A stretch of 64,000 nucleotides of DNA, from positions 255,112 through 319,111 of the forward strand of contig NZ_JAUNTS010000001.1 in the NCBI RefSeq assembly GCF_030538595.1. Reading direction: 5' to 3'. Shown here in pieces: positions 1 to 64,000 of the stretch. A model generated the notes under the pieces. That model was not told the origin of the DNA and searched no databases. It saw nothing but the letters and a program-made list of their open reading frames with translations. Source of the stretch: Kocuria sp. (GTDB lineage Bacteria > Actinomycetota > Actinomycetes > Actinomycetales > Micrococcaceae). The stretch's first letter is position 1; each line of letters starts with the position of its first letter. Position numbers and translations under genes: made by a program.

Positions 1-19
1 GAAATTGGCGGCCTGCGGA

Positions 20-583
20 TCAGGCCAGGGTGGTCACAATGCGCTCGGTGACCTGGTCAATGGAACCCAGGCCATCCACTTCTCGCACGATTCCACGTGC
101 GGCATACAGATCGACGACCACCGCCGTCTCCTGCTCGTACACGTCCAGCCGGTGGCGGATGACGTCCTCGGTGTCATCGGCGCGGCCCTGCTCTGCCGCG
201 CGGCCCAGCAGACGAGCCACCAGTTCCTCGGTGTCCGCGGTCAGCTGCAACACCACGTCAAGGTTCTCCCCGCGTTCGGCCAGGATGCTGTCCAGCTCCT
301 CAACCTGCGCGGCGTTGCGCGGGTAGCCGTCCAGCAGAAAGCCGTTCTGAGCATCGTCTTCTGCCAAACGGTCCCGGACCATGCGATTGGTGACGGAATC
401 GGGAACCAAATTTCCGGCGTCGGTGTAGGACTGAGCTTCCTTGCCCAGCTCCGTGCCGTTCTTGATGTTGTAGCGGAAGATGTCTCCGGTGGAGATCGCG
501 GGGATGCCCAGCCGCTCGGAAATGCGCACGGCCTGGGTACCTTTGCCCGCACCGGGCGGACCGATGATCAACATGCGTGTCAT
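20..583 (-). CDS. adk: Adenylate kinase
   Basis: Cytosolic enzyme that interconverts ATP + AMP and 2 ADP. The 187-residue product opens with the P-loop [10 protein letters not shown] (about residues 7-16), followed by the AMP-site STGDIFR and the GYPRN motif. The LID is the short form without zinc-binding cysteines. The ATG at 583 is preceded by AGGAGAG at good spacing; an upstream in-frame start at 619 lacks a ribosome site and would add 12 unconserved residues. It lies 83 bp downstream of secY in the same direction, the usual secY-adk order of an spc-type cluster. Confidence 0.96.
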
Positions 584-666
584 ATTCACTCTCCTATGAG
601 TTCTGCATTTGCCGTCCACACCTGGTGCACGACGACGTTGGGGTCAAGTGGCGGGGTGCGTTCGCC

Positions 667-1977
667 TCAGCGCAGCAGACCTTCGTAGTGACGTTGCTGC
701 AGCTGAGCGTCAATTTGCTTGACCGTGTCCAGCCCCACACCCACCATGATGAGCAGGGACGGACCACCGAACGGGAAGTTCTGGTTGGCGTTGAACAGCA
801 CCAGAGCGATCAAAGGGATCATCGACACGATACCCAGATACAAGGCACCCGGCAGGGTGATGCGGTTGATGACGTAACGCAGGTAGTTCTCCGTGGGTTT
901 GCCCGCACGGATTCCGGGGATGAATCCGCCGTAGCGCTTCATGTTCCCGGCAACTTCCTCCGGGTTGAAGGTGATGGACACGTAGAAGTACGTGAAGAAG
1001 ACGATCAACAGGAAGTAGGTGGCCATGTAGACCGGATGGTCCCCGGAAGCCAGATAGGTGTTGACCCAGTTGATCCACGCCGGGACCGGAGAGCCGTCCG
1101 TGGGCATGGCGAACTGGGAGACCAGTCCGGGCAGCATCAGCATGGAGGAGGCAAAGATGATCGGGATCACGCCGGCCATGTTGACCTTCAACGGGATGTA
1201 GGTGGTGGTGCCGCCGATGGTGCGCCGGCCGACCATGCGCTTGGCGTACTGCACCGGCACCCGGCGCTGGGACTGCTCCACGAACACCACGCAGATGATG
1301 ACCACCAGGCCCACCAACAGCACCAGCGCAAACGGACCCCAGCCCTGGGTATTGAAGATCTGCCCCAGCGCAGACGGGAAAGTGGCGGCAATGGAGGTGA
1401 AGATCAGCAAGGACATGCCATTGCCAACACCCTTGTCCGTGATCCGCTCACCCAACCACATGATCACGGTGGTTCCGGCGGTCAGCGTCAGAATGATGAT
1501 CAGGATGGTCACAATGGTGTCGTTGGGGATCACCGGAAGCGGGCAACCTGCCAGCAGCTGGCCGCTGCGGGCCAGGGACACCACGGTGGTGGCATTGAGC
1601 AAGGCCAGTCCGATGGTCAGATACCGGGTGTACTGCGTGAGCTTGGCTTGCCCCTGGGGGCCTTCCTCATGCAGTTCCTGGAACCTTGGGATCACCACGC
1701 GCAGAAGCTGCACAATGATGCTGGCCGTGATGTAGGGCATCACACCGAGGGCAAAGATCGACACCTGCAGCAACGCGCCGCCACTGAACAGGTTGACCAG
1801 GTCATAGACACCACCGGACGTATTACCCAACGCCAGGCACTGCTGGACGTTGCCGTAATCCACGCCGGGGGCGGGCACAAAAGTGCCCAGCCGGTAGATC
1901 ATGATGATCCCGATGGTGAACAGAATCTTGTTCCGCAGCTCGGGAGTCGTGAAAGCACGACCGAAAGCGCTGAGCAC
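667..1977 (-). CDS. secY: Preprotein translocase subunit SecY
   Basis: Central channel of the SecYEG translocon in the cytoplasmic membrane. The 436-residue protein starts LSAFGRAFTTPELRNKILFT after the initiator and has about ten hydrophobic segments. The length matches the family. The start is a GTG at 1977 with AAGGAG seven bases upstream; the longer frame to 2082 is not needed. A strong hairpin separates it from rplO, so secY-adk probably has its own promoter in 1978-2310. Confidence 0.96.
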   Translation of the reverse strand: MLSAFGRAFTTPELRNKILFTIGIIMIYRLGTFVPAPGVDYGNVQQCLALGNTSGGVYDLVNLFSGGALLQVSIFALGVMPYITASIIVQLLRVVIPRFQELHEEGPQGQAKLTQYTRYLTIGLALLNATTVVSLARSGQLLAGCPLPVIPNDTIVTILIIILTLTAGTTVIMWLGERITDKGVGNGMSLLIFTSIAATFPSALGQIFNTQGWGPFALVLLVGLVVIICVVFVEQSQRRVPVQYAKRMVGRRTIGGTTTYIPLKVNMAGVIPIIFASSMLMLPGLVSQFAMPTDGSPVPAWINWVNTYLASGDHPVYMATYFLLIVFFTYFYVSITFNPEEVAGNMKRYGGFIPGIRAGKPTENYLRYVINRITLPGALYLGIVSMIPLIALVLFNANQNFPFGGPSLLIMVGVGLDTVKQIDAQLQQRHYEGLLR

Positions 1978-2310
1978 AGATCTCTCCTTGGGTCTTGTTC
2001 TCGACCGTGGGCCGGTCAAATCTCCGGCCCCATCCCGGTACGCATCACAATGCGTTGAACGGATCGCGTTGGGCGAATCCACCCGGGCGGGTGTCGGTGC
2101 TGATATTGCAAAGGCCGTCTTGGCCCCGGCAAGTCTAACGAAAGGGTGACGAATCGCAGCATCTTGGGTCGGAGGGAAGTCTCACACTCCGCCTTTACAG
2201 GGACGAATTCGCACTTCCTTGGTTCCTGACGCACTCAGGTGCCGCATGTTTGAGTACTCGACGCCGGGTACCCGGCAGCCGGACCACCACCAGCCAGTTA
2301 CCACCCGGGC
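1978..2310 (-). promoter_or_regulatory. secY upstream region without a gene
   Basis: About 330 bp with no convincing coding sequence between the secY start and the rplO terminator. Because the terminator precedes it, the secY-adk promoter should lie here. I see no clear -35/-10 pair and mark no box. The GTG ribosome-binding site (AAGGAGAG) is at its secY end. Confidence 0.4.
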
Positions 2311-2355
2311 ATGACACTGGCCCTCACCCCTGTGCGGGATGAGGGCCAGTGTCAT
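2311..2355 (-). terminator. Terminator of the spc ribosomal operon after rplO
   Basis: Perfect 16-bp inverted repeat (ATGACACTGGCCCTCA and its complement at 2340-2355) with a 13-nt loop, about 40 bp past the rplO stop. There is no long T run, as is common in high-GC bacteria. It would end rpsQ- or rplN-initiated transcripts before secY. Confidence 0.75.
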
Positions 2356-2394
2356 GGTCGCCGGTTCACACCGACGACGCCGCTCTCACGATGA

Positions 2395-2880
2395 TCACAC
2401 CGTGGTGGTGGAACCACCGGCAGCAGCGATCTTCTCCGCAGCGGTGGCGGAGAACTTGTTGGCGGTCACGTTGACCGCAACGGTGATTTCGCCGTCGCCC
2501 AGGACCTTGACCGGCTGGTTCTTGCGAACCGCACCATTGGCCACCAGATCCTCGATGCTCACGGTGCCGCCCTGCGGGAACAACTCGCCCAGACGGTCCA
2601 GGTTGACCACCTGGTACTCGACGCGGAACGGGTTGTGGAAACCACGCAGCTTGGGCAGACGCATGTGCAAGGGCAGCTGGCCACCGGCAAAGCCGGGCTT
2701 CACCTGGTAACGAGCCTTGGTGCCCTTGGTACCGCGACCTGCGGTCTTACCCTTGGAACCCTCACCACGGCCCACACGGGTGCGGGCCTTCTTGGCGCCG
2801 GGGGCCGGCTTCAAGTGGTGGATCTTCAGGGCATCCTTGGTGCTGCCGTCAACAGCAACATTCTCAGTGTTCTCAGCCAT
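2395..2880 (-). CDS. rplO: 50S ribosomal protein L15
   Basis: Large-subunit protein of 161 residues. It carries the glycine- and lysine-rich N-terminal half typical of L15 ([19 protein letters not shown]) and the [17 protein letters not shown] region. It is the last gene of this spc transcription unit, two bases after rpmD, and is followed by a strong hairpin. The first about 15 residues ([15 protein letters not shown]) are an acidic extension beyond the conserved start. Confidence 0.96.
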
Positions 2881-2882
2881 GC

Positions 2883-3089
2883 TCAGGCCTCCTCAACCGT
2901 CACGAGGTGGGCCACGGTGTTGATCATGCCCGCGGTTGCCTCATCGGCTTTGCGAACCACCACGTTGCCGGGCCGCTTGAGGCCCAACGAACGCAGGGTG
3001 TCGCGCATGTTCTGCTTCTGGCCGACCTGGGAGCGGATCTGGGTGATCTTCAGCTCCCGACCGTCAGCCTGGATTCGCTTCTGCGTCAT
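2883..3089 (-). CDS. rpmD: 50S ribosomal protein L30
   Basis: Small large-subunit protein of 68 residues with the family core [20 protein letters not shown] and [10 protein letters not shown]. The ATG at 3089 follows one base after the rpsE stop, so translation is probably coupled. Longer in-frame extensions overlap rpsE and are not conserved L30 sequence. Confidence 0.95.
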
Positions 3090-3090
3090 C

Positions 3091-3798
3091 TCACGCACCT
3101 GCCTTCTGCTGGAGTTCGCGCAGCAGCGGGGCGGGGACGACCTCGTCCATGGGCAAGCCACGGCGAGCCGCGACAGCCGCGGGCTCTTCGAGCTGGCGAA
3201 GGGCCTCGATGGTCGCGTGCACGATGTTGATCTGGTTGGAAGACCCGAGGGACTTCGAGAGAACGTCGTGAATACCGGCGCACTCCAGAACCGCACGCAC
3301 GGGACCACCGGCGATCACACCGGTACCCGGGGTTGCCGGACGCAGCATGACGACGCCGGCAGCGGCTTCACCCTGCACACGGTGCGGGATGGTGCGCTTC
3401 TCCACGCGAGGAACCCGGAAAAAGTTCTTCTTGGCTTCCTCGACGCCCTTGGAGATGGCGGCCGGAACTTCCTTGGCCTTGCCGTATCCGACGCCGACCA
3501 TGCCGTCGCCATCGCCCACAACCACCAGTGCGGTGAAGCTGAAGCGACGACCACCCTTGACCACCTTGGCCACGCGGTTGATGGTCACGACGCGCTCAAG
3601 GAACTTGTCCTTGTCTTCATCACGCTCGCGGCCACGACCACCGCGCTCACCACGGCCGCCACGGTCGTTGCGACCGCCGCGATCGTTGTTGCGGCCACCG
3701 CGGTCATTGCGATCGCCCTGGGCGCCGCGCTGCTCGGTGTTGGATTCCGTGCCAGCCTCAGCTGCCACGTTGTTGTTCTCGGTGTTCTGCTCGCTCAC
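3091..3798 (-). CDS. rpsE: 30S ribosomal protein S5 with RGG-rich N-terminal extension
   Basis: Small-subunit protein at the mRNA entry channel. The conserved S5 body begins near residue 65 ([20 protein letters not shown]). Before it lies a low-complexity stretch, residues about 28-60, of Arg-Gly-Gly, Asn-Asp-Arg and Glu-Arg units. Total length is 235, well above the roughly 165-200 of most S5. The GTG start overlaps the rplR stop as GTGA, suggesting translational coupling. S3 in this window carries a similar tail. Confidence 0.95.
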
Positions 3799-4166
3799 AG
3801 TGCCAGACCTCCCTCACGGGCGCCGTCGGCGACGGCAGCCACTCGACCGTGGTACTTGTTGCCACCGCGGTCGAACACGACGGCTTCGATGCCGGCGGCC
3901 TTGGCGCGCTCGGCGACGAGTTCGCCAACGCGCTTTGCCTTTGCGGACTTGTCAGCCTCGGAGCCACGCAGCTCAGCTTCCATGGTGGAAGCAGATGCCA
4001 GGGTGACACCGCGGGCGTCGTCGATGACCTGCACAAACATGTGCCGGGTGGACCGGGTCACAACCAGGCGCGGACGCTCGGCAGTGCCCGTGACGTACTT
4101 GCGAACGCGGGCGTGCCGGCGCGCACGCTGTGCGGCCTTGGACTTGCCCTTGATGTTCAGAGCCAT
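3795..4166 (-). CDS. rplR: 50S ribosomal protein L18
   Basis: 5S rRNA-binding large-subunit protein of 123 residues, with [20 protein letters not shown] and the C-terminal [20 protein letters not shown] motif. I chose the ATG at 4166, eight bases after AGGT and two bases past the rplF stop. A GTG two codons earlier (4172) overlaps that stop and is an alternative. Confidence 0.94.
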
Positions 4167-4168
4167 GA

Positions 4169-4705
4169 TCACTTACCTGCCTTTCCGGCCTTGCGGCGGA
4201 TCTGCTCGCCCGCATAGCGGACACCCTTGCCCTTGTAGGGCTCGGGGGCGCGCAGCCCGCGAATCTTGGCGGCCACGTGGCCAACCTGCTGCTTGTCGAT
4301 GCCCTTGACGGTCAACTTGTTCGCACCTTCGACGGCGAACTCGATGCCTGCGGGGGCTTCAAACGTGATCGGGTGCGAGTAACCCAGAGCGAACTCCAGG
4401 TTCTGGCCCTTTGCCTGCACGCGGTAACCGGTGCCGACAATCTCCAGACCCTTGCTGTAGCCATCGGTGACACCCACGATCATGTTCTGGACCAGGGTGC
4501 GGGTCAGGCCGTGCAAGGAGCGGGACTCGCGCTCGTCATTGGGACGGGTGACCGTGATCGTGCCGTCTTCCTGAGACAGTTCGATCGGTGCGGCCACGGT
4601 GTGGTTCAGCTCGCCCTTGGGTCCCTTCACGGAAACCTCGGAGCCGTCAATCTTCACCTCGACGCCGGCGGGCACAGAGATGGGGAGACGTCCAATACGT
4701 GACAT
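4169..4705 (-). CDS. rplF: 50S ribosomal protein L6
   Basis: Large-subunit protein near the factor-binding site, 178 residues, the usual length. It begins [16 protein letters not shown] and ends with the [18 protein letters not shown] motif diagnostic of L6. It lies 30 bp downstream of rpsH and two bases from rplR in the spc operon. Confidence 0.96.
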
Positions 4706-4735
4706 GTTCTCTTCCTTCCTTTCTGCGCTACCGGA

Positions 4736-5134
4736 TCACCAGACGTAGGCCAGGACCTCGCCGCCCACGCCCTTCTTGGAAGCCTGCTTGTCAGTCAGCA
4801 GTCCCGAGGAGGTCGAGAGGATGGCGATGCCCAGCCCGCCCAGAACGCGCGGCAGGTTGGTGGACTTTGCGTAAACACGCAGGCCCGGCTTGGAAATACG
4901 GCGCACGCCAGCGATCGAACGCTCGCGCTGCGGACCGAACTTCAGGGTCAGAACCAGGGTCTTGCCGACCTTGGCGGGTTCCTCGGACCAATCGGCAATG
5001 TAGCCCTCGGTCTTCAGGATCTCTGCAACACGTGCCTTGAGCTTGGAGTACGGCATGCTCACGGTGTCGTGGTAGGCAGAGTTTGCGTTGCGCAGACGGG
5101 TCAGCATGTCTGCGACAGGATCTGTCATGGTCAT
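4736..5134 (-). CDS. rpsH: 30S ribosomal protein S8
   Basis: 16S rRNA-binding protein of 132 residues, starting [17 protein letters not shown] and ending with [20 protein letters not shown], both classic S8 signatures. In most bacteria the S14 gene (rpsN/rpsZ) lies between rplE and rpsH. Here the gap to rplE is only about 90 bp and holds no reading frame for it. Confidence 0.96.
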
Positions 5135-5222
5135 GTGGGCTCGTGCCCTTCCTCGTCTTGGTTTCCTAATGCGGTTGCAGCGCTGCGCGCCGCCGCACGT
5201 TCAAGGACCTGAGACGTAGTCG

Positions 5223-5780
5223 TCAGTTGGTCTTGAAGGGGAAACCGAGCGCCTTCAGCAGCGCACGGCCCTCGTCGTCGGTCTTTGCCGTGGTCACCAC
5301 GGTGATGTCCATACCGCGCACGCGATCAATCTTGTCCTGATCAATTTCGTGGAACATGGACTGCTCGGTCAGACCGAAGGTGTAGTTGCCGTTGCCGTCG
5401 AACTGGCGGTCAGAGAGACCGCGGAAGTCGCGGATACGGGGCAGAGCCAGGCTCACCAGACGGTCCAGGAACTCCCACATGCGATCGCCACGCAGAGTGG
5501 TGTGGCAACCGATCGGCATGCCTTCACGCAGCTTGAACTGCGCAATGGACTTCTTGGCGCGGTTGATCACGGGCTTCTGGCCGGTGATGGCCGTCAGGTC
5601 CCGGACAGCCCCGTCAATGAGCTTGGAGTCCTTGGCGGCGTCGCCCACACCCATGTTGACGACAACCTTGACGATGCGGGGCGTTTCCATGACGTTGGCG
5701 TAGTTGAACTGCTCCTGCAGAGCGGGAACAACCACGTCCTGGAACTTGGTCTTGAAGCTAGGTGCGGTGGTCTCGGTCAT
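5223..5780 (-). CDS. rplE: 50S ribosomal protein L5
   Basis: 5S rRNA-binding protein of 185 residues, with [20 protein letters not shown], the [18 protein letters not shown] block and the C-terminal [18 protein letters not shown]. The ATG at 5780 shares one base with the rplX stop (TGATG), so coupling is likely. A GTG one codon earlier is possible. Confidence 0.95.
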
Positions 5781-6124
5781 CACAGATCCTTACCAGTGCT
5801 CTTGGACACGCGCACGCGAACGGTCTTGGTGCGGCCGTTGCGTTCCACGGTCTCGGTGCGGTAGCCAACCTTGGTCGGCTTCTTGGTCTCGGGGTCAACC
5901 AGTGCCACGTTGGAGATGTGAATCGGGGCTTCGAGCTTCTCGATGCCGCCGGTTTCACCCTGCATGGTGGCGCGCTTGTGGCGAGTCACCACGTTGACGC
6001 CCTCGACGACCACACGCTGGGTCTCGGGGATGACACGCAGGACCTTGCCCTGCTTGCCCTTGTTGTCCTTCTTGCCGGAGATGACCTGCACCAGGTCGCC
6101 GGTCTTGATCTTGAACTTGGGCAT
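5780..6124 (-). CDS. rplX: 50S ribosomal protein L24
   Basis: Assembly-initiating large-subunit protein. The 114-residue product has the KOW motif at its N-terminus ([20 protein letters not shown]) and [19 protein letters not shown]. Its ATG overlaps the rplN stop by one base and its own stop overlaps the rplE start in the same way. Confidence 0.95.
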
Positions 6125-6495
6125 CAGAGCACCTCCGGTGCCAACGAGACGATCTTCATGAACTTCTTGTCACGCAATTCGCGCCCCACCGGGCCGAAAA
6201 TACGGGTACCGCGGGGGTCACCGCCGTCGGACTTGAGGATCACTGCGGCGTTCTCATCGAAACGGATGTAAGAACCATCCGGACGGCGGCGCTGCTTCTT
6301 GGTACGAACGACGACAGCCTTGACGACGTCGCCCTTCTTGACGTTGCCACCGGGGGTGGCGTCCTTCACGGTGGCAACGATGGTGTCACCGATGCCTGCG
6401 TAGCGGCGACCTGATCCACCGAGAACGCGGATGGTCAGGATTTCCTTCGCACCCGAGTTGTCGGCGACGGTCAGCCGCGACTCCTGCTGAATCAC
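6124..6495 (-). CDS. rplN: 50S ribosomal protein L14
   Basis: Large-subunit protein of 123 residues starting [19 protein letters not shown], with [20 protein letters not shown] and [14 protein letters not shown]. It is the first gene of the spc transcription unit here. A 428-bp gap with a terminator and a promoter separates it from rpsQ, whereas many bacteria run rpsQ-rplN without a break. Confidence 0.96.
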
Positions 6496-6745
6496 TTGTT
6501 GTCTCCTGTCGTCACGCCGGTTCCAGCACCCTTCACTTCACATGCTTCAGGGGCGGGCCTAGCGGAACAGCTAGTCGGATAGATTCCCCTCCACCGCGTC
6601 TCGGCACGCTGGGCGCACACTGCGGCAGGGGCTCGGCCTATTCGTGCCAGAAGCATCTGAACTCGCAGTGGATTCATTGCTGCCCGGTGGGCGCAGAGTC
6701 ATGCTGCGGGCATTATGCGCTGGCACGAAAGAGCAGAGGGGTGAG
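6496..6745 (-). promoter_or_regulatory. 5' leader of the spc operon
   Basis: About 245 nt between the predicted start of transcription near 6739 and the rplN start. I find no credible gene in it. Its length suggests room for autogenous control by a ribosomal protein, but I did not identify a known structure. Confidence 0.4.
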
Positions 6746-6774
6746 GGCATAGTGCTGCCCACACAAGACGTCAA
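6746..6774 (-). promoter_or_regulatory. Sigma-A-type promoter for rplN and the spc operon
   Basis: On the minus strand TTGACG (6769-6774) is followed after exactly 17 bp by TATGCC (6746-6751). This is a near-consensus housekeeping promoter, placed just past the S10 terminator and reading toward rplN. Confidence 0.65.
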
Positions 6775-6819
6775 CATTACCACGCTGACCACAGAGCCGC
6801 ACCCTGAGTGTGAGCAGCA

Positions 6820-6865
6820 CAACGGCCCGCCCTCCCCCGAGTTTTCGGGATCGGACGGGCCGTTG
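6820..6865 (-). terminator. Terminator of the S10 operon after rpsQ
   Basis: Perfect 10-bp inverted repeat CAACGGCCCG / CGGGCCGTTG enclosing a further CCGA-GTTT-TCGG stem, about 60 bp beyond the rpsQ stop. It separates rpsQ from rplN and explains why rplN has its own promoter. Confidence 0.65.
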
Positions 6866-6923
6866 CAAAGTGTTCAATCTGCTCCGTCAGCCGTGTGAGC
6901 CGCGAGCGCAGATCGGCACCGGA

Positions 6924-7202
6924 TCACTTGGCCTTTTCGATGATCTCCACCACGCGCCAGTGCTTGTCAGCAGACAGCGGGCGAGTCTCAGCGATCAACA
7001 CCAAGTCGCCAATGCCGCACGAGTTTTCCTCGTCGTGGGCCTTGACCTTCTTGGAGCGGCGCATGACCTTGCCGTACAGGGCGTGCTTGACGTTGTCCTC
7101 AAGCTGCACCACAACGGTCTTGTTCATCTTGTCCGAGGTGACGTAGCCACGGCGGGTCTTGCGGTACCCGCGCTCCTCGGTCTTCTGTGCCTGTTCGGTC
7201 AC
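6924..7202 (-). CDS. rpsQ: 30S ribosomal protein S17
   Basis: 16S rRNA-binding protein of 92 residues with [38 protein letters not shown] and the [14 protein letters not shown] tail. The GTG start overlaps the rpmC stop as GTGA. It is the last gene of the S10 transcription unit. Confidence 0.95.
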
Positions 7203-7450
7203 TTGGCATCATCCTCATCAGTGGTGTTCGTGGCACGGATGCCGAGCTCGCGCTCGCGCAGGACCGTGTAGATGCGGGCGATGTCACGCTTGACGGCCTT
7301 CAGACGACCATTCGACTCCAGTTGCCCGGTGGCCGACTGGAAGCGCAGGTTGAACAGCTCTTCCTTGGCCTTCTTCAGCTCGGTGTAGAGAGCGTCGTTG
7401 TCGAGCTCGTCGAGCTTTTCAATGCTCAGATCCTTGGATCCAACAGCCAT
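7199..7450 (-). CDS. rpmC: 50S ribosomal protein L29
   Basis: Small, largely helical protein near the exit tunnel, 83 residues. The family core [20 protein letters not shown] is present, followed by [20 protein letters not shown]. An acidic tail ([10 protein letters not shown]) extends past the usual end. Confidence 0.95.
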
Positions 7451-7453
7451 GGA

Positions 7454-7870
7454 TCATTCACCGCCTTCGCGTCGCACAATGCGTGCCTTCATGGGGAGCT
7501 TGTGGATGGCCAGACGCAGAGCCTCGCGGGCGACCTCTTCGGACACGCCGCCGAGTTCAAACATCACGCGACCCGGCTTGACGTTGGCAACCCACCACTC
7601 GGGGGAACCCTTACCGGAACCCATACGGGTTTCGGCGGGGCGCTTGGTCAGGGGACGGTCCGGGTAAATGTTGATCCAAACCTTGCCGCCACGCTTGATG
7701 TAGCGGGTCATGGCAATACGAGCTGCCTCGATCTGCCGGTTGGTCACATATGCCGGGGTCAGTGCCTGAATACCCCAGTCACCGAAAGTTACTTCGGTGC
7801 CGCCCTTGGCCATGCCACTGCGCTTGGGGTGGTGTTGCTTCCGGTACTTCACACGACGGGGGATGAGCAT
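7454..7870 (-). CDS. rplP: 50S ribosomal protein L16
   Basis: 138-residue large-subunit protein next to the A site. It begins [19 protein letters not shown] and carries [20 protein letters not shown], the L16 signature. The start ATG overlaps the rpsC stop by one base. Confidence 0.96.
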
Positions 7871-8706
7871 CAGTTACCACCCTCTGCGTTGGACGCCGAA
7901 GCCTGGGCTTCAGCGGCAGGAGCCTCGCCGGAACGCTCGGTGCGCTCCCCGCGGCGGCCCCCACGGTCATTACGGTCGTTACGACGACGACGCTCGCCAC
8001 CACCGCGACGGTCGTTGCCGCCACGGCCGCGGGACGGAGCTGCAGCTTCCTGTGCTGCCAGTTCCTTGTCCGTCAAATCGCCCTTGTAGATCCAAACCTT
8101 CACACCGATGCGGCCGAAGGTGGTCTTGGCTTCAAAGAAGCCGTAGTCGATGTTCGCGCGCAGGGTGTGCAGGGGCACACGGCCTTCGCGGTAGAACTCC
8201 GAACGGGACATTTCCGCACCGCCCAGACGGCCGGCGCACTGGATACGGATACCCTTGGCGCCCGCACGCTGTGCGGACTGGATGGCCTTCTTCATGGCGC
8301 GGCGGAAAGCCACACGGGAGGCCAGCTGCTCGGCAACACCCTGGGCAACCAGCTGAGCGTCAGCCTCGGGGTTCTTGACCTCAAGAATGTTCAGCTGGAT
8401 CTGCTTGCCGGTGAGCTTTTCCAACTCACCGCGGATGCGGTCGGCTTCGGCGCCGCGGCGGCCGATCACAATGCCCGGACGGGCGGTGTGAATGTCCACG
8501 CGGACGCGGTCACGGGTGCGCTCGATCTCCACCTTGGAGATGCCGGCGCGCTCCATGCCGGTGTCCATCAACTTGCGGATCTGCACGTCCTCGCGGACGT
8601 AGTCCTTGTACTGCTGGCCTTCCTTGTTGGAATCAGCGAACCAGTGCGAAACGTGGTCCGTGGTGATTCCAAGGCGGAAACCGTTGGGGTTGATCTTCTG
8701 TCCCAC
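7870..8706 (-). CDS. rpsC: 30S ribosomal protein S3 with Arg/Gly-rich C-terminal tail
   Basis: mRNA-entry-channel protein. The N-terminal part is standard ([20 protein letters not shown]) and the KH domain lies around residues 40-110 ([19 protein letters not shown]). After residue about 218 comes a low-complexity tail rich in Arg, Gly, Asp and Asn, then an Ala/Glu stretch, giving 278 residues in total. Its stop overlaps the rplP start by one base. S5 has a similar extension. Confidence 0.95.
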
Positions 8707-9072
8707 TTAGCGGACCTCCTCGTTCTCCGGGGTGGCCACGACCAAGGTGATGTGGCTCGTGCGCTTGTTGATCCGGTAGGCGCGGCCCTGGGCACGCGGG
8801 CGGAACCGCTTCATGGTGGGTCCTTCATCCACGAAGGCTTCGGACACAACCAGGTCCTCTTCGCGGAACGGCAAACCCTGGCGGTCAGCCGCCTGGCGGG
8901 CGTTGGCCACTGCGGACGACAGAACCTTGAACACCGGCTCCGAAGCACCCTGGGGGGCGAACTTCAGGATGGCCAGTGCCTCGTGTGCCTGCTGGCCACG
9001 GATCAGGTTGACGACGCGCCGGGCCTTCATCGGCGTCACGCGGACATATCGCGCGGATGCCTTGGCTTCCAT
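8707..9072 (-). CDS. rplV: 50S ribosomal protein L22
   Basis: Exit-tunnel protein of 121 residues. It shows [20 protein letters not shown] and the C-terminal block [20 protein letters not shown] with the tunnel loop. The stop abuts the rpsC start directly. Confidence 0.96.
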
Positions 9073-9126
9073 TGCTTTCCTCTTCTCGTCTCTTGACGAA
9101 GTGCTAAACGCTACTGATCACGGGGA

Positions 9127-9408
9127 TCAGCGGCGCTTGCCCTTCTTGTCGTCCTTCACATGGCCACGGAAAGTGCGCGTGGGAGCGAACTCGCCGAGCT
9201 TGTGACCAACCATGGACTCGGTGATGAACACCGGGATGTGCTTGCGGCCGTCGTGCACGGCGATCGTGTGCCCGAGCATGTCGGGAATGATCATCGAGCG
9301 GCGCGACCAGGTCTTGATCAGGTTCTTGGTGCCCTTCTCGTTCTCCTTGGCCACCTTCACAAAAAGGTGCTGGTCGACGAAAGGGCCCTTCTTCAGGCTG
9401 CGTGGCAT
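9127..9408 (-). CDS. rpsS: 30S ribosomal protein S19
   Basis: 93-residue protein of the 30S head starting [18 protein letters not shown], with [20 protein letters not shown] and [15 protein letters not shown], all typical. It lies 14 bp downstream of rplB and 54 bp before rplV. Confidence 0.96.
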
Positions 9409-9422
9409 GGTTAAAGGCTCCC

Positions 9423-10262
<840 letters not shown>

Positions 10263-10299
10263 GTTTGAAATTCCTCGATAGGTGTGGCCTTTGGGCTTT

Positions 10300-10599
10300 T
10301 CAGCCCTGGCCTCCGAAGATGTCGATGGTGCCCTCGGAGAGGGTCACGATGGCGCGCTTGGTGCGGTTGCGCTGGCCCCAGCCGAAGCGGGTGCGCTTGC
10401 GCTTGCCGTCACGGTTGGCGGTGTTCACGGATGCCACCTTGACATCAAAGATGGCCTCAACAGCCTGCTTGATCTCAATCTTGTTGGCATCGGTGGCGAC
10501 GAAGAAGGTGTACTGCCCCTGGTCGATCAGGCCATAGGCCTTTTCGGAGACCACGGGGGCGATGATGACGTCGCGCGGGTCCTTGTAGGTCACGCTCAC
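10300..10599 (-). CDS. rplW: 50S ribosomal protein L23
   Basis: 99-residue protein at the tunnel exit, the docking site for SRP and trigger factor. [20 protein letters not shown] and the [20 protein letters not shown] region identify it. The GTG start overlaps the rplD stop as GTGA. Confidence 0.95.
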
Positions 10600-11222
10600 T
10601 TGGCGTCCTCCTGCTTCTTGCCGTTCTGGGCGACCTCGACAAAGGCGTCGTAGGCAGCCTTGGTGAAGACCACGTCGTCGTTGACCAGAACGTCGTAGGT
10701 GTTGAGCTGGTCGGCGTAGAGGCTGTGCACGTTGCCCAGGTTGCGCACCGACAACGCGGTGACGTCATCCTGGCGGTCCAGCACCACGAGCACGTTCTTG
10801 CGCTCGGTGATCCCGGCCAGTGCAGCCTTGGCAGCCTTGGTGGAAGGGGTGTCCCCCTCAACCAGGGAAGCCACGACGTGGATGCGATCGTGGCGCGCCC
10901 GGTCAGACAGGGCGCCGCGCAGGGCAGCAGCCTTCATCTTCTTGGGGGTGCGCTGTGAGTAGTCACGCGGCTGTGGGCCGTGGACAATGCCACCACCGGT
11001 CATTTGAGGTGCACGGATGGAGCCCTGACGAGCCCGGCCGGTGCCCTTCTGCTTGAACGGCTTGCGGCCTGCGCCGGACACTTCACCGCGACGCTTGGTC
11101 TTGTGGGTGCCCTGGCGGGCGGCAGCCAGCTGAGCGACGACGACCTGGTGCATCAGCGGCACGGAGGTCTTGGCGTCGAAGATCTCGGCGGGCAGTTCCA
11201 CGTTGATGGTCTCAGTTGCCAT
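10596..11222 (-). CDS. rplD: 50S ribosomal protein L4
   Basis: 208-residue tunnel-lining protein with the long loop [33 protein letters not shown] (shown in two parts) and the typical [19 protein letters not shown]-terminus. In some bacteria L4 represses its own operon; nothing here shows whether that holds. Confidence 0.96.
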
Positions 11223-11229
11223 GGCTTGA

Positions 11230-11886
11230 TCAGGCTCCCTTCACGGCGGTGCGGACGAAGACGACCGAACCCTTGGGGCCGGGGACGGCACCCTTGATGA
11301 GAAGCAGGGAGTTATCGGCGTCAACGGCCTGGACCTTGAGGTTCATGGTCGTGTGGCGGTCGTGACCCATCCGGCCCGCCATGCGCATGCCCTTGAACAC
11401 GCGAGCGGCGAAGGAGGCGTTACCGATAGAACCCGGCTTGCGGTGGTTCTTGTGCTGACCGTGGGAGGCGCCCACACCGGCAAAGCCGTGGCGCTTCATG
11501 ACACCGGCGGTGCCCTTGCCCTTGGTCGTGCCGACGACGTCGACCAACTGGCCGGCCTCGAACAGCTCTACGGAAAGTTCCTGGCCGAGCTCGTACTCGC
11601 CGGCATCGGAGGTGCGAACCTCAACGACGTGGCGGCGCGGAGCAACACCGGCCTTCTCAAAGTGCCCTGCCAGGGGCTTGGTCACCTTGCGGGGGTCGAT
11701 CTGGCCGTAGCCGATCTGGATGGCTGAGTAGCCATCGGCCTCCGCGGTGCGCAGCTGAGTCACAACGTTGGTGTCGGCCTGCACGACGGTGACCGGGACG
11801 AGCTTTCCGTCCTCGTCCCAGACCTGGGTCATACCGAGCTTCTTGCCCAGGATGCCCTTCATCTGGCGTTCGTAAGTCGTAGTCAT
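11230..11886 (-). CDS. rplC: 50S ribosomal protein L3
   Basis: 218-residue assembly-initiating protein. It contains [20 protein letters not shown] near the N-terminus and the W-loop region with [20 protein letters not shown]. The annotated ATG gives about eight residues more than the shortest family members; another Met at residue 9 is a less likely start. Confidence 0.95.
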
Positions 11887-11903
11887 TACGTCTGCGGTCC
11901 TTA

Positions 11904-12212
11904 TCAGAGCTTGATTTCGATGTTGACGTCGGCCGGGAGGTCCAGGCGCATGAGCGAATCAACGGCCTTGGGAGTCGGGTCGACGATGTCAATCAGCCGC
12001 TTGTGAGTACGCATCTCAAAGTGCTCACGGCTGTCCTTGTACTTGTGCGGCGAACGGATCACGCAGTACACGTTCTTTTCGGTCGGCAACGGCACGGGGC
12101 CAACCACGGTTGCCCCAGCGCGGGTCACCGTCTCGACGATCTTGCGGGCCGAGACGTCAATGACCTCGTGGTCATAGGACTTCAGCCGGATGCGGATTTT
12201 CTGTCCCGCCAT
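11904..12212 (-). CDS. rpsJ: 30S ribosomal protein S10
   Basis: First gene of the S10 operon, 102 residues, the normal length. It starts [20 protein letters not shown] and has [20 protein letters not shown]. The ATG at 12212 has AAAGAGAG upstream; the frame continues to 12236 but without conservation. S10 also pairs with NusB/NusG in antitermination. Confidence 0.96.
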
Positions 12213-12585
12213 GGCGTCGTGACTCTCTTTCTTCAAGTACTTCCCTGTGACGGAGCGTGAAGCTCCTTGTGTGTGGCACTTTCACAGTGCCGCTTCGCAT
12301 GGGCCGAATCCGGATCATCCGGGTTCCTCGCCCCATCGAAGCACCGGTCCCCGTACTCGGGCGTGTCGCTCACGCGCCTTGCGCATGCCGATGCCTTTGA
12401 GGTTTCGGGGTGGTCGTTCATGGGTTGTTCCGTGACGCACACGTGGGTTATCTGTCCCGATTTTTACCGGAATCTCCGCACGCGGACATGCCACGGCTTG
12501 CGAACAACAGCGTCTATCCTGCCACGCGGCTCCACTCCCCCGCAACCCCGCACCCAACCATGTGCCACACCTCACCCACCCCCTG
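12213..12585 (-). promoter_or_regulatory. S10 operon upstream region
   Basis: About 370 bp with no gene. It must hold the S10 operon promoter and leader. Small inverted repeats occur close to rpsJ (GGAGC-GTGAA-GCTCC at 12252-12266, nested within a CTGTGA/TCACAG pair at 12245-12287). I could not fix a -35/-10 pair; a TAGACG box near 12511-12516 on the minus strand is the best -10 guess. Confidence 0.35.
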
Positions 12586-12652
12586 ACTGCCGAACGTCCG
12601 AGTTTGGCTGTTTTTCCGCCTCGGAAACGACCAAACTCAAACGTTCGGCAGT
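12586..12652. repeat. Palindromic repeat element A (central CGCCT)
   Basis: 67-bp imperfect palindrome. The outer 22-bp arms begin ACTGCCGAACGT and match at 20 of 22 positions. An inner stem TTCCG-CCT-CGGAA closes on a CCT loop, so CGCCT (12617-12621) is exactly central. It lies between the divergent rpsJ and the small membrane gene, so it is not an obvious terminator. A near-identical element B lies 465 bp away. Confidence 0.8.
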
Positions 12653-12758
12653 AAGGGGGTGGGGTGCCAACTGTTGTTGCCCGAAGATGTATTCATGAGC
12701 TGTCAAGTTCTAAGCTGAGCACATCCGGCCTGGTGGCAGACAGCTGAGGAGGCCACAC

Positions 12759-13016
12759 ATGTGGATGTTGTTCGGAATCGTGGGCGGATTGCTCGCTGGA
12801 CTGATCGTCCGGAACGTCAGTGGCATCAAGGCCATGCTCGTCTTGGCGGCCCCACTCCTGGTGTGGTGGTTGGCCTACTTTGGCGTGATCGGGCCGGGCA
12901 TGAATGACAACAACCATCCCCAGTTCATGCTCGCCATGCTGGGGATCATGATCGGGATCGGACTGCCGAGACTGCTCGACTGGCGTCGTGAGAAGAGCTC
13001 AGCCACAGAGCTCTGA
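12759..13016 (+). CDS. Small integral membrane protein, function unknown
   Basis: 85 residues with two or three hydrophobic helices (about 2-17, 25-47, 56-71) and a basic, charged C-terminus (RLLDWRREK). GAGGAGG precedes the ATG by seven bases, so translation is credible. It is the only plus-strand gene in the first 44 kb and sits alone between the S10 operon and tuf. Palindromes A and B lie on its two sides. I do not recognise a family. Confidence 0.75.
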   Translation: MWMLFGIVGGLLAGLIVRNVSGIKAMLVLAAPLLVWWLAYFGVIGPGMNDNNHPQFMLAMLGIMIGIGLPRLLDWRREKSSATEL

Positions 13017-13050
13017 CCCGTGGCACGCCGTCGAGCTCCCCCTACCCTCT

Positions 13051-13121
13051 CCACTGCCGAACGTCCGAGTTTGGCTGCTTTTCCGCCTCGGAAACGACCA
13101 AATTCGGACGTTCGGCAGTGG
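13051..13121. repeat. Palindromic repeat element B (central CGCCT)
   Basis: 71-bp palindrome with 24-bp arms (CCACTGCCGAACGTCCGA...) differing at one position, and the same TTCCG-CCT-CGGAA core as element A; CGCCT at 13084-13088 is exactly central. It sits between the convergent small membrane gene and tuf, so here it could also serve as the terminator of the former. Confidence 0.8.
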
Positions 13122-13147
13122 AGGAGGGGGGCGGGTGGGAACGGCAG

Positions 13148-13181
13148 AAGGCCCCGTACCGGATATGCGGTACGGGGCCTT
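13148..13181 (-). terminator. tuf terminator
   Basis: 13-bp perfect stem AAGGCCCCGTACC / GGTACGGGGCCTT with an 8-nt loop, about 60 bp beyond the tuf stop. A smaller CAGGTCC-TTAC-GGACCTG hairpin lies between it and tuf at 13198-13215. Confidence 0.8.
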
Positions 13182-13239
13182 CAAAGCAGTCCCGGATCAG
13201 GTCCTTACGGACCTGAGTCCCAGATCAATCAGCGAGTGA

Positions 13240-14430
13240 TCACTTGATGATCTTGGTGACCTTGCCGGAGCCAACGGTGCGGCCGCCTTCACGGATGGCG
13301 AAGCCGAGGCCGTCTTCCATGGCGATGGGCTGGATCAGCTCAACGGTCATCTCGGTGTTGTCACCGGGCATGACCATCTCGGTGCCTTCCGGCAGGGTGA
13401 TGACGCCGGTGACGTCGGTGGTCCGGAAGTAGAACTGCGGACGGTAGTTCGAGTAGAACGGGTTGTGACGGCCACCCTCGTCCTTGGAGAGGATGTAGAC
13501 GTTCGCCTCGAAGTCGGTGTGCGGGGTGATGGAGCCCGGCTTGCAGACAACCTGGCCACGCTCGACGTCGTCGCGCTTGAGGCCACGCAGCAGCAGGCCA
13601 CAGTTCTCACCGGCCAGAGCTTCATCCATCTGCTTGTGGAACATCTCGATACCGGTCACGGTGGTCTTCTGGATCGGGCGGATGCCAACGATCTCGACCT
13701 CGGAGTTGATCGGCAGGGTGCCACGCTCGGCACGGCCGGTCACCACGGTGCCACGACCGGTGATGGTGAAGACGTCCTCGATGGGCATCAGGAAGGGCTT
13801 GTCGGTCTCGCGGACGGGGTCCGGGATGAACTCGTCAACAGCTTCCATCAGGTCCTCAACGGACTTGACCCATTCGGCGTCGCCTTCCAGAGCCTTCAGA
13901 GCGGAAACGCGGATCACGGGAGCGTCGTCGCCGTCGAAGCCCTGGTCGGACAGCAGTTCGCGGACCTCCATCTCGACCAGGTCCAGCAGCTCTTCATCGT
14001 CGACCATGTCGGACTTGTTCAGAGCAACCATCAGGGAGGGCACGCCCACCTGACGGGCCAGCAGAACGTGCTCGCGGGTCTGGGCCATGGGGCCGTCAGT
14101 TGCAGCAACCACCAGGATTGCGCCGTCCATCTGGGCGGCACCGGTGATCATGTTCTTGACGTAGTCAGCGTGGCCGGGGGCGTCCACGTGAGCGTAGTGA
14201 CGCTTTTCGGTCTGGTACTCGATGTGCGCGATGTTGATGGTGATACCGCGCTGGCGCTCCTCGGGAGCGGAGTCGATCATGCCGAAATCGCGCTGCTCGT
14301 TGATGTCCGGGTACTTGTCAGCCAGGACCTTGGAGATGGCAGCCGTGAGCGTGGTCTTGCCGTGGTCGACGTGGCCGATGGTGCCGATGTTGACGTGCGG
14401 CTTGGTGCGCTCGAACTTGGCCTTCGCCAT
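13240..14430 (-). CDS. tuf: Elongation factor Tu
   Basis: 396-residue GTPase that delivers aminoacyl-tRNA to the ribosome. The G1 motif [10 protein letters not shown], the G2 region [13 protein letters not shown]3 DAPGHADY and G4 NKSD are all visible, followed by beta-barrel domains 2 and 3. The start has AGGAGG upstream. A strong hairpin separates it from fusA, so it has its own promoter; TACACT at 14518-14523 (minus strand) is a possible -10. Confidence 0.98.
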
Positions 14431-14552
14431 GGTTGTTCCTCCTAGAACGTGAGTGGAAACCTTGCTTGCCCGCTCGCGCAGGCATAAGAGGCGCTGAAGC
14501 GAACAGAAACCTCTGCAAGTGTAGTCATGTGGTGGTTCGTTATGAAATTGGA

Positions 14553-14589
14553 GATTGTGTCCCGCGCCCGCTGGGAACGGGACACAATC
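14553..14589 (-). terminator. Terminator between fusA and tuf
   Basis: Perfect 12-bp stem GATTGTGTCCCG / CGGGACACAATC enclosing 13 nt, about 75 bp past the fusA stop. Together with the hairpin at 14617-14652 it isolates tuf from the str operon. Confidence 0.75.
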
Positions 14590-14616
14590 TCAGGGCTCGG
14601 ATGGGTCACCCGAGCG

Positions 14617-14652
14617 GCGATTCGCTACCGGGACACACCCGTTGCGAATCGC
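14617..14652 (-). terminator. Hairpin immediately after fusA
   Basis: 9-bp stem GCGATTCGC / GCGAATCGC, with an inner CGGG/CCCG pairing in the loop, beginning only 7 bp beyond the fusA stop. It is probably the first of two tandem terminators of rpsL-rpsG-fusA. Confidence 0.55.
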
Positions 14653-14659
14653 TGACGAC

Positions 14660-16774
14660 TCATTCGCCGCGGTTCTTCTGGATGATCTCGTCAGCCACGG
14701 TCTTGGGAACCTCTGAGTAAGAGTCGAACTGCATGGAGTACACCGCGCGACCCTGGGTCTTCGAGCGCAGGTCTCCGATGTAGCCGAACATCTCAGACAG
14801 CGGAACGTTGGCCTTGACCAGCTTGACTCCGGTGACGTCCTCCATGGACTGGATTTGTCCACGGCGGGAGTTCAAGTCACCGATGACATCGCCCATGTAC
14901 TCCTCCGGAGTACGGACCTCAACGGCCATGAGCGGTTCCAGCAGCACCGGGTTGGCACGCTTGGCGCCTTCCTTGAACACCATGGAACCGGCGATCTTGA
15001 ACGCCATTTCGGAGGAGTCGACGTCGTGGTAAGCGCCGTCGATCAGCGTTGCCTTGACACCCACCATGGGGTAGCCGGCCAAGATGCCCAACTGCATGGC
15101 GTCCTGGATACCGGCGTCCACCGACGGGATGTACTCGCGCGGCACACGACCACCGGTAACGGCGTTGTCGAACTCGTAGAGCTCTTCGGCATCCAGCTCG
15201 ATCGGGGCGAAGGAGACCTGCACCTTTGCAAACTGACCGGAACCACCGGTCTGCTTCTTGTGGGTGTAGTCGACCTTGTCCACGGCCTTCTTGATGGTTT
15301 CGCGGTAAGCCACCTGGGGCTTGCCCACGTTGGCTTCCACCTTGAACTCGCGCTTCATGCGGTCCACCAGGATGTCCAGGTGCAGCTCGCCCATGCCGCC
15401 GATTTCGGTCTGACCGGTTTCGTCGTTCAAGGACACCGTGAAGGTGGGGTCCTCTGCGGAGAGCTTCTGGATGGCCGTGGACAGCTTCTCCTGGTCACCC
15501 TTGGTCTTGGGCTCAATGGCCACAAAGATCACGGGAGCCGGGAAGGACATGGACTCCAGCACAATCGGGTTGGCCGGATCGCACAGGGTGTCACCCGTGG
15601 TGGTGTCCTTCAGACCGATGGCCGCATAAATGTGGCCAGCCTGAATTTCCTCAACCGGGTTCTCCTTGTTGGAGTGCATCTGGAACAGCTTGCCAATGCG
15701 CTCCTTCTTGCCCTTGGTCGAGTTCAGCACCTGCTCGCCGGCCTTGGCCTTGCCCGAGTAAACGCGGGTGTAGGTCAGGGTGCCGTAGAACGGGTGAGTT
15801 GCCACCTTGAACGCCAGAGCGGAGAAGGGAGCAGCCGAGCTCGCGGGGCGAGTCATGACTTCTTCTTCGTCGTTCACGGCGTGGCCCTGGACGTCGGGGA
15901 CGTCCAGCGGGGAGGGCAGGTAGTCGATCACGGCGTCCAGCATGGGCTGCACACCGCGGTTCTTGAAGGCGGAACCACACAGCACGGGGTAAGCCTGGGA
16001 GCTGATGGTCAGCTTACGGATGCCGGCCTTGAGCTCCTCAACGGTCAGCTCTTCGCCGCCCAGGTACTTCTCCATGAGGTCGTCGTCGGCTTCGGCGACG
16101 TCCTCAACCAGCTTGTTGCGGTATTCCTCCGCGCGATCCTGCAGATCAGCCGGGATCTCCTGGGTTTCGTATGAGGCACCCAGGGAGACATCGCCCTTGG
16201 AGTCGCCTTCCCACACGAGTGCCTTCATGGTCAGCAGATCAACCACGCCGACGAACTCGGATTCGGAACCGATCGGCAGCTGCAGGACCAGAGGCTTGGC
16301 GCCCAGGCGGGAGATGATGGTGTCCACGGTGAAGTAGAAGTCCGCACCGAGCTTGTCCATCTTGTTGACAAAGCAGATACGGGGGACGTCGTACTTGTCA
16401 GCTTGACGCCACACGGTCTCCGACTGCGGCTCAACGCCTTCCTTGCCATCGAACACGGCAACGGCACCGTCGAGCACACGCAGGGAACGCTCCACCTCAA
16501 CGGTGAAGTCCACGTGACCGGGGGTGTCGATGATGTTGATCTGGTTGTCGTGCCAGTAGCAAGAGGTGGCAGCGGAGGTGATCGTGATGCCACGCTCCTG
16601 CTCCTGCTCCATCCAGTCCATCGTCGAGGCACCGTCGTGGGTCTCGCCGAGCTTGTGGTTGATGCCGGTGTAGAACAGGATGCGTTCGGTTGTGGTCGTC
16701 TTGCCGGCATCAATGTGGGCCATGATGCCGATGTTGCGGACCTTCTTGAGGTCGGTAAGCACGTCAAGTGCCAC
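14660..16774 (-). CDS. fusA: Elongation factor G
   Basis: Translocation GTPase. The G1 motif [20 protein letters not shown]3 DTPGHVDF and G4 NKMD are present, followed by domains II-V. I chose the GTG at 16774 (704 residues, [20 protein letters not shown]) because AGAAGGG lies six to seven bases upstream. An ATG nine codons earlier (16801) has no good ribosome site. It lies about 105 bp downstream of rpsG in the str operon. Confidence 0.96.
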
Positions 16775-16879
16775 GGTGTATCCCTTCTGAGGTGTGGCCA
16801 TCGGTCTGCCGCCCGAACCACCCGGGGGTGGTTGTCAAAGGAGCGGCAGACCGGGCCGATGGTACCAGCGGGGCTGGTA

Positions 16880-17350
16880 TTACCAGCGGTAGTGAGCGAA
16901 GGCCTTGTTGGAGTCAGCCATCTTGTGGGTGTCTTCACGGCGCTTGACCGCTGCACCGAGGCCGTTGGAGGCGTCCAGGATCTCATTCATGAGACGCTCG
17001 GTCATGGTGTTTTCGCGGCGGGCTTTGGCGTAACCGACCAACCAGCGCAGCGCCAGAGCGGTGGAACGTCCGGCACGGACCTCAACGGGCACCTGGTAGG
17101 TGGCACCACCGACGCGGCGGGAGCGCACTTCCAGAGCAGGCTTGACGTTTTCCAGAGCCTTCTTCAGGGTGGCGACAGGCTCGGAGCCGGTCTTCTGCTC
17201 CACACCGGCCAGGGCGCCGTAAACGATGCGCTCGGCGGTGGACTTCTTGCCATCCTGCAGGACTTTGTTGATCAGCTGGGTGACGACCGGCGAACCGTAG
17301 ACGGGGTCGACAACGAGCGGGCGCTTGGGAGCGGGACCCTTACGAGGCAT
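16880..17350 (-). CDS. rpsG: 30S ribosomal protein S7
   Basis: 156-residue head-assembly protein starting [20 protein letters not shown], with [20 protein letters not shown] and the C-terminal [15 protein letters not shown]. Its ATG shares one base with the rpsL stop (TAATG). Confidence 0.97.
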
Positions 17351-17724
17351 TACTTCTTCTCCTTCTTCGCGCCGTAGCGGGAGCGGGCCTGGCCGCGTCC
17401 CTTGACACCCTGGGTGTCCAGGGCGCCGCGGACGATCTTGTAGCGAACACCGGGGAGGTCCTTCACACGACCACCGCGAACCAGCACGATCGAGTGCTCC
17501 TGGAGGTTGTGGCCCTCACCGGGGATGTACGCGGTGACCTCGATGCCGCCGTTGAGGCGCACACGAGCGACCTTACGCAGAGCGGAGTTCGGCTTCTTGG
17601 GGGTGGTGGTGTACACACGGGTGCACACGCCACGCTTCATGGGGTTGCCCTTCAGGGCAGGCGCCTTGGTCTTCACGACCTTGGGGCTGCGGCCCTTCCG
17701 GACCAACTGCTGAATAGTTGGCAC
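17350..17724 (-). CDS. rpsL: 30S ribosomal protein S12
   Basis: 124-residue decoding-centre protein. The GTG at 17724 has AGGAGA upstream and gives the conserved start [14 protein letters not shown]. Lysines in [15 protein letters not shown] and [13 protein letters not shown], the common streptomycin-resistance sites, are wild type. A possible promoter further upstream is CTGTGA (17933-17938) and TATGGC (17910-17915) with 17-bp spacing, minus strand. Confidence 0.96.
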
Positions 17725-18140
17725 TTTGTCTCCTGGTGACGGCGGCCCGCAAGGAACGGCACCGCTTTCATGGTGGTCTGTGGCTTTTGACGGCCTGCTC
17801 GTCACCCGCCGCTCACTGGAGCGTGGACATACAAAAAAGTGGCACTGAGGTTCATCTTGCGATCCTCGGGACGGTGTCCAAATTGCCACTGGAATGCGAT
17901 CTCATGTTTGCCATAATCGCGGTCTGCTGAATTCACAGATTCCGCTAAAGGCAGGCATGGGTGATCGAGCCAATCCCGGACAGCTTAGCAGAGTCCCCGC
18001 TGCGTGGCTACTGCTCGGGTGCGCCAGTCTGCGGGACGCACGGGCTTGCGAGACAGCATGGGCTGGTGGGACGGCATGGGCTGGCCAGATGCAGAAGTAG
18101 CGGCGAGGCCGCGTGGGTGGCCCGGTGGCGGCGAGGATGG
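17725..18140. other. Region between rpsL and the pca regulator gene
   Basis: About 415 bp with no supported gene. The half nearest rpsL should hold the str operon promoter and leader. The other half contains a short direct repeat (two CATGGGCTGG copies near 18058 and 18076). I see no strong terminator for the pca operon here. Confidence 0.35.
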
Positions 18141-18953
18141 CTAACTGGCTGCACTGGCCACCAGATCGCGGTGCACTGCGGCGGCGCAGCTTTGCAGGTG
18201 GGGCAAGATCTGCCCCACCGGATCATCAGCCGCCGGACTTGCCCCCACCCTCATGGAGACATTGGCTGCGGCCACGGTCACCCCGCGGGAATCCTGGAGC
18301 GGGACCGCCACGGAACGTAGCCCGGCTTCCAATTCCTGATCCACGACGGCGTAGCCACGCCGGCGAACCTCATCCAGTCGCCTGATGAGTTCTTGCGGCG
18401 TGGAAACCGTCCGAGCCAGGAGAGGATCACCCAGGTGCTCAGCGCACCGGGCCACGGCGTCGTCGTTGCTCAGTTGCGCCAACAGGACCCGGCCCATGGA
18501 CGTTGCGTGCGCGGGGAAACGGGTTCCCACGGCGATGGCCACGTTCATGATGTGGCGCATCTGCACCCGGGCCACATACACAATGTCTCCGCCGTCCAGG
18601 ACCGCCACCGAGCAGGATTCCTGCACCTGTTCGGAGAGCTGGCGCAGGTGCGGGGTGACCAACTCGGGCAAGGTCAGTGCCGACAAGTAGGAGTAGCCCA
18701 GCGTGAGAACTTTTGCGGTGAGCTCGAACTGCCGACCGTCACTGCGCACGTAGCCGAGTTCTTCCAGGGTCAACAGAAAACGCCTGGCCGTGGCGCGCGT
18801 GAGGCCGGTTCGGCGCGCCACATCCGAGAGCGTCATGCTGGGGTGGCGGTCGTCGAAGGCCGCGATGACCGCCAGACCCCGCGCCAGGGATTGCACAAAG
18901 TGCCCGCCACCCTCGCGTGCATTCGGACCACCTTCACCACCCGCGGTGCTCAT
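18141..18953 (-). CDS. pcaR: IclR-family regulator of the pca operon (PcaR/PcaU type)
   Basis: 270 residues. A winged-helix domain lies at about 18-80 (FVQSLARGLAVIAAF, then SDVARRTGLTRATARRFLLT as recognition helix region). The effector-binding IclR domain follows, with YVARVQMRHIMNVAIAVGTR and the C-terminal RRRGYAVVDQELEAGLRSVA. Homologues bind beta-ketoadipate or protocatechuate and activate pca genes. It is the last gene of the pca operon, overlapping pcaJ by 4 bp (ATGA). Activator versus repressor cannot be told from sequence alone. Confidence 0.85.
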   Translation of the reverse strand: MSTAGGEGGPNAREGGGHFVQSLARGLAVIAAFDDRHPSMTLSDVARRTGLTRATARRFLLTLEELGYVRSDGRQFELTAKVLTLGYSYLSALTLPELVTPHLRQLSEQVQESCSVAVLDGGDIVYVARVQMRHIMNVAIAVGTRFPAHATSMGRVLLAQLSNDDAVARCAEHLGDPLLARTVSTPQELIRRLDEVRRRGYAVVDQELEAGLRSVAVPLQDSRGVTVAAANVSMRVGASPAADDPVGQILPHLQSCAAAVHRDLVASAAS

Positions 18954-19609
18954 ACAGCTCGCTCCACCGGGAATGGCACCAGGTCTTGGACATCGTCAAA
19001 ATCGCAGCCGAAGGTTTCCCGAACCACCACGGTGCCGCCTCCCTGCATCAAAAAGACTGCCTGATCGGTGTAAACCCGAGAAACACAACCCACTCCAGTC
19101 AGCGGCATGGTGCATTCCTCCACCAACTTGGGCTGGCCGTTCTTGGCGGTGAGGGTCATCATCACGAACGTTTGTTTTGCTCCCGTGGCAAGATCCATGG
19201 CCCCACCCACCGCAGGAATGGCATCCGGTTTGCCCGTGTGCCAGTTGGCCAGGTTCCCCGCACGGTCCACCTGAAAGGCGCCGAGCACACAGCAATCCAG
19301 GTGACCGCCGCGCATCATGGCAAAGGAATCCGCGTGGTGAAAGTAGGAGCATCCCGCAGTCTCCTGGACGGGGATTTTCCCGGCGTTGATCAAATCCACG
19401 TCCACGTCATCACCGTGGGCCTCTGCTCCCATGCCGAGCATGCCGTTTTCCGTGTGCAGCGTGACATCATCCTCCGGGGTCAGGTAATTGGACACCAAGG
19501 TGGGTTGGCCGATCCCCAGGTTCACGTAAGCCCCCGCTGGAATGTCCGCCGCCACCACTTCAGCCAGTTCCTGCGGACTCAGCGCCGCCTCCCGAGTCTT
19601 GCGAGTCAT
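18950..19609 (-). CDS. pcaJ: 3-oxoadipate CoA-transferase subunit B
   Basis: Beta subunit of the enzyme that moves CoA from succinyl-CoA to 3-oxoadipate. The 219-residue protein carries the catalytic-glutamate motif in HTENGMLGMG near residue 54, plus GYVNLGIGQPT-like AYVNLGIGQPTLVSNYL before it. It lies 36 bp downstream of pcaI and overlaps pcaR. Confidence 0.93.
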   Translation of the reverse strand: MTRKTREAALSPQELAEVVAADIPAGAYVNLGIGQPTLVSNYLTPEDDVTLHTENGMLGMGAEAHGDDVDVDLINAGKIPVQETAGCSYFHHADSFAMMRGGHLDCCVLGAFQVDRAGNLANWHTGKPDAIPAVGGAMDLATGAKQTFVMMTLTAKNGQPKLVEECTMPLTGVGCVSRVYTDQAVFLMQGGGTVVVRETFGCDFDDVQDLVPFPVERAV

Positions 19610-19645
19610 GCTGTGCTCTCCTTCAACAGTTCCGGACAGTGCCGC

Positions 19646-20326
19646 TCAGGCCTGTCCCACGGCAGATTCGGACACGGCGACCACGGTGTCCACGTAAATC
19701 CCCGGGGTCACCACCACCTCCGGGTCCAGTTGGCCACGTTCCACAAGGTGGCTGACTTGAACAATCGATTGTGTGGCGGCAGCGGCCATGATGGGGCCAA
19801 AGTTTCGCGCGGTTTTGCGGTAGACCAGATTGCCCGCACGATCCGCGGTGAGCGCCTTGGTCAAGGAATAGTCCGCGGTGATGGGGTACTCCAAAATCTG
19901 CATTTTTCCACCGAGCTCACGGACCTCTTTGCCGTCAGCCAAGGGCGTGCCGTAACCGGTTGGCGTGAAAAAGGCCCCGATTCCCGCACCGGCCGCACGG
20001 ATTCGTTCCGCAAGACTGCCCTGCGGCACCACTTCCAGCTCGATCTCACCGGCGTGGTACTTGGCATCAAAATGGTGAGAATCCGATTGCCGCGGGAAAG
20101 AGCAGATGATCTTGCGTACTCGCCCCAGGTGGATCAGCTTGGCCAGCCCCACATCCCCGTTGCCTGCGTTGTTGTTCACCACGGTCAGCTCCGTGGCGCC
20201 CTGCTCGATCAAGGCGTCAATGAGTTCCACGGGCTGCCCGGCAACACCAAAGCCCCCGATCATCACGGTGGAACCATCTTTGATGGGAGCCACGGCCTGG
20301 GCCGCTGATTCAACGATATTGAGCAT
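19646..20326 (-). CDS. pcaI: 3-oxoadipate CoA-transferase subunit A
   Basis: Alpha subunit, 226 residues, with the CoA-binding glycine-rich segment DGSTVMIGGFGVAGQPVELI near the N-terminus and VVNNNAGNGDVGLAKL. It pairs with PcaJ. The gene follows pcaF after 12 bp. Confidence 0.93.
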   Translation of the reverse strand: MLNIVESAAQAVAPIKDGSTVMIGGFGVAGQPVELIDALIEQGATELTVVNNNAGNGDVGLAKLIHLGRVRKIICSFPRQSDSHHFDAKYHAGEIELEVVPQGSLAERIRAAGAGIGAFFTPTGYGTPLADGKEVRELGGKMQILEYPITADYSLTKALTADRAGNLVYRKTARNFGPIMAAAATQSIVQVSHLVERGQLDPEVVVTPGIYVDTVVAVSESAVGQA

Positions 20327-20338
20327 GACGGCAGTCCT

Positions 20339-21544
20339 TCACTTCGCGTCTTCGTTTTCGAGCACCACGGCAAGCCCCTGGCCAACGCCGATGCACAGGG
20401 AGGCCACGCCCCAGCGCTGATTCTCGGCCTTCAGACGCCGCGCCAAGGTCCCCAGCACGCGAGTTCCGGAGGCTCCCAGCGGGTGCCCGATGGCGATGGC
20501 ACCACCCCAGGCGTTGACAATGTCCGTGTCCACACCCCATTGCCGTGTGCACGCCAGCGACTGTGCCGCAAAGGCTTCATTCAGTTCGACGGCGCCCACC
20601 TGGCTCCAGGTGACACCCGCCCGTTGCAGTGCCACATTCGCGGCCTCCACGGGAGCTTCACCAAAAAACTGTGGCTGATTGGCTGCGGAACCACGTCCGG
20701 CGATCCGCGCCAGCGGGTCCATGCCCAAGAGCTGTGCGCCGGCTTCTGATCCCAGCCAGGCTGCGGAAGCGCCGTCGTTCATGGGGGATGCGTTACCTGC
20801 CGTGATCGTCCCGTTCTCCGCACGGAACACGGTGCGCAGTGCGCCCAAGGATTCCGTGGTTGAGTCCGGGCGAACCGTCTCATCCGTGTGGACATCTGAA
20901 CCACGTGTGGAGTTGGCCGGCACACTGACCACAAGATCTTGGTAGCGTCCCTGCTCCCAAGCTGCTGCCGCCAGCTGGTGGGAACGCGCAGCGAATTCGT
21001 CTTGCTCGCCACGGGTGATGCCGTGCTTTTCCCGCAGTTGCTCCGTGGCCTCCCCCAAGGACACCGTCCACTCCCCCGGCATCTGGGGATTCACCAACCG
21101 CCACCCCAAGGTGGAGTTGGCCAAATGCAGGTCCTGCACAGGGAATGCTCGTTCGGTTTTGGGCAGAACCCAGGGCGCGCGGGACATGGACTCCACACCA
21201 CCCACCAGCATGAGATCGGACTCCCCCACCTCAATCTGGCGGGAGGCGATCATGGCAGCGTCCAGAGAGGAGCCGCACAGGCGATTGACCGTGGTGCCGG
21301 GTACAGACGTGGCAAGACCAGCCAACAAAGTGGCCATGCGTGCCACATTGCGGTTCTCCTCCCCCGCCCCGTTGGCATTTCCGAACACCACTTCATCAAT
21401 GCGTTCCTGATCCAGCGCGGGGGCCCGCTCCACCATGGTGCGCACCACCAGTGCCGCCAGATCATCCGGACGATGATCGGAGAGAGCGCCGCCAATTTTG
21501 GCAAAGGGCGTGCGAACGGCGTCGTACACATAAGACGGGCTCAT
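20339..21544 (-). CDS. pcaF: 3-oxoadipyl-CoA thiolase
   Basis: Cleaves 3-oxoadipyl-CoA into succinyl-CoA and acetyl-CoA, the last step of the beta-ketoadipate pathway. The 401-residue thiolase has the nucleophilic Cys90 in VNRLCGSSLDA, the NEAFAAQ motif, the histidine of GGAIAIGHPLGASG and the C-terminal catalytic Cys in CIGVGQG. The context of pcaI/pcaJ favours PcaF over a general acetyl-CoA acetyltransferase. It overlaps pcaC by 4 bp. Confidence 0.92.
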   Translation of the reverse strand: MSPSYVYDAVRTPFAKIGGALSDHRPDDLAALVVRTMVERAPALDQERIDEVVFGNANGAGEENRNVARMATLLAGLATSVPGTTVNRLCGSSLDAAMIASRQIEVGESDLMLVGGVESMSRAPWVLPKTERAFPVQDLHLANSTLGWRLVNPQMPGEWTVSLGEATEQLREKHGITRGEQDEFAARSHQLAAAAWEQGRYQDLVVSVPANSTRGSDVHTDETVRPDSTTESLGALRTVFRAENGTITAGNASPMNDGASAAWLGSEAGAQLLGMDPLARIAGRGSAANQPQFFGEAPVEAANVALQRAGVTWSQVGAVELNEAFAAQSLACTRQWGVDTDIVNAWGGAIAIGHPLGASGTRVLGTLARRLKAENQRWGVASLCIGVGQGLAVVLENEDAK

Positions 21545-22053
21545 GACTTTTCCTTCTGCTCTGCCGTGAGGTCACTGTGACTCTGTTGACCACCGGTGTG
21601 ATCTGTGCGGCCGTTTTTGTTGCTCGCGGGGCCATCAGGGTGGTCAGCAGCTTCTGCATCCAGTCGATGAAAAACCGCTCTGGCGTGGGAGAAAGCGTTG
21701 TTGGCCGCCGGCACGGAGAGATAGATGGCAGATTGGAGCAGGACTTCCTTGATCTGCTCCCGCGTCAAACCGTTGCGCAGCGCCGCCCGGACGTGCATCT
21801 CGAATTCGCCCCAATGTCCACCGGCAATCAACGCAGTCAAGGTGATGGCGCTGCGCATGGGCCGGTCAAGTCCGGGCCGAGTCCAAATCTCCCCCCACGC
21901 GTACCGGGAGATGAAGTCCTGCCATTCAGACGTGAAGTCATTTTTGGCGGCTTCCGCGCGATCCACGTGAGCATCGGAGAGCACCTCTCGGCGCACCTTC
22001 ATTCCGTCCGCGTGCGCTTGTGCTTCAGTTCGCTGTGGGTTGTTGATACTCAT
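21541..22053 (-). CDS. pcaC: 4-carboxymuconolactone decarboxylase
   Basis: Decarboxylates gamma-carboxymuconolactone to the 3-oxoadipate enol-lactone. It is an AhpD-like all-helical protein with the core WGEIWTRPGLDRPMRSAITL TALIAGGHW (in two parts) and FEMHVRAALRNGLTREQIKE. The 170 residues exceed the roughly 130 of the family by a hydrophilic C-terminal tail rich in Gly, Asn, His and Gln. Many actinobacteria fuse this domain to PcaD as PcaL; here the two are separate genes 3 bp apart. Confidence 0.92.
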   Translation of the reverse strand: MSINNPQRTEAQAHADGMKVRREVLSDAHVDRAEAAKNDFTSEWQDFISRYAWGEIWTRPGLDRPMRSAITLTALIAGGHWGEFEMHVRAALRNGLTREQIKEVLLQSAIYLSVPAANNAFSHARAVFHRLDAEAADHPDGPASNKNGRTDHTGGQQSHSDLTAEQKEKS

Positions 22054-22056
22054 GGC

Positions 22057-22926
22057 TCAGGCCTCCTGCCCGCTTTGGCTCACACGGTCCAGCACGGCGG
22101 CAATTTGTGCAGCCACGCGCTGGGGGGCTTCCGCGGGTGGGAGGTGAGCGACGTCGTGGTACTCCACGTACTCCGCCCCGGTCATGGCATCGGCCAGTTG
22201 CCGGAGCTGCTCCGGGGGTGTGGCCACATCCTGACCACCGGCCACCACGGTGACCGGCACCCCGACGCCGCCCAGTTGCCCGCGGAGGTCGAACTGGGCC
22301 AGGGCCTCACACACCTGGGCGTAGCCGTGACGGTCCGCATCTTGCAGGTCATGTAGGAGGCTGGTGGAAATACCGGTACCGGACTGTGCATCCCGGGCAA
22401 TGAACCCTTCCGCAAACCACCGCTTGGCGCTGCCAATCACCTGAGTGGGAGTTCCCGCCTGGGCCACCAACTCGGCTCGTTCACGCCAGCCCTGCGCCTC
22501 ACCCACTTTTTGTGCCGTGGTCACCAGCACCGCGCCCAGGACCCGCCTGGGCACATCCACCAGAAGTTGCTGGCCGACACAGCCGCCCACCGAACATCCT
22601 GCATAAACGAAAGAACGTTCTGTTTTTGTAGTTTCCCCCGCAGCCAGGACGGCATCCAAACCTGCCAAGACTCCTTGAGCCAACTCCGCCATGGTGAACT
22701 CCTGCGCAGCGGCAGGCGAGTGTCCGTGCCCGGGCAGATCCCAGCCCAAAATCCGTGCCTGCCCCTTCAACTCACGGGCCACGGGGCCCCACAGGTTGCT
22801 CACCGACGTTCCCAAGGACGGACCCACCACAACCAGGGGTGCTTCTGAGCTCGGGTCTGACAGGTTCTGGTTCTCCGTCAGTTGTGGTTCGGAGAGCATC
22901 ACCCAGTGAATGTCAGGAACGGTCAT
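22057..22926 (-). CDS. pcaD: 3-oxoadipate enol-lactonase
   Basis: Alpha/beta hydrolase of 289 residues that opens the enol-lactone. The nucleophile is the serine in YAGCSVGGCVG near residue 117, after the GWDLPGHGHS loop. The acid is probably in VAGGQDVATPPEQL and the histidine in YHDVAHLPPAEAP. The ATG at 22926 has GGAGG ten bases upstream; the frame extends to 23106 but overlaps pcaB and is not conserved. Confidence 0.9.
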   Translation of the reverse strand: MTVPDIHWVMLSEPQLTENQNLSDPSSEAPLVVVGPSLGTSVSNLWGPVARELKGQARILGWDLPGHGHSPAAAQEFTMAELAQGVLAGLDAVLAAGETTKTERSFVYAGCSVGGCVGQQLLVDVPRRVLGAVLVTTAQKVGEAQGWRERAELVAQAGTPTQVIGSAKRWFAEGFIARDAQSGTGISTSLLHDLQDADRHGYAQVCEALAQFDLRGQLGGVGVPVTVVAGGQDVATPPEQLRQLADAMTGAEYVEYHDVAHLPPAEAPQRVAAQIAAVLDRVSQSGQEA

Positions 22927-22942
22927 TGTTGCTTGTCCTCCA

Positions 22943-24460
22943 TCAGATCTGGTCTTCCCGCACGGAAGCCGGTTTTCCTGCAGACGAACTGGCCTGCACC
23001 TGCTCCAACCGGCACAGCGCGTCATCCACCAACTGCGCAGCTTGGCCCGTGTACCCAGCGGGATCACACAGCTCACGAATGAGCTCTGCCGTGACCGCTG
23101 AGCCATCCGGAAGAGTGCGGCCCTGCGTCAGGGCCAAGAGTTCACGCCACACGCCATCGCCATCGCCGTCACCGTCGGTCAGGGCATCAGAGCCCGGTCC
23201 GGACCTGGAACTGGGTGCATGAGTCACAAGCACCTCCTGAATCTGAGCTTTGGCCTCCAGGCCGTGATCGGTCAGCGCCGGACCCAGCACCCTCACCAGT
23301 CGCTCAGACACCAAGCCGGGATCGCTGAGTGCAAGATTGGCACGCATGGCATCCGGGAAGATCTGCAAGCCTGCGATCAACTCACCGGCCTGCAGGGTGG
23401 CCGTACCGGTGAGCTCCAAAAGATCTTGAAAGGCCGGCCACTCGCTGTGCCAGGCCCCGTCTGGACGTTCGTCCACAAATTCACCAGCGGCCACAAACAG
23501 CTGAGCCACCAACTGCGGTGTACTCAATGCTGTTCGCTTGATCAGCACCGAGAGCACAGGGTTCTGCTTTTGTGGCATGGCTGAGGACACCCCGCGGCCC
23601 GGCGCCACAGGTTCGCGCAGTTCGGCGATCTCCGGGCGGGAGAGCAACAGGACATCGTTGGCAATTGCGCCCAGTGCGGCAGCAGTCTGCCCCAGAGCCG
23701 CCCCACACTGCAGGACGGCTTCACGCGATGTGTGCCATACATGTTCAGGTGGATTCAGACCGAGCTCCGCCGCCCAGCGGCTGTTCAATGCAGTCACGGT
23801 GGTGCGATCAGCCACGCCGTCCGGGTGCATCCCCGCCGATGACTCAACCAGGGAATCAACGCCCGCCAAGGTGCCGGCAGCACCTCCCACCGCAAGCGGA
23901 AAGCGCAGATTCGCCAGCGCCTGATTCGCATCCAAAACCGCGTGCATCCACCGTGCACACCGCAGCCCGAACGTGGCGGGTACGGCGTGCTGAGTCAAGG
24001 TTCGGGCCACGCAGGGGGTGTCCCGATGCTGCGTCGCCAGCTTTCCCAGTGCCCGCGCACAGTCCATCAGTTCGTCACGAACAGCCTTCACACAGCGCTG
24101 GGCCACCACCATGAGCGCCGTGTCCAGAACATCCTGACTTGTCAGACCGCGGTGAATGCTGACCGCTGCCTCAGAGTCAACGGCACGAACCGCTGCACGG
24201 ACATCGTGCAGCATGGGGATCACGGGGTTCCCCCCGGCCTCAGCCCGAATGGCAAGATCTGCAACGTCCGTGAAGTCCACCAGCGGGCCGCAGAGAACCT
24301 GCTGCACCACGTCTGCGTGTTGCGCAGGGATCAGTCCAGACGCAGCCTGAGCCCGGACCCACGCGATCTCCACGTCCACCAACGCACGCACTACGGCGTC
24401 GTCGTCCGTGAACGTGGCGAACCGGTGGGCCCCAGGCCGCAGCAATCCTCGCTGAGTCAC
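22943..24460 (-). CDS. pcaB: 3-carboxy-cis,cis-muconate cycloisomerase
   Basis: Member of the fumarase/aspartase superfamily converting 3-carboxymuconate to the muconolactone. The signature loop SSAMPQKQNPVLSV and the HRGLTSQDVLDTAL region are clear. The length, 505, is somewhat above the usual 350-450; the extra part includes a Ser/Gly segment with a short DGDGDGDG run near residue 430. It overlaps pcaG by 4 bp (ATGA). Confidence 0.92.
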   Translation of the reverse strand: MTQRGLLRPGAHRFATFTDDDAVVRALVDVEIAWVRAQAASGLIPAQHADVVQQVLCGPLVDFTDVADLAIRAEAGGNPVIPMLHDVRAAVRAVDSEAAVSIHRGLTSQDVLDTALMVVAQRCVKAVRDELMDCARALGKLATQHRDTPCVARTLTQHAVPATFGLRCARWMHAVLDANQALANLRFPLAVGGAAGTLAGVDSLVESSAGMHPDGVADRTTVTALNSRWAAELGLNPPEHVWHTSREAVLQCGAALGQTAAALGAIANDVLLLSRPEIAELREPVAPGRGVSSAMPQKQNPVLSVLIKRTALSTPQLVAQLFVAAGEFVDERPDGAWHSEWPAFQDLLELTGTATLQAGELIAGLQIFPDAMRANLALSDPGLVSERLVRVLGPALTDHGLEAKAQIQEVLVTHAPSSRSGPGSDALTDGDGDGDGVWRELLALTQGRTLPDGSAVTAELIRELCDPAGYTGQAAQLVDDALCRLEQVQASSSAGKPASVREDQI

Positions 24461-25047
24461 GGCGTGTGGTTCGGGAAGGTGAGGAACACGGTTTCGCCAT
24501 CACCCTGCAGGTGAATGTCAAAGTGCAGTGATCCATCGGGCTCACGCTGAGCAATCAGTGTTTGCGCACGCTGCTCCGGAAGTGCTGAGAGCACCGGATC
24601 TTGCGCCAACGCCCGGGTGTCCTCCGGCAGATAAATCCTGGTAAACAGACGATTGAGGAGACCGCGCGCAAACACGGTCATGGCAATGAACGGGGCCTTG
24701 CCTTCATCTGTTGCCCCCGGGTTGACCGTGATGAAGTCATAGTGGCCCACGTTGTCCACTGCCACGCGGCCAAAGCCGGTGAAGGTGTAGCCGTCACGGA
24801 TCAAAGAGCCCGGCTCCTGCGAGACCCGGCCGTTGGCATCAGCCTGCCAGATTTCCAGCATGGAGTCCGGCACGGGATCCCCGTTGCCGTCGTAGACCGT
24901 ACCGTGCAACCGCACGGCGTCCGGATGATTACGGTCCACCAGGTATTCGCCGCGTTCATAGGGCAGGGCGTAGCCGTAGAACGGCCCAATGGTCTGTCCC
25001 GGGGTGGCCACCAGATGACCGTGCCGCTGTTCGATTGACTCAGACAT
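24457..25047 (-). CDS. pcaG: Protocatechuate 3,4-dioxygenase alpha subunit
   Basis: 196-residue non-catalytic subunit of the intradiol ring-cleaving enzyme. PGQTIGPFYGYALPYERGEY and the shared fold motif DSMLEIWQADANGRV are visible. It lacks the full iron-ligand set found in PcaH, as expected for the alpha subunit. It overlaps pcaH by 8 bp. Confidence 0.94.
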   Translation of the reverse strand: MSESIEQRHGHLVATPGQTIGPFYGYALPYERGEYLVDRNHPDAVRLHGTVYDGNGDPVPDSMLEIWQADANGRVSQEPGSLIRDGYTFTGFGRVAVDNVGHYDFITVNPGATDEGKAPFIAMTVFARGLLNRLFTRIYLPEDTRALAQDPVLSALPEQRAQTLIAQREPDGSLHFDIHLQGDGETVFLTFPNHTP

Positions 25048-25825
25048 CGGTGTCCTCCTCGGTGGGGGTGCGGTGGGAACCAGTCAGCACAATGTCCCAG
25101 GTGTAGCCCAATGACCATTCGTGCTCAGAGGTGCTGTGATCGTAGGTGGCCACAAGGCGTTCGCGGGCCTTGGGGTCCACGATCGCCTGATAAATCGGAT
25201 CCAGGTCAAAGAGCGGATCTCCCGGAAAGTACATCTGGGTGATCATGCGCTGCGTGAAATCAGTACCGAACAGGGAAAAGTGAATATGCGCCGGACGCCA
25301 CGCATTGTGGTGGTTCTTCCACGGGTAAGGACCGGGCTTGATGGTGGTGAAGGAGTAAGAGCCATCATCCCCGGTCAAACAGCGGCCCACGCCGGTGAAG
25401 TTGGGATCAATGGGCGCAGGGTGCTGATCGCGCTTGTGGATGTAACGCCCAGCGGCGTTGGCCTGCCAGATTTCCACCAGCTGGTTGCGTACCGGGCGGC
25501 CATTGCCATCCAGTACCCGTCCACTCACCGTCATGCGCTCCCCGATGGGTTCGCCGCCACCTTGAATGGTGAGATCAGCTTCCAAGGCGTGCACGTCCCG
25601 CTGACCGAATGCCGGGGCCCACAACTCAATGGTTTCCGGATCCGCGTGGTGCAGGTCCTTGGTGGGGTGGCGCAGGATGGAACTGCGATAGGGCGGGAAG
25701 TCGATTCTGGGCTGCGTCTCCACCACGCCGCTGGCAGCGTAGTCACGGTATATCTCCTGCATGTCCGCAGTGATCTCCGCCTGAGAGTTCGCGGCGGCAT
25801 CCGACGAAACGACGGGTTCTGCCAT
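25040..25825 (-). CDS. pcaH: Protocatechuate 3,4-dioxygenase beta subunit
   Basis: Catalytic subunit carrying non-haem Fe(III). With the start at 25825 the probable iron ligands are Tyr128 (GRYIHK), Tyr167 (PGPYPW), His180 and His182 (WRPAHIHFSL). Their spacing of 39, 13 and 2 equals that of the characterised enzyme. I chose the second ATG because AAAGGAG is six bases before it and directly abuts the first (25831). It is the first gene of the pcaHGBDCFIJR unit. Confidence 0.95.
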   Translation of the reverse strand: MAEPVVSSDAAANSQAEITADMQEIYRDYAASGVVETQPRIDFPPYRSSILRHPTKDLHHADPETIELWAPAFGQRDVHALEADLTIQGGGEPIGERMTVSGRVLDGNGRPVRNQLVEIWQANAAGRYIHKRDQHPAPIDPNFTGVGRCLTGDDGSYSFTTIKPGPYPWKNHHNAWRPAHIHFSLFGTDFTQRMITQMYFPGDPLFDLDPIYQAIVDPKARERLVATYDHSTSEHEWSLGYTWDIVLTGSHRTPTEEDTDV

Positions 25826-25945
25826 GGTCATCTCCTTTGATGAATCTCCAGCACGTCATGATCCGTACTGGTCAGGGACTTGTCTGTGATGACCGCCCGC
25901 TGGACGATTGCCGGCACTGGGAATTGTTCCCGATCGACTGGCTCC

Positions 25946-25974
25946 AGCATAACGCACATCACACGCTATGCGAA
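25946..25974 (-). promoter_or_regulatory. Putative pcaH promoter
   Basis: Minus strand: TTCGCA (25969-25974), 17 bp, TATGCT (25946-25951). The two boxes overlap the middle and downstream repeats of the operator described separately, so the bound regulator would contact the promoter directly. Confidence 0.45.
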
Positions 25975-25992
25975 CAGGTGTCCGTATAGCGC
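25946..25992 (-). promoter_or_regulatory. Three-repeat IclR-type operator upstream of pcaH
   Basis: Three related 10-mers on the minus strand: GCGCTATACG (25983-25992), an inverted copy whose complement reads ACGCTATGCG (25963-25972), and GCGTTATGCT (25946-25955). The first two form a palindrome with 10-bp spacing and the third is a direct repeat 7 bp on. Palindrome plus direct repeat is the arrangement described for the IclR-family regulators PcaU and PobR. Binding is inferred. Confidence 0.55.
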
Positions 25993-26066
25993 ACACTTTG
26001 ATGAGGGCGCCTCCTTTCGTCATGACTCACTCGTATGCTCTTTGAGCAATTCACCCGCGTGAGACT

Positions 26067-27263
26067 TCATTGCCACCCCGTGTAGCACTCCGCAAAATAC
26101 GCGCGGCCGTGCTCCGAGTCCGTGATGGAACGCAACTGTCCGCGGCGGCGCTGCTGTTCAAAGGAGTTCTCCCCTTCCACGGTGTGCATCATGCTGGTGG
26201 CCCAATAGGAGAAGTTCTGCGCCTTCCACACTCTTTCCAGTGCTGCGGCGGAGTATCCGGCCAACAGCTGGGGGTTGCCGTCACGCAGCAAACTGACCAG
26301 AGCTGGTGCCACAACACGAACGTCACTGAAGGCCAAATTCAACCCCTTGGCACCAGTGGGCGGCACAGTGTGCCCCGCATCTCCGACCAACACCAGACTG
26401 TGATGGCGCAGCGGTTCGCAGACGTAGGAGCGAAACTTCAGGACTGTCTTGTCAAAGATTCGCCCTTGCTCAAGTCGGAAACCATCCGACCCCTGGACGC
26501 ACTCCTGAAGGCGAGCCCATATCCGTTCATCACTCCAGTCAGCCACATCTGTTTGAGGGTCACACTGGAAGTACATCCGCTGCACTGTCTCTGAACGCTG
26601 GGAGATCAGGGCGAATCCTGCCTCCGAATTGGCGTAGATCAGTTCCGGCCAGCTGGGTGGCGCCTCACACAAGATGCCGAACCAAGCGAACGGATATTCG
26701 ATGAAGTGCTCCGTGCGCACATCCTCCGGAATGAGCTGACGGCACATGGACCGCGACCCGTCGGCCCCCACCACAATTCGAGCGGAAATTTCCGTGGCTT
26801 GGCCGTCTTCGTCCGTGAAGGTGATGCGCGGGTTCCGGGTCTCAATGTCATGCACAGCGGTGTCCATGACGGACCAGAACAGGGTTCCGCCGTCACGTTG
26901 ACGTGCCTGGTACAGGTCCCAGAACACCTCGTTCTGCGGATAGAGCCACACGGACTGGCCCACGGCATCTTGGAAGTCAATGTGATGGTTTTGGCCGTCG
27001 TAACGCAGTGTGGTTCCGCGGTGCTCATGGCCTTCGGTGAGCACCCGGCCATCCACACCGGTGTCCGTGAGCATCCGCACGCTGGCAGCTTCAAGGATCC
27101 CCGCACGGTGCGTGTGGCGAATGGTCTCCGGGTCACGGATGTCAACAACTGCGGAGTCAACACCTTCCTGAGCCAGCAGGTGGGAGAGCATCAGCCCTGC
27201 CGGGCCGGCGCCCACAATGCCCACTTGAGTCTCAATGACCCGACCTCCCGATTGCTGACCCAT
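26067..27263 (-). CDS. pobA: 4-hydroxybenzoate 3-monooxygenase
   Basis: FAD-dependent hydroxylase making protocatechuate from 4-hydroxybenzoate with NAD(P)H and O2. The 398-residue protein has the FAD dinucleotide motif GIVGAGPAGLMLSHLL at residues 15-30, a DG motif (VVGADGSRS) and the second FAD motif VLVGDAGHTVPPTGAKGLNL. AGAAGGAAG precedes the ATG. It lies between the regulator gene and pcaH and feeds the pca operon. Confidence 0.95.
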   Translation of the reverse strand: MGQQSGGRVIETQVGIVGAGPAGLMLSHLLAQEGVDSAVVDIRDPETIRHTHRAGILEAASVRMLTDTGVDGRVLTEGHEHRGTTLRYDGQNHHIDFQDAVGQSVWLYPQNEVFWDLYQARQRDGGTLFWSVMDTAVHDIETRNPRITFTDEDGQATEISARIVVGADGSRSMCRQLIPEDVRTEHFIEYPFAWFGILCEAPPSWPELIYANSEAGFALISQRSETVQRMYFQCDPQTDVADWSDERIWARLQECVQGSDGFRLEQGRIFDKTVLKFRSYVCEPLRHHSLVLVGDAGHTVPPTGAKGLNLAFSDVRVVAPALVSLLRDGNPQLLAGYSAAALERVWKAQNFSYWATSMMHTVEGENSFEQQRRRGQLRSITDSEHGRAYFAECYTGWQ

Positions 27264-27303
27264 GGGAACTTCCTTCTGATCGACAGGCGAACATCTGTGC
27301 GAT

Positions 27304-27316
27304 CAGTGTGACACTG
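27304..27316. promoter_or_regulatory. Palindrome in the pobA upstream region
   Basis: 13-bp palindrome CAGTGTGACACTG about 40 bp upstream of pobA, in the 120-bp gap after the IclR gene. Size and place suit an operator, but it does not resemble the pcaH repeats, so the assignment is weak. Confidence 0.3.
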
Positions 27317-27383
27317 CTCTGTGGCGGAGGCCCTAAAGTTTCCGTTCAATAGGATATGCCCGCTCACCACACTTGTCCGTGGG

Positions 27384-28163
27384 CTATCGGGAGAGCTGGA
27401 CGTTGTGCGGGTGCTGCCGCATGATCCGCTCAATGCCGTGAGCCGCTGCCCTCAGCACTTGAACGGTGGCCTCCGGATCAACCACCACCGCCGAGCGATC
27501 AAGCACCGCTCCCAATCCCGCCACCACCTCTGCGCGGGCGGAGTGGACCGGTACCGCAATGCCCGTGCGGTCCGGCTCCAGATTCCCCGTCTGAATCACG
27601 TGCCCCACCGAACGGATGGAAGCCAGGACAGCTTCCAGCTGAGCCACACCGCCCTGCGGAATCACGTGGTCACCGGCGCGCAGCGCAGCCAGATACTCCT
27701 GACGCCCTCCGGTGGGCATGCCCGCCAAAAGCACCAGTCCCACTGCGGAGACGTGCAGCGGCAACCGACCCGCCACCCCCGAACTGATCTCCCGGGCGCC
27801 ATGCGCGGACAGCCGCTGCAGAATCAGTACCTCGCGGCCTTCCACCCGCCCCAGCTGGACGTGCTGGCCCAGCACCGTTTGGGCATCCTGCATGAACGGC
27901 AAGGCAATGGCCGCAAGTGTGGATTCCCGTGCCGCGCGTGTGGCCAGTTCCCACAGCCTGGTGCCGATCACAAAAGCACCGCCTTCTGCCTCCAGCCATC
28001 CGCGCTGGGCAAGTTCGGTGCACAACCTGTGGACCGTACTCACCGGCAGATCTGCGTTACGGGCCACTTGCGTGACGGTGAGTCGCGGGGTCTGCGGGGA
28101 GAACACACCCAGAATCCGGTCCACACGCTCAAGCACAGATTCGCCGCTACGGGAGTTGGCCAT
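27384..28163 (-). CDS. IclR-family regulator, probably of pobA
   Basis: 259 residues with an N-terminal winged helix (SVLERVDRILGVFS, VTQVARNADLPVSTVHRLCT) and a C-terminal IclR ligand domain (LQRLSAHGAREISSGVAGRL, GIAVPVHSARAEVVAGLGAV). It is only distantly similar to the PcaR-like protein in this window. It sits 120 bp upstream of pobA in the same direction, so regulation of pobA is the obvious inference. Confidence 0.82.
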   Translation of the reverse strand: MANSRSGESVLERVDRILGVFSPQTPRLTVTQVARNADLPVSTVHRLCTELAQRGWLEAEGGAFVIGTRLWELATRAARESTLAAIALPFMQDAQTVLGQHVQLGRVEGREVLILQRLSAHGAREISSGVAGRLPLHVSAVGLVLLAGMPTGGRQEYLAALRAGDHVIPQGGVAQLEAVLASIRSVGHVIQTGNLEPDRTGIAVPVHSARAEVVAGLGAVLDRSAVVVDPEATVQVLRAAAHGIERIMRQHPHNVQLSR

Positions 28164-28240
28164 GGTGGCATTGTGCCGGATCGGTTGGCTCCCCCGCGCT
28201 ACCCACGGTGCCGGTCAGATACCCCCAATCACGACGTCGG

Positions 28241-30391
28241 TCACCCGCTGACCGTGAAGCTCCGGCTGGTTCCACTCACCGCCACAGTGGTACCGATGGC
28301 AGTGCGGCGATTGCCCCTGTAGACAAAACGATAGGTCCCGGCCGCCCCTGGCGGTACGGTCCAGGACAACGTCACGCGGGAGACGCCCAGACCGCGGTCC
28401 TGCCATTCAAAACGGGTGTCGAAATCCTGGTCATCGCGTACGCGTACCCACGTCCCGGCGTCGTTGCGCTCCACCGCCATGAAGGTGTCCCCGCGGCGCT
28501 GATCGTGATTGGGGTGGGCACCTGCAAACTGGGCGCGCACCGTGTTTCCGGGGTGAGTGTTGACCGGTTGTTCGATCACCTGCCCGAACCAGCGGCCCAG
28601 CTCCGGGAGGTCGGTGGGAGGGACGCCCTGTAGCGACGGTTCCGCGGTCCAGGACTTGTCCGGTGGCACGGCACCCAATCCCACGGGGGTTTTGTTCACC
28701 ACGGCGCGGGCCAACTGATCCAAGATCTGGCAGTAGGCGCGGGCCGTGAAGCGCCCGTACAGAGTTGCCGCGCCTTCATATTGCTGGGAGTCGTACTCCT
28801 CCGGTGTGCTCACGTAATGCGTGTATCCGTTACAGGTTCCGTGCACAATCACATCCGACTCCGCAGCACCCGTGGCGGCAGCCACAGCCCGGCGGTACAA
28901 CACCCCGGTTGCTGCCGTCATCTCACCGGGCATGGCTGCCAGCCACAGCCGACCCAGCCGAATGAGCTGGACAGGTACCGACTGCTGCACCCAGTCCATG
29001 GCGCCCACTGCCAGCAGACAGACCTTTGGTGCTTGCACGGCAGCTTCAAAGCGGTCAGTCCTGTACCGCCAGGACTGCAAGGTGGACAGCAGGGGGTTGC
29101 CGCTCAGCCCTTCACTGAAGATCGAGACACCCCCGCCGTCTTCCGTACTCCCCGCTGCAAAGGCTGTACCCAGGCTGGCCCAACCTGTGCGTTCGGTTTT
29201 GCCCGTGCCGGAGAACTCGGGCCTGATGGCATACCCCCGCAGATCCACGTACGTGACCCGAGTTTCCAGCCCCGAGCCCACGGGATCTCCGGGTGAACTG
29301 AGTTGGGCACGCACCGCATCGGCCTGCCGGCTGCCAATGATCCGCATGTTTTCAAACTGGTCCCCGGTGGGGCCCTGTCCGGGAGCCAAATTGAGATTGG
29401 GCGTGATGTCACCCGAATTTGAGTTGGCGAAAGCCGCCACAAACGGTGGCCGGGCCGTGCTCATGAGATCAACACCCTGGTCCAAGCGCTCCAAAGCGTA
29501 TTGGGCGTAGCCCTTGTTGTCGCCGGAGATCAGGCGGTTGGTGTTCGTCAGGGACGTGGCATGGGTGGCAAACCAGTTGAGCACCGCATCCGTGCGACCC
29601 TCCCGCTCCAGCCGCAGGGTCACGGACGCGGGATCAATTCCACCGGGCAGTGCCGCCTGGAGCTCTGCGGGGTTACGGCGGAACGCTTCCGCCGATCGGT
29701 TGACTCCGGCATCGGTCAGACTGGACCGACTGATCCGCAGGCGCCCCGGAGCGCGGTCGGCATCCGCGTTGACAACGGCTTGAACCATGGCTTCCACCTG
29801 TGCTTCAAAGCTGCGGCGCTGAAAACCCCAGGTGGTCACATTGTGGAGCTGATCATATGTTGCCCCACCCGGAGTGGCGTGGGTGTGGGTGCTGGAGATC
29901 ACCACCTGCGCCTGACTCCACCGTCCGGGTGCACGCCGCGCCAGTCGATCGAGCACAGCCTGACGCACTGCATTGGACGGCGAGAGAATGTCCGCCACCA
30001 CAATGGCCACGTGTTCCCCTGTCGCTGCGTCCTCCAAGACAAAGGCACGGGCGCGCTGACGCATGTGGACACCCCGGCCGGTCTGCTGGGTGTCCCCGTA
30101 GCCGAAGAAGGCCACTCCCCCGGCTGGGCCCGTGCAATCCGTGACGGCACGGCCGATCAGGTAATCGCCATCCCCACCCCATTCAGCAGGAACAGCCGCG
30201 GCGGGGGTGAGCGCGGTTGTGGCACCGGCCAGGCCCGTACCTGCAACGGCCAGGGCGCCTACGGCAGCCCACCGCCCCAGTTGACGGCGGGTGGGGCCAC
30301 CACAACCTGGTGTGGTTCCAGCCTGAATCGTGTCACACGTGGCCGCCCCTGCGGAATCGGGCTGCCGGTCACGCTGCGCGGTGGTACTCAT
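28241..30391 (-). CDS. Tat-exported neutral/alkaline ceramidase-like hydrolase
   Basis: 716 residues from the ATG at 30391. A twin-arginine signal (TRRQLGRWAAVGALAVAG, arginines at about 35-36) precedes a mature domain of the neutral ceramidase family, which splits ceramide into fatty acid and sphingosine. SSTHTHATPGG is the zinc-site motif, and ISGDNKGYAQYALE is conserved. The hexapeptide GDVSPN, whose serine is essential in characterised enzymes, reads GDITPN here (Thr331). A C-terminal beta domain follows from about residue 560. The start has no ribosome site but TAGCGT lies 7 nt before it, suggesting a leaderless mRNA. It ends 77 bp from the pobR-like gene and is probably monocistronic. 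Confidence 0.85.
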   Translation of the reverse strand: MSTTAQRDRQPDSAGAATCDTIQAGTTPGCGGPTRRQLGRWAAVGALAVAGTGLAGATTALTPAAAVPAEWGGDGDYLIGRAVTDCTGPAGGVAFFGYGDTQQTGRGVHMRQRARAFVLEDAATGEHVAIVVADILSPSNAVRQAVLDRLARRAPGRWSQAQVVISSTHTHATPGGATYDQLHNVTTWGFQRRSFEAQVEAMVQAVVNADADRAPGRLRISRSSLTDAGVNRSAEAFRRNPAELQAALPGGIDPASVTLRLEREGRTDAVLNWFATHATSLTNTNRLISGDNKGYAQYALERLDQGVDLMSTARPPFVAAFANSNSGDITPNLNLAPGQGPTGDQFENMRIIGSRQADAVRAQLSSPGDPVGSGLETRVTYVDLRGYAIRPEFSGTGKTERTGWASLGTAFAAGSTEDGGGVSIFSEGLSGNPLLSTLQSWRYRTDRFEAAVQAPKVCLLAVGAMDWVQQSVPVQLIRLGRLWLAAMPGEMTAATGVLYRRAVAAATGAAESDVIVHGTCNGYTHYVSTPEEYDSQQYEGAATLYGRFTARAYCQILDQLARAVVNKTPVGLGAVPPDKSWTAEPSLQGVPPTDLPELGRWFGQVIEQPVNTHPGNTVRAQFAGAHPNHDQRRGDTFMAVERNDAGTWVRVRDDQDFDTRFEWQDRGLGVSRVTLSWTVPPGAAGTYRFVYRGNRRTAIGTTVAVSGTSRSFTVSG

Positions 30392-30398
30392 GAGCCAC

Positions 30399-30404
30399 AC
30401 GCTA
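30399..30404 (-). promoter_or_regulatory. -10 box for a leaderless ceramidase transcript
   Basis: TAGCGT on the minus strand with exactly 7 nt to the ATG at 30391 and no Shine-Dalgarno sequence. The same geometry occurs at asd and murB in this window. Confidence 0.45.
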
Positions 30405-30491
30405 GACCGGTGCCGTGCAGATGCACCCGCCCGCACTCATTTGTGGGAACAGATGTGGACACACACGCGCCCCCGCAGAGAAGGGGAAAAG

Positions 30492-30533
30492 CCAAGGGCC
30501 CTTTCCCCGCGACAGCGAGGAAAGGGCCCTTGG
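30492..30533 (-). terminator. rpoBC terminator
   Basis: Perfect 15-bp stem CCAAGGGCCCTTTCC / GGAAAGGGCCCTTGG with a 12-nt loop, about 30 bp after the rpoC stop. Confidence 0.8.
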
Positions 30534-30565
30534 GCGGGCTGATCAGGAATCAGCCGAGCGGCACA

Positions 30566-34450
<3,885 letters not shown>

Positions 34451-34580
34451 AAGGATCCTTGATCTCTTTCTGTGAATTCTTCTGAAAATCTTGTGTGGAT
34501 GAAGTCTGCGGGTGCCCCGCCGTCGTCACGGCCTCATCAGGCAACGACGACGGCGGGTCACCCCGGCGCGAACTGGCCGC

Positions 34581-37500
34581 TCAGACCTCTTCAACCGAGC
34601 TGGGCTCGGAGTGGGAGAGGTCGATACCGAGTTCTTCAGCGGCGCGGAAGACTTCGTCATCGGCGTCACGCATCTCGATGGTCTGGCCGTCAGCCGAGAG
34701 CACCTCGACGTTCAAGCACAGGGACTTCATCTCCTTGATCAGGACCTTGAAGGATTCGGGGACACCCGGTTCGGGGATGTTCTCGCCCTTCACGATCGAC
34801 TCGTAGACCTTCACGCGACCGTGAACGTCATCGGACTTGACCGTCAGGATTTCCTGCAGCGTGTAGGCGGCGCCGTAAGCCTCAAGGGCCCAGACTTCCA
34901 TCTCACCAAAGCGCTGGCCACCGAACTGAGCCTTACCACCCAGCGGCTGCTGGGTGATCATGGAGTACGGGCCGGTGGAGCGAGCGTGGATCTTGTCATC
35001 CACCAGGTGGTGCAGCTTCAGGATGTACTGGTAGCCGACCGAGATCGGGTCCGGGAACGGCTCACCGGAGCGGCCGTCGAACAACTGAGCCTTACCCGTG
35101 TGGTTGATCAGGCGATCCCCGTCCCGGGTGGTGTTCGAGTGGTCCAGGAGGTCAAAGATTTCGTCCTCGCGGGCGCCGTCGAACACCGGGGTGGCCACGT
35201 TGACCTGACCGGTGGACTTGGGGAAGTCCGTCAAACGATCCAACCACTCGGGGTTGCCTTCGATCTCCCAGCCCTGTTTGGCCAACCAGCCGGTGTGAAC
35301 CTCCAGCACCTGGCCCAGGTTCATACGGCCGGGCACACCCAGCGGGTTGAGGATCACGTCAACGGGGGTACCGTCGGCCAGGAACGGCATGTCCTCCACG
35401 GGCAGGATCTTGGAGATCACACCCTTGTTGCCGTGCCGGCCGGCCAGCTTGTCGCCGTCCGTGATCTTGCGCTTCTGGGCCACGTACACGCGGACCACCT
35501 GGTTGACACCTGCGGGGAGGTCGTCGCCGTCGTCGTCGCGGTCGAACACGCGCACGCCGATCACGGTTCCGGACTCGCCGTGGGGCACCTTCAGAGAGGT
35601 GTCGCGGACCTCACGGGACTTCTCGCCGAAGATGGCGCGCAGCAGGCGCTCCTCCGGGGTCAGCTCGGTTTCGCCCTTGGGCGTGACCTTGCCGACCAGA
35701 ATGTCACCGGCCTGGACCTCGGCACCGATGTGGATGATGCCGCGCTCGTCCAGTGCGGAGAGCACTTCCTCGGAGACGTTGGGGATGTCACGGGTGATTT
35801 CCTCGGCACCGAGCTTGGTGTCGCGGGCATCAATTTCGTGTTCCTCAATGTGGATCGAGGTCAGGACGTCGTCGGAAACCATGCGCTGGGACAGGATGAT
35901 GGCGTCCTCGTAGTTGAGGCCTTCCCAGGACATGTAAGCCACCAGCAGGTTCTTGCCCAGAGCCAACTCACCGTGATCGGTGGAGGGGCCATCGGCAATG
36001 ACCGTACGGGTTTCCACGCGGTCGCCTTCGGAGACGATCACACGCTGGTTGTAAGTGTTGCCCGGGTTGGACCGAACGAACTTACCCACCACGTAGTCCT
36101 TGGTGGTGCCATCGTCATTGGCCACGGTCACGTGGTCGGCGGCAACCTCGGTCACCACACCCGGCTTGACGGCCAACACGGAGTCACCGGCATCCATGGC
36201 GGCAAACCGCTCCATGCCGGTACCCACCAGCGGAGCCTCGGTGACCAACAGCGGCACAGCCTGACGCTGCATGTTGGCACCCATCAGGGCTCGGTTGGCG
36301 TCGTCGTGCTCCAGGTACGGGATCAGGGCCGTTGCCACGGACACCATCTGGCGCGGGGAAACGTCCATGAACTCAACGGCGGAGGGCTCCACCAGCACGG
36401 CTTCACCCGAGCCGTCTGCGGCACGGGCCAGCACGGCGTCCTCGGCAAAGCGCAGATCGTCGGTCAACGGGGCGTTGGCCTGGGCGATCACAGCACCGCG
36501 TTCGTCGTCGGCGGTCAGGTAGACGACGTCGTCGGTCACCACACCGTCCACCACGCGGCGGTAGGGGGTTTCGATGAAACCGAACGGGTTGATCCGCGCG
36601 TAGGTGGCCAACGAGCCGATCAGGCCGATGTTGGAACCTTCAGGGGTTTCGATCGGGCACATACGGCCGTAGTGCGACGGGTGGACGTCACGGACCTCCA
36701 TGCCGGCGCGGTCACGGGAGAGACCACCCGGGCCCAGCGCGGACAGACGCCGCTTGTGCGTCAAACCGGCCAGCGGGTTGTTCTGATCCATGAACTGGGA
36801 CAGCTGGGAGGTGCCAAAGAACTCCTTGATCGCAGCCACCACGGGGCGGATGTTGATCAAGGTCTGCGGGGTGATGGCTTCCACGTCCTGCGTGGTCATG
36901 CGCTCACGCACCACACGCTCCATGCGGGACAGGCCCGTACGGATCTGGTTCTCGATCAGCTCGCCCACCGCACGGATGCGGCGGTTGCCGAAGTGGTCGA
37001 TGTCATCCACGTCAATGCGGATCTCTTTGGCTTCACCGTCGCGCACACCGTTGATGGAGCTGCCGCCGGCGTGCAGCGTCACCAGGTAACGGATCATGGC
37101 CACGATGTCCTCGATGGAGAGCACCGAGGCATCCGGATCGTCAAAGCCCTTGTCAATGCCCAGCTTGCGGTTGATCTTGTAGCGACCCACCTTGGCCAAG
37201 TCATAACGCTTGGGGTTGAAGTACATGTTGTCCAGCAGCTGCTGGGCGGCATCAACCGTGGGGGGCTCGCCCGGACGCAGCTTGCGATAGATGTCCAGCA
37301 GGGCGTCATCGCGGGTTTCCGTGGTGTCCTTCTCCAAGGTGGCACGGATGGAGTCGAACTCGCCGAACTCCTCCAGGATCTTGGATTCGGTCCAACCCAG
37401 CGCCTTGAGCAGCACGGTCACGGACTGCTTGCGCTTACGGTCCAGACGCACGCCCACCTGGTCGCGCTTGTCGATCTCCAGCTCGAACCAGGCACCGCGG

Positions 37501-38087
37501 GACGGGATGATCTTGGCGGAGAAGATGTCCTTGTCCGAGTTACGGTCCTGGCCCTTTTCAAAGTAGGCACCCGGGGAGCGCACCAGCTGAGAGACCACAA
37601 CACGCTCGGTGCCGTTGATCACAAACGTGCCCTTGTCAGTCATGAGCGGGAAATCGCCCATGAAGACGGTCTGCTGCTTGATCTCACCGGTGGTGTTGTT
37701 CATGAACTCGGCTTTGACGTACAGCGGTGCCGAGTAGGTGGCGTCACGGTCCTTGCATTCTTCGACCGTGTACTTGGGGTCGTAGAACTCCGGTTCCGTG
37801 AAGGACAGGGACATGGTGCCCTGGAAATCCTCGATCGGGGAGATCTCTTCAAAAATGTCGGACAGGCCCGAGGTGCTGGGCACGCCGGTCTGGCCGGTTT
37901 CCTGCGCCTGGCGCAGGCGCTCCTGCCACTTTTCGTTGCCGACCAGGCGGTCAAAGCTGTCGGTCTGCAGCGCCAGGAGGTTCGGGACCTCCAACGGCTC
38001 ATGAATTTTTGCGAAAGAGACACGACGCGGGGTGTTGTTCCCGGTCGTGTTTGCGGTGACGGACGAATCGGTGCTCAAGGCGACCAA
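34581..38087 (-). CDS. rpoB: DNA-directed RNA polymerase subunit beta
   Basis: 1168 residues from a TTG at 38087. AAGGAA lies six bases upstream, and the protein then starts VALSTDSSV before the conserved [20 protein letters not shown]. The frame is open to 38243, but the upstream part is unlike any RpoB. The rifampicin region ([20 protein letters not shown]) has wild-type Asp and His at the usual resistance sites, and the serine of RLSALGPGG is wild type. Confidence 0.96.
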
Positions 38088-38287
38088 GATGAGATTCCTT
38101 CCACAGATCTGCAAGTGAATCGCGCGGTTCCCGTCCGAAGTGACGGACTCCTCAACTCTGGTCCAGCACCCTGGGAAAAACGTTCCGCTGGGTTGGCTGA
38201 CATGGGGGAAGTGACAGAGTTGAAGGATCCGAAGGGCGCCCACCGCTATATGAAGGCACGCTGAAATCAGGGACGACGCAAAGATTC
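38088..38287 (-). promoter_or_regulatory. rpoB 5' leader
   Basis: About 190 nt between the predicted transcription start near 38281 and the TTG start. No separate gene is supported, although the rpoB frame stays open through most of it. Confidence 0.4.
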
Positions 38288-38316
38288 AGCATAGGGCATC
38301 AAAAGCGCTTTGTCCA
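38288..38316 (-). promoter_or_regulatory. rpoB promoter
   Basis: Minus strand: TGGACA (38311-38316), 17 bp, TATGCT (38288-38293), a good sigma-A-type promoter. It lies between palindromic element D and rpoB, past the rplL terminator, so rpoBC can be transcribed apart from rplJL. Confidence 0.6.
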
Positions 38317-38360
38317 GCACATGGTTTGTCCAACGCAGTGTTCGTCAGGCACGGCGCCCC

Positions 38361-38431
38361 GCCGACTTCCCAGTTGGCTGCCAGATCACCGCCTACAACG
38401 TGGGGGCTGGGCGCCCAGGTGGGAAGTCGGC
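38361..38431. repeat. Palindromic repeat element D (near-central CGCCT)
   Basis: 71-bp imperfect palindrome with perfect 11-bp outer arms GCCGACTTCCC / GGGAAGTCGGC and partial pairing further in. CGCCT occurs at 38390-38394, four bases off the exact centre. It lies between the rplL terminator and the rpoB promoter. Its arms are unrelated to elements A-C but size and core agree. Confidence 0.6.
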
Positions 38432-38447
38432 AATAGAGTCCACCACG

Positions 38448-38484
38448 CATGAACCCCGTGCACGTGATGTGCACGGGGTTCATG
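38448..38484 (-). terminator. rplJL terminator
   Basis: 16-bp perfect stem CATGAACCCCGTGCAC and its complement with a 5-nt loop, about 30 bp beyond the rplL stop. It separates rplJL from rpoBC, though partial readthrough is common in this cluster in other bacteria. Confidence 0.75.
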
Positions 38485-38514
38485 GCAGTGAGGTAGCGGG
38501 TCAACCCGCCTGGA

Positions 38515-38901
38515 TCACTTGAGGGTGACGGTTGCGCCGGCGCCTTCGAGCTGCTCCTTGGCCTTCTCGGCATCCTCCTTGGAGGCACCTTCCAGAACAG
38601 CCTTGGGAGCGCCGTCGACGAGCTCCTTGGCCTCCTTCAGGCCGAGGGAGGTCAGGGCGCGCACCTCCTTGATGACGCCGATCTTCTTGTCACCGGCAGC
38701 TTCGAGGACGACGTCGAATTCGGTCTGCTCCTCGGCAGCTTCCTCGGCACCGCCAGCGGGGGCACCGGCAACGGCCACGGCGGCCGGAGCAGCAGCGGTG
38801 ACGTCAAAGGTCTCCTCAAAGGCCTTCACGAACTCGGAGAGCTCAATCAGGGAGAGTTCCTTGAACGCGTCGATCAGTTCCTCAGTGGAAAGCTTGGCCA
38901 T
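38515..38901 (-). CDS. rplL: 50S ribosomal protein L7/L12
   Basis: 128-residue stalk protein that recruits translation GTPases. It has the N-terminal dimerisation part ([20 protein letters not shown]), an Ala/Gly hinge around residues 36-55 and the C-terminal domain [20 protein letters not shown] with [16 protein letters not shown]. Confidence 0.97.
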
Positions 38902-39000
38902 GGTGTTGGCTCCTTCTTGGTTTGCGTCTGCGTCCGTTCCCGTGACGGGCAGCGGACCGGTCAGATCTGGGTCTTGCGGTATGTGGTGACGTTGAGAACG

Positions 39001-39531
39001 TCAGGCTGCTTGGCCGGTCTCCTCGACCTTGGCGCGCAGCGCCTCGGCCGTGCGGACCGTCTTGGACAGCGGGGCCTGGAACAGTGCGGCAGCCTTGGAC
39101 AGCGATGCCTGTGCGGCACCGGCAACCTTGGCCAGCAGAACCTCACGAGACTCAAGGTCCGCGAGCTTCTTGATTCCGTCTTCATCAAGTGCGGCGCCAT
39201 CCATGTAGCCGCCCTTGAGGATCAGTTCCGGGTTGTCCTTGGCAAAGTCACGCAGGGACTTGGCGACGGCGACCGGGTCACCGGCAACGAACGCAATGGC
39301 CGAGGGGCCGGACAGCTTGCCCTCGAATGCGTCGATACCGACTTCCTGGGCGGCAATGCCGGCCAGCGTGTTCTTCACCACGGCATACTCGGCTTCTTCA
39401 CCGAGTGCGCGGCGCAGCTGCTTGAGCTGAGCCACCGAGAGACCGCGGTATTCGGTCAGCACAGCAGCATTGGAAGCAGAGAACTGCTCCTTGAGCTCTG
39501 CTACCGCGGCGGCCTTTTCCGGGTTCGCCAT
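39001..39531 (-). CDS. rplJ: 50S ribosomal protein L10
   Basis: 176-residue stalk base binding L7/L12 dimers. The ATG at 39531 has AAAGGAG eight bases upstream and gives [20 protein letters not shown]; the frame open to 39576 lies in the leader. [20 protein letters not shown] and [14 protein letters not shown] are typical. Confidence 0.95.
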
Positions 39532-39756
39532 GGCACTCCTTTCCTGGTGGGCCGGTCGTATCCGTTGCGAGCGCAATGAAAAACGCCCCGGCAGGAGCCA
39601 GGGCGTAAAAGATCAGTCATGCTTTCCAGCATGAGCAGAACAGAAACGTTCTAGGACACCTGCGTTGGACGCCCTCACGGGCTCTTACGGCGATCCGTCA
39701 CGCATGCACCAGGTGTGCTGCAGACATGACGAACCACGACCGACGGTCTTTGGATG
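39532..39756 (-). promoter_or_regulatory. rplJL leader with candidate L10 control region
   Basis: About 225 nt from the predicted transcription start to rplJ. It holds two smaller inverted repeats (GAGCCCGTGAGGGC near 39670-39684 and ATGCTGGAAAGCAT near 39618-39632) upstream of a terminator-like hairpin. This matches the general design of L10 leaders that bind L10-L12, but no family alignment was done. Confidence 0.5.
39579..39606 (-). terminator. Terminator-like hairpin (attenuator) in the rplJ leader
   Basis: Minus strand: ACGCCCTGGC, loop TCCT, GCCGGGGCGT, then TTTTTC. This is the only classic stem plus T-run structure located between a promoter and its gene in this window. It sits about 50 nt before rplJ and could abort transcription. 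Confidence 0.65.
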
Positions 39757-39762
39757 GAAGAA

Positions 39763-39792
39763 ACTATATCCGCGTCCCACCGCAATACGCAA
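39763..39792 (-). promoter_or_regulatory. rplJL promoter
   Basis: Minus strand: TTGCGT (39787-39792), 18 bp, TATAGT (39763-39768). It lies just beyond the 3' end of the acetyltransferase gene and drives the leader. Confidence 0.6.
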
Positions 39793-39833
39793 CCTGTATC
39801 TTGATGCGCCGCACTGACCGGAACGCCCGGGGC

Positions 39834-40985
39834 TCACTCCAGACCCACGCGGCGTGACCACACGGCCGAGCGGCCCAACACGGTGGCGCCCAGTCGCCGA
39901 TTGACCCAGTTCATGCGGGTGTTGCCGCTGTGGGTCCACACGTAGATGGATTCGACGCCGGGAGCGTGCTGGGCCAGCCGGGCCATGTTGGTCAATTTGA
40001 GGCGCAACCCCAAACGACGGCCGCGATGCTCACGCAGCACCACGGTTTCGTCCTGGAAGCAGATGGTGGACTCCGCCCCCGGCAACACCAGTTCCGTCAT
40101 ACCCACCAATTCGCCCGTTTCCAGATGTTCCACAGCACTCATCACGGAGGTGTCGCCGTTTTCTGCCCGCAATGCCTCCGTGCGCCGCACCCGTTCGGCG
40201 TCCCACGGCTCCGACGCCCATAGTCTGGGTGGGACAAAGGAGTCCGAGGGAATGCGCTCATGCAGACGTGCCAAAGAGTCCAGCCACCGCTGCGGAGCGG
40301 CACCAACCCAGGCGTGCATTCGGTAGGCCTGCGCATCAGGATGCGACTCCACCTCCCCCACCAGCCGGTCTCGGTCCTCAGCATCGAGCGGCATGGAGAT
40401 CCTGCTGACGTCACTCACGGTTTGCAGTTCGTAACCGAACCGGTGCGCAAATCGCGTTTGGCGGTTGGACACCGGAAGGCGCCCCGATCCATCCACTGCG
40501 GAGATCCACGCATCCGGGTCAATGATCGGCAGCGCGCCCGTGGGTGAACCTATCCGGCCATCCCCTTGGATGTCCTGCGGGCCTGGATGCTCCGAGTGGA
40601 TCACGATCATTCGCCGCGCCTCCGCCTGCGCCACCGATTCGGCCGCTGCCAGGAGGTGGGAGCCCGCTCCCTCGGCCTCATGATCCGGGTCCACGGCCAG
40701 AAAGATCTGGGCGCTGCGGGTTTCCACGATCAGTGGCAGACGAACCTCTGCCCGACCCACCAGCTTTTCTCCCACGCGTGCCGTCAGCAGGACAACGCGC
40801 TCCCACGGATCGTGAAGATCACGGAAGATGTCCTCCGCGTCATTGGCCAGATCTGCGGTCCCCCACACGGACTCACGTGAGCGACGCACCAGGTGGGCGA
40901 TCTCATCAAGGACCCCAGCGGCGTCGTGGTCCAAAGAGTCCGGGATGCGCACCTGGCTGACAACCACAGGCTGCAAAACGTTCAC
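39834..40985 (-). CDS. GNAT acetyltransferase with two domains
   Basis: 383 residues that look like two tandem GCN5-type folds. The first (about 25-150) includes GRAEVRLPLIVETRSAQIFL and EGAGSHLLAAAESVA. The second (about 270-375) includes the acetyl-CoA motif LREHRGRRLGLRLKLTNMAR and VWTHSGNTRMNWVNRRLGA. The GTG start has GGAGGG seven bases upstream. It interrupts the rplKA-rplJL order. Substrate unknown. Confidence 0.82.
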   Translation of the reverse strand: MNVLQPVVVSQVRIPDSLDHDAAGVLDEIAHLVRRSRESVWGTADLANDAEDIFRDLHDPWERVVLLTARVGEKLVGRAEVRLPLIVETRSAQIFLAVDPDHEAEGAGSHLLAAAESVAQAEARRMIVIHSEHPGPQDIQGDGRIGSPTGALPIIDPDAWISAVDGSGRLPVSNRQTRFAHRFGYELQTVSDVSRISMPLDAEDRDRLVGEVESHPDAQAYRMHAWVGAAPQRWLDSLARLHERIPSDSFVPPRLWASEPWDAERVRRTEALRAENGDTSVMSAVEHLETGELVGMTELVLPGAESTICFQDETVVLREHRGRRLGLRLKLTNMARLAQHAPGVESIYVWTHSGNTRMNWVNRRLGATVLGRSAVWSRRVGLE

Positions 40986-41086
40986 GACAAACCCTCCAAG
41001 AACACAGCAGCCCCTCCCATTGATACTTCACACCACCCTATCCGCCCGGTCCGTGGGGCAGAGGGCTCATCCAGGGCACAGACGAG

Positions 41087-41124
41087 AAAAGCCGGTTGCA
41101 GCGCCTGAGCACTGCAACCGGCTT
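41087..41124 (-). terminator. rplKA terminator
   Basis: 13-bp stem (AAGCCGGTTGCAG / CTGCAACCGGCTT) with a 10-nt loop and a following TTTT on the minus strand, about 20 bp past the rplA stop. Confidence 0.8.
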
Positions 41125-41141
41125 GACCGGACCACCTGAAA

Positions 41142-41846
41142 TCAGTCGGTGGAAACCTCGGTGGCGTTCGGGTCAACCGGGACGCCGGGGCCAAAGGTGG
41201 AGGCCACGGTCATCTTGGTGACGTAGCGGCCCTTGGAGGAGGAGGGCTTCAAACGCAGCACCTCTTCCAGAGCGGCGCCGAAGTTCTCATTGAGAGCCTT
41301 CTGATCAAAGGAGGACTTCCCGATGATGAAGTGCAGGTTGGAGTGCTTGTCCACGCGGAAGTCGATCTTACCGCCCTTGATGTCTCCAACAGCCTTGGCC
41401 ACATCCATGGTCACGGTGCCGGTCTTGGGGTTCGGCATGAGGTTACGGGGGCCCAGAACTTTACCCAGGCGGCCCACCTTGCCCATCATGTCCGGCGTGG
41501 CCACGGCGGCGTCGAAGTCCACCCAGCCGCCGGCAACCTTGGCGATCAGGTCATCCGAGCCCACAAAGTCGGCGCCGGCGGCTTCTGCCGCTGCTGCCTT
41601 GTCGCCCTGGGCAAAAACCACCACGCGGGCGGTCTTACCGGTGCCGTTGGGCAGGTTCACGGTGCCGCGAACCATCTGGTCCGCCTTACGGGGGTCAACA
41701 CCCAGGCGCATGGCAACCTCAACGGTTGCATCTGCCTTGGAGGAGTTGATCTCCTTCACCAGGGCAACGGCCTCGGCCGGGCTGTAGAGCTTGTCCGCAT
41801 CAATCTTGGCGGCTGCTGCTTTGTACGCTTTGCTGCGCTTAGCCAT
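41142..41846 (-). CDS. rplA: 50S ribosomal protein L1
   Basis: 234-residue L1-stalk protein, with [40 protein letters not shown] (the family signature) and [20 protein letters not shown]. It follows rplK by about 110 bp and is ended by a T-run hairpin. Confidence 0.97.
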
Positions 41847-41959
41847 CTGCTTTGTCTCCTTGTGCAGTCGTGGTCATTACGGACCGCGCTCGGCCCTGCC
41901 ACGTGTTGTCTGTCTGCTGTTACCAGCGGGTGGAGGTCAGGTGTTCGGGAGAACCCGAA

Positions 41960-42388
41960 TCACTCAACCTCAATGCCCATGGAACGGGCGGTGCCGGCAA
42001 TGATCTTGGCGCCTTGCTCAACGTCGTTGGCGTTGAGGTCTTCCTGCTTGGTGGTGGCGATCTCGCGTGCCTGATCCCAGGTGATCTTGCCGACCTTCTG
42101 GGTGTGCGGAACGCCGGAACCCTTGGCAACGCCGGCAGCCTTCTTGATCAGCTGTGCAGCGGGCGGGGTCTTGGTGACAAAGGTGAAGGAGCGGTCTTCA
42201 TAAACCGTGATCTCCACCGGGATGATGTTGCCGCGCTGGGATTCCGTGGCGGCGTTGTAGGCCTTGCAGAACTCCATGATGTTGACGCCCTGCGCACCGA
42301 GCGCGGGGCCAACCGGCGGGGCCGGGTTAGCGGCGCCTGCCTGGATCTGCAGCTTGATCAGGCCAGTGACCTTCTTCTTGGGAGCCAT
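41960..42388 (-). CDS. rplK: 50S ribosomal protein L11
   Basis: 142-residue GTPase-centre protein. The ATG at 42388 gives [20 protein letters not shown], then [20 protein letters not shown] and the C-terminal rRNA-binding domain. The frame extends to 42469 without conservation. Confidence 0.96.
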
Positions 42389-42526
42389 GGTGATGGTCCT
42401 TTTCTGCTGAACGTACCGCCGCGCAGGAGCGCACGACGGCGGGTGGTCACCGTGGCGCGGTGACCGCACGGAAGAGCCCCAGGCAAAGCGTGGCCCAGGG
42501 ATCTACCGAAGTCTGTAAGGGCTGGA

Positions 42527-43384
42527 TCAGATCTTGGAGACCTGATCGAAGGCAATGGTGACGGGGGTTTCACGCTCGAAGATCGAGACGAGCACCACCA
42601 GCTGCTGAGATTCCACTTTGATCTCGGAAATCGTGGCAGGCAGCGTTGCAAACGCGCCTTCCCTGACGATCACGGATTCGCCGACCTCAAAGTCCACGGT
42701 CACGGCCGGGGCAGCGGCAGCCGGAGTGGCACCTGCTGTAGCGGAGGTTTCACCATCAGCAGTGGTCTGCGGGGCCTCAAAGACCGGGTTGAGCATGTCA
42801 ACCACTTCGTCGATCCGCAGCGGGTTGGGGTTGTAAGCATCCTGGCCCACGAACCCGGTGACACCCGGGGTGTGCCGGACCGCACCCCAGGAGGCGTCGG
42901 TCAGGTTCATCCGAACCAGCACGTAACCGGGGATACGAACGCGGCGCACGGTCTTGCGCTGGGCGTTCTTGATCTCCACGACCTCTTCCATGGGGACCTC
43001 GATCTGGAAGATGTCTTCTTCCATGTTCAAGGACTGGATTCGGGTCTCCAGATTGGTCTTCACGCGGTTTTCGTAGCCGGCGTAGGTGTGGATGACAAAC
43101 CAGTCACCCTCCTGGCGCCGCAGCTTGGCAGCAAATTCGGCGCGGGGGTCAACAACCTCAGCGGCATCACCTTGGGCGTCGGTCTCTGCCTCAGCAGTGG
43201 CCTGACCCTCAACAGCGGGCTCTGCAGGTTCCCGGTCCTCATCTGCGAACTGCAGATCAGCTTCCTGCACCGAGAGGGAGTCGGTGGGCTCCTGGGCAGC
43301 CTGATCCACCGTGTCAGCCAGCGGCTGCTCGGCCGTGGAGTCGGCATTGAGTTCGACGTCGTTCTCAGCCTGGTGCTCGGTCAC
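42527..43384 (-). CDS. nusG: Transcription termination/antitermination factor NusG
   Basis: RNA polymerase- and Rho-binding factor. From a GTG at 43384 the product is 285 residues. Residues 1-90 are an acidic, low-complexity extension. The NGN domain runs from about 92 ([20 protein letters not shown]). A Thr/Ala/Pro insert of about 25 residues (from [10 protein letters not shown]) separates it from the KOW domain ([20 protein letters not shown]). The start is not certain: AGGAC lies nine bases upstream, and the frame continues to 43477. Confidence 0.92.
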
Positions 43385-43495
43385 TTCAGGTGTCCTGCTT
43401 TCCTCTGCTCTAAGTGGTGCTCCGATGAAACTCGGAGGTTCCGCTGGTGTCCCGCCGGACTGCTTCCGGCAGTGCACCGTTGGGTCGGGCGCAAG

Positions 43496-43759
43496 CTAGT
43501 TGGCGATCGTGCCCTCACCGAAGACCAGCATGGCCAGCTGCCCGAAGCCCAAGTCCAGCACGGAGATCAGCGCCATCATGAAGGCCACGAAGACCAGGAC
43601 CACCAGCACGTACTGCACCAGCTCCACTCGCGTGGGAGTGTGAACTTTGCGCAACTCACCAAGAACCTGGCGCAAGAACAAAAAGAGCCGACCGAAGATC
43701 CCGCGGGGGGCTTCTTCCGGCTCACCGCCGGGGTGATCGGTGACTGTTGTCTGCGACAT
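43496..43759 (-). CDS. secE: Preprotein translocase subunit SecE
   Basis: 87-residue single-span translocon subunit. The hallmark amphipathic stretch LRQVLGELRKVHTPTRVELV precedes one membrane helix (QYVLVVLVFVAFMMALISVL). It lies between tRNA-Trp and nusG, the standard order. Confidence 0.94.
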   Translation of the reverse strand: MSQTTVTDHPGGEPEEAPRGIFGRLFLFLRQVLGELRKVHTPTRVELVQYVLVVLVFVAFMMALISVLDLGFGQLAMLVFGEGTIAN

Positions 43760-43866
43760 GGCTGCTCCTGGAAGGACTACGCGCGCTGTCCTCGGTTTGG
43801 GTCGATTGGTCACTGCGGGTACAAACCGGAGACTGTGCTCCGGGCCGCACCCGCAGTGACGCGACG

Positions 43867-43939
43867 CAGGGCAGACAGGACTCGAACCTGCAACCTGCGG
43901 TTTTGGAGACCGCTGCGCTACCAATTGCGCCACTGCCCT
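43867..43939 (-). tRNA. trnW: tRNA-Trp (CCA)
   Basis: Minus strand: acceptor AGGGCAG / CTGCCCT with discriminator G, D-loop GGCGCAATTGGTAGCGC, anticodon arm CGGTCTCCAAAACCG with CCA, and T-arm GCAGGTTCGAGTCCTGT. 73 nt, no encoded CCA end. It sits just upstream of secE, as in many bacteria. Confidence 0.97.
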
Positions 43940-44337
43940 AAAAATGTTGCGTCTCCTGGTCGGTTCACCGCGTGCGTGAAATCCTGCCGGGGAGGGCGAA
44001 CATCGGTCCAAGACCTTACCACTGCTCGGGAGCCGCCACGGTGGATTCGTTGCGGGCATCACGAAAGTTCGCCAGCTTTGCGCTGACGCTGCACCGATTG
44101 GCACAGGCTGCTTGGACACCAGCGTCACATCTTAGGCCACGTGCAACCGGCAGGCAATTGAAGGTGGCCACGGCACTTGTTCTGCCGCCACAGGACTGTT
44201 GTGCCACCAGGGCGGCGGCCGCAGCCTGCGCATGGGTAGCATGGTGGTGACCCGTCTGTCTCAGCCACGGTCTCCCCAGCGGCCTGGAGCGGCATTGCTC
44301 AACCGCCGCGCAGGGAGGGCATTAGGAGGATCCGCAA
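43940..44337. other. Divergent intergenic region between tRNA-Trp and the aminotransferase gene
   Basis: About 400 bp with no supported gene. It should hold the promoters of tRNA-Trp/secE/nusG (minus) and of the aminotransferase (plus). I see no near-consensus pair for either; TAAGGT near 44016-44021 (minus) and TAGCAT near 44237-44242 (plus) are possible -10 boxes. Confidence 0.35.
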
Positions 44338-45567
44338 GTGATGTCGGACCGCACAGCCAACTCCACGTCTCATCGCATTTCCCGCCGAATCGGCGCCATT
44401 ACACCGTCCGCCACACTCGCCGTCGATTCAAAAGCCAAGGCTTTGAAAGCTGCCGGTGAGCCGGTGATCGGTTTTGGCGCGGGCGAACCTGACTTTCCAA
44501 CGCCGGATTACATTGTGGCCGCCGCCGCCGAGGCTCTGAAGGACCCCGCGAACTTCCGCTACTCCGCCGGAGTCGGTCTCCCTGAACTACGCCAAGCAAT
44601 AGCGGAGGTCACCGCACGGGACTCGGGTTGGCAGGTGGATCCTTCCCAGGTGATTGTGACCAACGGCGGCAAGCAAGCCGTTTATCAAGCCTTCCAAACC
44701 GTTGTTGACGACGGCGATGAAGTCCTCCTCCCCAGCCCCTACTGGACCACGTACCCGGAGGCGATCAGGCTTGCCGGAGGCGTTCCCGTGGAGGTTTTCG
44801 CCGGCCCTGAACGCGGTTACAAGGTCACTGCGGAAATGCTGGAGGAGCACGTCACGCCGCGGACCAAAGTGCTGCTGCTGTGCTCGCCCTCCAATCCCAC
44901 CGGTTCAGTTTTCACCGCGGATGAGATCAAAGCTCTGGGCGCCTGGGCTGCGGCCAAGGGTCTCATGGTCATCACGGATGAGATTTATCAACACCTGGTG
45001 TACGACGGTTTGGAGTTCACCTCCATTGCCGGTGCCTGCCCGGAGCTTGCGGAGAACGTCATTGTGCTCAATGGCGTGGCCAAGACCTACGCCATGACCG
45101 GTTGGCGCGTGGGATGGATGATCGGCCCACCCGACGTCATCAAGGCCGCCGGAAACCTTCAGTCGCATCTGAGCTCCAATGTGAACAACATTGCCCAGCG
45201 GGCGGCTTTGGCCGCATTGACTGGACCCATGGACCAGGTTGAGGTCATGAAGGAGGCCTTTGACCGACGTCGCCGTGTGATCGTGGACGGGTTGAACGCG
45301 ATTGACGGCGTGGAGGTACCCACCCCGCAAGGCGCGTTCTACGCCTACGCGGACGTCCGTGGGCTTTTGGGCAAGGACTTTGGAGGAAGCACACCGCAGA
45401 CCTCGGCCGAACTGGCCGAACTGGTGCTCAATGAGGCCAAAGTGGCCGTGGTCCCCGGCGAAGCTTTTGGGCCGTCAGGGTTTTTCCGACTGTCCTACGC
45501 CCTGGGTGACGATGACCTTGCCGAAGGGCTGAGCCGCCTCCAGACTTTCCTGGGCTCCGCGCGCTGA
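44338..45567 (+). CDS. aspC: Class I aminotransferase, aspartate aminotransferase type
   Basis: PLP enzyme of fold type I, subgroup I-beta, 409 residues. [14 protein letters not shown] begins the domain. CSPSNPTGS holds the Asn-Pro-Thr-Gly motif, and [12 protein letters not shown] follows. The PLP lysine is in [16 protein letters not shown] near residue 249, and the substrate arginine is in [15 protein letters not shown] lies eight bases before the GTG at 44338; the ATG at the next codon is nearly as good. The position beside secE matches aspC in other actinobacteria. Exact amino donor is not provable. Confidence 0.88.
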
Positions 45568-45684
45568 TCACAGCGTTTCACCACCAGTCGGCCATCCAGT
45601 CACCAGTCAGAAGCGACGCCGCCCTGATACGCCCGCGGGAGGCGGGCGGCACTGCTCCATCAGCTCCGTCAGCAAGAGGTTCAC

Positions 45685-46062
45685 ATGTCCAACAGTTCTG
45701 CATCCGCTAGCGTCACCCTCAAGGATGACCTGACTGACCTGTACACCGGCGCGCGTGCCGCCAATGAACAGATCCCCACCGCCGCGCTGGTCTCCGCCGG
45801 TCTACTGGGCGGATATGGCGTAGCACGGTGGACCGGAGTCCGTCCCCTGGGCGGTGCGGTGCTGTTTGCCGCCGGTGCCGCCGCAGCTCACAACTGGTGG
45901 CACAAGTCTGGCCCCATCACCACAGCGGCGTTGAGTGCCACCTACCTTCTGGGTTTTGGGCTCTCCCACCCGCTGGCCAAGAAAATCGGCGCATGGCCCT
46001 CCGTGTTGGCTGTGACCGGTGTGAATGCCACCGCAGCGTGGGTCCTGGCTGACCGCTCCTGA
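45685..46062 (+). CDS. Small membrane protein, function unknown
   Basis: 125 residues. An N-terminal soluble part of about 30 residues is followed by three or four hydrophobic, Ala/Gly-rich helices (about 32-45, 52-68, 77-92, 101-121). GAGG lies seven bases before the ATG. No recognised family. It is followed by a bidirectional terminator shared with ppk2. Confidence 0.75.
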   Translation: MSNSSASASVTLKDDLTDLYTGARAANEQIPTAALVSAGLLGGYGVARWTGVRPLGGAVLFAAGAAAAHNWWHKSGPITTAALSATYLLGFGLSHPLAKKIGAWPSVLAVTGVNATAAWVLADRS

Positions 46063-46093
46063 GCGGCTCACCACTCCCAACCGTCACACAACA

Positions 46094-46149
46094 GAGCCCT
46101 CCGTGACGGCCGTGAGATCGTCTCGATCTTTGGCTGTCACGGAGGGCTC
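46094..46149. terminator. Bidirectional terminator between the membrane gene and ppk2
   Basis: 14-bp perfect stem GAGCCCTCCGTGAC / GTCACGGAGGGCTC between two convergent genes, about 30 bp past one stop and about 20 bp past the other. Confidence 0.75.
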
Positions 46150-46170
46150 CGTTGTCATGCGTTCAGAGGG

Positions 46171-47073
46171 TTAGTCGTCCACGGCATCCCGACCGCGGCG
46201 CACGATCAGGGGATCAGCGGGGTACACCACGGAAGTGTCCTTGTCGTCATAGTCGAACTGATTGAGGAAGTGACGCATGGCGTTGAGGCGCGCACGCTTC
46301 TTGTCATTGGACTTGATGGTGATCCACGGGGCGTGATCGGTGTCGGTACGCCGGAAGGTCTCCTCCTTGGCCAGGGTGTAGTCATCCCAGCGGTCCAAGG
46401 AGGCCAGGTCATTGGGGGAAAGCTTCCACCGGCGTACGGGGTCGATCTGCCGGATGGCAAAGCGAGTGCGCTGTTCGTGCTGGGTCACGGAGAACCAGAA
46501 CTTGGTCAGATGGATGCCCGAGTCAACCAGCATTTTTTCAAAAACCGGCGCCTGATTCATGAAGTCTTCGTACTCGTCATCCGAGCAGAAGCCCATTACC
46601 CGCTCCACGTTGCCGCGGTTGTACCAGGAGCGGTCAAACATGACCATCTCCCCAAAGGTGGGGAAATGCTGGATGTAGCGCTGGAAGTACCACTGCCCCC
46701 GCTCACGTTCATTGGGGGCATTCAGGGCCACCGTGCGGGCAGCGCGTGGGTTCAGGTGTTCCATGAACCGTTTGATGGTGCCGCCCTTGCCAGCCGCGTC
46801 CCGGCCTTCAAACACAATGATGTGGCGCAGGTTGTTGTCCTGGGACCAGTACTGCAATTTGAGCAGTTCGATCTGGAGTTTGTACTTCTCCATCTCATAG
46901 TCCTCACGGGACATGCGTTCCTCATACGGGTAGCCCTCCCGCCAGGTCTCCACGGCTGATCCACCGGGATCAATCAAGTCAGGATCCGGAGAGTGCCCCT
47001 CTTGGACCGTGTATCCCTGCTCCACGAGTTTGTCGATGAACTCCCGGAGGTTTTCTTTGGGGGCTTCGGCCAT
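46171..47073 (-). CDS. ppk2: Polyphosphate kinase 2
   Basis: PPK2-family kinase using polyphosphate to phosphorylate nucleotides. The 300-residue protein has the Walker A motif EGRDAAGKGGTIKRFMEHLN, lid residues (NAPNERERGQWYFQRYIQHF) and the Walker B-like MVMFDRSWYNRGNVERVMGF. I took the ATG at 47073, eight bases after AAGGAG; a GTG two codons earlier is too close to it. Single-domain class I PPK2 size; GDP versus ADP preference is not evident. Confidence 0.92.
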   Translation of the reverse strand: MAEAPKENLREFIDKLVEQGYTVQEGHSPDPDLIDPGGSAVETWREGYPYEERMSREDYEMEKYKLQIELLKLQYWSQDNNLRHIIVFEGRDAAGKGGTIKRFMEHLNPRAARTVALNAPNERERGQWYFQRYIQHFPTFGEMVMFDRSWYNRGNVERVMGFCSDDEYEDFMNQAPVFEKMLVDSGIHLTKFWFSVTQHEQRTRFAIRQIDPVRRWKLSPNDLASLDRWDDYTLAKEETFRRTDTDHAPWITIKSNDKKRARLNAMRHFLNQFDYDDKDTSVVYPADPLIVRRGRDAVDD

Positions 47074-47259
47074 GTCCACTACTCCTTCGCGGTTCCTTTG
47101 CGGTCACCGGGACACCCACTGTGGTCTCGGACTCACTTCCAGTCTAGTGCTCGGCTGCATCATGACGGCATTTCCTGCCAACTCCAATGATTGAACGGAG
47201 ACCTGCTCCTAGACTGGACACGGAGTTCACGGATCCATCCCTGACCATGAGGAGTGAGC

Positions 47260-48291
47260 ATGAAAATCGGTTTGCTGACCAGCGGCGGAGACTGCCCCGG
47301 CTTGAACGCGGTGATCCGCGGCGCGGTTCTGCACGGCATCAAGTCCTACGACCACGAATTCGTAGGTTTCCTGGATGGCTGGCGCGGCGTGGTGGAGGGC
47401 GATGTGATGGACCTCCCCCGCTCCTCCGTCCGCGGTTTGGCACGCGTGGGCGGCACCATTTTGGGCACTTCCCGCACCAATCCGTTCGATGGCCCCAACG
47501 GCGGCCCGGAGAACATTGCCAAGTCGCTTGAAAAGCTGGGGGTGGACGCCATTGTGGCCATCGGCGGCGAAGGCACCTTGGCCGGGGCCAAGCGCCTTGC
47601 CGATGCCGGGCTCCCCGTGGTGGGCGTGCCCAAGACCATTGACAATGACCTCCAGGCAACTGATTACACCTTTGGTTTTGACACCGCCGTTCAGATCGCC
47701 ACTGACGCCATGGACCGTTTGCGGACCACCGGGGACTCGCATCACCGCTGCATGGTGGCAGAGGTCATGGGCCGCCACGTGGGTTGGATCGCCTTGCACT
47801 CCGGCATGGCAGCAGGCGCCCACGCCATCCTGATCCCCGAGCAGAAGATTCCCATGGAGCAGGTGGCTGCTTGGGTTTCCGAGGTCCACGAACGCGGCCG
47901 TTCACCTCTGGTGGTGGTGGCTGAAGGCTTCATTCCGGAGGGCTTTGACGAGGTTCTGCACAACAAGGGCTTGGAAGCTGATGGCCGTCCGCGCCTGGGT
48001 GGGATCGGTGACTACGTCACGCAGGAGATCGAACGTCTCACCGGCATTGAAACTCGCAACACCATCCTGGGTCACATCCAGCGCGGTGGCGCTCCCACCA
48101 GCTTTGACCGGGTGTTGGCCACACGGTTCGGCATGGGCGTTGTGGACCTGGTGCGCGACGGCGCCTGGGGCCAGATGGTGGCTCTGCGCGGCACCGATGT
48201 TGAGCGGGTGGACTTCTCCGAGGCTTTGGACGGTCTCAAGACCGTGCCGGAATCCCGGTACAACGAGGCCAAGATCCTCTTCGGTCGCTGA
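47260..48291 (+). CDS. pfkA: 6-phosphofructokinase
   Basis: Glycolytic enzyme of 343 residues from the ATG at 47260 (GAGGAG six bases upstream). LLTSGGDCPGLNAVIRG binds nucleotide, PKTIDNDLQATDYTFGFDTA holds the catalytic Asp, and MGRHVGWIAL binds the sugar phosphate. In the nucleotide site the motif is GGEGT, with Gly rather than the Asp of PPi-dependent enzymes, so ATP use is predicted. Lys in PKTIDND is as in actinobacterial group III enzymes. Confidence 0.93.
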   Translation: MKIGLLTSGGDCPGLNAVIRGAVLHGIKSYDHEFVGFLDGWRGVVEGDVMDLPRSSVRGLARVGGTILGTSRTNPFDGPNGGPENIAKSLEKLGVDAIVAIGGEGTLAGAKRLADAGLPVVGVPKTIDNDLQATDYTFGFDTAVQIATDAMDRLRTTGDSHHRCMVAEVMGRHVGWIALHSGMAAGAHAILIPEQKIPMEQVAAWVSEVHERGRSPLVVVAEGFIPEGFDEVLHNKGLEADGRPRLGGIGDYVTQEIERLTGIETRNTILGHIQRGGAPTSFDRVLATRFGMGVVDLVRDGAWGQMVALRGTDVERVDFSEALDGLKTVPESRYNEAKILFGR

Positions 48292-48333
48292 CCGGAAGCG
48301 TTTGGCCATTCACCGAAAGTGTTTGGTCACTCA
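48292..48333 (+). repeat. Two 21-bp tandem repeats directly after the pfkA stop
   Basis: CCGGAAGCGTTTGGCCATTC plus A, then CCGAAAGTGTTTGGTCACTC plus A; 17 of 21 positions agree and all four differences are transitions. In the pfkA frame past the TGA they would encode PEAFGHS-PKVFGHS. Confidence 0.8.
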
Positions 48334-48353
48334 CCTGATGTACTGAAAGACCT

Positions 48354-48386
48354 GTGGGCCCTCACCGTGACGCGGTGAGGGCCCAC
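48354..48386. terminator. Bidirectional terminator between pfkA and ygfZ
   Basis: 14-bp perfect stem GTGGGCCCTCACCG / CGGTGAGGGCCCAC with loop TGACG between convergent genes. Confidence 0.8.
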
Positions 48387-48390
48387 CTAC

Positions 48391-49689
48391 TCAGCGCGGT
48401 CCGCGCAGAAAACCTTTTTCCCGCTGCACCGTTTGGCCGGCTTCCGGAGGAACCACGACGGTCTGGGCCGCCGCCCACTGCTCCCTGGCCTGGTCCGTGG
48501 TCCCAGCCGCTCCGGGTGCTGGAGTGGTCTCAGAGATTTCGGGGGTTTCGGGTTGGGGGGCTCGAACCGTGAGATCGGCTGCGGGGTCTACCGACCTTTT
48601 CACCACCGCCAGCGCCACGGGGCCGGCCTCATGGTGGAGTTGGGCTGACGTGACTCGACCCACAACACGCTCGCCGAGCAGCACCTCGGACTGGGCGGGT
48701 GGCACGGTGTGCTCAGAGCCGTCCAGGTCCAGGAACACCAGGCGGCGGGGCGGGTGGCCCAGATTGTGCACCCGTGCCACCGTCTCCTGCCCCTTGTAGC
48801 AGCCTTTTTCCAGGTGCACGGCGGTTCGCAACCAGTCAAGCTCATGCGGCACTGTGCGCTCATCGGTGTCCGCACCCATCCTGGGCCGCCAGGTTTCAAT
48901 GCGCAGCGCTTCAGCCGCCCACGAGCCGGCCAATCCCAGTCCGTCAGCAACGGGACCGGTCAAGACCTCCACAAGGCGATCTCGCGCCACCAGCACCTCA
49001 TGCCAGGTGGTCTGCTCAGCGGGATGCCCCTGAACCACCCCGTAGGCCCACCCACCACGGACCACACCGGGCCAGGGATCGGACCACATCAGGGGCAGTG
49101 CCACGGGGTGCAGCTCAGCTTCCGCCCGCTGCGGCTCCCCTTCCGTCTTTTTCTGCTCGGCCCCTGGAGCAGTCACCTCACGGGGCAGACCATCCAGTGC
49201 GGCATACAGCTCTGCTGAAGCTGCGCGGAGGTGATCCGGCACCGTGGTTGCGCCGATCACAGCCACCTCCGCCGTTCGATCCCTGACATCGACGCGGAGG
49301 GCAAAACGCATACGGTCCAGCCAATCGCGCAGGGGCGCTGCGTGGTGAGCTTCCACGATGAGCCACGTGCGAACGCCGTCGTCAAGAACATGCGGGGCGA
49401 ACTCCACGCGCCCTTGGACGGAGAGAAAGAGAGTTTCCGCGCTGTCCCCGGGCACCAGGTCCGTGAGCACCTGCGAACTCAAGGTGGTCAGCCAGGTCAG
49501 TCGGTCCGGACCCTCAACGGTGAGCACCCCTCGGTGGGAAAGGTCGGCCACGGCCGTCCCCCGGGCCAAGGCCCGCTGCTCCCGCAGGGGATCCCCGTAA
49601 TGGGCGGCCACACCGGCGTCCGCCCCGGCAGCCTCCACGGCCCCCTGAACTTCATCCAGGAGAACAGATCGGTAGGTGGCATCTGCCAC
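48391..49689 (-). CDS. ygfZ: YgfZ/GcvT-fold folate-binding protein
   Basis: 432-residue protein of the family that supports assembly of certain [4Fe-4S] enzymes. The diagnostic KGCYKGQETVARVHNLGHPP is present near residue 303, after an N-terminal GcvT-like domain (ADLSHRGVLTVEGPDRLTWL). The tail beyond about 390 is Pro/Thr/Glu-rich. I chose the GTG at 49689, nine bases after AAGAAGGG; a TTG three codons earlier overlaps the upstream stop. Confidence 0.88.
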   Translation of the reverse strand: MADATYRSVLLDEVQGAVEAAGADAGVAAHYGDPLREQRALARGTAVADLSHRGVLTVEGPDRLTWLTTLSSQVLTDLVPGDSAETLFLSVQGRVEFAPHVLDDGVRTWLIVEAHHAAPLRDWLDRMRFALRVDVRDRTAEVAVIGATTVPDHLRAASAELYAALDGLPREVTAPGAEQKKTEGEPQRAEAELHPVALPLMWSDPWPGVVRGGWAYGVVQGHPAEQTTWHEVLVARDRLVEVLTGPVADGLGLAGSWAAEALRIETWRPRMGADTDERTVPHELDWLRTAVHLEKGCYKGQETVARVHNLGHPPRRLVFLDLDGSEHTVPPAQSEVLLGERVVGRVTSAQLHHEAGPVALAVVKRSVDPAADLTVRAPQPETPEISETTPAPGAAGTTDQAREQWAAAQTVVVPPEAGQTVQREKGFLRGPR

Positions 49690-49694
49690 GGCGA

Positions 49695-50294
49695 TCAACC
49701 CTTCTTTTTCAGCTCTGCGGATGCGTGAGTGCCCAGCTCGTGACCGTCAGCGGCCATGTCCCAGGCCCAAAAGAGGTCACCGTTGACCAGACCCAACATG
49801 CGGGTGGCAGCTGTGTACGGTTTGGCTCCTGCCGCACGGAGAACGGCATCCGTGCCCATTTGAATCCGCGGGCCGTTGATCTCCCCCACGTAGAGCTCAC
49901 TGACTCCACCCGGGCGACTGATGGTGGCCAAAATGGGGAATCCACCCGAACCCGTGCGCAATTTTTCCACGGCCTCTGCATCACGCAGGACCGGAACCAC
50001 GTCCGGCGGCATCAGGCCGGGGCCCAGATCGCCGTCTTCAAACCGGCGGTCCAACTGCCAGAAACCGGTTTCAACGGCGATCAGGCGGGACGGCAGGCCG
50101 TCGTCGTCCATCAGATGTGTTTCAGCCCGGTATTCCAGGAAGGGCAACCCGTGATGGGCAAAGTGAACGTGCTGGCGGAACGGGCGCTGGTCCACATCGG
50201 CGTAGCCCAGAAACCCATCCCCCTCCCATTCGCCCAGTAGCCAGGCGAACGGCACCAATTCCGGTGTGAGGTCAGTGGGGATTTCTACCGGCAC
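49695..50294 (-). CDS. Nitrobindin-like (FABP-fold) heme-binding protein
   Basis: 199 residues of the nitrobindin/THAP4 beta-barrel family, which binds ferric heme. WLLGEWEGDGFLGY holds the family GxWxGxG motif, and the C-terminal histidine in GHELGTHASAELKKKG is the likely axial ligand. The GTG at 50294 follows two bases after the stop of a 35-codon membrane peptide gene, so it is probably translationally coupled. It lies directly upstream of ygfZ. Confidence 0.82.
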   Translation of the reverse strand: MPVEIPTDLTPELVPFAWLLGEWEGDGFLGYADVDQRPFRQHVHFAHHGLPFLEYRAETHLMDDDGLPSRLIAVETGFWQLDRRFEDGDLGPGLMPPDVVPVLRDAEAVEKLRTGSGGFPILATISRPGGVSELYVGEINGPRIQMGTDAVLRAAGAKPYTAATRMLGLVNGDLFWAWDMAADGHELGTHASAELKKKG

Positions 50295-50296
50295 AG

Positions 50297-50404
50297 TTAC
50301 TTCTGACCCTTGAACAGGCCCTTCAGCACGATCCCGGCAACCCCGGCGATGCACAGCGAGGCCAGAACGAGCAGAACAAGGAAGAAAATCTCAAGAGCAA
50401 GCAT
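50297..50404 (-). CDS. 35-residue single-span membrane peptide
   Basis: Short frame ATG to TAA giving MLALEIFFLVLLVLASLCIA and then a basic end (KGLFKGQK). Residues 2-28 form one hydrophobic helix with a positive C-terminus. It fills the gap between the stop of the larger membrane protein (4 bp upstream) and the nitrobindin-like gene (2 bp downstream) with no wasted space, which supports translation. The ribosome site (GAGG, 2 nt before ATG) is poor, so coupling would be needed. Confidence 0.65.
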   Translation of the reverse strand: MLALEIFFLVLLVLASLCIAGVAGIVLKGLFKGQK

Positions 50405-50408
50405 GGCC

Positions 50409-51017
50409 TCAAGCTACCACGAGGCCGACCAACTGGGAGGTGACCAATACAGCCGGACCCAGCAGCGCCACGGGGGTCACCGCCAAAGATGCCATCCCAC
50501 GTTTGGGCCCCTCCTGCGGCGCGGAGGCGATCAGCCGGGCACCAATCACACCGATCACCACAAAACTCACCAAACCGGAGATCAGGACGGCCGTCACCGG
50601 GGATTGATCCGTGGCGTTCAAGGACTGGGACAGTGCAATCCAGCCGGAGCTGGAAACCACTGCCAGCACCGCCACCACGGAGGAAATGGTGGACTCCAAC
50701 CGGTGTTGGGCCCCCTCCCCACGCACCAGTTCCGCCAAGAACGTGGCAATCAGGGCCACACCCACAATGGCGGGAAGCCACACCAACCGCTGATCAGGAT
50801 CCAGCCAGGACAGCAGTGCCGCCAGGATGCCGCTGCTGAGAATGATCACGTTGTGGCGGTAGCGCGCGGGGATTCCCACAGCCAGCGACCAACCGGAACC
50901 GATCACCACGCTCATGGCCACCACCACGATCACCGGGGCGGGACCGCCCACTGCGGCACTGACCAGGGCAAGGATCAGCGCCACCACTGATGTGACGATG
51001 ATCTTGAGGTAACGCAT
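50409..51017 (-). CDS. Polytopic membrane protein, function unknown
   Basis: 202 residues with six or seven hydrophobic segments (about 5-22, 27-46, 56-71, 78-97, 112-131, 142-163, 176-200). AGGAAA lies seven bases before the ATG. It is first in a run with the 35-residue peptide, the nitrobindin-like protein and ygfZ, and is divergent from the glnR-like gene. I do not recognise the family. Confidence 0.78.
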   Translation of the reverse strand: MRYLKIIVTSVVALILALVSAAVGGPAPVIVVVAMSVVIGSGWSLAVGIPARYRHNVIILSSGILAALLSWLDPDQRLVWLPAIVGVALIATFLAELVRGEGAQHRLESTISSVVAVLAVVSSSGWIALSQSLNATDQSPVTAVLISGLVSFVVIGVIGARLIASAPQEGPKRGMASLAVTPVALLGPAVLVTSQLVGLVVA

Positions 51018-51174
51018 GTGGTGTTTCCTGAAGTGAGAGTGAGAGGGACAGAGGCTCAACGGCCGGATTTGTTCTGCCCCACGATAGCGGCAGCACCGGC
51101 AACTCGATTGCAATGAGCTGGAAACAAGGCCTTCTATACTGAAGAAATCCCACATAAAGACAGGAGCGCACCGG

Positions 51175-51876
51175 TTGCTAGAGATCCTCATGCTCACCGA
51201 CTCAACCGGTCCATCCGCCGCTGTCCTTCCGGCCCTTGACCTGTTGAACCACAGACTCAGCGCACAGCCCACCCGCGTTGTCTCCGGTGCCGTGGATTCC
51301 ATGACAGCGGACGTGGTGGTGGTGGATGGCCGAAAAGATCTGATTTCAGCCCGCAATCTGGCGCAACTTTTGCGGGGCAAGGGACTGGAAGCTCCGGTGA
51401 TCATGGTCCTCACCGAAGGCGGCATGGCAGCGGTGGCCTCCACATGGATGGTTGATGACGTTGTCCTGGAAACCGCAGGGCCCGCGGAAGTGGAGGCCCG
51501 CCTTCGCCTGGCTTCCGCCAAGGTGCTGCTGGGAGACGCGGAGGACGATCCCCGGATTCACGCTGGCTCAGTGGTGATTGATGAAGCCGCGTACTCCGCC
51601 CATGTCCACGGTGAAGCCTTGAACCTCACCTACAAGGAGTTTGAACTGCTCAAATTCCTGGCCCAGAACCAGGGGCGAGTCTTCACGCGCTCGCAACTGC
51701 TCTCCGAAGTTTGGGGCTATGACTACTACGGTGGAACCAGAACAGTTGACGTCCATGTTCGGCGCCTGCGCTCCAAGCTGGGCTCCGATCACGAACACAT
51801 GATCACCACCGTGCGCAACGTGGGTTACAGCCTGTCCGCCGAACGCTCCTCCGAGCACCGTCTGACCGGCGACTGA
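51175..51876 (+). CDS. glnR: GlnR-type orphan winged-helix regulator
   Basis: 233 residues. The N-terminal receiver-like domain has ADVVVVDGRKDLISARNLAQ and APVIMVLTEGGMAAV and shows an incomplete phosphorylation pocket. The OmpR/PhoB-type DNA-binding domain contains LNLTYKEFELLKFLAQNQGR VFTRSQLLSEVWGYDYYGG (in two parts) and RTVDVHVRRLRSKLG. No kinase gene is adjacent. In actinobacteria this type (nitrogen regulator GlnR) lies beside mshD, as here. TTG start with AGGAG eight bases upstream. Confidence 0.82.
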   Translation: MLEILMLTDSTGPSAAVLPALDLLNHRLSAQPTRVVSGAVDSMTADVVVVDGRKDLISARNLAQLLRGKGLEAPVIMVLTEGGMAAVASTWMVDDVVLETAGPAEVEARLRLASAKVLLGDAEDDPRIHAGSVVIDEAAYSAHVHGEALNLTYKEFELLKFLAQNQGRVFTRSQLLSEVWGYDYYGGTRTVDVHVRRLRSKLGSDHEHMITTVRNVGYSLSAERSSEHRLTGD

Positions 51877-51909
51877 CGAATCTGCGGTCCACGGGGAAAG
51901 TGAACCACC

Positions 51910-52869
51910 GTGAGCACGCAACCATCAGCCGATTCTTCGGCATCGGTCCAAATCACCGCACTCGACCCGAATCCGCAGACCGTCTCTGAGCTCACCGCTC
52001 TGGCCAAGGCCGCAGCGGATCACGACGGCGATCCCCCCTTCTCCGATCAGACCCTGGTGCAGCTGCGCACCGCTGCCCACACCACCACCGTGGTGGGCGC
52101 GCTCCTGGAGGATTCACAACGGATGGTGGGGGCCGCCGTCGTGGTGCATTCCGATCAACCGGACACTGCTGCGGTGTTGGAGGCAGTGGTGGACCCTGCC
52201 CACCGGGGGTCTGGTACGGGGGCTGCCATGGTCACGGCTGCTTTGGACGGCGGGGTGGGTGACCATGCTGCGATGGATGCCTGGGCGCACGGTGACCACG
52301 CGGCCGCGCGGGCTCTGGCCACCACCTTGGGCTTCACCCCCGTACGCGAGTTACACCGTTTGTTACGGCCAATGACCGGAGTCACGGATGAACTCGCACT
52401 GCGGTTACCTCCCGGGCTGGCACTGCGCGCGTTTGAAGTGGGTGTGGATGAGGAGGCGTGGCTGGCCGTCAATGCAGCCGCCTTTGCCGATCATCCCGAA
52501 CAGGGACGGATGACCATGTCCGATCTGCGCGAACGTGAAGCCGAGGACTGGTTTGATCCGCAGGGATTTTTGATTGCCCACCCCGTGGGAGACCCGCGGG
52601 AGATCGCAGGTTTCCACTGGACCAAAGTTCATCCGGCCACGCACCGCGAACCCGCCCGCGGCGAGGTCCACGTGGTGGGGATCGCCCCGGACCAGCAGGG
52701 ACGCGGATTGGGTAAGGCCCTGACGGTGGCGGGATTGCACCATTTGGCGCAGCGTGGTTTGCAGGAAGTTCTGCTCTACGTGGATGCCCAGAACACGGCG
52801 GCGTTCAATCTCTACCGCGCGCTGGGCTTTGAACCGTGGCACGTGGACGTGATGTTCAGCCGCCGCTGA
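51910..52869 (+). CDS. mshD: Mycothiol synthase (two GNAT domains)
   Basis: Last enzyme of mycothiol synthesis, acetylating Cys-GlcN-Ins with acetyl-CoA. The 319-residue protein has a degenerate N-terminal GNAT domain (EAVVDPAHRGSGTGAAMVTA) and a complete C-terminal one (VVGIAPDQQGRGLGKALTVA GLHHL, in two parts, and VDAQNTAAFNLYRALGF). Mycothiol is restricted to actinobacteria, which supports the host assignment. GTG start with a weak ribosome site; it follows the glnR-like gene by 33 bp. Confidence 0.92.
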   Translation: MSTQPSADSSASVQITALDPNPQTVSELTALAKAAADHDGDPPFSDQTLVQLRTAAHTTTVVGALLEDSQRMVGAAVVVHSDQPDTAAVLEAVVDPAHRGSGTGAAMVTAALDGGVGDHAAMDAWAHGDHAAARALATTLGFTPVRELHRLLRPMTGVTDELALRLPPGLALRAFEVGVDEEAWLAVNAAAFADHPEQGRMTMSDLREREAEDWFDPQGFLIAHPVGDPREIAGFHWTKVHPATHREPARGEVHVVGIAPDQQGRGLGKALTVAGLHHLAQRGLQEVLLYVDAQNTAAFNLYRALGFEPWHVDVMFSRR

Positions 52870-53033
52870 CCGCTGGGTGCCACCCGAACTCATCCGTTGA
52901 TGCTCGGGGAACCACGGGCCTCGGGAACGGGTTAGCATGTCCTGGCCACGGGTGGGGCCCAGGAACAGTAGGTGCCCGAGTCAATGGCGCGCACAGCCAC
53001 CAAGTGCAGCACGGAGAGGAAACCCACAACCTC

Positions 53034-54005
53034 ATGCCCAAATCTGCTTATCGCACCTCGGTGCAAGCTCCTGACGCCACCGCGGACATCCGCGCGGCCG
53101 GCTGCTTGTGCTGGCGTCCCACAGCCGATGGTGGCATTGAAGTGCTGGTGATCCACAGGCCGCGTTACGACGACTGGTCATGGCCCAAAGGCAAGCTCGA
53201 TGACCAGGAAACCCTGCCTGAAGCCGCTCACCGGGAAGTCCACGAGGAAGTGGGGCTCAAGGTCCGGCTGGGGATCCCCCTGGCCATCACCGAGTACCAG
53301 GTCAAGGGTGGGCTCAAACACGTCTACTACTGGAGCGCTGAACTTCCCGCCTTCACCAAAGGCCGGGCCGACGGCAAGGAAGTGGATGAGCTGCGCTGGG
53401 TCAGCCCCGAACAAGCCGGACGCATGCTGACCAACACCACGGACGTGGAACCGCTGCAGCGACTGATCCAACTGCGTGATGCCGGCGACCTTGCGGTGCG
53501 CGCTGTGCTCCTTGTCCGTCACGCCAAGGCCAAACCGCGTTCGTCCTGGTCCCGGGCGGAGGGTGACCGACCCCTGGCGGCCACCGGCAAACGTCAAGCT
53601 CTTGCCGTCACCCGTCTTCTGGCGGTGTGGTCCCCCGAACGGGTGGTCTCCTCCCCCTGGCTACGCTGCCTGTCCACCGTGACCCCTTATGCCAAAACCG
53701 CCGGGCTCAAGGTCAAGGAACGGCCTGCTCTCACGGAAGCCGCCCACAAGCGCAGCCCGCGCAAAGCTGCCGCTGTGGTGGAAACCCTTTTTGACAAGGA
53801 CAAAAGTGCAGCTTTGTGCACTCACCGCCCGGTCTTGCCCACCGCCTTGAAAGTTCTGGCCAACCACCTTCCCAGCACTCTGAGCAGCATGTTGCCCCAA
53901 GAAGATCCCTATTTGGCACCGGGTGAGATGATCGTGTTGCAGGTTTCGCGGCGTCACCGGCGCCGGGCAGTGTCCATGGAAATTGTCAAGCCATTTGATT
54001 CCTGA
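53034..54005 (+). CDS. mutT1: Nudix hydrolase fused to a histidine phosphatase (MutT1 type)
   Basis: 323 residues. A complete Nudix box starts at [23 protein letters not shown] (in two parts, about 58-80) in the N-terminal half. The C-terminal half begins [20 protein letters not shown] with the RH catalytic motif and has a second histidine in [11 protein letters not shown]. This fusion resembles mycobacterial MutT1, which removes 8-oxo-GTP or diadenosine polyphosphates. The ATG at 53034 has GAGAGG about ten bases upstream. Confidence 0.87.
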
Positions 54006-54100
54006 CCGCGGCGCAGGCCTGCACCGCATCCAGAAACCTTTCGCCGCATCCAGTTGCACACCCCACCAGTACCCACGGGCACGCCCCAAGGAGCATTCGC

Positions 54101-54949
54101 TTGAGCACCGCTGCCACACCCGCATCCCACGCGGCAATTGCCACCCCCTACGAGGATCTGCTGCGTGAAGTTGCCGCCACCGGTACGCAGAAAACGGATC
54201 GGACGGGGACCGGGACTCGCTCCGTGTTCGGTCGTCAAATTCGCTACGACCTCTCCGATTCCTTCCCGTTGCTGACCACCAAACGCGTCCACTTCAAGTC
54301 CGTGGCGCTGGAACTGCTCTGGTTCCTCAGCGGTTCCTCCAACGTTCGCTGGCTGCAGGAGCGCGGCGTGAGCATCTGGGACGAGTGGGCAGATGACAAC
54401 GGTGAACTGGGCCCGGTCTACGGAGTGCAATGGCGCTCTTGGCCCACTGCGGATGGTGGAAGCATTGATCAAATTGCCAAGGTCATTGAGCAGATCCGCA
54501 CCAACCCGGATTCCAGGCGACACATTGTCACGGCGTGGAACCCTGCCGAAGTGGACAACATGGCACTTCCGCCGTGCCACACCATGTTCCAGTTCTGGGT
54601 GGAGCCGCAGGAGGAAGGCCCCTCCAAACTGTCCTGCCAGCTGTATCAACGCTCCGCGGACATGTTCCTGGGCGTGCCGTTCAACATTGCCTCCTACGCC
54701 CTGCTGACCCTGATGGTGGCTGAGCAGACCGATTTAATACCCGGCGAGTTCGTGTGGACCGGAGGAGACGTACACGTGTATGACAACCACCGGGACCAGG
54801 TGGCCAAACAACTGGCCCGCGACCCCTTCCCCTACCCCACCATGCGCTTCAAGCGCCGCCCCGATTCCATCTTTGACTACACCTTGGATGACTTTGATCT
54901 GGTGAACTACCAGCACCACCCCGGGATCAAGGCGCCGGTGGCTGTATGA
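54101..54949 (+). CDS. thyA: Thymidylate synthase
   Basis: Makes dTMP from dUMP with methylene-tetrahydrofolate. The 282-residue protein has the catalytic Cys159 in [14 protein letters not shown], plus the dUMP-binding [20 protein letters not shown] and HVYDNH. TTG start with AAGGAG seven bases upstream; the first about 15 residues are extra. It overlaps dfrA by 4 bp, the usual thyA-folA pairing. Confidence 0.96.
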
Positions 54950-55485
54950 GTGGCGCGCCACCGGTGATCGGCGCCATTTGGGCTCAGACCCGGGACGGGG
55001 TGATTGGCGCAGGCGGCAGCATGCCATGGCACGTCCCGGAAGACTTTGCGCACTTCAAGTCCGTGACCACGGGCCATCCAGTCATCATGGGGCGGCGCAC
55101 CTGGGAATCTTTCCCGGCCAAGTTCAAGCCGCTGCCGGACCGGACCAACATTGTGATGACCTCCCGGCCGCAGGAGTTCGGGGACGCGGAGGGCGCCGTC
55201 GTCGTTGATTCCTACGCTGATGCCGTGGCTGCGGCGCGGGCGGCGGAGGGCGGGGAAGAAATCTGGGTGATTGGCGGTGGGCAGCTCTACGGCCATGCCC
55301 TGACCAGTCCTCAACATCCCGTGACGCACTGCGTGGTGTCCGTGTTGGACCTTCAGATCGACGGCGACACCCACGCCCCGCAACTGGATGCCACATGGCA
55401 GCTGGTGGCGGAGGAGGACCGCGGCACCTCCCGCACCGGGGTGCCGTGGCGGGTGCAAACCTGGCAGCGCCATCCCATGGCGTGA
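54946..55485 (+). CDS. dfrA: Dihydrofolate reductase
   Basis: Regenerates tetrahydrofolate after the thyA reaction. The 179-residue protein has [31 protein letters not shown] (in two parts) with the catalytic acidic residue, [13 protein letters not shown] and [16 protein letters not shown]. Its ATG overlaps the thyA stop (ATGA). Confidence 0.95.
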
Positions 55486-55564
55486 AGCTGCGGCGGTGAA
55501 GCGCAGTCAGTCCTGCGGTCTAGAGTGGGATGCACCACATGTCACCTGCCCTTAGGAGGCCCGC

Positions 55565-55894
55565 GTGAGCACGGAGCACACCGAGTACAACGAGCCCCAG
55601 GTCCGCGAAGATCCCGAACTCAAGCTGGTGGACAACCAGGAAAAGAGCCGGGTGGAGCTGTGGAACGGTGCCACCTTCATTGGATTCGTGGCGGTCGAAC
55701 GCCTGGCCGATGGCACCGTTGACCTGCAGCACACCATCATTGACGAGCGTTTCAGCCGGCAGGGTTACGCCAGGACCTTGATCACGCTGGTACTGGACAC
55801 GTGCCGCGCCTCCGGAGTGCTCATCCACCCCACCTGCACGTACGTTCAGGATTACTTGCAGCGCTTTCCGCAGTACCAAGATTTAGTGGCATGA
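55565..55894 (+). CDS. Small GNAT-like acetyltransferase
   Basis: 109 residues of the short GNAT group in which the acetyl-CoA motif appears as [20 protein letters not shown] and the C-terminus as [27 protein letters not shown] precedes the GTG start. Substrate unknown. Confidence 0.8.
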
Positions 55895-55957
55895 CGCCCC
55901 GTGTGCGAGCTATCTCACATCCGCACCTGTGGCCTCGAAGGCTTCCGGTGCGGTCCG

Positions 55958-55963
55958 TAGACT
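55958..55963 (+). promoter_or_regulatory. -10 box for a leaderless asd transcript
   Basis: TAGACT followed by exactly 7 nt and the ATG at 55971, without a Shine-Dalgarno sequence. A weak -35 (CTCGAA or TCGAAG) lies 17-18 bp upstream. Confidence 0.55.
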
Positions 55964-55970
55964 GGATCGC

Positions 55971-57116
55971 ATGATTTCTAGCGCCAACTCCACTCCCGCC
56001 GTCGGCCTGGTCGGCTGGCGCGGCATGGTCGGATCCGTTCTGGTGGACCGCATGGTCTCCGAAGGTGACTTTGCGGATATTCAGCCGGTCTTTTTCACCA
56101 CGTCCTCCCCCGGTGCCAAAGCCCCGGAGATTACGGGTATGGGCGACACCGGCACGCTGCAAGATGCTTACGACCTGGACAAGCTGGCAGCGCTACCCAT
56201 CATCCTCACCGCGCAGGGTGGTGACTACACCTCCCGGGTGCACGGGGAACTGCGTGCCCGCGGCTGGGACGGCCTGTGGATTGACGCCGCCTCCACGCTG
56301 CGCACCAACCAGGACTCGATCATTGTGCTGGACCCGGTCAACCGCAATGTGATTGATGCCGGCCTGGAGTCCGGCATCAAGGATTTTGTGGGCGGCAACT
56401 GCACCGTCTCCTGCATGCTCATGGGCATGGGCGGACTGTTCCGCAACGGCCTGGTGGAGTGGGCCACGTCCATGACCTACCAAGCGGCCTCCGGCGGAGG
56501 CGCCCGCCACATGCGTGAGGTTCTGCAGCAGTTCGGTGATCTGCACGTGGAGGTTGCGGAAGGACTGGCCGATCCGGCGTCGGCAATTCTGGAGATTGAC
56601 CGCCGCATTCTGGCCAAGCAGCGTTCCGGTGAGCTGGACACCACCCAGTTCGGCGCCCCGCTGTCCGGCTCCCTGATTCCGTGGATTGACTCGGATCTGG
56701 GCAATGGGCAGTCCCGGGAGGAAAAGAAGGCCGGGGATGAGACCAACAAGATCCTGGGGCGCAGTGCCGAAAATCGCATCCCGATTGACGGGCTGTGTGT
56801 CCGCATTGCCACCATGCGCTCTCACGCGCAGGCCATGACCCTGAAGCTCACGGAGGATCTGCCGGTTCAGGAGATTGAGCGGATTCTGGATGCCGACAAC
56901 CAATGGGTCAAGGTGGTGCCGAACACCAAGGAAGCATCCTCCGTGGAGTTGACCCCTGTGGCAGCTTCCGGCTCCCTGGACGTACCGGTGGGCCGTATCC
57001 GCAAGCTGGAGATGGGACCGGAGTACATTTCCGCGTTCACCGTGGGGGATCAGTTGCTGTGGGGTGCTGCTGAACCGTTGCGTCGCATGCTGAAAATCGC
57101 AGTCGGCACCCTCTGA
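55971..57116 (+). CDS. asd: Aspartate-semialdehyde dehydrogenase, E. coli-like type
   Basis: Second step of the aspartate pathway to lysine, threonine, methionine and diaminopimelate. 381 residues from the ATG at 55971. [18 protein letters not shown] is the NADP motif, [20 protein letters not shown] holds the catalytic cysteine (about 144) and [14 protein letters not shown] follows. The sequence follows the proteobacterial long form closely, not the shorter form of mycobacteria. The frame is open to 55929, but a TAGACT box 7 nt before 55971 favours that start. Confidence 0.94.
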
Positions 57117-57120
57117 ATCC

Positions 57121-57185
57121 CCGCCGAAAACATGGTTTGACCCAATTTTCGCCTTCCCAGAGCCAACAAACCATGTTTTCGGCGG
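57121..57185. repeat. Palindromic repeat element C (central CGCCT)
   Basis: 65-bp palindrome with perfect 18-bp arms CCGCCGAAAACATGGTTT and complement. CGCCT at 57150-57154 is within one base of the centre. It lies between the convergent asd and PGPGW-protein genes, where it could act as a two-way terminator. The arms differ from those of elements A, B and D. Confidence 0.75.
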
Positions 57186-57196
57186 AGGGGTGGCGG

Positions 57197-57679
57197 TTAG
57201 TGGCCGGGAGGGGCGTTGTGCGGGGAGAATCTGACCGGTTGACCAGCCGCTTGGCGGCGAGCGCCCTCCGCATTGGCCGCATTGCGTTCCTGCGGACCGG
57301 ACAGGCACCAACGCCACCATTGCATCAGCCGTGTCCGCTGAATCTTGGCCCAGGCCACGCTGAGTTTTTTGATGGCCCACAGATTGAGTTTGTGCGCCCA
57401 GTCGAACTCCATGGACCACACGCCAATACCCAGGAATATAAACACCCAGCCGGGTCCGGGCAGCACCAGCATGGCCACCCCGGCAATGAACAAGACAAAG
57501 CCGATCACGGCGATGGAACCGCGCACCATCACACGCCGGAACTTGCTCCCCTGATGCGACCAGGCCTGAAATTTCTCGATCCGCCGCCGGATGGGGTGGC
57601 TGCGGTCCTGCCCCCGCCGCAGTTCTTCGGCCAACTCCGACGACGCGGGGTCGGGTGCCGCCCGGCCCCGCGGGTTCAC
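57197..57679 (-). CDS. PGPGW-motif membrane protein
   Basis: 160 residues with two membrane segments around the motif LVLPGPGWVFIFLGIGVWSM, which defines a family of small actinobacterial membrane proteins of unknown function. N- and C-termini are basic and hydrophilic. The GTG start overlaps the murB stop as GTGA. Confidence 0.85.
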   Translation of the reverse strand: MNPRGRAAPDPASSELAEELRRGQDRSHPIRRRIEKFQAWSHQGSKFRRVMVRGSIAVIGFVLFIAGVAMLVLPGPGWVFIFLGIGVWSMEFDWAHKLNLWAIKKLSVAWAKIQRTRLMQWWRWCLSGPQERNAANAEGARRQAAGQPVRFSPHNAPPGH

Positions 57680-58803
57680 AGATCCATCCCCACCATCACG
57701 GGCTCGGGAACCAGCTCGACGCCGTAAGCCTCCAAGACACCGTTGCGCACCGTCCGAGCCAGTGCCACCATGTCTGCGGCACTGGCGCGACCACGATTGC
57801 TCAGAGCCAGTGTGTGCTTGGTGGACAGCGATGAGCGGCCCTCAGAAACTGATGCGCCGTCAATGGACAGGCGTTCGTTGCGGCTTCCCTCCAGGCCAAA
57901 ACCTTTGCCGAATCCGGCGTGGTCGATCAGCCAGGCCGCCGAAAGTTTGACTCGTCCGTCCAGGGGGTTTCCGGCGGGATCCACCACCGGGAACCTCGGG
58001 GCATCAGAAGGTACCAACTGCGCAGCCGCTGAGCTTTCCACAATGGGGTTGGTGAAGAACGATCCCGTGCTGTAGGTGTCCCGATCTGCCCTGTCCAGGA
58101 CCATGCCTTTACCGGCTCGCAGCTGCAATACCGCCTCACGCACCGCGACCATTGGTGCGCGCTGGTTGACCTCCACACCCAGGTGCTGGGCCAGCTGACC
58201 GTAACGGATGGGTTTGGACAAATCGCCGTGCGTGAACTGGAACTGCACGTCCAAAACCACATAACGCGGAGATCCCTCCACCGTGGTGCGCTTCAGCAGG
58301 GAATCCCGGTATCCGAAGTCAAGCTCCGCAAAGGCAAAGGACGTACGTCTGCCGGCTTCACGGTCATAGACCCGCACGCGGGCGATGGTCTGGGAGACCT
58401 CCTGCCCGTAGGCGCCAACATTCTGTACGGGTGTGGCCCCGGTGGTGCCCGGGATTCCGGAAAGGGCTTCAATACCCACACGTTCGTTCTCCACCGCCCA
58501 GGCCACTACGTCATCCCAAGGATGCCCGGCAGCCACCGTGACCAAAGTTCCGGCACAGTCGGAGACGTGATCCACCTGTATCCCGCGGGTGGCAATGTGC
58601 ACCACGGTACCGGGGAAACCCGAATCACCCACCAGAAGGTTGGACCCACCACCCACGATCAGGACGGGTTCCCCAGCTTGATCCGCCATCCTGACGGCAT
58701 CCACAATCTGGTCTTCCGTCTCCGCACGCACGTAACGTTGGGCGGCTCCACCCACGGCGGTGGTGGTCAATTCGGCCAGGGTGATGGGGTGCTGGGTGGT
58801 CAT
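57676..58803 (-). CDS. murB: UDP-N-acetylenolpyruvoylglucosamine reductase
   Basis: FAD enzyme that makes UDP-MurNAc for peptidoglycan. 375 residues. The FAD domain shows PVLIVGGGSNLLVGDSGFPG and GIPGTTGATPVQNVGAYGQE. The proton-donating serine is in STGSFFTNPIV and the C-terminal AAWLIDHAGFGKG motif follows, as in the E. coli type. The ATG at 58803 is preferred over 58812 because TAGGAT ends exactly 7 nt before it (leaderless geometry). Confidence 0.93.
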   Translation of the reverse strand: MTTQHPITLAELTTTAVGGAAQRYVRAETEDQIVDAVRMADQAGEPVLIVGGGSNLLVGDSGFPGTVVHIATRGIQVDHVSDCAGTLVTVAAGHPWDDVVAWAVENERVGIEALSGIPGTTGATPVQNVGAYGQEVSQTIARVRVYDREAGRRTSFAFAELDFGYRDSLLKRTTVEGSPRYVVLDVQFQFTHGDLSKPIRYGQLAQHLGVEVNQRAPMVAVREAVLQLRAGKGMVLDRADRDTYSTGSFFTNPIVESSAAAQLVPSDAPRFPVVDPAGNPLDGRVKLSAAWLIDHAGFGKGFGLEGSRNERLSIDGASVSEGRSSLSTKHTLALSNRGRASAADMVALARTVRNGVLEAYGVELVPEPVMVGMDL

Positions 58804-58810
58804 GTTCGCC

Positions 58811-58816
58811 ATCCTA
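58811..58816 (-). promoter_or_regulatory. -10 box for a leaderless murB transcript
   Basis: TAGGAT on the minus strand, 7 nt before the ATG at 58803; no Shine-Dalgarno sequence. The -35 is not obvious. Confidence 0.45.
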
Positions 58817-58839
58817 ACGAGCCCCGGTCTCCGCCGGTT

Positions 58840-59331
58840 TCACGCGCAGGCCACCACAGCTTGCGCCTTGACCAGAACTTTCAACGGCGCGGCTTCCTGC
58901 GCAGCAACGCCTGGGTCCGCAAGATCCGGTGCCGTCACCGTCAGATCAATGCGCGCGGTCCGAGCTTGATCGTCCAGCGCACCTACTTTGGCCACCACGG
59001 TCAGCGCTGTGGAAGCGCGCACCTGGGTGTCAAAGACATTGGGCACCACCACGGGTTTGGTGAAGCGGGTCTGCACATCTACGACGGCGGCCGGGTCCCC
59101 TGCCCAATCCACCACCACCTGCATGGCAGCACCCATGGTCAGCATCCCGTGAGCGATCACATTCGGCAGGCCCACGGAAGTGGCAAAGTCTTGGTTCCAG
59201 TGGATGGGGTTGAAGTCCCCGGAGACAGCGGCGTAGCGGACCAGGTCTGCCCGCGAAAGTTGCACGGTGCGGGAGGCAACTTCCTGGCCCTTTTCCAAGG
59301 CGGCAAATTCAGGTCGGGTAGCGGTGGTCAC
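58840..59331 (-). CDS. MaoC-family (R)-hydratase, HadB-like
   Basis: 163 residues with the hot-dog hydratase motif AAVSGDFNPIHWNQDFATSV (catalytic Asp and His) and NVIAHGMLTMG. It pairs with the preceding MaoC N-terminal type protein through a GTGA overlap. Such pairs form the beta-hydroxyacyl dehydratase of mycobacterial FAS-II; here the role is probably fatty-acid related but unproven. It lies directly upstream of murB. Confidence 0.83.
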   Translation of the reverse strand: MTTATRPEFAALEKGQEVASRTVQLSRADLVRYAAVSGDFNPIHWNQDFATSVGLPNVIAHGMLTMGAAMQVVVDWAGDPAAVVDVQTRFTKPVVVPNVFDTQVRASTALTVVAKVGALDDQARTARIDLTVTAPDLADPGVAAQEAAPLKVLVKAQAVVACA

Positions 59332-59777
59332 TGGTCTTCTCCCCTCACCAGCAGTGAGGACACGGCGGTGGAGACCGCGTGCCCGTCACCATCAAGAATG
59401 TCCGTCCGGAAGCTCACCATGGCACCGGTGCCCACTGCCCGGACTCCATCCACCGTGGTGGCTGCGGTGAGCTCATCGCCCGCCACTATGGCGCGGTGGT
59501 GGGTGAAACGTTGGTCGGCGTGGACCACCCGGGAGAAGTCGATCCCTGCGGTTTCATCTGCAACCACTGCCGCTTCTGCCTTCTGCGCCACAATGATGGC
59601 AAAGGTGGGTGGTGCCACCAGGTCCGCGTGCCCCGCTGCGCGGGCTGCTTCCACATCCTGGTGGATGGGGTTCTGGCCGCCCACGGTGTGGGCAAAAGCC
59701 CGGATGGCTTCCCGGGACACCTGGTACGGGGCAATGGACGGGTAGGTCCGGCCCGCGACGTCGGGATTAACACTCAC
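59328..59777 (-). CDS. MaoC N-terminal-type dehydratase subunit, HadA/HadC-like
   Basis: 149 residues of the FAS1-type dehydratase domain (YQVSREAIRAFAHTVGGQNP, APPTFAIIVAQKAEAAVV). It lacks the full Asp-His motif of its partner, as expected for the structural subunit of a heterodimer. The GTG at 59777 has GGAG seven bases upstream; the frame to 59831 is not needed. Confidence 0.83.
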   Translation of the reverse strand: MSVNPDVAGRTYPSIAPYQVSREAIRAFAHTVGGQNPIHQDVEAARAAGHADLVAPPTFAIIVAQKAEAAVVADETAGIDFSRVVHADQRFTHHRAIVAGDELTAATTVDGVRAVGTGAMVSFRTDILDGDGHAVSTAVSSLLVRGEDQ

Positions 59778-59830
59778 GGTGGCGCTCCTCTCTGACTGGT
59801 CTGACTGGGTGAACTGCGCCTGGGTGCACA

Positions 59831-59865
59831 AAAGCCCGCGATCCTTGAATCAGATCACGGGCTTT
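59831..59865 (-). terminator. Terminator after tRNA-Met
   Basis: Stem AAAGCCCG / CGGGCTTT extended inward by GAT/ATC past a mismatch, followed on the minus strand by TTTT. It ends just downstream of tRNA-Met. Confidence 0.75.
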
Positions 59866-59872
59866 CGGTCCG

Positions 59873-59946
59873 TAGCGGTGGACGGGCTCGATCCGTCGAC
59901 CTCACGATTATGAGTCGTGCGCTCTAACCAGCTGAGCTACACCGCC
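59873..59946 (-). tRNA. trnM: tRNA-Met (CAT), elongator type
   Basis: Minus strand: GGCGGTGTAGCTCAGCTGG at the 5' end, anticodon arm CGACTCATAATCG, T-arm ACGGATCGAGCCCGT, 3' CACCGCTA. 74 nt. The first acceptor pair is a G-U, normal for actinobacterial elongator Met. A lysidine-modified tRNA-Ile2 cannot be excluded from sequence alone. Confidence 0.93.
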
Positions 59947-60010
59947 AGGTTGGATGGGGAAACCCGTGACTGACGTTGTTCAAACGTTGATCACGGGCCC
60001 TCATCACGAG

Positions 60011-60082
60011 AGCCCCGACCGGGAATCGATCCCGGGACCTCCATCTTACCAAGATGGCGCTCTACCACTGAGCTATCGGGGC
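60011..60082 (-). tRNA. trnT: tRNA-Thr (GGT)
   Basis: Minus strand: acceptor GCCCCGA / TCGGGGC, D-arm GCTCAGTGGTAGAGC, anticodon arm CCATCTTGGTAAGATGG with GGT, T-arm CCGGGATCGATTCCCGG. 72 nt. It lies 64 bp upstream of tRNA-Met in the same direction and probably shares its transcript. Confidence 0.96.
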
Positions 60083-60092
60083 AACGCGGAAT

Positions 60093-60120
60093 ACTGTAAC
60101 AGCCCATTTGGCTCAGGCAA
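60093..60120 (-). promoter_or_regulatory. Putative tRNA-Thr/tRNA-Met promoter
   Basis: Minus strand: TTGCCT (60115-60120), 16 bp, TACAGT (60093-60098), placing transcription start a few bases before tRNA-Thr. The composite element's target repeat starts one base beyond the -35 box. Confidence 0.5.
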
Positions 60121-60121
60121 A

Positions 60122-60126
60122 AACGG
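60122..60126 (+). repeat. Left target-site duplication AACGG
   Basis: AACGG abuts the left end of the composite element (60127). The same five bases abut its right end at 63490-63494. Inner ends of the two insertion sequences lack a matching pair. Confidence 0.6.
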
Positions 60127-61500
60127 CGCGTTGACTCATCCAAGATGCCCGCGTGGAGTGCTTCGTTGACTCACCTCAAAGTACCCGCGTGGGTCCAGGG
60201 TGAGTGGATGGAGTTGGAATTGGCTCAACGCAAGGCGATCTTGGCCTCGCAGGTGAAGAAGTGACCCAAGGCCACCAAACAAGAGAAAACCGAGATCCTG
60301 GACGCGATCTGCCAGGTCACCCGGTGGCATCGCGACCACGCCCGCAAAATGATCCGACAACGAGTGGCAGGCATCGAGTCTGGTCCTCGCCAGCCTCGGG
60401 AACCGGTAATCACCTACAACGAGGACGTGATCGCTGTACTAGTGCGATGTTGGGCACTGTTGGATGGCCCCACAGGCAAACGCCTCCAACCAGCCCTACC
60501 GCAGCTGCTCGACTCACTGCGCGCGCATGACCGACTCGACGCTAGCGACGATGTAGTCGAGGCGTTGCTGCGGATGTCACCAGCCACCATCGACCGGCGC
60601 CTACAGCCCTACCGAGTAGGGCTGGTCTCATCCAAAGGAATATGTCACACCCGACCCGGGTCGATCCTCAAGGCCAGCACCCCGATCAAGACCTGGGCCG
60701 AATGGGACCAGACCGAACCTGGCTTCGTGCAGATCGACCTGGTCGGGCACGAGGGCGGTGACAACAACGGGGTGTTCCACTTCAGCCTAGATGTCACCGA
60801 CATCGCCACCGGGTGGACCGAAGCGATCAGCATCCGCAGCAAAGGCGAACGCATCGTGCGCACCGGACTGGAAGAACTACACCTGCGTTTCCCGTTTGCG
60901 ATCCAAGGAATCCATTCCGATAACGGCAGCGAGTTCATCAACCACCACCTCCAGAAATGGTGCGCCCTGCACGAGATCACCTACACACGAGGCCGCCCAA
61001 CCCGATCCAACGACCAAGCCCACATCGAGCAGAAGAACTGGGCCATGGTCCGCCGCTGTGTCGGCTACAACCGCTACGACACCGCCCGCGAACTGGAGTT
61101 ACTCAACCAGCTCTGGCCCCTGGAATCGACCATGACGAACCTGTTCATCCCCCAACAAAAACTCGCCACCAAAACACGCATCGGTGCGAAAGTCACCAAG
61201 ACCTACGACACCGCCACCACCCCATACCAGCGGATCCTGCGCGATCACCCCGACATGCTGGACGCCTCTGACAGCAAAGCCCTGGCACAGCGACTTGCCC
61301 AGGCCGACCCCGTGGCTATTCGTGAACAGATCGCGCTGATCCAAGCCAATCTGCTGGAACTGGCCCGACGCCGAGGCAACGTTGAACGCAAAGCCAAACG
61401 CAACGCCGTTTACCTCTCAAGAACCAAGCTCACCAAACGGGCATCTTGAGATGAGTCAACGACCCCCAACCACGCGGGCACCTTGACATGAGTCAACAGG
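60127..61500 (+). mobile_element. Insertion sequence, left copy (1374 bp)
   Basis: Carries one long frame for a DDE transposase. Each end holds two tandem copies of a 27-28 bp motif of type GTTGACTCAnnTCAAGrTGC plus CCGCGTGG: left at 60130-60156 and 60165-60192, right (inverted) at 61433-61460 and 61470-61497. Family not certain; an integrase-core type such as the ISNCY or IS481 groups is plausible. Confidence 0.8.
60349..61449 (+). CDS. DDE transposase (integrase core), left copy; longer frame broken by TGA
   Basis: 366 residues from the ATG at 60349. The likely catalytic triad lies in FVQIDLVGHEGGDNNG (Asp), IHSDNGSEFINHHLQKWC (Asp) and NDQAHIEQKNWAMVRR (Glu). The same frame runs back to an ATG at 60208, with AGGG seven bases upstream, but is interrupted by TGA at 60262-60264 (codon 19). 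The missing part (KATKQEKTEILDAICQVTRW) looks like the N-terminal DNA-binding region. Whether it is a pseudogene, a readthrough product or an internal-start protein is open. Confidence 0.7.
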   Translation: MIRQRVAGIESGPRQPREPVITYNEDVIAVLVRCWALLDGPTGKRLQPALPQLLDSLRAHDRLDASDDVVEALLRMSPATIDRRLQPYRVGLVSSKGICHTRPGSILKASTPIKTWAEWDQTEPGFVQIDLVGHEGGDNNGVFHFSLDVTDIATGWTEAISIRSKGERIVRTGLEELHLRFPFAIQGIHSDNGSEFINHHLQKWCALHEITYTRGRPTRSNDQAHIEQKNWAMVRRCVGYNRYDTARELELLNQLWPLESTMTNLFIPQQKLATKTRIGAKVTKTYDTATTPYQRILRDHPDMLDASDSKALAQRLAQADPVAIREQIALIQANLLELARRRGNVERKAKRNAVYLSRTKLTKRAS

Positions 61501-61585
61501 ACGCCAGTGACCGCTCTGGGCCACTACTATCGCACCGTCTCGACTGCTCGCTTCGCTAGAGCGATGACTGCTCGGAGAGACCTCG

Positions 61586-61882
61586 TCAGAGGTGTCGGTC
61601 AGGGTCCATTCGCTGATGCAGGATGCGGATGATGTCCACAGCTTTGGCAGCATCGTTCACGCGATAGAACAGCGTGTGGCTCACGACGCTGTAGCTCGAG
61701 TAGCCCTCCCGGATCTCGTCTCGGGCGCGACCTCGGCGCGGATCTTCAGCGACTCGCTCGACTGCAGCTCGGATCTCACCAATGTACGTCTCAGCCTGCT
61801 GGACGTCCCAGCGCTCTGCGGTGTAGTCCCAGATCGAGGAGAGGTCTCGCTGTGCGGCTGGGGTGAGGCGGTAGCCGGTCAT
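61586..61882 (-). CDS. parE: ParE/RelE-family toxin
   Basis: 98 residues of the RelE/ParE fold: YRLTPAAQRDLSSIWDYTAE at the N-terminus, the central RAAVERVAEDPRRGRARDEI, and HTLFYRVNDAAKAVDIIRIL HQRMDPDRHL at the end (in two parts). ParE toxins poison DNA gyrase; RelE relatives cut mRNA. The ATG overlaps the antitoxin stop by 4 bp (ATGA), the usual antitoxin-first coupling. It lies between two insertion sequences. Confidence 0.88.
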   Translation of the reverse strand: MTGYRLTPAAQRDLSSIWDYTAERWDVQQAETYIGEIRAAVERVAEDPRRGRARDEIREGYSSYSVVSHTLFYRVNDAAKAVDIIRILHQRMDPDRHL

Positions 61883-62112
61883 GCCTTCTTCGCCGCGACG
61901 AAGGCGTCGAAGTCGAAGGGCTCTGCCTCGCCGCTGGCCTCACCCTCGGCAAGCGCCGAACGCAGTGCTGCCAGCTGAGTCTCCTGGTCCTCCAAGAGGC
62001 GCAGCCCCGCTCGGACGACTTCGCTCGCAGAGCGGTAACGGCCCGAGGAGATCTCCTGTGCGAGGAAACCGGTGAAGTGGTCATCCAGGCTGATCGAGGT
62101 GTTCTGTGCCAT
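61879..62112 (-). CDS. parD: ParD-family antitoxin
   Basis: 77 residues from the ATG at 62112. The ribbon-helix-helix DNA-binding part is QNTSISLDDHFTGFLAQEIS with SGRYRSASEVVRAGLRLLED after it; the acidic C-terminus (EAEPFDFDAFVAAKKA) is the toxin-neutralising region. It would bind and repress its own promoter, which must lie in 62113-62155, close to or inside the left end of the right-hand insertion sequence. A longer frame to 62169 is less likely. Confidence 0.88.
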   Translation of the reverse strand: MAQNTSISLDDHFTGFLAQEISSGRYRSASEVVRAGLRLLEDQETQLAALRSALAEGEASGEAEPFDFDAFVAAKKA

Positions 62113-62152
62113 GGCGCAAGAATACCAAGGATTGGTACTCACGTGAAGGTCC

Positions 62153-63489
62153 CGCGTTGACTCATCCAAGATGCCCGCGTGGAGTGCTTCGTTGACTCAC
62201 CTCAAAGTACCCGCGTGGGTCCAGGGTGAGTGGATGGAGTTGGAATTGGCTCAACGCAAGGCGATCTTGGCCTCGCAGGTGAAGAAGTGACCCAAGGCCA
62301 CCAAACAAGAGAAAACCGAGATCCTGGACGCGATCTGCCAGGTCACCCGGTGGCATCGCGACCACGCCCGCAAAATGATCCGACAACGAGTGGCAGGCAT
62401 CGAGTCTGGTCCTCGCCAGCCTCGGGAACCGGTAATCACCTACAACGAGGACGTGATCGCTGTACTAGTGCGATGTTGGGCACTGTTGGATGGCCCCACA
62501 GGCAAACGCCTCCAACCAGCCCTACCGCAGCTGCTCGACTCACTGCGCGCGCATGACCGACTCGACGCTAGCGACGATGTAGTCGAGGCGTTGCTGCGGA
62601 TGTCACCAGCCACCATCGACCGGCGCCTACAGCCCTACCGAGTAGGGCTGGTCTCATCCAAAGGAATATGTCACACCCGACCCGGGTCGATCCTCAAGGC
62701 CAGCACCCCGATCAAGACCTGGGCCGAATGGGACCAGACCGAACCTGGCTTCGTGCAGATCGACCTGGTCGGGCACGAGGGCGGTGACAACAACGGGGTG
62801 TTCCACTTCAGCCTAGATGTCACCGACATCGCCACCGGGTGGACCGAAGCGATCAGCATCCGCAGCAAAGGCGAACGCATCGTGCGCACCGGACTGGAAG
62901 AACTACACCTGCGTTTCCCGTTTGCGATCCAAGGAATCCATTCCGATAACGGCAGCGAGTTCATCAACCACCACCTCCAGAAATGGTGCGCCCTGCACGA
63001 GATCACCTACACACGAGGCCGCCCAACCCGATCCAACGACCAAGCCCACATCGAGCAGAAGAACTGGGCCATGGTCCGCCGCTGTGTCGGCTACAACCGC
63101 TACGACACCGCCCGCGAACTGGAGTTACTCAACCAGCTCTGGCCCCTGGAATCGACCATGACGAACCTGTTCATCCCCCAACAAAAACTCGCCACCAAAA
63201 CACGCATCGGTGCGAAAGTCACCAAGACCTACGACACCGCCACCACCCCATACCAGCGGATCCTGCGCGATCACCCCGACATGCTGGACGCCTCTGACAG
63301 CAAAGCCCTGGCACAGCGACTTGCCCAGGCCGACCCCGTGGCTATTCGTGAACAGATCGCGCTGATCCAAGCCAATCTGCTGGAACTGGCCCGACGCCGA
63401 GGCAACGTTGAACGCAAAGCCAAACGCAACGCCGTTTACCTCTCAAGAACCAAGCTCACCAAACGGGCACCTTGACATGAGTCAACAGG
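62153..63489 (+). mobile_element. Insertion sequence, right copy (1337 bp)
   Basis: Same sequence as the left copy through the transposase gene as far as I can compare, in the same orientation. It is 37 bp shorter: the two right-end motifs of the left copy are replaced by one hybrid motif at 63459-63486, as recombination between them would give. Confidence 0.8.
62375..63475 (+). CDS. DDE transposase (integrase core), right copy; longer frame broken by TGA
   Basis: 366 residues, identical to the left copy except for the last residue (Pro instead of Ser), which the 37-bp deletion changed. The upstream frame from 62234 carries the same in-frame TGA at 62288-62290. Catalytic motifs as in the left copy. 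Confidence 0.7.
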   Translation: MIRQRVAGIESGPRQPREPVITYNEDVIAVLVRCWALLDGPTGKRLQPALPQLLDSLRAHDRLDASDDVVEALLRMSPATIDRRLQPYRVGLVSSKGICHTRPGSILKASTPIKTWAEWDQTEPGFVQIDLVGHEGGDNNGVFHFSLDVTDIATGWTEAISIRSKGERIVRTGLEELHLRFPFAIQGIHSDNGSEFINHHLQKWCALHEITYTRGRPTRSNDQAHIEQKNWAMVRRCVGYNRYDTARELELLNQLWPLESTMTNLFIPQQKLATKTRIGAKVTKTYDTATTPYQRILRDHPDMLDASDSKALAQRLAQADPVAIREQIALIQANLLELARRRGNVERKAKRNAVYLSRTKLTKRAP

Positions 63490-63494
63490 AACGG
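63490..63494 (+). repeat. Right target-site duplication AACGG
   Basis: AACGG directly after the right end of the composite element, matching 60122-60126 on the other side. Confidence 0.6.
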
Positions 63495-63553
63495 ACTGTT
63501 GGGTCCTGGCAACGAGTCGACCTGACCCCGAATCGCCGCCCGAGAGTCACTAC

Positions 63554-64000
63554 TCAGTCGTCGTCCCAGTCATCGTCATCCCAGTCGTCATCGTCCCAAT
63601 CGTCGTCGTCCCAGTCGCCGCTGTATACGTAGTTGGGAGCAGGCTGAACGGGTACGGGCACCTGAGCGGGGGCGGCCGGAGCAGGCGCCGGTGCAGCGGG
63701 AGCTTGTGCAGGGACCGCGGGGGCTTCGGCGGCATCCGCTGAGGCGTCACCCTGGGAGGTTTCAGCGTTGCCTGCATCCGCAGAAGACTCGTCATCTTGG
63801 CCGGTCTGCCCCTCCCCCGGGGTGCTCACGGTGCCTGACGGGCTGGGTGAGGAGGACGACGCCGGACCACTTTCGACCACCACGCCGTCACGCAAAATCT
63901 GGGAATCTGATGGGGCAGCCGCTGCGATCCACAAGAAGATCGCCACCGCGCCCACCACCACCAAGCTGAGTGTGGACCATAAAACCTTCATGGCATCCAT
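63554..64000 (-). CDS. Membrane-anchored protein with Pro/Ala linker and WDDDD repeat tail
   Basis: 148 residues as far as the window shows; the ATG used lies on the last three bases, so the true start could be further upstream. One N-terminal membrane helix (about 6-26, LWSTLSLVVVGAVAIFLWIA) is followed by a Ser/Glu/Asp region, a Pro/Ala/Gln stretch (about 90-120) and the C-terminal repeats GDWDDDDWDDDDWDDDDWDD D. Topology suggests the acidic tail is outside the membrane, perhaps across the cell wall. No family recognised. Confidence 0.72.
   Translation of the reverse strand: MDAMKVLWSTLSLVVVGAVAIFLWIAAAAPSDSQILRDGVVVESGPASSSSPSPSGTVSTPGEGQTGQDDESSADAGNAETSQGDASADAAEAPAVPAQAPAAPAPAPAAPAQVPVPVQPAPNYVYSGDWDDDDWDDDDWDDDDWDDD
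63557..63615 (-). repeat. 15-bp tandem repeats encoding WDDDD
   Basis: About four tandem copies of a 15-bp unit (TGGGACGACGATGAC with silent changes on the minus strand), ending two or three bases before the stop codon. Copy-number variation by slippage is likely. Confidence 0.75.

What the first reader, a model, noticed from the sequence alone, without database searches (positions are those of the whole stretch)
60122..63494. Toxin-antitoxin module carried by a composite transposon with its own target duplication
Seen: two direct IS copies offset by 2026 bp, parDE as the only cargo, AACGG on both outer sides, no matching pair at the inner ends (ACGCC after the left copy, GGTCC before the right). 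Inference: IS-parDE-IS moved as one unit. A cargo consisting only of an addiction module would penalise cells that lose the element by recombination between the two copies, giving a self-stabilising element. A 5-bp match alone could be chance.
Basis: partly seen in the sequence, partly recalled or inferred. Interest (0 to 1): 0.85.

Follow-up and report, generated by a model that had tools for sequence, protein, structure and literature searches.

The report
Stranded composite transposon carrying parDE
Two copies of a jumping gene bracket a toxin-antitoxin pair and the whole block appears to have jumped as one piece next to a tRNA gene, but both jumping genes now carry the same stop, so it is an ordinary kind of element that looks stuck in place.

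Summary
Two direct IS copies (60127-61500; 62153-63489) flank 652 bp whose only recognisable genes are parD and parE. In related IS the same tips are followed by an exact 5-bp target duplication in 32 of 65 testable loci, against 11 hits summed over 12 shifted registers. In that register our outer 5-mers match (AACGG/AACGG); the inner ones (ACGCC, GGTCC) do not. All 19 same-genus loci examined have an empty site, with AACG native in 11. One-unit insertion is the best reading; unequal inner 5-mers argue against simple plasmid capture at an IS.

Two facts were missed. Both copies carry the same in-frame stop near the transposase N-terminus, where 7 of 8 close relatives have Trp, and the right copy has lost 37 bp, one of two right-end repeats. 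No intact copy was found in this draft genome, so the element looks stranded. The IS-parDE pairing was seen in none of 97 related-IS loci or 14 related parDE loci. The addiction effect is plausible but untested. Verdict: a real composite transposon of an ordinary kind.

The parts
60122..60126 (.). left copy of the 5-bp target duplication AACGG
   Evidence: AACG stands at the matching place in 11 of 19 same-genus empty sites (read by eye)
60127..61500 (+). left IS copy, 1374 bp, tips CGCGTTGACTC / GAGTCAACAGG, two repeats at each end
   Evidence: tips by comparison with related IS
60262..60264 (+). in-frame TGA in the left transposase frame (same codon in the right copy, 62288-62290)
   Evidence: identity of the copies; 7 of 8 close relatives inspected have Trp here, one Tyr
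60349..61449 (+). ATG-started remainder of the left transposase frame after the stop, rve domain, presumed DDE residues kept
61501..61505 (.). inner flank of left copy, ACGCC
61586..61882 (-). parE toxin gene, 98 aa
   Evidence: PF05016 83.3 bits
61879..62112 (-). parD antitoxin gene, 77 aa from ATG, overlapping parE by 4 bp
   Evidence: PF03693 123.9 bits and TIGR02606 98.2 bits; start placed
62123..62137 (.). palindrome TACCAA-GGA-TTGGTA just upstream of parD, probable autoregulatory operator (inference)
62148..62152 (.). inner flank of right copy, GGTCC
62153..63489 (+). right IS copy, 1337 bp, identical to the left copy for 1317 bp, then lacking 37 bp (one right-end repeat)
62375..63475 (+). 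ATG-started remainder of the right transposase frame, same stop upstream
63490..63494 (.). right copy of the 5-bp target duplication AACGG
60010..60082 (-). tRNA-Thr; the element begins 44 bp beyond its 5' end, on the presumed promoter side
   Evidence: promoter not tested

Best explanation
A 3363-bp composite transposon (60127-63489): two direct copies of one rve/DDE-type IS around a parDE toxin-antitoxin operon. Shown: anatomy, fixed-register outer 5-bp duplication, no inner duplication, empty site in related species, shared stop in both transposase frames. Inferred: the IS first inserted on both sides of a parDE operon elsewhere (the inner 5-mers ACGCC and GGTCC are left over from those insertions); a full-length transposase, in cis before the stop arose or in trans, then used the outermost ends to insert the whole block at AACGG upstream of tRNA-Thr. 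Afterwards (or before, with help in trans) the transposase acquired its stop, now in both copies by common descent or gene conversion, and the outer right end lost one of its two repeats. ParD would bind ParE and repress the operon through the palindrome upstream of parD; recombination between the IS copies would delete parDE and expose the cell to leftover ParE, which would favour retention. That last step is plausible and untested.
For: Ours fits exactly: AACGG|CGCGTTGACTC...CAACAGG|AACGG. The inner 5-mers differ, as expected for two independent donor insertions. Empty site in 19 of 19 same-genus loci examined, AACG present in 11 and AACGG in 3. G017, the genus relative with the best flank match, keeps both flanking sequences side by side. 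The full unit was found in none of the 26 other genus genomes searched; 4 of them gave weak partial matches. Target preference of relatives (A at -1 in 27 of 32; C at -3 in 22 of 32) is met moderately by the outer-left flank GCAAA (3.5% of window positions score as high) and well by the right copy's inner-left flank GTGAA (1.0%).
Against: No strain of the same species with the empty site, and no second copy of the unit, was available. The outer right end has only one repeat where 31 of 32 relatives have two 35-36 bp apart, so as it stands it may be a poor substrate; the deletion must then be later than the insertion. The same stop in both copies means that the copies duplicated after the transposase was broken, which fits recombination as well as transposition in trans, or that gene conversion occurred. 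A translocatable circle (IS-parDE) recombining into a pre-existing IS at this site would leave the same end product. In 33 of 65 testable relatives no duplication was seen, so missing inner duplications are weak evidence by themselves. The preferred base at -3 is C and ours is A; 6 of the 32 known sites also score below zero. The parDE-IS pairing was not seen to recur.
Confidence: 0.7

Rival explanations
1. Capture rather than composite transposition: a single IS sat at the tRNA site with its own AACGG duplication, and a plasmid or circle carrying parDE was joined to it by recombination between IS copies or by IS-mediated cointegration; the rest of the plasmid was then lost, parDE being kept because losing it is costly.
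For: ParE relatives are common on plasmids (689 of 72,556 plasmid records, all under 60% identity). Identical copies with the same stop fit recombination. IS-linked integration of a plasmid with an addiction-like module was seen in the laboratory for a restriction-modification system (PMC3031569, abstract: 24 of 28 products at a chromosomal IS1 or IS5). Rearrangement between IS copies of this group is suggested by a swapped 5-mer in G399.
Against: Both simple versions predict that the two inner 5-mers equal each other (reasoning from how such products form); they are ACGCC and GGTCC. A later deletion abutting an IS end, or a circle derived from an existing composite, must be added.
Confidence: 0.2
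2. Tandem duplication or unequal crossing-over of an IS-parDE unit in place, without transposition of the whole.
For: 2026-bp periodicity and 1317 bp of identity.
Against: There is only one parDE; the outer 5-bp duplication would have to belong to one original IS whose right flank was displaced; and a source of parDE at this site is missing, since the genus relatives examined have neither IS nor, at DNA level, this cargo.
Confidence: 0.06
3. Two unrelated insertions with a chance 5-bp match outside.
Against: Expected p about 0.0013 in the fixed register; the match is exactly between the two outermost flanks and in none of the other pairs.
Confidence: 0.02
4. Assembly artefact: one IS copy, or the identity of the copies, was produced by the assembler.
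For: 27-contig assembly with a 1317-bp perfect direct repeat; raw reads not available.
Against: The copies have different inner and outer surroundings and different right ends (37 bp), which a copied consensus would not produce.
Confidence: 0.02

Closest known systems
Composite (compound) transposons: two copies of one IS around passenger genes
   Same: two direct copies, passenger not needed for transposition, outer target duplication, no inner pair
   Different: passenger is only a toxin-antitoxin operon; both transposase frames are interrupted; one outer end shortened
Tn3-family transposons with embedded TA pairs, including parD-parE (Lima-Mendez 2020, PMC7157771; passages read)
   Same: ParE-ParD pair carried by a transposon and proposed to stabilise it (14 ParE-ParD instances in that collection)
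   Different: those TA pairs abut the res site and resolvase gene within one transposition module; here no such genes were found and the TA lies between two IS
TA cassettes in chromosomal integrons (PMC9137128, passages read)
   Same: TA pairs said there to prevent random deletion of cassettes lying between repeats
   Different: attC repeats and integrase instead of IS copies; large arrays
IS-linked movement of an addiction-like restriction-modification system (Takahashi 2011, PMC3031569; abstract read)
   Same: an IS and a post-segregational killing module move or persist together
   Different: laboratory plasmid integration, mainly at a chromosomal IS1 or IS5 copy; different module and IS
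IS1202 family (Harmer 2023, PMC10132070; abstract and sections 17-19 read)
   Same: 5-bp target duplication in its ISAjo2 type, an additional transposase-site repeat near each end, DDE transposase of similar size
   Different: tips are not TGT/ACA, and the residue seven after the presumed catalytic Glu is Val, not Gln; dif-like targets were not tested
IS481 family (NCBIfam NF033577)
   Same: weak profile similarity, rve core
   Different: 50.3 bits against a cut-off of 224

Membership tests
Composite transposon | two copies of one IS flanking non-transposition genes | tested here: met
Composite transposon | target duplication of the IS's length at the outer ends only | tested here: met
Composite transposon | empty target site in relatives | tested here: met
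   19 of 19 same-genus loci examined, other species only; exact junction of this species not seen
Composite transposon | same unit at another site, or shown to move | tested here: inconclusive
   not in 26 other genus genomes; no plasmid record with one place covering 80% of the unit; movement itself not testable here
Composite transposon | at least one working transposase (needed for an active element, not for the structural class) | tested here: not met
   same in-frame stop in both copies; no other full copy in the genome as held: hence filed as a stranded composite, not an active one
[quoted passage not shown]
   Val at that place in 8 of 8 aligned sequences, against the rule; the Glu is identified by position in the motif
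IS1202 family | outer ends 5'-TGT and ACA-3' | tested here: not met
   tips set by the duplications are CGCG.../...CAGG
IS1202 family | additional transposase-site repeat near each end | tested here: met
   inner-left motif in 32 of 32, inner-right at 35-36 bp in 31 of 32 relatives; left copy both, right copy left only; binding not tested
IS1202 family | insertion beside dif-like sites (ISAjo2 type) | not tested
   no search made
IS481 family | NCBIfam NF033577 curated score | tested here: not met
   50.3 vs 224 bits, on the part after the stop
ParDE type II toxin-antitoxin | ParE_toxin and ParD_antitoxin domains in adjacent genes | tested here: met
ParDE type II toxin-antitoxin | toxin inhibits growth and is neutralised by the antitoxin | not testable with these tools
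   needs an expression assay
Tn3-family TA transposon | Tn3 transposase and resolvase beside the TA pair | tested here: not met
   the cargo holds only parD and parE as recognisable genes and the flanking transposase is rve-type

The most novel reading that the evidence does not exclude
A minimal 'addiction transposon': a composite whose only passenger is parDE, so that the passenger's sole service is to kill cells in which recombination between the two IS copies deletes it; it would have persisted even after its transposases died, because loss is lethal.
Probability: 0.25. Interest if true: 0.5.

Novelty: new member of a known kind. Interest (0 to 1): 0.3.

Why it matters
It is a clean, small case in which a toxin-antitoxin pair is the only recognisable passenger of a composite transposon with a checkable target duplication. 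That makes the question 'can a TA module alone keep an IS pair from collapsing to one copy?' directly testable at one locus. The comparison also yields rules for a poorly classified IS group, found mostly in actinobacteria here: exact tips, 5-bp duplication, paired end repeats and a CAA-like target preference.

Tried and rejected
Chance 5-mer: made unlikely by the fixed-register control. Insertion targeted to sequences resembling the IS's own left end: over 32 loci the mean match was 3.78 of 13 against 3.31 for shifted controls; the excess came from four loci, two tandem re-insertions (L120, L122) and two beside end-like sequence (L126, L130). Our 7 of 13 was equalled at two other shifts in the same flank, so it was dropped. 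Recurrent parDE-IS partnership: none in 97 related-IS loci (80 genome and 17 viral, many of the viral ones only partly related; limited to the fetched flanks, at most 5 kb or 4 kb and shorter at contig ends), nor in 14 related parDE loci (about 1.5 kb flanks; one 9-base left-end motif match in L112, no transposase). The first parD query, was one base out of frame and was corrected; parE hits were unaffected. Viral contigs: no relative with the single protein, 17 mostly distant ones with the alignment. Solved structures: no sequence match for the transposase profile at E 0.01. Known IS1202-family records for direct comparison could not be fetched: two accessions are not in the collections. Literature searches for a TA-only composite transposon listed 16, 1, 10 and 5 papers. 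I saw titles and abstract starts of these and passages of PMC9137128 and PMC8987985, and the abstract of PMC3031569; none of what I saw described one. This does not show that none is in print. PMC10045372 and PMC12548467 were also seen in passages, without effect on the verdict.

Rows dropped before counts: 15 of 80 genome loci had no recognisable pair of ends and were left out of the 65. A hit there means any left-right pair of candidate ends in the locus. The 65 and the 32 include several copies from single genomes (for example Micropruina), so they are not independent. One search kept the best 80 of at least 528 confirmed loci. Of the 20 relatives, 10 had the duplication by eye, 2 matched at 4 of 5 (L100, L101), L086, L087 and L091 had none, L089 and L090 share one between them, and L095, L096 and L099 could not be assessed from what was printed. 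In one search, 19 same-genus loci were examined: those fetched, out of 24 other genus genomes with a hit there; L023 reaches only 178 bp beyond the anchor.
Full report
What is there. The window lies in contig C12 of a 3.14-Mb, 27-contig genome. Two direct IS copies start at 60127 and 62153, 2026 bp apart. They are identical for 1317 bp (60127-61443 and 62153-63469). The left copy then continues with two right-end repeats, while the right copy lacks 37 bp and keeps one fused repeat. Left copy: 60127-61500; right copy: 62153-63489. Between them are 652 bp with parE (61586-61882, minus; PF05016, 83.3 bits) and parD (61879-62112, minus; PF03693, 123.9 bits), and a palindrome TACCAAGGATTGGTA at 62123-62137 upstream of parD, probably its operator (inference). 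The block begins 44 bp beyond the 5' end of a tRNA-Thr gene (60010-60082, minus).

Fixing the tips. Of 20 related copies fetched from the same order, 10 showed by eye a 5-bp duplication, 6 bp outside GACTC on the left and 6 bp outside GAG[GT]C (or its variant) on the right. Two more matched at 4 of 5, three had none, two shared one between them and three could not be assessed. I applied that rule to 80 loci from a genome-wide scan. Of 65 with recognisable ends, 32 had an exact 5-bp duplication at that register; the twelve shifted registers gave 0, 0, 0, 0, 1, 1, 1, 1, 1, 1, 2 and 3 hits, 11 in all. Two of the 32 are loci from which the rule had been read, and copies from one genome are not independent, but the contrast is large. 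In that register our element reads AACGG|CGCGTTGACTC...CAACAGG|AACGG outside, and ACGCC and GGTCC inside. The chance of an outer match is about 0.0013.

Empty site. In 19 of 19 same-genus loci examined, tblastn found no transposase in the locus and the IS left-end motif was absent from the 600 bp beyond the anchor, or from as much as the contig holds (L023 has only 178 bp). AACG stands at the matching place in 11 of 19, read by eye: AACGG in 3 (L011, L023, L028), AACGA in 7 and AACGC in 1. So the left 5-mer is probably native and the right one the duplicate. In G017, the genus relative with the best flank match, the left flank runs directly into the right-hand gene. The intergenic stretch just right of the element (63495 to about 63553) does not align with G017, so the exact empty junction of this species was not seen.

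Origin. Composite transposition predicts matching outer and unrelated inner 5-mers, as seen. Simple capture of a plasmid by recombination between IS copies, or by IS-mediated cointegration, predicts equal inner 5-mers, which is not seen; it can be rescued with a further deletion. Relatives prefer A at -1 (27 of 32), A at -2 (18 of 32) and C at -3 (22 of 32) before the duplication. The flank before GGTCC (GTGAA) scores as high as 1.0% of window positions and that before AACGG (GCAAA) as high as 3.5%; 6 of the 32 known sites score below zero. Both flanks are compatible with real insertions, the outer one only moderately.

State of the element. Both copies share an in-frame TGA near the transposase N-terminus. 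Of eight close relatives inspected (60-67% identity), seven have Trp and one Tyr there; the seven relatives aligned have Tyr. The first start after the stop is the ATG at 60349, which would omit the N-terminal part; the presumed DDE residues remain. In the genome as held, DNA search finds no other full copy, only a 79-bp and a 48-bp left-end remnant, a 32-bp match in C14, and matches of the inverted ends to each other; protein search finds only these two copies at E 1e-40. A copy in an assembly gap cannot be excluded. The right outer end lacks the inner repeat that 31 of 32 relatives have at 35-36 bp. The element therefore looks immobile now. The shared stop means duplication after the damage, or gene conversion; the data do not decide.

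Function of the cargo. parDE appears intact. That it stabilises the pair of IS copies by killing deletants is a reasonable inference from the biology of such modules, not a result. TA pairs in Tn3-family transposons have been proposed to stabilise them (PMC7157771, passages), TA cassettes are said to prevent deletion of integron cassettes (PMC9137128, passages), and a restriction-modification system has been seen to move with IS under selection (PMC3031569, abstract). The pairing of this IS with parDE was not found elsewhere: 0 of 97 related-IS loci, 0 of 14 related parDE loci, and none of the 26 other genus genomes has the unit, though 4 of them gave weak partial matches.

Classification. The IS is an rve/DDE element of a poorly classified group; the closest relatives, at about 67% amino-acid identity, are in Micropruina and Propionicicella. 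It resembles the IS1202 family in the 5-bp duplication and paired end repeats, but fails two of its stated hallmarks, and it scores far below the IS481 cut-off. I therefore leave it outside both.

Verdict. This is a new member of a known kind of element, of modest interest.

Noticed in passing
L120 and L122 (Micropruina glycogenica): Two copies of the related IS in tandem with a 5-bp spacer equal to the duplication, as if the second inserted into the very same site.
   Followed up: partly
L089 and L090 (G399): The 5-mer right of one IS copy (GGACA) equals the 5-mer left of another; L089's own two sides do not match and L090 lacks its right end: likely rearrangement between copies.
   Followed up: no
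L030 2199-2285 (G000:C16:166198 onward): A solo IS left end of 79 bp (95% identical) running into a right-end-like GAGTCAACGCGG, so it could be a mini-element; flank reads CAA|GCCAT, no duplication seen.
   Followed up: partly
L031 1342-1395 (G000:C18:127847-127894): Second left-end remnant, flank CAA|TTCGA; it lies 66 bp beyond the 5' end of a tRNA-Asn gene (L031 1203-1276, minus), much as the main element lies beside tRNA-Thr.
   Followed up: partly
32 related IS loci with duplications: The IS group inserts after a CAA-like motif followed by the 5 duplicated bases: C at -3 in 22, A at -2 in 18 and A at -1 in 27 of 32 loci; I made no literature search for this.
   Followed up: partly
63554-64000 (-), runs off the window: The gene beside the element encodes a protein with an Asp-rich repeat tail (DWDDD units) and no Pfam match at E 0.01; its DNA lies next to the tRNA flank in five related loci too (L010, L012, L013, L014, L016).
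   Followed up: no
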